The notes below the pieces were generated by a model. The model worked only from the letters and a program-made list of their open reading frames with translations, made no database searches and had not been told where the DNA came from. Below are positions 1-35,421 of a stretch of 35,421 nucleotides of DNA, in pieces (positions within the stretch are counted from its first letter, which is position 1; the number at the start of each line of letters is the position of its first letter). This DNA comes from Microcaldota archaeon (lineage in GTDB: Archaea; Micrarchaeota; Micrarchaeia; Micrarchaeales; CABMGC01), in assembly GCA_021796295.1 (NCBI GenBank), contig JAJYIA010000003.1, positions 1-35,421 of the forward strand, written 5' to 3'. Made by a program: the position numbers and the translations under genes.

Positions 1-25
1 GATTATTTGCAATTACAACTTAAAC

Positions 26-48
26 ATAATCGTTAATTTAACGATTAT
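26..48. promoter_or_regulatory. Perfect palindrome ATAATCGTTAA-T-TTAACGATTAT, candidate operator, with a related half-site ATAATCGCTAA at 90-100
   Basis: 11-nt arms exactly reverse-complementary around a 1-nt centre; 10/11 match half-site downstream. Confidence 0.5.
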
Positions 49-228
49 CAAACGTTCACAAACATATTGAATTCTCTCGTATTGGCTGCATAATCGCTAA
101 ATTCTATTCGGAGTTAAGGTTTATATGCTATAGTAAACAGCAGGGAATGCCGACAGATAAGTAGTACAGTAGCATACAGCTATATATCCCTCTGCCTGCA
201 TCTCTTACTGCAATGGTTTATCATGTTT

Positions 229-300
229 GGGCTCGTAGTCGAATGGTAAGACGCCTCCTTCACACGGAGGAAATCCGGAGTCCGATTCTCCGCGGGCCCA
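229..300 (+). tRNA. tRNA-Val (anticodon CAC)
   Basis: Acceptor GGGCTCG/CGGGCCC, D-arm GTC..GAC, anticodon stem CCTCC-TTCACAC-GGAGG, T-arm CGGAG-TCCGATT-CTCCG, discriminator A. Confidence 0.93.
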
Positions 301-320
301 TTTTAAGAAGATCTCACGTA

Positions 321-728
321 TTAGCATATGTGTATCTTCTTGCAGCAACAGTTATAGAATTTATGATACAGTGAAAAATACGACGACAAAACACAAGTTC
401 CTAAATTCCCGAATTTTTGGGCACTACAACATCTAAATCCCCTCACTCTGCTCCCTGTAAATGGGTGTCTTCCGTATGCAACCGGAAACTTCTTCCTTCT
501 TGCCATGTATCGCTTCTTGGCTGCCATAGCGTTCCTTGCCGCCGCTCCTGGCACTCCAATATTTTCGATTTTCTGACGTATCCCTTTGTAGAATATCCAT
601 AGATACAAGAATATAATTCCTCCGAAGACCAATATTCCTATCGTCAAAAACGTGAAGAAAATAAGCCCTACGATAATCGCCAACACTACGATTATCTTTA
701 TCTTGTCATTCCTGTGCAGTTCTGTCAT
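321..728 (-). CDS. Small membrane protein, unknown function
   Basis: 135-aa ORF with two hydrophobic N-terminal segments (KIIVVLAIIVGLIFFTFLTIGILVFGGIIFLYLWIFY) then a basic tail. Confidence 0.5.
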   Translation of the reverse strand: MTELHRNDKIKIIVVLAIIVGLIFFTFLTIGILVFGGIIFLYLWIFYKGIRQKIENIGVPGAAARNAMAAKKRYMARRKKFPVAYGRHPFTGSRVRGFRCCSAQKFGNLGTCVLSSYFSLYHKFYNCCCKKIHIC

Positions 729-860
729 GATTTCTTAGCTTCGCAAGCCCTTATATTCATTTCTGTATTCAACTTCAGTTTAAACGTAGCCTCAATTTCA
801 ATTTCGCTCTCTCATATTGTTATTATTGAGATTCCTACTCCCTTCGTTCCTATACCTTCA

Positions 861-1844
861 CTATGACATCATCGGCAGTCTTTCTGCAAACATTAAACCA
901 TTCGTCATCTTGAATCTCTTTGCGTAACAGTTTATGCTTTTTCGTGGGCCATTATGCCACACCTTAAAACCTGCTGCCCTCAACCTCTTTTGAAGATTTA
1001 AGTAGCCATAGTGATACTCCAATATTATGCTTTCAAAGCTTCTAAGTGTCTTGTTCTTTGATTTTAGTATGATACCATATTCATACCCTTCACAATCTAA
1101 TTTCAGTACTGCGTCTCTAAGTTCCAATTTTTTAACTATATTATCAAGGGTTTCAATTTTGATGCGAGTTCCACGTTCGAAGTTTTTTAAGTTACTGCCT
1201 CCTGTACTACTATATTTTGGATCTAAAATTATATTGCCATTTCGTCCTCCACAAGCTTCATTATAAACAGTAATTTTCTCTTTCAAATTATTTAATCCTA
1301 TATTCCTTTTTGCTAATCTATACGAATAAGGATACGGTTCGAAACAATAGACATGATAAGCGTCTTTTAATGCAAAATAAATTCCTGTATCGCCAATATG
1401 CGCTCCAATATCCAAAACGACTTTGTTATTTACTTCTAACCATCCATATTCATTTTTTAAAAATGTGGATTTAATTGCAGAGATAGCTCCGAGCAGTTGC
1501 TCCTCTTTTTTGTAATAAAAATTAATATACCGGCCACCACAGTTAAATGTTACTCTGTTTTTCCCTATCTTGATAGGAACTTTAAGTGATTTAATAAGGT
1601 CTTTCTGTACTTCTCCATGCTCAAAGATTGTAAGCAAATCATTTAATTTTGTAATCTTAGTTTCATATCCGCTCCTGAATTTGAGTGTGAACTGATTTTT
1701 ACATCCTCCAAAATAAAAAATAAGGACATCATACCAATTCTGCACTACAGAAAAGAATTGCGGTGCATCTTCAGTTAGTCTAGCTATTGAAGTCACCTTA
1801 TCAAAAGTAGTTATGTTTTTAGCTACATTAGGTAATCTTTCCAT
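861..1844 (-). CDS. FkbM-family SAM-dependent methyltransferase
   Basis: VVLDIGAHIGDTGIYFALK motif I, YCFEPYPYSYRLAKRNIGLNN, LKLDCEGYEYGII; matches FkbM architecture. Confidence 0.85.
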   Translation of the reverse strand: MERLPNVAKNITTFDKVTSIARLTEDAPQFFSVVQNWYDVLIFYFGGCKNQFTLKFRSGYETKITKLNDLLTIFEHGEVQKDLIKSLKVPIKIGKNRVTFNCGGRYINFYYKKEEQLLGAISAIKSTFLKNEYGWLEVNNKVVLDIGAHIGDTGIYFALKDAYHVYCFEPYPYSYRLAKRNIGLNNLKEKITVYNEACGGRNGNIILDPKYSSTGGSNLKNFERGTRIKIETLDNIVKKLELRDAVLKLDCEGYEYGIILKSKNKTLRSFESIILEYHYGYLNLQKRLRAAGFKVWHNGPRKSINCYAKRFKMTNGLMFAERLPMMS

Positions 1845-1882
1845 ACCCTGTATATTAAAAGAATAGTTTTATATTCACATCT

Positions 1883-2190
1883 TTAATCTTTAATTCCGAG
1901 TGCCTCCTTTAAATTGTGCCAAAATCCATTTCTCTTGACTCTTGGGTGTTCTCCCCCTCTTTTTATGTCCTCAGCAAGCTCTGCCTCTGCCTTCCTCACC
2001 TTCTCTCCTTCTACTTCTCGTTTCACTCTCCTTTCTTGGTCTTTTTGCAATTCATTTCTTATTCTGTCCAGCTCTTCCTTATTTTCCTTATCTTCTATTT
2101 TCCTTCTATTAAAACCGAATCCGGTGTCTATATAAATTCTGGGAGGATAATAGCTACTGAAAATCGGGGTTCGAATGCAACAAAATACGT
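1883..2190 (-). pseudogene. Open frame without ATG encoding a charged, helical tail (...YYPPRIYIDTGFGFNRRKIEDKENKEELDRIRNELQKDQERRVKREVEGEKVRKAEAELAEDIKRGGEHPRVKRNGFWHNLKEALGIKD*)
   Basis: Continuous minus-strand frame with coherent coiled-coil composition opposite the listed + ORFs; no ATG start, so probably a 5'-truncated gene. Confidence 0.4.
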
Positions 2191-2298
2191 TTAATCGGGG
2201 TTACTATGGCTAAGACAAATACGCAACGAAATTCGTTGGTTTCTGCTTCGGGTTTAGAAATTCACCATTTTAAAAAATGCCTGCCCAATAAGCAAAAG

Positions 2299-2322
2299 GT
2301 TTAAATAAACATATTGTTTATT
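2299..2322 (+). promoter_or_regulatory. Promoter/operator of the AbiE-like operon: TATA-like GGTTTAAATA next to inverted repeat AATAAACA-TAT-TGTTTATT (2304-2322)
   Basis: 8-nt perfect inverted repeat with 3-nt spacer, 9 nt upstream of the ATG at 2331. Confidence 0.5.
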
Positions 2323-2330
2323 ATCTACTT

Positions 2331-2936
2331 ATGGATAACAGAACAGAAAGGCTGGTGAGAGCGATCCAGAATTCACCAGAAGGCATCGCCGCGCTTGAAA
2401 CACTGGAGGGCCTACGCCTTTGCGATAAATTTACCCTGAGGACAACGCTGAGCAGGCTAAGCAAGTCTGGCAGGATCATTCGCCTGAAGCGTGGGGTATA
2501 CTCGGAGAATCCGATTAGAGACGCGTTCACAGCTGCGCAGTACACATACGGCGGATACCTTGGCTTTTCCAGCGCTTTATATTTGCACAAACTGATCACC
2601 GAACTCCCATTCACTATAACCGTAGTAACACCGCACAAGTCCGCATCAAAAACCATCGGAGCATATGAACTAAGGGCCGTCGCCATGAAAGAAAAGGCCA
2701 TCGGATTCGAAAATGTCGGGACCCTGACGGTTTCAACCAGAGCAAAGACTATATTCGACTGCATTTATCTTGAAAAGTATTCAATCGCGAAGGATAAACT
2801 TATCGAGGCTTATAGGGATGCGCCGCTAAATGCCCGAGAACTGAAGGAGTTCGATTCATATGTGAAACGTTTCATTCCAAGTAGAATGCGCAATAAGTTT
2901 GTCGAAGTAAAGAAAGAGATGGAAGAAGAGGGTTGA
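2331..2936 (+). CDS. AbiEi-like antitoxin / winged-helix transcriptional regulator
   Basis: N-terminal wHTH (LRTTLSRLSKSGRIIRLKRGVYSE) and AbiEi-type body (YTYGGYLGFSSALYLHKL...TPHKS...TVSTRAKTIFDCIYL); directly followed by an AbiEii-type gene. Confidence 0.8.
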   Translation: MDNRTERLVRAIQNSPEGIAALETLEGLRLCDKFTLRTTLSRLSKSGRIIRLKRGVYSENPIRDAFTAAQYTYGGYLGFSSALYLHKLITELPFTITVVTPHKSASKTIGAYELRAVAMKEKAIGFENVGTLTVSTRAKTIFDCIYLEKYSIAKDKLIEAYRDAPLNARELKEFDSYVKRFIPSRMRNKFVEVKKEMEEEG

Positions 2937-2941
2937 ATTCT

Positions 2942-3733
2942 ATGGAACTGGACTTAGAAATATGCAGGGCGATCGCTATCCGCTACGGACTCCCCCTTCA
3001 ATTCGTATTCAAAGAGTTTCATCTTATGGATGTGATGTCACAAATAGCTGCACTTACGATTTCAGAACCAAACAATTTGGTATTCAAGGGCGGCACGGCT
3101 CTGAATAAAGTATACCTCCAAAAAACGCAGAGGTTCTCAGAGGATGCGGACTTTGATTTGGTGACTGAAAATGCTAAAAAAGAGCTACGTTTATTTAGCG
3201 AGAAACTTGCGGGCGGACTCAAAGATTACAGAATCAGAGAGTTCAGAATGGTGCGTTCTACAGTACAGTTTTATTGCGTATATGAAACACCCATGGGGGG
3301 CACTGATCACGTCAGAATCGACATCGCGCCCAAAAAGCTCCTCACAGCAAACCCATTGGAAAATCGCCAGATAGTTTCTGAATTCGCCCACGCATCCATA
3401 AGTGGCATTAGGATATATTCGATAGAAGATCTTACCGCTCGCAAGCTGAATGCGCTTGCAGCACGTGCGGAGGGCAAGGACCTGTATGACGTCTATATGG
3501 CATTGCCAATGTGCTCCAAGCATGTGCTAAAGGCCGCGATAGGGTTAATGCTGGAATCGGAAGGCATTGACGAGGCGGTAGATGTGTTCATACAGAAAGC
3601 AGCCATCCGCCTCAAAAAGAGCGATCCAAACAAAATGGGCAATCTTACAAATCCCTTCATTCCAGCAGCAAACAGACCAAAGAGTTGGGAGGAGCTGAAA
3701 AATGATCTATCAGCAAAGCTTGAAGATCTATAG
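2942..3733 (+). CDS. AbiEii-type nucleotidyltransferase toxin
   Basis: FKGGTALNKVYLQKTQRFSEDADFDLV (GG...K..R-FS-D-D-D) and KLNALAARAEGKDLYDVY motifs; the track ORF starts at TTG 2933, ATG at 2942. Confidence 0.85.
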   Translation: MELDLEICRAIAIRYGLPLQFVFKEFHLMDVMSQIAALTISEPNNLVFKGGTALNKVYLQKTQRFSEDADFDLVTENAKKELRLFSEKLAGGLKDYRIREFRMVRSTVQFYCVYETPMGGTDHVRIDIAPKKLLTANPLENRQIVSEFAHASISGIRIYSIEDLTARKLNALAARAEGKDLYDVYMALPMCSKHVLKAAIGLMLESEGIDEAVDVFIQKAAIRLKKSDPNKMGNLTNPFIPAANRPKSWEELKNDLSAKLEDL

Positions 3734-3763
3734 TCAATGACATAAATAATGACCTATATCTAA

Positions 3764-4135
3764 GCTAAACTTCTTGGTCATGTAGTATTTCGTAACGGCC
3801 TTCTTGACAAAGTGCTGAGGACGTATCCAGATATAAGAGAGATTTGGATTTATCTCGACAACGGACCAGTACATAGGTCGAGACGCGTGAAACTGTGGTT
3901 GGCGCTACACCCAAAATTGAAATTCCGGTGGCTGCCGCCATATTCGCCTGACTTGAACCCACAGGAGTTGGAATGGGGTCACGATAGACGGAAATTCCTG
4001 AACAACCACGAGTTTGTCAATGGGAAACAACTCGCAATGAAATTGAGTTGGTTTGTACGCCGATTAGAACCAAAGGCTGTCAGAAGCGTTTGTTCGCTGA
4101 TTCCGATAGAAGCGCTCTTAAGCTTTCAGGTCTAA
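3764..4135 (+). pseudogene. C-terminal remnant of an IS630/Tc1-type DDE transposase
   Basis: IWIYLDNGPVHRSRRVKLWLALHPKLKFRWLPPYSPDLNPQELEWGHDRRKFLNN is the DDE_3 C-terminal half; N-terminal half absent, frame opens after TAA at 3761. Confidence 0.85.
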
Positions 4136-4193
4136 TTACTTTTGTGGTTGGCTATAAGGTGCTAGAATGAAGCTAGAAAAACGAAGACAAGAG

Positions 4194-4248
4194 GGCAAAG
4201 ACGCTAGCCTTACATGCTTGAGATCGGAGTCCGACTCTCCGAGGCCCA
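4194..4248 (+). pseudogene. Degenerate tRNA-Val(TAC)-like remnant lacking the 5' part
   Basis: CTAGC-CTTACAT-GCTTG anticodon arm (one T-T mismatch), CGGAG-TCCGACT-CTCCG T-arm, AGGCCCA end; no 5' acceptor strand. Confidence 0.65.
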
Positions 4249-4338
4249 TGTCTAAAGTTTTTCACGAAGTATAGTTGAAAAAGAATATATGAGTTACTTT
4301 TGCTGGCTTAATACCACTTGGTAAATGTAAGGATTTTT

Positions 4339-5064
4339 ATGAAAATATCTGCGAAGGAGCTGGGCGTACTTGATATGGAAGGATTCTGCCCTAGATGCTT
4401 CTGGATAAAGAGGCACGACAGAAAGCTGCCTTACCAGACGCCGTTTGCAGGCATATTCTCATCGATAGACGCATTCACGAAAAATGTGGTGGAAAGGTAC
4501 TTTGAGAGGACAGGAAAGCTGCCGGTATGGCTTGAAAGTGTTGGGCAGGTGGAAAGGCTGATTCCCGTAAAGATAAATGAATTTGTAGCCGAGAAAGACG
4601 GCGTAGCGCTGAATGGCATGCCTGACCTGCTCTTCCAGAGACCAGACAAAAGCTACGGGCTGCTTGATTATAAGACGGCAAGATATACTGGTACCCAGGA
4701 CGCCCTTATGCCCATATATGAGGTGCAGCTAAACGGCTATGCCTACATCGCCGAAGCCATAGGCATGAAGCTGCTCAACGACCTTTATCTAGTATACTTT
4801 GAGCCTCCGAAGAGGGAGGCATTTGACAAGGAATCAGCTCTGCACACCCGCAATGAAGGCTTTGAAATGCCGTTCAGACCCGTTGTGCACAAGCTGAGGA
4901 AGAATACTAGACATATAGAGGAGCTGCTTAAGAAGGCAGAGGCTGTCTACAGTGAGGAGAAGGTGCCTGCAGGCATCCCAAACTGTGAGGAGTGCGCAAG
5001 GCTCGACACGCTGCTGAAACTGGTTTATGGTGATAGCATCATTCCTGAGCGCAAAGGCATATAA
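4339..5064 (+). CDS. PD-(D/E)XK nuclease-like protein (RecB/Cas4-like) with two CxxC pairs
   Basis: GMPDLLF...YGLLDYKTA nuclease core; FCPRCFW near N-terminus and NCEECARLD at C-terminus. Confidence 0.7.
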   Translation: MKISAKELGVLDMEGFCPRCFWIKRHDRKLPYQTPFAGIFSSIDAFTKNVVERYFERTGKLPVWLESVGQVERLIPVKINEFVAEKDGVALNGMPDLLFQRPDKSYGLLDYKTARYTGTQDALMPIYEVQLNGYAYIAEAIGMKLLNDLYLVYFEPPKREAFDKESALHTRNEGFEMPFRPVVHKLRKNTRHIEELLKKAEAVYSEEKVPAGIPNCEECARLDTLLKLVYGDSIIPERKGI

Positions 5065-5118
5065 ACCGTCATTGAGATAGTAATCTAGCACTTTGCTCAA
5101 ACTTAGACGGTGTGTTTT

Positions 5119-5682
5119 ATGGATCTCATATATATCTATGGACCTCCGGGTGTAGGCAAGTACACAGTGGCTAAAGAGCTGTCAAGGCTTACAGGATACA
5201 GGCTTTTCCACAATCAGCTCAGCATAGAGTTTGTGAGGTCCGTATTTGAATTCGGGAGCGAGCCCTTTAACAGGCTTGTCCTTGGTTTCAGGGCCGAGGT
5301 TATAGAGGAAGCTGCAAGGAGCGGGATGTCCCTTATATTTACATCTGCTTATGCGAAAGGCGTCAATGATAGCATAATAAAGGACATAATGGACAGGGTC
5401 GAGTCGAATGGAGGCAGGTTCTGCCCTGTGCAGCTGCATTGCGAAGAGCACGAGCTCATGAGGCGCGTGGAGCTGCCGTCGAGGAACGATTTTTACAAGA
5501 TAAGGAAGCGCGGCGACCTTGATGCGCTTCTCAAAAAGTACAACCATACGTCAGCACTTCAGTTTGTTAAAAGCCTTTACATAGACAACACATCAGTGGC
5601 TCCGGCCGCTGCGGCTATGGCGATCATGGAGCATTACGGCATTCCGGCTGCAGAGACTCTGGCACAGACTTCAGGGCAATGA
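5119..5682 (+). CDS. P-loop kinase-like AAA family protein
   Basis: IYIYGPPGVGKYTVAKELSRLTGYRLFHNQLSIEFV Walker A; ATG at 5119 in the listed frame. Confidence 0.75.
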   Translation: MDLIYIYGPPGVGKYTVAKELSRLTGYRLFHNQLSIEFVRSVFEFGSEPFNRLVLGFRAEVIEEAARSGMSLIFTSAYAKGVNDSIIKDIMDRVESNGGRFCPVQLHCEEHELMRRVELPSRNDFYKIRKRGDLDALLKKYNHTSALQFVKSLYIDNTSVAPAAAAMAIMEHYGIPAAETLAQTSGQ

Positions 5683-5727
5683 TACCTGCGCATTCTGCTT
5701 TTTATACTTTGGCAGAGAAAGGAGTTC

Positions 5728-8118
5728 ATGGAAGCTGAGGACTTTGGGAAGCTAGGCATCAGGGAAGCACTCAGCAAGCTTCATGCGGGCACAGGCGGGC
5801 TTTCAGACAGGGAGGCACGTGAGCGCCTTGCAAGATTCGGATACAATGAAGTAATAAGGAAAAGGGAGAACAGGGCCCTTCTTCTGCTGAAAAAATTCTA
5901 CGGGCCTGTGCAGCTGCTCATAATTCTCGTTGCGGCGTTGTCCTATGTGCAGGGACATATGGCGGATTTTTATATAGTCGTGGCGCTCCTTTTTGTGAAT
6001 GTATTTGTAAGCTTTGCTGAGGAATATAGGGCAGATAGGGCGATAGAGGCGCTAAGGAAGAGGCTTAGCGGCAGGCCCAGGGTGCTCAGGTCAGGCAGCT
6101 GGAAAAGCCTTGAGACGAGAGAGCTTGTGCCGGGCGACATAATACGTTTAAGGGCAGGCGACATTGTGCCTGCGGACTGCAAGGCCCTGCGCTGCGAGGT
6201 CCTTGAGGCTGACGAATCGGCCATAACAGGGGAGTCGCTGCCGATAGTTAAGGAGCAGAACAGCATACTCTACGAGGGCTCAAGCATAAAAAGGGGCGAG
6301 GCCACATGTGTTGTCTTCGGCACAGGCCCTGATACAACCTACGGAAGGATAGAGAAGCTCGTTTCAGAGGCAAAGCCTAAGTCGCACCTCCAGGAAATTA
6401 TACTCCGCATAGTCAGGTATCTGGTCGTTGCAGATGCAGTGGTTATAGTGCTTATGCTTGCATACGGCATGCTTTACCTGCACGAAACTGCGCTGGCAAT
6501 GCTCCCTCTGCTGCTGGTAGTCTTCATAGCAAGCGTGCCTGTGGCTCTTGCACCAGCCTTCACAGTGTCTATGGCGCTAGGCATAGAAAGGCTCTTGAGG
6601 AAATCGATACTCGTGAGCAGGATGGACAGCATGGAGGATACTGCCACCATGGATGTGCTTTGCGTAGATAAGACAGGAACGCTCACGCAGAACAGGATAA
6701 ACGTGGAAGAGGCGAAGCCTCTGGCATGCAGCGAAGCCGAACTGCTTAGGTACGCGGCCGAAGCCTCGAGGAAGGAAGATAATGACCCTATAGACAACGC
6801 TGTGCTTGACTATGCAGCAGCGAAGAAAGTAAGGCGTTGCAGGCAGCTAGAGTTTACGCCTTTTGACCCTTCGACAAAGAGGACGGAGGCCATTATAGAG
6901 GATGGACTGTCAAGATACAGGGTCGTGAAGGGCTCTGTCAAGGTCGTATCGGCAATGTGCAGCGCTGAGAAGGCAATTAGGAAAGAGCTTGAGAAGACAA
7001 CCTCGATCTTCGCGTCCAAGGGCCTCAGGAGCATTGTTGTGGCAAAAGGCAGCGTATCAGGCAGGCTGAAGCTCATGGGCATCATAGCACTATATGATGC
7101 GCCGAGAAAAGATGCAGCTGCGCTTATAGGTGAATTGAAGGGGATGGGCGTTGCGATTAAGATGCTTACTGGGGACAACGAGCAGACTGCCGAGAACATA
7201 GCAGGCAAGTTAGGCATTGGAAATCATATCATTGACGTGAAAAAAGCAAGCGAAAGAGAGATATACAGGAAAATAGACAGTTCTGACGGATTTGCCGACA
7301 TATACCCTGAAGACAAATATTTAATAGTCAAGGCTCTGCAGAAGGAAGGCCATACTACTGGCATGACAGGCGACGGAATAAACGATGCGCCTGCGCTTAA
7401 GCAGGCAGAGGTGGGCATTGCCGTAGAGAGCGCTACAGACATAGCGAAAAGCTCAGCCTCGCTTGTACTGACAAAAAACGGCATAGAGGTAATAATCGAG
7501 GCGGTAAAAGAGAGCAGGAGAATCTTTGAGAGAATGACTATATATACAATGGCAAAGGTATCGAAGGCCATACAGATCATAGCCTTTGTGGGCATACTCT
7601 TCGTGCTGCTTAAAGGGGCCTTCCCGATCACGCCCTTCCTGCTTATACTGCTCATATTTACGAATGACATAGTGAATATTTCAATATCTACAGACACTGT
7701 GAGCTATTCGAAAAAACCCGACATATGGAATGTGAAGGGTATAGTCTACACCTCTGCGGTGATAGGCATGCTTATGCTTATACAGACGCTGCTTCTGGTA
7801 GGCATAGTGAAGTGGAGCCTTGGCGCCGGCCTTGCCGAGATGCAGACGGCCGCCTTCCTCTTCCTTAATGTCTCTGACAAGTTCACCGTACTTAATATAC
7901 GCGAGAAAAGGCCGTTCTGGAAATCAAGACCAAGCAACGCACTCATAATATCTGCGGTTGCAGGCATACTTGTAGGGGTCATCTTATCATATTACGGCAT
8001 ATTCATAGCAAGGATAGGTCTTCTTTCGATAGCTGCTGTCTTCGGCATAGCTGTAGCGTCGCTCTTCGTGAACGACGCAGCAAAGCTGCTGCTCTTCAAA
8101 CACTTTGAAATTGGGTAA
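5728..8118 (+). CDS. P-type ATPase, plasma-membrane proton-efflux (type IIIA) like
   Basis: CVDKTGTLTQN phosphorylation motif, DESAITGESLP, MLTGDNEQTAENIA, MTGDGINDAPALKQAEVGIAV, multiple TM segments. Confidence 0.93.
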   Translation: MEAEDFGKLGIREALSKLHAGTGGLSDREARERLARFGYNEVIRKRENRALLLLKKFYGPVQLLIILVAALSYVQGHMADFYIVVALLFVNVFVSFAEEYRADRAIEALRKRLSGRPRVLRSGSWKSLETRELVPGDIIRLRAGDIVPADCKALRCEVLEADESAITGESLPIVKEQNSILYEGSSIKRGEATCVVFGTGPDTTYGRIEKLVSEAKPKSHLQEIILRIVRYLVVADAVVIVLMLAYGMLYLHETALAMLPLLLVVFIASVPVALAPAFTVSMALGIERLLRKSILVSRMDSMEDTATMDVLCVDKTGTLTQNRINVEEAKPLACSEAELLRYAAEASRKEDNDPIDNAVLDYAAAKKVRRCRQLEFTPFDPSTKRTEAIIEDGLSRYRVVKGSVKVVSAMCSAEKAIRKELEKTTSIFASKGLRSIVVAKGSVSGRLKLMGIIALYDAPRKDAAALIGELKGMGVAIKMLTGDNEQTAENIAGKLGIGNHIIDVKKASEREIYRKIDSSDGFADIYPEDKYLIVKALQKEGHTTGMTGDGINDAPALKQAEVGIAVESATDIAKSSASLVLTKNGIEVIIEAVKESRRIFERMTIYTMAKVSKAIQIIAFVGILFVLLKGAFPITPFLLILLIFTNDIVNISISTDTVSYSKKPDIWNVKGIVYTSAVIGMLMLIQTLLLVGIVKWSLGAGLAEMQTAAFLFLNVSDKFTVLNIREKRPFWKSRPSNALIISAVAGILVGVILSYYGIFIARIGLLSIAAVFGIAVASLFVNDAAKLLLFKHFEIG

Positions 8119-8126
8119 GGGATAAG

Positions 8127-8402
8127 ATGCTGATGTGCCCTAAAGTCCATAACATACGCAAAACTGCAAGAACATTTATTGTAGGCAACAGAAAAGTAGG
8201 CAAGGAACTCGAGAACAGCCTTGATTATTACCTCTCCGCATTTGATACACTGCTTAGGCTTAGGGTCCCTGCAGGTTATGGGTTTTAAGGCAGTGCTGCA
8301 AAAAAGGAGATGTATGCGCATGCAAAGGCCCTCTTGCCAAAATGTTCGGAAATCGTCTCTGCGTGCAAAGAAACGATAAATAGGGCAATGCATAAAAGAT
8401 AG
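8127..8402 (+). pseudogene. Small ORF (91 sense positions) interrupted by one in-frame TAA at 8286-8288
   Basis: MLMCPKVHNIRKTARTFIVGNRKVGKELENSLDYYLSAFDTLLRLRVPAGYGF*GSAAKKEMYAHAKALLPKCSEIVSACKETINRAMHKR*, same frame on both sides of the stop. Confidence 0.5.
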
Positions 8403-8428
8403 GAATGAGAATATATTGTGGAGATTGA

Positions 8429-9085
8429 ATGGATGTGAAATTTCTAAAGTGGACAGGACATGCTGGGTTCATGCTTGAGAGTGAGGGAAAGCACATATAC
8501 ATAGACCCGTTTAACATAGGCGAGGCCTCTAAAAGGGCCGATGCGATACTCATAACGCATCCTCATTTTGACCATATGAGCCAGAAGGATATAGAGGCCA
8601 TTGCCGATGACGAAACAGAGATTCTGCTTCCGAAGGACAGCGTGGAAAAACTTCAGCGCGGCAGGAAGACAGGCGTAGAGCCCGATAAGGAGTACACCGC
8701 AGCAGGCATAAAGGTGGAGACGATACCGGCTTACAATGTGGTAAGGGAGCGGCTAAACAACCATCCGAAGGAGAAGAAATGGGTAGGATACATTGTAGAG
8801 GCTGAAGGCCTGCGGATATACCATGCAGGCGACACTGATTTTATACCTGAGATGAAAGGCCTGGAGGTTGATCTCGCGCTGATTCCTATAGGCGGCACAT
8901 ACTGTATGGGCCTTGACGAGGCCATAGAGGCCGCGAAGGCGATGCATGCCAAGAGCATTGCGCCGATGCACTACAAGGCCCTTCTGGGAAAGGAAGGCAG
9001 CAAAGAGGCGGAGGAAAGGTTCAGAAAAGAAGTGAAGAACAGCATGATACTGAAGGAAATTGCTGGGCCGAGATACTCTTTTTAG
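8429..9085 (+). CDS. Metallo-beta-lactamase-fold hydrolase (UPF0173/COG2220-like)
   Basis: ITHPHFDHMS, YHAGDTDF, MHYKALLG metal-binding motifs. Confidence 0.9.
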   Translation: MDVKFLKWTGHAGFMLESEGKHIYIDPFNIGEASKRADAILITHPHFDHMSQKDIEAIADDETEILLPKDSVEKLQRGRKTGVEPDKEYTAAGIKVETIPAYNVVRERLNNHPKEKKWVGYIVEAEGLRIYHAGDTDFIPEMKGLEVDLALIPIGGTYCMGLDEAIEAAKAMHAKSIAPMHYKALLGKEGSKEAEERFRKEVKNSMILKEIAGPRYSF

Positions 9086-9128
9086 GTAGGAAAACTGGAG
9101 TTGCACGCTTTATTGGCTCGGTGATAAA

Positions 9129-9520
9129 GTGGAGAAAACTAGAGCTGCAATATTAGCTGCGCCTATCGCTTTGGCGATGTTGCTTATGGTAGGCACAGGC
9201 TCTGCGCACGCAGAGCCGGTCTACGTGACATTCGTGAATGCAGGCAGTGTTCCGCAGGGTTCAAAGTTGGTTTTGAACATAACATATAATGTAACCACTG
9301 ATGAGGACTCTGGGTTTGTGGGATGCTGGGCCTTGGACACATACACAAAGCACGTGCAGACCTGGGAGGAGACGAATGGCAACTTTTATGTAGTCACGAG
9401 ATACGACGGTACATTCAGCACGTTTGCCGAAGCGCTTAGCCCTTAAGGCGGGGTCACTGGAAGCAGCGACGCCACAGGCACTTTCTCTGGAGGCTATGTA
9501 GACACATTTAGCGGTACTTG
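9129..9520 (+). pseudogene. Secreted/surface protein interrupted by in-frame TAA (9444-9446) and truncated by the repeat element at 9521
   Basis: Signal peptide MEKTRAAILAAPIALAMLLMVGTGSAHAEP; same frame continues past TAA as GGVTGSSDATGTFSGGYVDTFSGT and then enters the 232-bp repeat. Confidence 0.7.
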
Positions 9521-9752
9521 CCAACACCGTGCGCCGAAGGCGCAGCGCCGATTTTCACAAAGCTGTCGCTATTCATGGTATCACGTCTGTGGCAGTTCCA
9601 AGCCGTGTTAAAACCGCGGCTCCACTGCCACTACGAAAAGATGTTGCAAGAAAACGTTTACGTTAGATGCGGCGACTGCGCTGCAGGGTGCAATTCGTCC
9701 GGACGCCCTGAAGGGCGTGGCTTACTTGCACCTCCAGACCACCCAATCAGTT
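9521..9752. repeat. 232-bp direct repeat copy A (solo end of IS200-like element)
   Basis: Near-identical to 12089-12320 (difference noticed: ccaAgccg vs ccaGgccg); contains hairpin ACGCCCTGAAGGGCGT at 9703-9718. Confidence 0.95.
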
Positions 9753-9778
9753 TAATATCTTTTCTGGTTTATTAGATT

Positions 9779-10231
9779 ATGGAAGAATGCGTATTCTGTA
9801 AGATTGTTAAAGGAGATATTCCTTCGTATAAGATATACGGAGATACACGATTTATGGCGTTTCTTGACATATTTCCGAACATAAAAGGACAATCTTTGGT
9901 TATACCAAAGGCGCATTATGATAGTTATGTTTTTGATCTTGATGACAAGGCTTTGACTGATTTCATTGTAGCTACAAAGAAAGTCGCAAGAATTCTTGAG
10001 AAAGGACTTGAGGTAGGCAGGGTGCATATGGTTCTTGAAGGCACAGGAGTGAACCATCTGTACGCAAAATTATATCCAGCAATAGGGATGGGAAAAGGTT
10101 TCAAAGAATTTATAGCTGAAGAAAAAGTGCATTTCGACTCTTACAGAGGTTATGTCACGACTTTAATGGGACCTAAAGCAGAGGATAAAGACTTAAGGGA
10201 AGTCCTTGAGAAGGTAACCAAAAGGAGATAA
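9779..10231 (+). CDS. HIT-family protein with altered histidine triad
   Basis: CVFCKIVKGDIPSYKIYGD...FLDIFPNIKGQSLVIPKAHYD...GTGVNHLYAKLYP. Confidence 0.85.
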   Translation: MEECVFCKIVKGDIPSYKIYGDTRFMAFLDIFPNIKGQSLVIPKAHYDSYVFDLDDKALTDFIVATKKVARILEKGLEVGRVHMVLEGTGVNHLYAKLYPAIGMGKGFKEFIAEEKVHFDSYRGYVTTLMGPKAEDKDLREVLEKVTKRR

Positions 10232-10234
10232 GGC

Positions 10235-11602
10235 ATGACAATAGTATCTATCAATCCTGCAAACGAACAGGTGAACAAGGAATTCGAACCAATTACTCCT
10301 GATCAGGCGCTTGAAATATGTAAATCGGTAAAGGAAGCATTCTACAAATGGAAAGATACTAATATTGATGACAGAACTGCGCTTCTTAGAAGGTTTGGAA
10401 CTGTTCTTGAAGGCAAGAAAGCAGAATATGCAAGGCTAATGGGAATAGAGATGGGCAGGACTTATACCCAAGCTTTAGCGGAAATAGACACATGCATAAA
10501 AATATGCAATTATTTCACCGACAACAGCAAAACCTGGCTTCAAGATGAAGCTATAAAGACAGAATACGCCAAGAGCTATGTGTGCTTTGAGCCTTTAGGC
10601 GTTGTTCTTGCTATAATGCCGTGGAATTATCCATTTACACAAGTTATAAGATGTGCTGCGCCTGCTCTTGCTGCAGGTAATGTAGTAGTACTAAAGCATT
10701 CTAATGTCGTTCCTATGTGCGCTGTTGCCTTAGAAGAAGCATTCAAAGCTGCTGGCTTTCCTGATAAAGTTTTCAGAACCATAATAACAACGCATACTGC
10801 ATTACCTAAACTGATAAAAAGCAAATACATTGATGCGATATCTTTAACAGGAGGCACTGACGCAGGCAAAGCAGTGGCAAAGCTTGCAGCTTCAAACATA
10901 AAGAAGGTAGTGCTGGAGCTTGGCGGATCTAATGCTTTTGTAGTTTTGGCAGATGCAGATGTTGAATTGGCAGCAAAGAAAGCTGTAGAAACAAGAATTG
11001 CCTCTACAGGTCAGAGCTGTTCAGCTTCAAAGAGATTTATTGTAGTTCCAGAGGTAGCTGACGAATTTTCAAGAAGGGTAGTTGAGATAACGAAAAGCTT
11101 GGTAGTTGGAGATCAACTTGATCCAAAAACGCAGATAGGACCTCTTGCAAATAATGAACAGTTGCAGAAACTTGATGAACAGGTGAAAGATGCCATAGCA
11201 AAAGGAGCCGAATTAGAATGCGGCGGCATTAGAGTTGGCAACAAAGGCTTCATATATCAACCTACTGTACTCACAGGAGTTAAAAAGAACATGAAAGTTA
11301 TGAAAGAAGAAGTCTTTGGTCCGGTCATACCAATAATAAAGGTTAGGAATGAGGAAGAAGCAATAAAGCTTGCAAACAGCACTGATTACGGCCTGGGTGC
11401 AAGCATATGGACACGCGATGTCAAGCGCGGCGAAGAGATTGCAAAGAAGATGGAATCAGGAATGGCCTGCGTTAATAGAGGCGCGAATTCAGACTTCAGG
11501 ATGCCATTCGGAGGAGTAAAGAAAAGCGGAATAGGCAGGGAGTTTTCACGCTTCAGTCTATTCGAATTCGTTAATATAAAAACAGTAATAGTCTCTAGCT
11601 AA
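10235..11602 (+). CDS. NAD(P)-dependent aldehyde dehydrogenase (succinate-semialdehyde dehydrogenase-like)
   Basis: IMPWNYPF, SLTGGTDAGKAV, VVLELGGSNAFVVL, STGQSCSASKRF catalytic Cys, EEVFGPVIPI. Confidence 0.93.
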   Translation: MTIVSINPANEQVNKEFEPITPDQALEICKSVKEAFYKWKDTNIDDRTALLRRFGTVLEGKKAEYARLMGIEMGRTYTQALAEIDTCIKICNYFTDNSKTWLQDEAIKTEYAKSYVCFEPLGVVLAIMPWNYPFTQVIRCAAPALAAGNVVVLKHSNVVPMCAVALEEAFKAAGFPDKVFRTIITTHTALPKLIKSKYIDAISLTGGTDAGKAVAKLAASNIKKVVLELGGSNAFVVLADADVELAAKKAVETRIASTGQSCSASKRFIVVPEVADEFSRRVVEITKSLVVGDQLDPKTQIGPLANNEQLQKLDEQVKDAIAKGAELECGGIRVGNKGFIYQPTVLTGVKKNMKVMKEEVFGPVIPIIKVRNEEEAIKLANSTDYGLGASIWTRDVKRGEEIAKKMESGMACVNRGANSDFRMPFGGVKKSGIGREFSRFSLFEFVNIKTVIVSS

Positions 11603-11662
11603 ATATGAATGATGATAAGGGGCTACGCTCCTTATGAACCCTTTGCACGAGCGACTCGGAAG

Positions 11663-11681
11663 CCACGCCCTTTGGGCGTGG
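11663..11681. other. Imperfect-palindromic hairpin CCACGCCC-TTT-GGGCGTGG at the right end of the IS200-like element
   Basis: 8-bp stem just downstream of tnpA; typical of subterminal hairpins in IS200/IS605 elements. Confidence 0.65.
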
Positions 11682-11695
11682 AGGGAGTAGCTAGA

Positions 11696-12144
11696 TCACA
11701 TCGCGCTGACCAACGTTCGTTGCCTGTGATCCTGTGCCTTGACGTATCTCCTTGTTGTCTCTATATCAACATCCCCGACGCTCCTGTAGAATTTCCCTGG
11801 ACTCTAGGAATCACCGTGTGGGTATCTCAGCCTGAACTTTGGCTCGAACCGGAAAAGTTCGTAGGAACTTCTGCCTTTGAGCTGATGAAACACACCACTT
11901 ACGGAAAGAGTCGGCTTTAGTCCTATCACCAGATGGACGTGGTCGTCCTTTATCTCCATCTCGATGATTTTGCAACCAGGTTTCCTTGACTCTTCCTCCA
12001 CGTACCGGCAAGGAAATCCTTAAACCTTTCCTGCCTTGACATATTGTACAGGTATTTCGGGCACCACTCAAAGTGGAAAACAATCTGCCCAACACCGTGC
12101 GCCGAAGGCGCAGCGCCGATTTTCACAAAGCTGTCGCTATTCAT
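11696..12144 (-). pseudogene. tnpA: Decayed IS200/IS605-type TnpA (Y1 transposase)
   Basis: QIVFHFEWCPKYLYNM / KIIEMEIKDDHVHLVIGLKPTLSVSGVFHQLKGRSSYELFRFEPKFRLRYPHGDS * SPGKFYRSVGDVDIETTRRYVKAQ; frameshift near 12000 and in-frame TAG where Trp is expected. Confidence 0.88.
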
Positions 12145-12320
12145 GGTATCACGTCTGTGGCAGTTCCAGGCCGTGTTAAAACCGCGGCTCCACTGCCACT
12201 ACGAAAAGATGTTGCAAGAAAACGTTTACGTTAGATGCGGCGACTGCGCTGCAGGGTGCAATTCGTCCGGACGCCCTGAAGGGCGTGGCTTACTTGCACC
12301 TCCAGACCACCCAATCAGTT
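12089..12320. repeat. 232-bp direct repeat copy B: 5' end of the IS200-like element, including the tnpA start region
   Basis: Near-identical to 9521-9752; hairpin ACGCCCTGAAGGGCGT at 12271-12286; supplies the ksgA stop codon. Confidence 0.95.
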
Positions 12321-13091
12321 AGATTCCTTCACGATTTGCCTTGCGATAGTGAGAAGCCTTTCGGGGCTTATCTTGAAAACTCTCTCGTCAGGGGTTGCCA
12401 CTGCAGAGGCAAGAGCAGCAGCAGAGTTCCTTTCAATCCCTAAAGAAAGCCTTGAGTCCTCTATGGCATTTTTCAGCCTTTTCTTCTTGTGCTGCATAAG
12501 GCATGAAATGGCATTTTCCTCCGCGCGGCTTATATTTAGTGTCTTGGGCCTTATGTATACGACTTCGGAATCCACCCTGGGCACAGGAAAGAAGTAGGAC
12601 CTGGGCACAGGCATTATCTCGGTAACGGAAAGCCTGAGAGCTGAGATGACGCTTAGCTTTGAGTACTTCCGCGTTCCGGGCCCTGCAAGCATGTGCTCGA
12701 CAAACTCTTTCTGCATGCATAGCACGGCCTCCTTGCCCTTTTCAATGATCCAGCCTACGGTCTTGCTCGATAGATTGTAAGGAATATTGGCTATGAGAAT
12801 GTCTATGCCATCTAAGTCGAGCTCTGTGTCGCTGAGCCTGAAGAAATCGGCATTGAGAAGCCTTAGATTCCCGCTTTTCAGGGTAAGCCAGAGGTAATCA
12901 TACAGCCTCTTGTCCTTCTCTACAGCAACAACGCTCTTCGCATTTCTGCATAGCTCTCTGGTAAGAATGCCGCGGCCTGGTCCTATTTCGAGGACGCGTT
13001 TGCCATGGGCGTGCTCTGCCTCAGCCCGGGCCACATGCGCATTGGCAAGGAAGACCTGGCCCAGCTTTTTTGACATGCGCAATGAAGCCAC
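12315..13091 (-). CDS. ksgA: Ribosomal RNA small subunit dimethyladenosine transferase
   Basis: KKLGQVFLANAHVARA, VLEIGPGRGILTREL, ANIPYNLSSKTV. Confidence 0.92.
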   Translation of the reverse strand: MASLRMSKKLGQVFLANAHVARAEAEHAHGKRVLEIGPGRGILTRELCRNAKSVVAVEKDKRLYDYLWLTLKSGNLRLLNADFFRLSDTELDLDGIDILIANIPYNLSSKTVGWIIEKGKEAVLCMQKEFVEHMLAGPGTRKYSKLSVISALRLSVTEIMPVPRSYFFPVPRVDSEVVYIRPKTLNISRAEENAISCLMQHKKKRLKNAIEDSRLSLGIERNSAAALASAVATPDERVFKISPERLLTIARQIVKESN

Positions 13092-13095
13092 CCCG

Positions 13096-13389
13096 TTATG
13101 CCTTGCTTGCTTTGACCCTCTTAAGCCTTTTCTCCACCTCTGCGCTTATACTGTTGCCGAGCAGGAGTATGAATATGCCGACGGCGAGGGTTATCGCACC
13201 AGTATAGAGGTCGCCGTTCTTCGGCGCGCAGCACTGGATGGCTGCTGTGCTGCCCTCAGGTATGTTAGGGCAGTTGCAGATCCTAGCGTTATTCAGCACA
13301 TACCATACCGAAATGGAGACGATTCCGGCTATAATCCAGCCCAAGCCTGCGGCCAGCACCTCTTTTCTCATCGATTCATCCAGGAGCAT
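13096..13389 (-). CDS. Small two-TM membrane protein, unknown function
   Basis: Two hydrophobic segments flanking a Cys-containing loop (ICNCPNIPEGSTAAIQCCAPKNG); adjoins ksgA. Confidence 0.55.
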   Translation of the reverse strand: MLLDESMRKEVLAAGLGWIIAGIVSISVWYVLNNARICNCPNIPEGSTAAIQCCAPKNGDLYTGAITLAVGIFILLLGNSISAEVEKRLKRVKASKA

Positions 13390-13465
13390 CGGCTTTCTAT
13401 TAGCTCAAGAACCTATTCGGTGCGAAAAGTATAAAAAGTTGCATATGCCAATATAATACGGTTAT

Positions 13466-13570
13466 ATGTGCCAAACATGCGGATGCGCTCCGTGCATGAA
13501 GTGCGGTGCAGAGATAAAAAATAGGGTTTGCGCAGGCTGCAGCAAGCCTTCCAAGTCGTGCACATGCTAG
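13466..13570 (+). CDS. Cys-rich mini-protein (34 aa, 9 Cys), probable metal binder
   Basis: ATG..TAG frame reads MCQTCGCAPCMKCGAEIKNRVCAGCSKPSKSCTC; too short for the supplied track. Confidence 0.65.
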   Translation: MCQTCGCAPCMKCGAEIKNRVCAGCSKPSKSCTC

Positions 13571-13819
13571 GAGCAGGGACAATAGGCTGCACCAGCAGCA
13601 TGCAAAAGTTAGCCGAGATAGCTTATGCTGTAGTGTGGTAAACTGTTTTTTACATAATGTTAATGTGGGATTCTGCATTAATGCCTAATGCGCTGGTCTA
13701 GGCATATGCTTTTATACCTATCTGCCCTCTTATGCCATATGGAATGTGTGCAGATGTGATAATACACCTTTCCGATTCACATTAATGGCACGGCTTAAGC
13801 AGTATTTGCTTATGCTTTC

Positions 13820-15070
13820 ATGGATCTATCAACCTCATACCGGGGCGATAACTTGATATCCAGGGAGCTTAAGTGGTATTATGCCTCATTCAATCTCTTT
13901 GTGTTCTCCCAGGGGCTTATCGGAGCATTCCTGAACCTCTTCTTCTTTGCCAATGACTCATACGTGAGCGTGCTTTATTTCCAGCTCTTTGTAATTATAG
14001 GGGTAACTCTCGCGTTTATAGGCTCGGGTTACCTTCTCAGAAGTATAAAACCAAAGGACCTCTACGCAGCAGGTGAGATCGCCAGAGTTGTGATACTCAT
14101 ATCGCTTGTAGCCGCAGCCGGCTTCATATCCAACCTTTTCTTCTTCGGCATACTGTACGGCATATCAGGGGGCCTCTTCTGGTCGGGTAACAATATTATA
14201 ACGTATGACGTAACAGAGAAGATGGACAGGAACGCCTTTATCTCGTTTAACAACATAGCCAGCGGCGTTGCTACATTTGCGGCACCGTTCATGGCTGGAG
14301 TGCTCATACAGTTCTCATTGCTGAGGGGACCGCTGAGATTCCTCTGGGACTTCGCCGCAGCAGGCGCAATACTGGGGCTCTCCGCAGTAACAATACGCAG
14401 GATAGGCAGAGCAGACGGCGAGGTGCTGCCGTCATTCTCGTTTAGAGACACAATTATAAAGGGTAGGAGCATGTACCAGAAATTCAAGGCCTATTTCTTC
14501 CTGAGCCAGATCTTCGCAATACCTTTCCTGATCATACTGCCGATATATGTCTTTCAGATTACAGGCAGCTACCTCATTGCAGGCATCTTCACGAGCTATA
14601 TGGTATTGGCCTCTGTGGCATCAAACTTCATATTCAGGAACGGGGCCAGAAGATGGGATCTCTTCATGAGAATTGCAGTGCTGGCAATCATGCTCTCTTC
14701 GATTACACTCCTCATGCCCAAAATAATACAGCCTCCGTGGAATGCCTTCCTATTTACAGGATTATACACCTTCTTCTCTACTCCGCTTAACAACAAGGCC
14801 GCGTTAAACTTCTACAAGCTGATTGACTCGAACCGCGACATAAACCGCGTCTTCTTCTGGATAAACAGAGAGTATTACATCAATATAGCAAGGGCTCTTG
14901 TTGTCCTGCTTATGTTTGCGCTTCTTTTTGTGTTCAGGGTAAGCAGCCTGGGCCTTTTGCTGATGCTGCCTTTCCTCACGCCTTACGCGCTCATATTCCT
15001 GAAGGTTTCGCATGACGGAATTCCAATGAAGGGAATTAGTCTTATCAGAGGCATAGTGCAGAAATACTGA
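13820..15070 (+). CDS. MFS-like multi-TM transporter
   Basis: 416 aa, about 12 hydrophobic segments, MFS-like layout. Confidence 0.65.
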   Translation: MDLSTSYRGDNLISRELKWYYASFNLFVFSQGLIGAFLNLFFFANDSYVSVLYFQLFVIIGVTLAFIGSGYLLRSIKPKDLYAAGEIARVVILISLVAAAGFISNLFFFGILYGISGGLFWSGNNIITYDVTEKMDRNAFISFNNIASGVATFAAPFMAGVLIQFSLLRGPLRFLWDFAAAGAILGLSAVTIRRIGRADGEVLPSFSFRDTIIKGRSMYQKFKAYFFLSQIFAIPFLIILPIYVFQITGSYLIAGIFTSYMVLASVASNFIFRNGARRWDLFMRIAVLAIMLSSITLLMPKIIQPPWNAFLFTGLYTFFSTPLNNKAALNFYKLIDSNRDINRVFFWINREYYINIARALVVLLMFALLFVFRVSSLGLLLMLPFLTPYALIFLKVSHDGIPMKGISLIRGIVQKY

Positions 15071-15100
15071 AGGCTTTACTCAGAAATGACATATTCCTGC

Positions 15101-15565
15101 CTATAGGCGGGCCAGGACGCCACTCTTATCTATTCTGCCTTTTGCTATCTCAGAAGAGGATATAGGGATGCCGTTCTCTGCCATGACCCTCCTTACCATC
15201 ACTATGCGCAGTGCTTTGAGGCCTTTTTTCCTGCGTATCGTGTTTATCTCCTTAGCTGCAGCAAGAGTTTCAGACGTTACGACAATCACATCAAAGTCAT
15301 TGCTTAGTGAGGGGCCGTACCTGTCGCTTATGGGCATTATGAAAAAGGGCTTGCCGAACCCCCTCAGCCTTTTTATTAGAACATTCTTTCTTTTTGCATA
15401 GGGCTCAGCATAGCCTGGCTTGTGCTTCCTTACATAGGCATCTGTTGTAAGGCCCACATATACCTCATCGCCTGATGCAAAGGCCTTTTTCAGGAATGCA
15501 AGGTGGCCTTTATGCAGATGCGAAAAGGTGCCGCCTATTACAACCCTTCTCATGTTTCTCTGCAT
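15101..15565 (-). CDS. coaD: Phosphopantetheine adenylyltransferase (archaeal type)
   Basis: VVIGGTFSHLHKGHLAFLKKAF nucleotidyltransferase motif and NGIPISSSEIAKGRI. Confidence 0.88.
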   Translation of the reverse strand: MQRNMRRVVIGGTFSHLHKGHLAFLKKAFASGDEVYVGLTTDAYVRKHKPGYAEPYAKRKNVLIKRLRGFGKPFFIMPISDRYGPSLSNDFDVIVVTSETLAAAKEINTIRRKKGLKALRIVMVRRVMAENGIPISSSEIAKGRIDKSGVLARL

Positions 15566-15580
15566 AAATACACCATTGAA

Positions 15581-16891
15581 TTATTTGAATGGTGGCCTGC
15601 GCTTTACGCCAGATACGTATATGATGATGAGCAGGATCGCGACTGCACCCCCTGCCAGAAGGGAGTAGACGGAAAGGCCGTAGAGGAATAGGACGAGCGC
15701 TGCTATTGTTATCAGGGAAAGGAAGGTCCCGAAAGGCATCCTGAACGTGCCGCGCCTTCCATGCCTTATGAAATGAAGCAGGGCGAGACTCATCATCAGG
15801 TACGTAAAAAGAAGGCCGAAGTTTGCTATCGAGGCTATTACATAGATGTTTCCCAACAGCAGAAGCATGAGCATACCTATCACGGCAGAGAGTATCGTGG
15901 CATTTGAAGCGACGTCGCGTTTCCTGTCATATACGCTTAAGCTTCTAGGTATGAGACCATCTGCGCCTATCTGGTACATGACTCTCGAAGCCGTAAGCAG
16001 CCATGAAAGAGTTGCCGATGCTGTTGCGACAAGCGCGCCTATGCCCACTGCGATGAGAAGCAGGGAGGGCGCAGCTGCATTCTTCAGTGCGAACGCAAGC
16101 GGGTCTGCCATGCCCACAGTGTAGCTCGAGGCCGGAGCGAGAAGCAGCAGTGCAACAACAACCATCACGTATACGAGCATGCTTATGGCCACCGAGAGTA
16201 TGATGGCCCTTGCTGCGCCCTTAGCTCCGCCCTTTATTTTGGATGTGAATGTGCTTATTGACTGGAAGCCAGTATATGCGAAGAAGAGGGTTATGCCTGC
16301 TGCAAGAAGGTTGCCAGTGCTGCCGCCTGAGGCTGAGCTGACAGAGAAGAAGTTGGAAGGTCCTTTTGAATAGGCATAGAAAGCGGCAAAGGCGGCGAAT
16401 GCTATTAGTATGCATATTTTGACAAGCACTAGCAGGAAGTCCAGGCCTGCCGCCTTCTTTATGCCGAGCAGGTTTACAATGGCAAGCGCAAGCACAAGGA
16501 TTATTCCCAACACTGCAGGGTAGAAGCCTGATGCAAGGCCCAGCATGCCCGCGAGATATGAACCAAAGCCCAATGCTATCACAGCCACGCCTGCAGAGTA
16601 GCTGAAGTACATCATCAGGCCCGTCACGAAGCCTGCGCCTTTTCCGAAGGCGTTATATACATAGGAATATGAGGACCCAGTGGAATTAGGGAATATCGAG
16701 CCGAGCTCTCCGAGCTCGAGCGCCACAAGCATGGCTATGATGCCTACAAGCACGAATGCGGATATGGAGAGCCAGGCCGAGCCTGCCAGTGCTATGACGC
16801 TGCCGCTGAGCACGAAGATGCCTGCGCCAACTATTGCGCCTATGCCTACGCCTGTTGCCACGGCCACGCTAACGCGCTTCCTGCCAGCCAT
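15581..16891 (-). CDS. APC-superfamily amino acid permease
   Basis: VGIGAIVGAGIFVLSG N-terminal motif and multiple TM segments; start chosen at MAGRKRVSVA (16891) rather than 17068. Confidence 0.85.
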   Translation of the reverse strand: MAGRKRVSVAVATGVGIGAIVGAGIFVLSGSVIALAGSAWLSISAFVLVGIIAMLVALELGELGSIFPNSTGSSYSYVYNAFGKGAGFVTGLMMYFSYSAGVAVIALGFGSYLAGMLGLASGFYPAVLGIILVLALAIVNLLGIKKAAGLDFLLVLVKICILIAFAAFAAFYAYSKGPSNFFSVSSASGGSTGNLLAAGITLFFAYTGFQSISTFTSKIKGGAKGAARAIILSVAISMLVYVMVVVALLLLAPASSYTVGMADPLAFALKNAAAPSLLLIAVGIGALVATASATLSWLLTASRVMYQIGADGLIPRSLSVYDRKRDVASNATILSAVIGMLMLLLLGNIYVIASIANFGLLFTYLMMSLALLHFIRHGRRGTFRMPFGTFLSLITIAALVLFLYGLSVYSLLAGGAVAILLIIIYVSGVKRRPPFK

Positions 16892-16987
16892 GATTCTCTT
16901 TGCATAATGAGCCTTATAGCAGTTTCGCTGCACATGTTCGCTGTAGGATTTATAAAGGAGAAGCGGCCATAACAGTATGTGGTTTTG

Positions 16988-17911
16988 ATGCGTATTCTTC
17001 TGCAGTTTCCGGAGGGCCTTAAGCAGAAGGCTCTTGAGCATGCGGCTGCGCTTGAGAAGGAGGGCCATGAGGTTTTTATATCAGCATCGCAAACGTTCGG
17101 AGCATGCGACCTTGCGATAGACGAGGCAAAGGCACTGAAGGCAGACAAGATAGTGCACTTCGGGCATAATGAATTTCATAAGACGGATTTCAATGTGGAG
17201 TATGTGCCTTACAGGATAGATGCGCAGCTCGGCATACTCAGGGATACACTGAAATATCTAAAGGCATTTTCAAAGATAGGCATAGTCACTACAGTGCAGC
17301 ATATTCACCAACTCGGTGAGATTCAGGACTTCTATGAAGGCAACGGAAAGGAGGTGCATATAGGGAAGCCTTATGGCTTTGCAAAGGAAAGGGGCCAGGT
17401 GCTCGGCTGCGATATAGGCAGCGCAGCCTCAATAGATAAGGAGGTAGAGGCCTTTGTTTACTTCGGCGGGGGCATATTCCATCCTATAGGTGCACTGCTC
17501 AGCACTACAAAGCCCTTCCTTGCCGCAGACCCGTTTAACAACAGGGTTGAGTTTATAGACAGGTACAGGGAGCAGGAACGAAAAAGGCAGAGAGGACGCA
17601 TTGCGGCAGCGCTTTCTGCAAAGGCATTCGGCATACTGGTAAGCACGAAGAACGGCCAGCACAATATAGAACTAGCAAGGCTTCTTAAAGGCGTAATAGA
17701 AAGCAAAGGCATGAAGGCAGCTATACTGGTATCGAACAGCATAGACTTCGAGGCCCTTGACAACATGCTTGAATTCGACGCTTTTGTGAACACAGCGTGC
17801 CCAAGGATAGCCATTGATGATAATGCAAGGATAAGAAGGCCATTACTGAGCGCAAACGAGCTCATGGATGTCATAAGGATAAGGGCTTGTGGAGAAGAAG
17901 GCAGAAGGTAG
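16988..17911 (+). CDS. dph2: Diphthamide biosynthesis enzyme Dph2
   Basis: LLQFPEGLKQKA, FGACD, LGCD, NTACPRIAIDD: the three Fe-S Cys of archaeal Dph2. Confidence 0.92.
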   Translation: MRILLQFPEGLKQKALEHAAALEKEGHEVFISASQTFGACDLAIDEAKALKADKIVHFGHNEFHKTDFNVEYVPYRIDAQLGILRDTLKYLKAFSKIGIVTTVQHIHQLGEIQDFYEGNGKEVHIGKPYGFAKERGQVLGCDIGSAASIDKEVEAFVYFGGGIFHPIGALLSTTKPFLAADPFNNRVEFIDRYREQERKRQRGRIAAALSAKAFGILVSTKNGQHNIELARLLKGVIESKGMKAAILVSNSIDFEALDNMLEFDAFVNTACPRIAIDDNARIRRPLLSANELMDVIRIRACGEEGRR

Positions 17912-18011
17912 GAAAAAGGAAGCCGGGAAGTAAGAAAGCAAAGGCATGAGGATATGTAGTGCGGCATTCGTTCTAAATGAGTTAGATTTACGCCACCTAA
18001 ACAAAGTGGCA

Positions 18012-18049
18012 AAAAAATAAAGAAAAGCCATCTGCCACGCAGATGGCTT
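18012..18049 (-). terminator. Hairpin + T-run terminator downstream of the pilin gene
   Basis: AAGCCATCTG-CCACG-CAGATGGCTT perfect 10-bp stem at 18025-18049, followed on the minus strand by TTCTTTATTTTTTT. Confidence 0.75.
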
Positions 18050-18067
18050 AGAGCCTATTCCTGAACT

Positions 18068-18571
18068 CTAGGACGCCTTCGCAGTCACTGTTGCAACCTG
18101 TGAATACAGCTGCTGGCCGCTTTCAGTATAGGTTGCCCAGATATAGCCGCTGATTGCTGTGCCTATGGTTGTAGAAGCTGGAGAGACAGGCAGACTTATC
18201 TGCTTTGTTTCTCCTGATACAAAGGCTGTTGATCCTGTAACTACCTGGTTGCTTGGCAATGACAGTGCAGACGGACCACCTGCCTGCATCGTAGCCACCG
18301 TAGTCTGGTTTACGAAATAGGCATTAACAGCAGTCCATGTAGCACCAGTGTTCTGGCCGAATGTTATTATAAGGTTGCCAGTTGTGTGCAAGTAAACAGG
18401 ACCCTGGCATGTGTAACCTGAAGATGCTACGCATGACGTTCCGAGCAGCGCAGCTCCGTTGAAGACACCCAGTGAGAAGAGTGCTCCGAGAACTACAGCG
18501 ATTATGAGTATCGCCCACCCATATGTCATCAGGTATTCCATAGCGCTTTGCAACTTAAATTTCCTTTTCAT
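18068..18571 (-). CDS. Class III signal peptide (type IV pilin-like) protein
   Basis: MKRKFKLQSAMEYLMTYGWAILIIAVVLGALFSLGVF, typical of archaeal pilin-like N-termini. Confidence 0.85.
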   Translation of the reverse strand: MKRKFKLQSAMEYLMTYGWAILIIAVVLGALFSLGVFNGAALLGTSCVASSGYTCQGPVYLHTTGNLIITFGQNTGATWTAVNAYFVNQTTVATMQAGGPSALSLPSNQVVTGSTAFVSGETKQISLPVSPASTTIGTAISGYIWATYTESGQQLYSQVATVTAKAS

Positions 18572-18580
18572 GTTATCAAA

Positions 18581-18625
18581 TCCTCCTCAAATTCTAACAT
18601 AATAACAATAGAAATATATTTAAAG
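18581..18625 (-). promoter_or_regulatory. Pilin promoter: TATA-like CTTTAAATATATTT (18612-18625) and Shine-Dalgarno TTGAGGAGGA (18581-18590)
   Basis: Motifs correctly placed upstream of the minus-strand ATG at 18571. Confidence 0.6.
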
Positions 18626-18718
18626 CTTGCTGTGATTTCTTGCTTCTAAGGTGCAACGCCTTTTTCCAGTTTTAAAGGTAAGGGTTAGGCTCTGTCGGGG
18701 CAATTCCAGGATAATGGC

Positions 18719-19285
18719 TTATGCACCGCTTTTCCTGAACGAGAGGAGCGCGCTTGCTGTGCCTTCTATTTGGATCCTTGCGGTATCCTGCTTGCGCCTC
18801 AGGTCAGGCAATATTGAGTTGGCAAACCTCATGTGGAGCAATGAATCATAAATCTCAACCATTGTCTCGTAGTAGTGCTCTGCCTTATCTGCGTTGCCGT
18901 GCCTCAGCTCCTCGTACGCCTCGCGCTTAAGCTCTCCGACAACGTCAAGAACCCCGAGAAGATACGCGGCTTCGCCTACGCCTGTCCTCCTTATGCCGGG
19001 AATGCCTTTTCCTGTTAGTATATTATATAGTATACATGCCTCTGCGTATTCCTGGTTGGCCTGCAGCGCATAGAACTCATGGCCTTTCTCAATGTTTTTG
19101 AGCCTTGCTGCCATGGCCTTCAGCCTTCCCAGCAGGCGCGCTGCCTCACCTCTTCTGCGCGCATGCATGAGCGTTATTGACTTAGCAGACATCCTTATCA
19201 TTTCCCTTGATAAGGCCATTACGCTGTCGCGCCCTTTCTGCAGGCCTAAAAGCCTTCTCTCTATGCTGTTTGAATCTTTTATCAC
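18719..19285 (-). CDS. Translin-family protein
   Basis: GVLDVVGELKREAYEELRHGNADKAEHYYETMVEIYDSLLHMRFANSILPDLRRKQDTARIQIE. Confidence 0.8.
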   Translation of the reverse strand: MIKDSNSIERRLLGLQKGRDSVMALSREMIRMSAKSITLMHARRRGEAARLLGRLKAMAARLKNIEKGHEFYALQANQEYAEACILYNILTGKGIPGIRRTGVGEAAYLLGVLDVVGELKREAYEELRHGNADKAEHYYETMVEIYDSLLHMRFANSILPDLRRKQDTARIQIEGTASALLSFRKSGA

Positions 19286-20190
19286 TTGGATGCACCTATA
19301 CCCCTTAGCCTTCCATATGTATATATGTATTCATGCGCATAGCCCGCAAGGCCTTTCCACCTTGACCTTGCAAAGGCGCGGATTTCACGCATACTGCTCC
19401 TTCTGCTGTTCAGATATCTCTTCTCCATGACCCTCTTCACCCATACGTCTATGGGAAAGGCCTCGTACCTCTTGTAGCCGAAGAGGAGTATGCAGTCTGC
19501 GACCTTCTCCCCTACGCCATCTAACCCCATCAGATGACTCTTTGCAGATTCGTAATCCATGCCCTGCACATCATCGAGCCATCCTTCAGAGCACTTTATG
19601 GCTGCGTTCCTTATGTAACGCGACCTGAATCCTGCGCCGCACGCACTGAGCTCTTCAAGCCCGGCCTTGGCTAGAGACTTCGGCAAAGGAAAGAGGCTTG
19701 CAGCATAATCCCCGGTGTTTAGAACCTCCCCGTACCGTTTGCGCAGATTCTGCACTATGCCCCTTATGCGCTTTATGTTGTTGAACTGGGATATGATGAA
19801 GCACAGGGTTGTTTCCCAGGGATCGTTCTGCGTTACCCTGAGCCCGTACAGGCTTGATATGGCCTCGGATATGAAGGCGTCGGTCTCTATGCCCTTGTAT
19901 ATGCTATGCATGTCCTCGTCTATGCCGAACCTTAGCCTTATCTCTTTCAGGGCTTTGGCTCTTGTATATGCACCGGAATAGCCGTAGCGCAGCGACATTG
20001 CCCTCTCGTCACCCGTGCCCTCCAAAAATATGACGCCTTTGCTTGTCGCGTATTCCAGCGTTTCCTTTCCGTTGCCTTTGGAATACTCGGCATGGAATGT
20101 GAGGGGCTGGCCGCTCATGAACGTAGACTTTATGCTGAATGCATTGGCACTGATGCCTGTTCTCAGGCGCGGAATAGCCTTCTTATGCAT
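19282..20190 (-). CDS. OGG-type 8-oxoguanine DNA glycosylase (HhH-GPD)
   Basis: NPWETTLCFIISQFNNIKRI, LMGLDGVGEKVADCILLFGY, FPIDVWVKRVMEKRY. Confidence 0.9.
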   Translation of the reverse strand: MHKKAIPRLRTGISANAFSIKSTFMSGQPLTFHAEYSKGNGKETLEYATSKGVIFLEGTGDERAMSLRYGYSGAYTRAKALKEIRLRFGIDEDMHSIYKGIETDAFISEAISSLYGLRVTQNDPWETTLCFIISQFNNIKRIRGIVQNLRKRYGEVLNTGDYAASLFPLPKSLAKAGLEELSACGAGFRSRYIRNAAIKCSEGWLDDVQGMDYESAKSHLMGLDGVGEKVADCILLFGYKRYEAFPIDVWVKRVMEKRYLNSRRSSMREIRAFARSRWKGLAGYAHEYIYTYGRLRGIGASK

Positions 20191-20204
20191 TATAGCACCC
20201 TGCC

Positions 20205-21677
20205 CTATACAATGCTGCCTATGGGCTTTCTCTCCTGTTTTGTAGTGTCCCTGTTTCTTACAGTAACGGTATCATCCTCAAGGGTCTGATAATCGCAGGT
20301 TATTGCGTAGGGTATGCCTATCTCGTCGGATTTGGCATACCTCTTGCCTATGCTGCCTGATTCCGAGTAATATACAGGCATGGACTTCTCCGCCATAAGC
20401 CTGTAGAGCCCCCTTGACTTGAGAAGAAGCCTTTCATCCTTCTGAAGCGGAAAGAGGGCATTCCTGTAAGGCGCAATGTCCTCCTTAAGCCTTAGCCAGG
20501 CCCAGCCGCGATCCTCTCCAGGCTGCACACTGTTTTCAAGAAGGCTCAGGAGAAGCCTGTCAAGGCCTATACTGGATTCTACTACATGGGGCACGATGCT
20601 CCTCCCGTTATCAGATATCTTTATCTCCTTGCCTGAAAGCTTGGAATGCTGTGAAAGGTCGTAATCTGCACGGTAGGCATTGCCTGCAACCTCTATGTAG
20701 CCATACTGGGTTTTTATCTCAAGGTCAGCGTTGCCCTTCGAATAATGCGGCAGTTCCTCTTTTTCAAGGGCCCTGAATCTGTAAAGGCTTTCGTCTATGC
20801 CTATTTTGTCAAGGAAGGCCTTTTCCATGTAAAGGAAGAGGGCAAAATACCGGTTTGGTATGCTGCCGTTTTCAAGAAGGTCTGCAAGTTTATTCCTTCG
20901 CGTTATGTTCTCTCCTCTTCCAATAAAATTTATCTCTGTGCCGAGCAGTTTCTCTATCTCGAAAATGCCAAGGCTATCCTGCACTGCGGCGCTGTCAAAG
21001 AAGAGCTCGCTCTCCATCTGCGTGAACTCGCGCATACGCACAAGCTGCTGCCTCGGCGAAATCTCATTCCTGTAGGCCTTGCCTGCCTGGCATATCACTG
21101 CAGGCAGCCTGATGCCGTAGGTCTTTGCAAGCCTCCTGAAGCCCACGAAAATGCCCTGGGCGGTTTCAGGCCTCAGATATGCAGCCTCGTTGCCGTGGCC
21201 TGCCTGCGTCCTGAACATAAGGTTGAAGTCCTCGATGCCGTCAAGCTTGTTGCCGCACCTCTCGCAGCGGAGCCCTTCCGCCTTGAGCCTTTCTGCAAGC
21301 CCGCTCTTGCCAAGCCTTTTCACTGCAGCAAGCTCCTTCTCGTCGCCCTTCTTTGCATAGAAGTCTTCCAGAAGCTTGTCTGCGCGGTATGCTGACCCGC
21401 ATGTGCCGCATCGTGTTATGGGATCTGTGAATGTAGCGAGATGGCCGCTTGCCTTTAGCACAATCTCAGGTGTCACCGTAGAGGTCTCGGCCTCTAGTGA
21501 GCCCAGCTTATCTACAAAGAGGCTCCGCCATTCGCGCTCTATGTTCTTTTTTATTCTGAGGCCTATGTTGCCGTAATCGTAGAAGCCGCTTATGCCTTCG
21601 TATATGTCGAAGGCAGGGTAATAAAGGCCGCGCCTCTCTATTATCGAAGAGGCATCTGCTTTTTCATCTGGCATCAA
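20205..21677 (-). CDS. glyS: Glycyl-tRNA synthetase (class II, alpha2 type)
   Basis: ERRGLYYPAFDIYEGISGFYDYGNIG, FNLMFRTQAG...YLRPETAQGIFVGF, QAGKAYRNEISPRQ. Confidence 0.95.
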   Translation of the reverse strand: MMPDEKADASSIIERRGLYYPAFDIYEGISGFYDYGNIGLRIKKNIEREWRSLFVDKLGSLEAETSTVTPEIVLKASGHLATFTDPITRCGTCGSAYRADKLLEDFYAKKGDEKELAAVKRLGKSGLAERLKAEGLRCERCGNKLDGIEDFNLMFRTQAGHGNEAAYLRPETAQGIFVGFRRLAKTYGIRLPAVICQAGKAYRNEISPRQQLVRMREFTQMESELFFDSAAVQDSLGIFEIEKLLGTEINFIGRGENITRRNKLADLLENGSIPNRYFALFLYMEKAFLDKIGIDESLYRFRALEKEELPHYSKGNADLEIKTQYGYIEVAGNAYRADYDLSQHSKLSGKEIKISDNGRSIVPHVVESSIGLDRLLLSLLENSVQPGEDRGWAWLRLKEDIAPYRNALFPLQKDERLLLKSRGLYRLMAEKSMPVYYSESGSIGKRYAKSDEIGIPYAITCDYQTLEDDTVTVRNRDTTKQERKPIGSIV

Positions 21678-21811
21678 ACCACAGCTAAACGCCTATGCCC
21701 AATACACCATGCATAAGGTGTTTGCTAACATTTCTACGCACAGGTATAAAATATCATCGCCTTGGCGCAGGGCCTTCGAAGGCAACATTATTATACGTAA
21801 ATGTATACATG

Positions 21812-21829
21812 ACCACAGTATGCTGTGGT
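21812..21829 (+). other. Small perfect hairpin ACCACAG-TATG-CTGTGGT just upstream of a start codon
   Basis: 7-bp stem, 4-nt loop, ending 8 nt before ATG 21838. Confidence 0.4.
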
Positions 21830-21837
21830 GGGTGAGG

Positions 21838-22312
21838 ATGTCTGCGATATACAGAAAGGAGATAGCGAGGATAAGGAAGCAGTTCGGAAAGTATACGCTA
21901 AAGCAGTATATCAAGGAATACGTTTACAAAGGATGCGGTAGGGAATTTCCACTTAGGGAGGCAAGCATCGGAGGAAGGGCTTGCCTGACCGGCAACTGCA
22001 GGTACCATTCATGCAGATATTATGGCAGCAAGAAGTTTGTTGTAGAAATAGAAGACATACAGGCAGCCTTGAGTAGAGGAGATCTTCATGACACTCTCTT
22101 TGTGTTCTTCTACAAGCTGTGGGGACTTGCGGGCATTGAGGTCATGGGCGGCTTCAACCAGGTAGAATACCTTGCAGCTTTTAAGGAAAGGCTTATAGAG
22201 CTTTTCGCTCAGATAGGAAACAGGGAAGGATGTCACTTCAGGCGGCAGGCTCGACTACGGCAAGGTGCCCGATGCACTTGAAAAGAACGGCTTATGGCTT
22301 ATAAGAGGCTGA
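21838..22312 (+). pseudogene. Conserved-looking Cys-containing protein with a frameshift near 22225
   Basis: Frame MSAIYRKEIARIRKQFGKYTLKQYIKEY...LFAQIGNR, then +1 frame KDVTSGGRLDYGKVPDALEKNGLWLIRG*. Confidence 0.5.
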
Positions 22313-22316
22313 GTTT

Positions 22317-23435
22317 TTGGACATTGAAAGCTATTCAATAAGGTTCAGATTTGAAGAGCCGCTTTCCATATCATTCCAGACGTTTGATTACAGCGAGCAT
22401 ATTATGCTTCTGCTTAAGGACATGGATAGCGGCATAGAGGGCTACGGAGAATCGGCTGCATTCGAACCCATTACAAAAGACACCAAAGAGGACAATATAT
22501 CATACTTCAGAATGCTTAAGAGGCTGGACGACATACCTTTGGAGAGGATAGGCGTAGAGGACATACCCGATTACATACCAGAATCATATTCGCAGACGTC
22601 TAAGGCCGGCTTGGACATTGCAATGCATGACATAATAGGCAAGCGGGAGGGAAAGCCTGTGTCAAGGCTTTATTCAACATCGATCAACAGGGTCCCTAAT
22701 ACTGTTACAATCTTCATAAGGAATGCACACGATACCTCTGAGAAGGCCACTGAGATACTCTCGGCATACAAGGGAATAAAGGCCATAAAGATAAAACTGC
22801 AGGGCAACGAAGATGATTTTGAAAGGGTAAGGGGCGTTGTTGACCTGTGCCCTAGAGGAACGAAATTTATACTCGATGCGAACAGGGGCTTCAAAAATAA
22901 GGAGCTCGCAATAGATGTCGTGAACAGGATACTTGATTATACGAAGGGGGTTGTGCTCCTTGAAGAGCCGTGCGACTGCCTCACTCTGAAGGACATGAAG
23001 GACATAAAGGACAACATATCGGTGCCTCTTTTTGCTGATGATTCGGTAAGAACCATGGAGGATGCGGAAATGCTTGTTGAGGCAGAGGCCATAGGCGGCA
23101 TAAACATAAAGATCCAGAAGATGGGAGGCATAGCGGCAAGCACGAGAATGGCCGAGTTTGCTGCAGAAAACAACATCATGCTCATGGTGGGCTGCATGTT
23201 TGAAACTCCGGTATCCATATCAGCAGGCGTTCATTTTGCCGCAGCGACGAAGAACGTGATCATAACCGACCTTGACTACGATCTTGAGCTGCCGGATTAT
23301 TTTGAGGGCAGGCCTAAATTTGAAAACGGCTACAGGGTGCCGAACACGAAACCGGGGCTTGGGGTAGGGCCTTACTTGGAAAAGCTGAAGGGCCTTGCAG
23401 ACGGAAGAAAAATGATGCTGACGCAGCTCATCTAG
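22317..23435 (+). CDS. Enolase-superfamily (mandelate racemase/muconate lactonizing) protein, dipeptide-epimerase-like
   Basis: IKIKLQG (KxK), FILDANRGF, LLEEPCD, PLFADDSV, INIKIQKMGG; TTG start at 22317. Confidence 0.85.
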   Translation: MDIESYSIRFRFEEPLSISFQTFDYSEHIMLLLKDMDSGIEGYGESAAFEPITKDTKEDNISYFRMLKRLDDIPLERIGVEDIPDYIPESYSQTSKAGLDIAMHDIIGKREGKPVSRLYSTSINRVPNTVTIFIRNAHDTSEKATEILSAYKGIKAIKIKLQGNEDDFERVRGVVDLCPRGTKFILDANRGFKNKELAIDVVNRILDYTKGVVLLEEPCDCLTLKDMKDIKDNISVPLFADDSVRTMEDAEMLVEAEAIGGINIKIQKMGGIAASTRMAEFAAENNIMLMVGCMFETPVSISAGVHFAAATKNVIITDLDYDLELPDYFEGRPKFENGYRVPNTKPGLGVGPYLEKLKGLADGRKMMLTQLI

Positions 23436-23708
23436 CATATCCCTCTCTGAAATTATATTTTCCTCTTTGTCATAGGCTTTCATATATCTCTTTCTGCCGT
23501 TTTGGGTCAGGATATACCCCGAATTTATATGCTCTTATACACTCCATAAACTTATATTTGCATATATCTTTATATATTTTTATCCTTGCATTGAGAGTTC
23601 AATTCATTCATGCCTTGAAAAGCATGGTTTCCTTGAACCCTCAAACTCCCCTCTCTAAATGGCAATCACAGCAAGGTATTTAAATGTTTTGAACCTATAA
23701 TTATCTTA

Positions 23709-23723
23709 TATAACTTAGTTATA
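23709..23723. promoter_or_regulatory. Palindrome TATAACT-T-AGTTATA overlapping the TATA region of the HTH-suf operon
   Basis: 7-nt perfect arms, about 50 nt upstream of the regulator ATG at 23773; overlaps CTTATATAA. Confidence 0.5.
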
Positions 23724-23772
23724 GATGATGCTTATCGGCTGTTGAATGGCAATATTTTGAGAGAGTGTGGAT

Positions 23773-24123
23773 ATGGAGAATGGATATGAGAGAGCGGCAA
23801 GAGAGGTTGTGCCTGCGGTCAGGTATGTGCTTATAAAAAGGCTTAAGAATAAGTACAACATGCGCGAGGAGGAGATTGCAAGGCACCTGGGCATAACGCA
23901 GGCTGCAACAAGCAAATACGTGAGCGGCAAGCGCTCGACAAGGATAAAGAGAACAGCAGGCAAGATAGACACGGATATCATAGAAAAATATACCGAGAGC
24001 ATAAAAGACGACGGCGAACATGCGGTGAAGATGTGCTTATGCGCAGTATGCAATACACTCAATGATTTTGGCTGCAGGTTCTCATACTTTAAGAACTGCG
24101 GCGCAGAAGGTGCGCAGTGTTAG
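23773..24123 (+). CDS. HTH transcriptional regulator with Cys-rich C-terminus, candidate suf regulator
   Basis: MREEEIARHLGITQAATSKYVSGKR HTH; MCLCAVCNTLNDFGCRFSYFKNCGAEGAQC tail; 1 nt before sufB. Confidence 0.8.
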   Translation: MENGYERAAREVVPAVRYVLIKRLKNKYNMREEEIARHLGITQAATSKYVSGKRSTRIKRTAGKIDTDIIEKYTESIKDDGEHAVKMCLCAVCNTLNDFGCRFSYFKNCGAEGAQC

Positions 24124-24124
24124 C

Positions 24125-25537
24125 ATGGTGGATGAAAAGCTGGACAGTATAGTCGAGTCTGCCGGCTACATGGAGCAGTATGGGTTTAAGGAAGAGATTG
24201 ATTACGAGGATTTTGAAAAGGGCCTTTCCGAAGAAGTGGTGCGCAGGATCTCTGCGATAAAGAAAGAGCCGGAGTGGATGCTGCAGAAAAGGCTTTTGGG
24301 ATTATCAGTATTCGGAAGCAAGCCCCTCCCAAAGTGGGGCGCTGACCTGAGCGCAATAGACTTCGATGACATCTATTACTATAAGAGCCCGAAGGCCAAG
24401 GAATCAAACAGATGGGAGGATGTGCCGGCAGATATAAAGCGCACATTCGACAAGCTGGGGGTACCTGAGGCGGAGCAGAAGTTCTTTGCAGGGGCAGAGG
24501 CCCAGTTTGATTCTTCGGTGGTATATTCGCATGTAAATAAGGAGCTTAAAAGGCTAGGCATAATATTCGTAGATACAGATACTGCCGTAAGAAAATACCC
24601 TGAGCTGGTTAAGAAATACTTTGCAACAGTGATACCGCCCAATGACAACAAGTTTGCAGCCCTGAATACGGCATGCTGGTCAGGAGGCAGTTTTATTTAC
24701 GTGCCAAAAGGCGCAAAGGTTCCAATGCCGCTCAATGCATACTTCAGGATAAATGCGGAGAAGGCAGGGCAGTTCGAAAGAACCTTAATAATAGCAGATG
24801 AGGGAGCTGAAGTGGTATATATAGAGGGTTGCACTGCCCCAGTATATGCAACAAATTCACTGCACGCTGCGGTTGTTGAGCTCATAGCCATGAAAAACGC
24901 GCATATAAGATATGTCACAGTGCAGAACTGGTCAAAGAACGTTTACAACCTCGTGACACAGAGGGCGCAGGCGCATGAAGGGGCAAGGGTCGAGTGGATA
25001 GACGCGAATATAGGCAGCAGGGTGAACATGAAATATCCCTCTATATACCTTATGGGAAAGAGGGCAAGCGGTGAGGTGCTCTCGATAGCGGTAGCCGGAG
25101 ACGGTCAGATACAGGACTCAGGGGGCAAGATCTACCACCTTGCACCCAATACAACCTCAAAGATGATATCGAAGAGCATTTCAAAAGGCAGCGGAGTGAC
25201 GACATTCCGCGGCCTGATGCATGTTGCAAAGAATGCGGAAGGCGCAAAGGCGCATGTCTCGTGCGACGCGTTGCTGCTCGACGGCTTGGCAAAGACAAAT
25301 ACATTCCCGTACAACCAGATAAACAGGAGCGACGCCATGATAAGCCACGAGGCGAAGGTGGGCAAGATAAGCGATGAGCAGATATTCTACCTTATGAGCC
25401 GTGGCATAAGCGAGGAAGACGCAGTGGCGCTCATAGTGCTGGGTTTCATAGACGACCTTGCAAAGGTGCTGCCCATGGAATACTCGCTTGAGCTCAAGAG
25501 GCTCATAAAGCTGGATACAAGCGGCGGTGTGGGCTGA
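24125..25537 (+). CDS. sufB: Fe-S cluster assembly protein SufB
   Basis: GGSFIYVPKGAKVPMPLNAYFRIN, YIEGCTAP, SRGISEEDAVALIVLGFIDDL; ATG at 24125. Confidence 0.95.
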   Translation: MVDEKLDSIVESAGYMEQYGFKEEIDYEDFEKGLSEEVVRRISAIKKEPEWMLQKRLLGLSVFGSKPLPKWGADLSAIDFDDIYYYKSPKAKESNRWEDVPADIKRTFDKLGVPEAEQKFFAGAEAQFDSSVVYSHVNKELKRLGIIFVDTDTAVRKYPELVKKYFATVIPPNDNKFAALNTACWSGGSFIYVPKGAKVPMPLNAYFRINAEKAGQFERTLIIADEGAEVVYIEGCTAPVYATNSLHAAVVELIAMKNAHIRYVTVQNWSKNVYNLVTQRAQAHEGARVEWIDANIGSRVNMKYPSIYLMGKRASGEVLSIAVAGDGQIQDSGGKIYHLAPNTTSKMISKSISKGSGVTTFRGLMHVAKNAEGAKAHVSCDALLLDGLAKTNTFPYNQINRSDAMISHEAKVGKISDEQIFYLMSRGISEEDAVALIVLGFIDDLAKVLPMEYSLELKRLIKLDTSGGVG

Positions 25538-25549
25538 TGGTGTGGTCGT

Positions 25550-26767
25550 ATGGAAGCGAAAATGCCGGATTATTACAGCTACCTGCCTTACGAGACGGCT
25601 GAGCTCTACAAGCGCTACAGCATTGATATAGAGTTGCCAAGACTTGATGCTGAAGGAGCCGCAGATGTCAGCTCGCATATGAAAAAGGCAGAGGAGACGG
25701 CCGCGAGCGCAGGCTCAGGCATCACGGATTTTGATATTCGGGTAACGAACAGCGGGGCGAGAAGCATGAGGAGAGAGGTCTCGATAAAAAAAGGCGCCCC
25801 GAAAATAGGCATGTATGAAAGCCGAGGCGGCATAGGCGATTTCACTTCAAGCGCAAACCACCATATAGAGATAAACATAGGCAGGGAGAGGCAGAGCAGG
25901 ATTAAGATGCTTGTGGTAAACAGCATGCATATTTCTCTGCCTATACATATAAACGTGGGGGAGGGCGCTGACTTGAGCCTTATGGAGTTTTACACCTCGG
26001 TCTCGGAGCATAGGTCGGTTGTGGTGCCTACGCACGAAATAAGCGCAGGCAAAGGCTCTCATGTAGAAATAAGCATAATACACAACGGCAACGAGAGATC
26101 TGAGCTTCTGGGCCTAATGAACGGCTATGCCGCAGGGAAGGCAAGGCTGAAGGTCAATACAGTATACAGCGGCTCTTCGAAGAGCAAATCAATAAGCATA
26201 CTCAGAGCGCAGGAATCAGGGCACGTTGAGGCTAACGAGATAGTCTACGGCACAGGCCTGCAGCAGTTCGACATCAACACCTTCATAATAAACGAAGGGC
26301 AGAACAGCACAGCAAGACTTGAATCCTCTGCTGTGCTTGACGGCAGCGCAAGGTGCGTATTCAAGGGCTTTGCAAAGATCAACAAATGGGCAAAGGGCGC
26401 GAAGTCGAAGGTCAGCGAAAGGGGCATGCTGCTTAGCAAGGATGCAAGGATGGATGCGCTGCCTGACATGTCCATAGATTACAGCGACGGCGTATCAGCA
26501 ACGCACAGCGCGGCGACGGCGCCACCTGACAGCGAGCAGATGTTTTACCTCATGAGCCGTGGCATAAGCAGTGAAGAGGCGAGGCGCCTCTCTATAATGG
26601 CATTCATGTCAAAGCACCTCTCAGGCATAGATAACCCATTCGCAAATGAAACAGCCTCTACGCTGATGCTCAGAAGGATAAGGGGGGAGGCCTTTGAGAA
26701 CATTCCACGGATAACTTCAAGAGACATATGGCACACGAAGGCTGAGCCGTGGAACGGAACGGCGTGA
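25550..26767 (+). CDS. sufD: Fe-S cluster assembly protein SufD
   Basis: SufB/D-type beta-helix body, ATAPPDSEQMFYLMSRGISSEEARRLSIMAFM C-terminus. Confidence 0.88.
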   Translation: MEAKMPDYYSYLPYETAELYKRYSIDIELPRLDAEGAADVSSHMKKAEETAASAGSGITDFDIRVTNSGARSMRREVSIKKGAPKIGMYESRGGIGDFTSSANHHIEINIGRERQSRIKMLVVNSMHISLPIHINVGEGADLSLMEFYTSVSEHRSVVVPTHEISAGKGSHVEISIIHNGNERSELLGLMNGYAAGKARLKVNTVYSGSSKSKSISILRAQESGHVEANEIVYGTGLQQFDINTFIINEGQNSTARLESSAVLDGSARCVFKGFAKINKWAKGAKSKVSERGMLLSKDARMDALPDMSIDYSDGVSATHSAATAPPDSEQMFYLMSRGISSEEARRLSIMAFMSKHLSGIDNPFANETASTLMLRRIRGEAFENIPRITSRDIWHTKAEPWNGTA

Positions 26768-26771
26768 TTTA

Positions 26772-27494
26772 ATGAGGCTTGAAATAGAAAACCTGCACAT
26801 AAATGCGGATGAAAAGGAGATAGTAAAGGGCGTGAGCCTGAAAATAGGAGAGGGTGAACTCCATGTGCTCATGGGCCCGAACGGCTCAGGAAAGAGCACC
26901 CTTGCGAAGGCGGTCATGGGCCATCCCCTCCTCAGCGTGACCTCAGGTGATATAAGAATAGACGGCAAAAGCATAAGGAATGCGAGGCCTGATGAGAGGG
27001 CAAGGCTCGGCCTCTTTCTCGAATTCCAGAACCCTGCGGAGATAGAGGGCCTCGGCATTATCAGCTTCCTCAACACTGCAAGAGGCTCGCTTGGAAACAG
27101 CATGCACTTCAGGGACTTTATGAAGGAGGTGAAGGAGAGGTCGGCAGGCCTTGCGCTTAAGGAAGAGCTTATAGGAAGGTCGCTTAACCACGGCTTCTCC
27201 GGGGGCGAGAAGAAGAAGGTCGAGGTGCTCCAGATGGCAGTGCTGAAGCCGAAGATAGCAATACTTGACGAGCCTGATTCTGGCCTGGACGTTGACTCAG
27301 TAAGGGTCATAGCCGAGAACATAAACAGGCTGAGGAAAGAAACCAGCATGGGCATACTCCTTATAACGCACTACAGCAGAATCCTGAATTACATGGAGCC
27401 CGGGTTCATACACGTCATGAAAGACGGCAGGATAGTGAAGGAGGGCGGCAGAGAGCTTATAAAGGAAATAGAAGAAAGAGGATATAGCGAATAG
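26772..27494 (+). CDS. sufC: Fe-S cluster assembly ATPase SufC
   Basis: MGPNGSGKSTLAKAVMGHP Walker A, GFSGGEKKKVEVLQM signature, AILDEPDSGLDVD. Confidence 0.95.
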   Translation: MRLEIENLHINADEKEIVKGVSLKIGEGELHVLMGPNGSGKSTLAKAVMGHPLLSVTSGDIRIDGKSIRNARPDERARLGLFLEFQNPAEIEGLGIISFLNTARGSLGNSMHFRDFMKEVKERSAGLALKEELIGRSLNHGFSGGEKKKVEVLQMAVLKPKIAILDEPDSGLDVDSVRVIAENINRLRKETSMGILLITHYSRILNYMEPGFIHVMKDGRIVKEGGRELIKEIEERGYSE

Positions 27495-27510
27495 CAGCAG
27501 GGGCGGGGAT

Positions 27511-28749
27511 ATGGCAGGCTTCGACGTTGAAAGGGTAAGGGCAGACTTTCCGATATTAGGCAAGACCTCAAACGGCAAAAGGCTAGCATATCTCGACAGC
27601 GCGGCGACGGCGCAGAAGCCAAAGCGCGTGATAGATGCTGTTTCGGATTATTACAGGGGCTACAACGCAAACATACACAGGGGCATGTACGACATCTCGG
27701 TAAGGGCCACAAACGCCTATACAGAGTCAAAGGAGCTTATTGCAAGGTTCATAAACGCGCCATCTTATAGGGACATAGTGTACTGCAGAAACACCACAGA
27801 AGCAATAAACCTTGTTGCGCTCTCGTGGGCAGAGAGGCATGTGAAGAAAGGGGACAGCATCTTAATAACAGAGATGGAGCACCACAGCAATATAGTGCCG
27901 TGGCAGATGCTCGCAAGAAGGAAAGGCGCAAAGCTCGAATATACAAAACTTACAAAGGACTTAGGCATAGACATGGAGCATTACAAGGCAATGCTTGAGC
28001 ACGGCCCAAAGCTTGTCGCGTTCACGCACGTCTCAAACGTGCTTGGCGTTATCAATGATGCAAAGGAGATGACAAGGCTTGCGCACAGCCATGGTGCAAC
28101 AGTTCTTCTTGATGGAGCGCAGTCGGTGCCACACACGAGAGTGGACGTAGGGGATATAGGCTGCGACTTTATGGCCTTCTCCGGGCACAAGATGCTGGGG
28201 CCTGCAGGCGTAGGCGTGCTTTACGGAAGGGAGGACCTTCTCGAAGAGATGGAGCCGGTATACGGGGGGGGCGACATGATAAGGAGCGTTTCATTCGAGT
28301 CATGCGAGTGGAATGAGCTGCCGTGGAAGTTTGAGGCCGGAACCCAGAACATAGAGGGCGCTATAGGGCTTGGCGAGGCTGTAAAATACATCAATAGCAT
28401 AGGCATGGGCAGTATGCAGAGGCACGAGAAGGGCCTGCTAGAATATGCACTGGGCGTATTTGAGGGCATTGATGACGTAAGGCTTTACAATAAGGCAGGG
28501 GCCGGGAAACGATCGGCAATAATACCGTTCAATGTTGACGGGATTCATGCGCATGACGTTTCCGCTGTCTTCGATTCGGAGGGCATAGCCATACGCGCAG
28601 GGCACCACTGCGCCATGCCCCTTGTGAACAGCGTGATGCATGAGGACTCTGTGGCGCGCATAAGCCTTTACCTTTACAATACAAGGGATGAGATAGACAG
28701 GGCGGCAGCTGCAATGGAGAAGGCAAGGGCTCTATTCCTGAGAAGGTAG
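27511..28749 (+). CDS. sufS: Cysteine desulfurase SufS
   Basis: YLDSAATAQKP, RNTTEAINLVA, LLDGAQSVPH, DFMAFSGHKMLGPAG, IRAGHHCAMPL. Confidence 0.95.
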   Translation: MAGFDVERVRADFPILGKTSNGKRLAYLDSAATAQKPKRVIDAVSDYYRGYNANIHRGMYDISVRATNAYTESKELIARFINAPSYRDIVYCRNTTEAINLVALSWAERHVKKGDSILITEMEHHSNIVPWQMLARRKGAKLEYTKLTKDLGIDMEHYKAMLEHGPKLVAFTHVSNVLGVINDAKEMTRLAHSHGATVLLDGAQSVPHTRVDVGDIGCDFMAFSGHKMLGPAGVGVLYGREDLLEEMEPVYGGGDMIRSVSFESCEWNELPWKFEAGTQNIEGAIGLGEAVKYINSIGMGSMQRHEKGLLEYALGVFEGIDDVRLYNKAGAGKRSAIIPFNVDGIHAHDVSAVFDSEGIAIRAGHHCAMPLVNSVMHEDSVARISLYLYNTRDEIDRAAAAMEKARALFLRR

Positions 28750-28753
28750 AAGA

Positions 28754-30052
28754 CTATTTCTGCATGAACTTGGACAGGTTCCTCCTAACATTCCTGTCGT
28801 TCTTGAAGAGCTCGTAGAACTTCTTCATCTTGTTGAAATCGCTCAGAAGGGTCCTGACATCTTTCTCAGTTGTGCCGCTGCCTGCGGCTATGCGCCTTAC
28901 CCTGCCCCGGTCCCTTACAAGCCTTTCGCTTCTTCGCTCCTCCTTTGTCATGGAGCCTATTATGGCCTTGTAAAGCTTTAGCTTCTGCTCCCCCTGCTCA
29001 ACCATGTCCTTGGGCACGTCGGCAAGGCCCATCATGCCCAGCATGCCTTTCATGGGGCCCATCTTTGACATGGCCTTGAGCTGCGTGTAGAATGTCTCGA
29101 AGTTGAGCTCAGTGCCCACCTCCTCGGGATTTATGTTGGCCTCTTTTATTGCCGTGTTGACGTGCTCGAGAAGGGTCTCGAGGTCTGGCATCCCAAGCAG
29201 CCTGCCCACAAACTTCTTTGAGTCGTATAATTCAAGCGCATTGAGCTTCTCCCCTGTGCCTATGAACGTCACGTTTACGTTAGATGCGGAGACTGCGCTG
29301 AGCGCTCCGCCTCCCTTGCCCGAGCCGTCCATCTTTGTTACTATGACGCCGGTTATGCCTATTGCACTGTCGAATTCGCGTGCCTGCCGGCCTGCAACCT
29401 GGCCCGTATCCGCATTTATGACAAGCAGCTTCTCTTCGGGCCTGAATGCGCCTGCGATGCCCTTGAGCTCGCTTATAAGCTCCGGGTCAAGTGCGCTCCT
29501 GCCGCTTGAGTCGCATATGAGCACCTTCTTTGACCTGAGCTCGTCCATGGCCTTTTCAACTATCTTCCTGGGATTTTTCTCGCCCTTTATGCCGAAAAAG
29601 GCCACATTCGCATCCTTTGCAAGTGTCTCGAGCTGCTCGAATGCCGCTGGTCTTGCTACGTCGCAGCAGATGAGCCCTGCGCTCAGTCCGCGCTCCTGGT
29701 AGTACCTGGCAAGCTTGGCTGCAGTTGTAGTCTTGCCTGAGCCGTACATGCCTGCAAGGAGTATGCGCTTAGGCTTCATCTCAGGCGCATAGGACCTGCC
29801 CATGAGCCTCACAAGCTCCTCATAGACCATATTCGTTATGTAATCCCTAGGCGCCACGCCTTCCGGGATTTTCTCGTGAAGCGCTGCGTCCTCTATGCGC
29901 TTTGTAATTGCAGAGACAAGGCTAAGCTCAACATCGGCAGAGATAAGAGCCCTCTGCAGCTCTCTGTTGAATTCGCGTATGGTTCTGACATCTATTATGG
30001 TGGCTCCTGAAAGCCTCGCTATGGCCTTTCTGAGCCCTTCGCCTAAATCCAT
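28754..30052 (-). CDS. srp54: Signal recognition particle 54 kDa GTPase
   Basis: LLAGMYGSGKTTTAAKLARYYQ, CCDVARPAAFEQL, TKMDGSGKGGGALSAVSASNVNVTFIGTGEKL, M-domain. Confidence 0.95.
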   Translation of the reverse strand: MDLGEGLRKAIARLSGATIIDVRTIREFNRELQRALISADVELSLVSAITKRIEDAALHEKIPEGVAPRDYITNMVYEELVRLMGRSYAPEMKPKRILLAGMYGSGKTTTAAKLARYYQERGLSAGLICCDVARPAAFEQLETLAKDANVAFFGIKGEKNPRKIVEKAMDELRSKKVLICDSSGRSALDPELISELKGIAGAFRPEEKLLVINADTGQVAGRQAREFDSAIGITGVIVTKMDGSGKGGGALSAVSASNVNVTFIGTGEKLNALELYDSKKFVGRLLGMPDLETLLEHVNTAIKEANINPEEVGTELNFETFYTQLKAMSKMGPMKGMLGMMGLADVPKDMVEQGEQKLKLYKAIIGSMTKEERRSERLVRDRGRVRRIAAGSGTTEKDVRTLLSDFNKMKKFYELFKNDRNVRRNLSKFMQK

Positions 30053-30157
30053 GCGTATCGCTTTACCTGTTTTTTAGCATAATAATGCGCCGGCCTTTAT
30101 GCATTATGCCATATCTTATATCTTATTAAACGTTTTCGGTATATAAATATGTAAGAT

Positions 30158-30255
30158 GGGCTCGTAGCTCAGCCTGGTCAGAGCGGCGGTCTTATAATAA
30201 TTTATAGGGATTAGAAGAGAGCCGTAGGTCGTGAGTTCAAATCTCACCGGGCCCA
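30158..30255 (+). tRNA. tRNA-Ile (anticodon TAT) with a 23-nt intron at 30197-30219 (position 37/38)
   Basis: Acceptor GGGCTCG/CGGGCCC, D-arm GCTC/GAGC, anticodon stem GCGGT/GCCGT, T-arm GTGAG-TTCAAAT-CTCAC; bulge-helix-bulge with 3-nt bulges at 30195-30197 and 30218-30220. Confidence 0.82.
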
Positions 30256-30318
30256 TGCAGCAGCTGCATGAAAAGCAGTTCAAACGCCACATTATAGAAA
30301 ATTTAGCAGGCATTCATT

Positions 30319-30921
30319 ATGACAATCTTTTTGGTTTCTTTGTCTTCGCTCCTAAACGGAGCGTCAGGGCTTATAAATGCCTACGGCCTGCCTGCCATAT
30401 TCCTGCTTATGGTTCTAGAATCTGCATCGCTGCCTATACCAAGCGAGGTGGTGATCCCGCTCACCGGCCTGCTTGCAGCAAAGGGGCTTTTCAGCCCATA
30501 CCTTGCCCTCGCTGTTCTTCTTGCAGCAGGCATAATAGGAATGACAATAGATTATTATCTTGCATATTTTGTTGAGAAGGATATAGTTTACAGGCACCTG
30601 CGTGCCTTCCGCATAAAGAAGGAGCATCTTGACACCTTTGATAGGTGGTTCGAGAGAAACGGAAGGTTCGCAGTTTTCATAGGCAGGATGCTTCCTGAAG
30701 TGAGGGGCCTTGTGAGCCTGCCTGCAGGATTTACCAAGATGCCAAAAAGGGACTTCTACCTTTATTCCATAGCCGGTACGATAATCTGGGACGTGGCATT
30801 GCTTTCATTCGGCTACTATGCACTTAATGCGAACAATGTCTATGTTGCGATGGTTGCGGTTGCCATATTTGCAACAGTCATATATGTACTGTACAAACTT
30901 ACAGTGAAGAAACAACATTAG
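30319..30921 (+). CDS. DedA-family (VTT domain) membrane protein
   Basis: LESASLPIPSEVVIPLTGLLAAKG, GRMLPEVRGLVSLPAGFTKMPKRDFYLYSIAGTIIWD. Confidence 0.9.
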   Translation: MTIFLVSLSSLLNGASGLINAYGLPAIFLLMVLESASLPIPSEVVIPLTGLLAAKGLFSPYLALAVLLAAGIIGMTIDYYLAYFVEKDIVYRHLRAFRIKKEHLDTFDRWFERNGRFAVFIGRMLPEVRGLVSLPAGFTKMPKRDFYLYSIAGTIIWDVALLSFGYYALNANNVYVAMVAVAIFATVIYVLYKLTVKKQH

Positions 30922-31119
30922 CAGGTGTCGGGGAGGTTTTCTGAAATCAATGCATGCTTATAAAGCTTAGCCTGCCATAATTCTGTCCAGAGTCATGGTT
31001 TGGCTTACGGCCTGTTCGGAAGGGATTTTATGGAAATTGAAGGCAGCGAGAGAACGCAGAAGGGCAGAGGCCGAGAGCCGCATGCACATCCGGATCTCAC
31101 CCGGAATGCAGGAGATGAC

Positions 31120-31485
31120 ATGATACGCGACTCTGAAGCTACAATCAGCCAGCTAAAGGGCATGGTCAAAAGATTCAACGATGAAAGGGATTGGGACCAG
31201 TTCCATAATGCGAAGGATCTGGCGATGGCCATATCTGCCGAGGCTGCAGAGGTCCTCGAGCATTTTATATATAAATCAAACGACGAGGCCGATGAAATAC
31301 TACGGGGCAGGAAAAGGGAGGATGTTGAAGATGAACTTGCAGATGTGCTGTGGACGGTTTTGATGTTCGCAGAGAGGTATGACGTAGACATTTCAGCTGC
31401 GCTCAGAAATAAAATGAATAAGTCAGCAAAGAAATACCCTATAGAAAAGGCAAGAGGCTCAAACAGAAAATATAATGAGCTGTAA
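31120..31485 (+). CDS. MazG-like nucleotide pyrophosphohydrolase
   Basis: MAISAEAAEVLEHF (ExxE) and EDVEDELADVLWTV (ExxD) all-alpha NTP-PPase motifs; internal ATG preferred over 31000. Confidence 0.85.
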   Translation: MIRDSEATISQLKGMVKRFNDERDWDQFHNAKDLAMAISAEAAEVLEHFIYKSNDEADEILRGRKREDVEDELADVLWTVLMFAERYDVDISAALRNKMNKSAKKYPIEKARGSNRKYNEL

Positions 31486-31503
31486 TGCGCGTGCATCGGG
31501 ATT

Positions 31504-31945
31504 TTGCCAGCGTATGCACTTGAACTGGAAGTTGTGTCTATGAATGCAAAGATAGAGCGGCCTGACCTTTACATAGACAAATTTGCAGACGCAGGGGCAG
31601 ATATTGCAACCGTACATGCTGAATCAAAATGCGGGATTCGCAAAGCGCTGGAGCATACGAAAGGCATAGGCCTGAAAGCAGGTATAGCGGTGAATCCTGA
31701 AACCGCTCCGGAAAGGTTTGCGGAATACCTGCAGGATGCGGATGAGCTTCTCATTATGTGTGTGCATCCGGGTTTTTCAGGGCAGGAATTTATCCCGAGA
31801 CGGAGGCGTAAACATATCAAATGTGCGCAAAATTGCTGAGGCAGGTGCAGATACGATAGTTGCTTCCAGCGCCATCTTCGGGTCAGGAAGCGTCAGGGAT
31901 GCGATAGCGCAGCTTAGGATGCGCGGGGATGCGGATTCCAGGTAG
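31504..31945 (+). pseudogene. Ribulose-phosphate 3-epimerase remnant (5' truncated, internally deleted/frameshifted)
   Basis: ERPDLYIDKFADAGADIATVHAES, MCVHPGFSGQEFIP, then other frame DGGVNISNVRKIAEAGADTIVASSAIFGS. Confidence 0.8.
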
Positions 31946-31959
31946 AAGGCTATTCCGGC

Positions 31960-33051
31960 TTATTGGGGCAGCGCAGTCACATATGACTCGTTTACACTTC
32001 TGCCTATGCCTGTTTCGCGCATGCTGAGCTGCAGGCGCATGCTCGTGTTTGGCAGCATTGCGCCCGTACCGTGACCTGTTACATTCATTGTCATGTTGTA
32101 TGACAGCATGAGCGGCAGGTAATATTCCTCTGAAAGGCATTCTTCATGGGTTATGTGGAATAGAATATTGGTAGAGTCATTCGCATGAATTGCAGTTCTG
32201 TAGGCTGTGACGTTTGTAGCGTCGCTTCCTTTGGTAAGGTAACACTGCTGGCCATTTAGGGAGTTTATGCCCAGGAACACGGTCTTTATGCTGTAGCCTG
32301 CAGAAACAGAGGAGATTCTGCCGCTCAGGTTCTCCTGCTCAAGCAGCGAGGTAATGTTTGCTGCAAGGCCCTTTTTAAGCCCGGCCTCGAGAGATGAAAT
32401 GCTTGCATTGTAACTGCTGCTTGGCAGGCACTCCGGGCTGCCGTTTAACGAGGAATAGAGCCCTTTGCCGAGATTCAGGCAGAGGTAATCAATGCCATTG
32501 CTGAGCAGTATGCCAACCATGTCTATATTGCCTCTCGAGGGCACATTGCTTGCATTCAGCAATATTCTTAGATTATTGCCGTATTTGAATAAGGTGACAT
32601 TGAATGGCACTGCGAAGGAGACTCTGCCGCTGCCATTGCCGTATATCGATATTGAGGCATTGCCGGAATAGCTTATGTTTAGTCTTTGCATGCCGTTGAG
32701 CTTGTTAAGTATGACCAGGGTAAGGTTTGTTGCGTTTATGGGGTTCTGCACAAGGACTCTGTACAGTGGATCTGTGGAATTGGCAGGCGTTTCATACGCA
32801 GAGGAGGCATGCCTGTAATACAGAACAGCTGCAAGTACAACCACAACAAGAACAAGAGCCAGCTGAAATGCAATCCTTGATTTGTTGCTTGCATTCGGAT
32901 TTTGATCCGTTTTAGACATAGGTGGTGTTGCAGGTGCTTCTGGCTGCGGTTGCGGCTGAGGCTGTTGGATCTCGCCTTCCTGAGGCTGCACAGGCTGCTG
33001 CCTCTCTTCACCTTCTTCCGCAGAAAGTAATGAAAAGAGTATGTATGCCAT
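31960..33051 (-). CDS. Membrane-anchored extracytoplasmic protein with Pro/Gln-rich N-terminus and many NxS/T sequons
   Basis: One TM (FQLALVLVVVVLAAVLYY) followed by an Asn-rich domain. Confidence 0.65.
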   Translation of the reverse strand: MAYILFSLLSAEEGEERQQPVQPQEGEIQQPQPQPQPEAPATPPMSKTDQNPNASNKSRIAFQLALVLVVVVLAAVLYYRHASSAYETPANSTDPLYRVLVQNPINATNLTLVILNKLNGMQRLNISYSGNASISIYGNGSGRVSFAVPFNVTLFKYGNNLRILLNASNVPSRGNIDMVGILLSNGIDYLCLNLGKGLYSSLNGSPECLPSSSYNASISSLEAGLKKGLAANITSLLEQENLSGRISSVSAGYSIKTVFLGINSLNGQQCYLTKGSDATNVTAYRTAIHANDSTNILFHITHEECLSEEYYLPLMLSYNMTMNVTGHGTGAMLPNTSMRLQLSMRETGIGRSVNESYVTALPQ

Positions 33052-33060
33052 CGTCTCATA

Positions 33061-33927
33061 TCATTTGACATTGGTTGGTAAAAGCCTGTCAAAATATTCG
33101 CCTGCACGATAGGAGCTCCTTACGAAAGGCCCTGCAGCCACGTATCTGAATCCCATGCCTATGCCAGCATCACGCAATGCATCGAAGCGCTCCGGCTTTA
33201 CGTATTCCTTCACTTCTATATGATGTATGCTGGGCCTCAGGTACTGGCCGAGCGCAAGGAAGTCGACATCTGCATTTCTGAGATCCGCCATGACCTTCAG
33301 CACCTCGCTGCCGCTTTCGCCCAGGCCGAGCATCATTGCAGATTTTGTGTATCTTGCACCGGATGCTTTTGCATTAGCCAGCACAGCAAGAGACTGCGAA
33401 TATGATGCGCGCCTGTCCCTTACTGCGGGGCTCAGCCTTTCGACGGTTTCTATGTTGTGCCCTACAACATCAGGCCCTGAGTCAATCACGCGCTTAAGGC
33501 AGTCTATGTCGCCCCTGAAATCAGGTATAAGCACCTCTATTTTTGTTGAAGGGTTGAGGTGCTTTGCCTCTCGCACGCATTGTGCAAAATGCGCTGAACC
33601 TTGGTCTGGAAGGTCGTCCCTGCATACCGAGGTTACGACAGCGTACCTGAGTCCCCACTTTACTATGGTCTTTGCGAGCCTTGCAGGCTCTTCTGGATCA
33701 AGGGCATTGCCATGTAAGCTTTTTGGCACTGAGCAGAACCTGCAGCCCCGCGTGCAGAGATTCCCCAAAACCATAAATGTAGCTGTACCTCCGCTCCAGC
33801 ACTCGGTGATGTTCGGGCAGTGGGCCTCGGCGCACACTGTGTTGAGTGCAGCATTGCCAAGCTCCTCCTTTATGCGTTTATACTCGCACATTGCAGGCCT
33901 TACAGTGAGCCATTCGGCAAGGGCCAT
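33061..33927 (-). CDS. lipA: Lipoyl synthase
   Basis: CAEAHCPNITECW and CTRGCRFC double Fe-S motifs. Confidence 0.95.
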   Translation of the reverse strand: MALAEWLTVRPAMCEYKRIKEELGNAALNTVCAEAHCPNITECWSGGTATFMVLGNLCTRGCRFCSVPKSLHGNALDPEEPARLAKTIVKWGLRYAVVTSVCRDDLPDQGSAHFAQCVREAKHLNPSTKIEVLIPDFRGDIDCLKRVIDSGPDVVGHNIETVERLSPAVRDRRASYSQSLAVLANAKASGARYTKSAMMLGLGESGSEVLKVMADLRNADVDFLALGQYLRPSIHHIEVKEYVKPERFDALRDAGIGMGFRYVAAGPFVRSSYRAGEYFDRLLPTNVK

Positions 33928-33929
33928 AC

Positions 33930-35421
33930 TTACACCGGAGCTGTGCCCAGGCCTATCATCTGCCAGGCGTTGCCTATGCCTGAGGGCGAGGCGAGACCGG
34001 GAAGCACATAGTTTCCACTAAGCGGCACATATGTAGCATTGGCTGACTCTACGCAGTTGTTGCCGTTGCCGCTGTAGTCGTTGCAGTTGCCGCTGAGGGG
34101 CATCCAGAGCGAGAGTCCTGCATTGTTAAGGGGTATACCAGCTATGCCCTCTTTGTAGACTTGTATAATCTGGTTTGAGGTGAGGGTTGTATTGTATATC
34201 TGAATGTTGCTGAGGTAGCCGTTGAAATATGATGGCACACCGCTGAGGCCGGCATCAGGCGTATATGTGGTAAAATAGTTTCTTGAATGCGGCACATATT
34301 GGCTGGAAGAAGTTCCGACCTGAGTGCTGTTTACATAGAAGGCTTCGGCTCCTGACTTTTGATTGTAGGTTATAGCAGCAAAATACCATCTGTTTAATGA
34401 GCCGGTATATGAAAATGTATCTCCAAGCCCATATATAGTTCCTATGTTGTTTACTCCAAGCAAATCTATGTCGGATGTGGATCCTGTGCACGTGGGATAG
34501 CTGCATATGCCCACTATAGGGCCTCCAGGAGAAGCAACGCCGCTTGGTGCATAGAACCATGCCAGTGCTGTTATGTTGCTCTTGCTTGACTCCAGCCAGT
34601 TGCCTACTGGAGCAAGAACGTAGCTGCCTGTGCCGTTGAGACTAAGAACCTGGGGATAGGCGTTGCCTATGGCAAGAGGCTCTCCTCCCAAGTATATGCC
34701 AGGAGCTGATGAGTTGTAGCAATTGAAGAGGTTTGTACATGAGAGAACTCCAGGCAGCGGGTAGACACGGCCTACAGAAGGGTCCTCTGTGGCGCTGTCT
34801 CTTGCTGAGCCCGGCACGTTTACGAATATGGTATTGTATGCAGTGCTGTACGGCGTGCCTGCAGATGCAACCCAGCTCTGGTCATTGACATCGCCATTAA
34901 GAGACCACCATCCCACGAGGCCATTGTATTCGAGGGGTGCGCCTGAAATACCTGCGTGATACAGCTGCAGTATATCAGAATAGCCCAATGTTGAACTATA
35001 AATCTGGAGGTTTGCAACTGTAACATTAGAATAAGGGCTTAACACTGTAGGTTCACCTGCACCTACAACAAGGCTGCCTGTGCCGCTGGTAGCTGAGGTG
35101 CCCGGAGTAAAGGAGGCAGCATATTGGTTGCCATTTAGGTAGTAATAGGCCTTTTCTGCGGCGTAATCGTATGTGAAGCATGCAAAATACCACCTGTTGG
35201 GTATGGGAGGCCCTGGCATAGAATAATTGGATATGTTTGCACCTGAGCTTGTCCAGACAGTGAAGCCCTGCTTCTGCCCCTTCTGGTCTAAGGTATATTC
35301 CCAGGCTGTGCCTGTGCCGCTCGGAAGGACATCACCCTTCAAAAGCACGCCGTAGTAGTTTGCCAGAGAATGCACATTGTACCATGTGCATAATGTCATC
35401 TTGCCGTTGGATCCTGCCTCG
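33930..35421 (-). CDS. LamG-domain surface protein, 5' end beyond window
   Basis: Two LamG-like units (NRWYFACFTYD...YLNGNQ / NRWYFAAITYN...YVNSTQ) with WWSLNGDVNDQS and LWMPLSGNCNDYSGNGNN; frame stays open to the window edge. Confidence 0.85.
   Translation of the reverse strand, partial: EAGSNGKMTLCTWYNVHSLANYYGVLLKGDVLPSGTGTAWEYTLDQKGQKQGFTVWTSSGANISNYSMPGPPIPNRWYFACFTYDYAAEKAYYYLNGNQYAASFTPGTSATSGTGSLVVGAGEPTVLSPYSNVTVANLQIYSSTLGYSDILQLYHAGISGAPLEYNGLVGWWSLNGDVNDQSWVASAGTPYSTAYNTIFVNVPGSARDSATEDPSVGRVYPLPGVLSCTNLFNCYNSSAPGIYLGGEPLAIGNAYPQVLSLNGTGSYVLAPVGNWLESSKSNITALAWFYAPSGVASPGGPIVGICSYPTCTGSTSDIDLLGVNNIGTIYGLGDTFSYTGSLNRWYFAAITYNQKSGAEAFYVNSTQVGTSSSQYVPHSRNYFTTYTPDAGLSGVPSYFNGYLSNIQIYNTTLTSNQIIQVYKEGIAGIPLNNAGLSLWMPLSGNCNDYSGNGNNCVESANATYVPLSGNYVLPGLASPSGIGNAWQMIGLGTAPV

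Follow-up and report, generated by a model that had tools for sequence, protein, structure and literature searches.

How does an archaeon of the phylum Micrarchaeota read the isoleucine codon AUA? The archaeal standard is a tRNA-Ile2(CAU) that carries the agmatidine made by TiaS. A tRNA with a UAU anticodon would be the alternative, yet reviews state that prokaryotes avoid this anticodon since its U34 would also read the methionine codon AUG (e.g. PMC8879553); the archaeal exceptions that they name are Nanoarchaeum and Korarchaeum. The stretch of DNA analysed here (35,421 nucleotides, hereafter the window) raises this question because an earlier reading, made from its sequence only, had found in it an intron-containing tRNA-Ile with a UAU anticodon. 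We consider it highly probable that this gene yields the cell's AUA-reading tRNA-Ile, spliced at a bulge-helix-bulge (BHB) motif, with UAU as its anticodon, and that it takes the place of tRNA-Ile2(CAU) and TiaS.

Positions 30158-30255 of the forward strand hold a complete tRNA gene. With cmscan (Infernal), the segment matches the full Rfam tRNA model (RF00005, 58.1 bits, E 3.2e-10) at all 71 model positions, giving the complete cloverleaf expected of a tRNA-Ile(UAU), or tRNA-Ile3. ARAGORN run with introns on called tRNA-Ile(tat) with a 23-nt intron; with introns off it missed the gene, and its sole call in the window was a tRNA-Val(CAC) at 228-301. The mature body is 80% identical to the tRNA-Ile(GAU) of the same genome and ends in A73, and this Ile-like body together with A73 suggests that the tRNA is charged with isoleucine. 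Judged by these sequence features and by the orthologue alignment described below, the segment is a genuine spliced tRNA-Ile with a UAU anticodon, and the earlier identification proved right to the base. Table 1 lists its parts.

Table 1. Parts of the tRNA-Ile(UAU) gene in the window, with the evidence on which each is placed.
Feature	Position	Strand	Evidence
5' exon, tRNA positions 1-37	30158..30196	+	cmscan; ARAGORN with introns; alignment with intronless orthologues
Anticodon U34-A35-U36 (TAT)	30193..30195	+	loop CUUAUA|A; intronless orthologues read CUUAUAA
BHB intron, 23 nt, at 37/38	30197..30219	+	BHB geometry and statistics; minimum-free-energy fold; ARAGORN
BHB central helix, exon side (C32-U33-U34; A35 mismatched)	30191..30194	+	pairs with 30214-30217; BHB statistics; minimum-free-energy fold
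Inner intron helix, 5' arm UAAUUU	30198..30203	+	pairs with 30208-30213 (GGAUUA); BHB statistics; minimum-free-energy fold
3' exon, tRNA positions 38-73, discriminator A73	30220..30255	+	cmscan; ARAGORN

Archaeal BHB introns have a 4-bp central helix and two 3-nt bulges, each cut two bases in, and the precursor shows this arrangement with three of the four pairs. C32-U33-U34 pairs with G-A-A, leaving an A35-G mismatch; the bulges are UAA and AGA, and the inner helix UAAU/AUUA is lengthened by two G-U pairs. This is the structure that the sequence-only reading had described, and it is also the minimum-free-energy fold of the precursor (-32.8 kcal/mol, z -2.0). Among 89 intron-bearing homologues, the central helix forms at least three of its four pairs in 100% (12-18% in shuffled introns) and all four in 81-100% (1-2% in shuffled introns).

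We searched 40 relatives with the gene by BLAST and then compared the loci. Eight relatives (G002, G020, G025, G029, G033, G034, G036 and G045) carry the gene without an intron and display the loop CUUAUAA directly, which settles the splice register and with it the mature UAU anticodon indicated by the BHB. In the other orthologues compared, introns of 13 to 38 nt all sit at 37/38. The proposed intron placement stands on homology; as for the cutting itself, we infer that a splicing endonuclease removes the intron after position 37. Several close relatives lack the intron, G002 and G045 of the same family among them, so AUA decoding of this kind can do without it.

Introns at 37/38 outside the organism's own order (L060-L087, L088-L200) share sequence elements. 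They begin with NGRC in 25/26 cases in the class and in 24/39 other genomes, as against 0/21 in the own order. A loop resembling UCUnnnnRCA occurs in 16/26 in the class compared with 5% in shuffles. Such a pattern would fit homology of the intron across DPANN, or else a function for it. One orthologue (L316, G043:C8:2570-2891) has a second intron, inside the 5' anticodon stem, besides the one at 37/38.

Does the usual AUA-reading system exist beside this gene? The TiaS domain model TiaS_FLD (PF08489) found nothing in the 40 relatives while detecting all four archaeal controls. It also found nothing in the source genome and in the 295 Micrarchaeota genomes sampled, 96 of them near-complete, a result that applies to TiaS proteins close enough to the Pfam model, since a more divergent one would escape it. 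TiaS was likewise absent from all 47 further archaeal genomes searched, which were drawn from those with a UAU pattern among the matches listed. TilS (TIGR02432) had no match above the cut-off in 116 genomes of the phylum and no match of any kind in the source genome. Weaker matches occur in other Micrarchaeota families; because the archaeal controls show them too, they are not specific.

The CAU tRNAs tell a similar story in part. In the source genome (G000; 793 kb, 53 contigs, 84% complete) the one CAU tRNA found is the initiator, the elongator tRNA-Met was not recovered, and on this genome alone a tRNA-Ile2(CAU) could lie in the missing part of the assembly. The relative G045 consists of a single contig, and its list of 45 tRNA candidates contains CAU only in the initiator and in one elongator Met. 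Because elongator tRNA-Met is indispensable and takes the second CAU, none of the tRNAs found in G045 can be a tRNA-Ile2(CAU), and the replacement of this tRNA by UAU is thus seen within one genome. The earlier reading had named tiaS and a CAU tRNA of Ile identity as the genes to look for: the first is absent throughout the phylum set, and the second is missing from G045, with the source genome less telling. In the source lineage, tRNA-Ile(UAU) very probably replaces the tRNA-Ile2(CAU)/TiaS system, of which TiaS was looked for and not found.

Codon usage fits a heavy load on this tRNA. The 28 genes of the window contain 693 isoleucine codons, 482 AUA, 96 AUC and 115 AUU, so that AUA makes up 70% of them and 52 per 1000 of all codons at 48% GC. 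Its share is 69% in loci of the source genome and mostly 57-87% in the order, although these per-genome values come from single 3-kb loci and are small samples. AT bias does not explain the dominance, because G045 uses AUA for 65% of Ile codons at 56% GC in a large codon sample. With AUA near 70% and one UAU and one GAU tRNA gene recovered in the source genome, tRNA-Ile(UAU) would carry most isoleucine decoding. Both suppositions of the sequence-only reading, AUA as the dominant Ile codon and the UAU tRNA as the main Ile decoder, agree with these counts. However, AUA dominance is not diagnostic of a UAU tRNA: the distant G043 has the gene with AUA at just 35% of Ile codons, and some archaea that have TiaS use AUA often as well.

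While the functional core of the earlier interpretation (a UAU tRNA, no TiaS, AUA dominant) holds, its view that such tRNAs are known only in a few lineages such as Nanoarchaeum and Korarchaeum does not. An exact UAU pattern occurs in 173/295 genomes of the phylum and in 59/96 near-complete ones. A looser pattern for the 5' half recovered 35 of 63 well-assembled negatives (21 of the 35 near-complete), and in G043, which is 100% complete and negative by pattern, the gene is present but escaped the pattern because its anticodon stem is interrupted by a second intron. Misses by the exact pattern are thus largely due to its stringency. The gene occurs in at least 209/295 Micrarchaeota genomes and in 81/96 near-complete ones; it is not a local oddity and is the rule within the phylum. 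Pattern searches did not find it in 15/96 near-complete genomes, and given the hidden gene of G043, these may be search failures. Among the matches listed in GTDB records, it is also present in Woesearchaeota, Pacearchaeota, Nanoarchaeota, Diapherotrites, Aenigmatarchaeota, Parvarchaeota and Jingweiarchaeum, with the listed archaeal matches mostly bearing BHB introns.

The scheme that we propose runs as follows. The precursor would be transcribed and its intron would fold as a bulge-helix-bulge; the archaeal splicing endonuclease would cut after position 37, and joining of the exons would give a tRNA-Ile with anticodon UAU. Isoleucyl-tRNA synthetase would recognise the Ile-like body and A73, and U34 would pair with the A of AUA, so that the tRNA stands in for tRNA-Ile2(CAU) and its TiaS agmatidine. 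Avoidance of AUG by U34 could come from some wobble modification that is not Pus1-type pseudouridine, or from a restriction based on the ribosome or IleRS.

Could the tRNA be cut in another register, giving an anticodon other than UAU (e.g. UAA, in a Leu tRNA) or a different identity? The A-rich intron ends do make registers one base apart look alike, but shifts that retain at least five loop bases of the 5' exon yield UAU anyway, the BHB geometry fixes 37/38 across the 89 introns, and the eight intronless relatives leave little to choose. The body also resembles tRNA-Ile(GAU), with A73 and without the long variable arm of Leu, and we regard another register as extremely unlikely. Nor does it seem at all likely that we are dealing with a spare gene or one in decay, with AUA read by a tRNA-Ile2(CAU) whose TiaS or TilS went unrecognised. 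The incompleteness of the source genome and the sub-cut-off TilS-like proteins of other Micrarchaeota families leave some room for such a system. Against this stand conservation of the gene with paired stems across order and class, the occurrence of sub-cut-off TilS-family matches in archaeal controls too, the missing third CAU tRNA in G045 and TiaS at 0/295.

A further possibility is that the tRNA needs its intron as a guide for a U34 wobble modification, and that this modification prevents misreading of AUG. Yeast offers a precedent, since its Pus1 depends on the intron for placing pseudouridine at positions 34 and 36 of tRNA-Ile(UAU) (PMC11408192); Korarchaeum has an intron in its tRNA-Ile(UAU) (PMC6000648), Nanoarchaeum has a cis-spliced tRNA-Ile (PMC3655853), and the GRC start and UCUnnnnRCA-like loop are conserved outside the own order. 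That conserved element is, however, found in 0/21 introns of the own order, and many relatives lack the intron altogether, including G002 and G045 of the same family, the latter still using AUA for 65% of its Ile codons. The TruA/Pus1 family (PF01416) was missing in 40/40 relatives, with 12/14 controls positive. We therefore think that an intron-guided modification is improbable. A eukaryote-type pseudouridine-34 scheme calls for an intron that is always present, which is not what the same-family orthologues show; the absence of PF01416 and a dispensable intron make the yeast solution unlikely here. As a general mechanism in the source clade, intron-dependent modification is rejected on account of the intronless orthologues and the missing TruA.

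Seen beside known systems, the archaeal tRNA-Ile2(CAU)/TiaS pair likewise has AUA read as isoleucine, and differs from the tRNA described here in its anticodon and in needing a gene that the source lineage lacks. Yeast tRNA-Ile(UAU) shares the anticodon and an intron-containing precursor, and differs in the Pus1 homologue and in the need for the intron. In Mycoplasma mobile, a tRNA-Ile(UAU) reportedly works without TilS, and a restriction based on the ribosome or IleRS is said to have been proposed against AUG reading; this would likewise be a UAU tRNA replacing a modified-CAU system in a reduced genome, although a bacterial and intronless one of independent origin. PMC11938285 cites this TilS-free M. 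mobile case. Intronless UAU tRNAs also recur, among the matches listed, in Patescibacteria (Saccharibacteria, Levybacteria, Daviesbacteria and others; L101, L104, L105, L108, L109, L112, L113, L116 and others), suggesting a possible parallel loss of the lysidine system.

Archaeal tRNA-Ile(UAU) is already known as a kind, and the gene in the source genome is a further example. Nanoarchaeum equitans and Korarchaeum cryptofilum have a tRNA-Ile3(UAU) instead of tRNA-Ile2(CAU) (PMC6000648, PMC8450103); these have been presented as isolated archaeal cases, whereas here the gene extends through a phylum and into many further DPANN genomes. Within the same phylum, PMC12397907 describes a pre-tRNA-Ile(UAU) of ARMAN-2 (Ca. 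Micrarchaeum acidiphilum) with a BHB-type intron, used there as an enzyme substrate and cleaved in vitro by the organism's own epsilon2 splicing endonuclease. The likeness to our precursor is one of description and not base by base, and the in vitro cleavage supports the splicing step that we propose.

A search of open-access papers found none on a phylum-wide or DPANN-wide replacement of TiaS/CAU by UAU, most subscription papers and preprints lying outside its reach; as far as these searches show, the generality of the swap and the avoidance of AUG by U34 are less documented. With UAU as the rule in a phylum and AUA at about 70% of Ile codons in an order, what was an exception becomes a common solution. 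It also becomes testable what blocks U34 on AUG in cells without agmatidine, lysidine or Pus1-type pseudouridine. For annotators, a missing tiaS in such genomes is not to be taken for an assembly gap. It is tempting to speculate further that most or all DPANN descend from an ancestor that had already given up TiaS for an intron-bearing tRNA-Ile(UAU), that across much of the diversity of archaea AUA is decoded through U34 and not agmatidine, that AUA was later preferred in part of Micrarchaeota, and that an undescribed mechanism blocks AUG misreading; we give this broader picture somewhat less than an even chance.

Several other tRNA observations were made along the way. Identical tRNA-Gln(UUG) genes lie at two contig ends of the source genome (L021 and L022, at the ends of C35 and C52), probably an assembly overlap. 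In G043, four unrelated tRNA matches (L309, L311, L312 and L313) share the 3' segment GGUUCAAAACCCUAGGGGGCA, which misfits their own 5' ends. The tRNA-Leu(CAA) of the source genome (L026, C33:9970-10067) and that of G045 (L240) have a T-loop insertion resembling a non-canonical intron. Bacterial tRNA-like genes from Actinomyces (L089, L111, L115, L150), Planctomycetota (L097) and Rhodospirillaceae (L153) have CUUAUA in the anticodon loop; their long variable arm includes GAUAAG, which is complementary to that loop.
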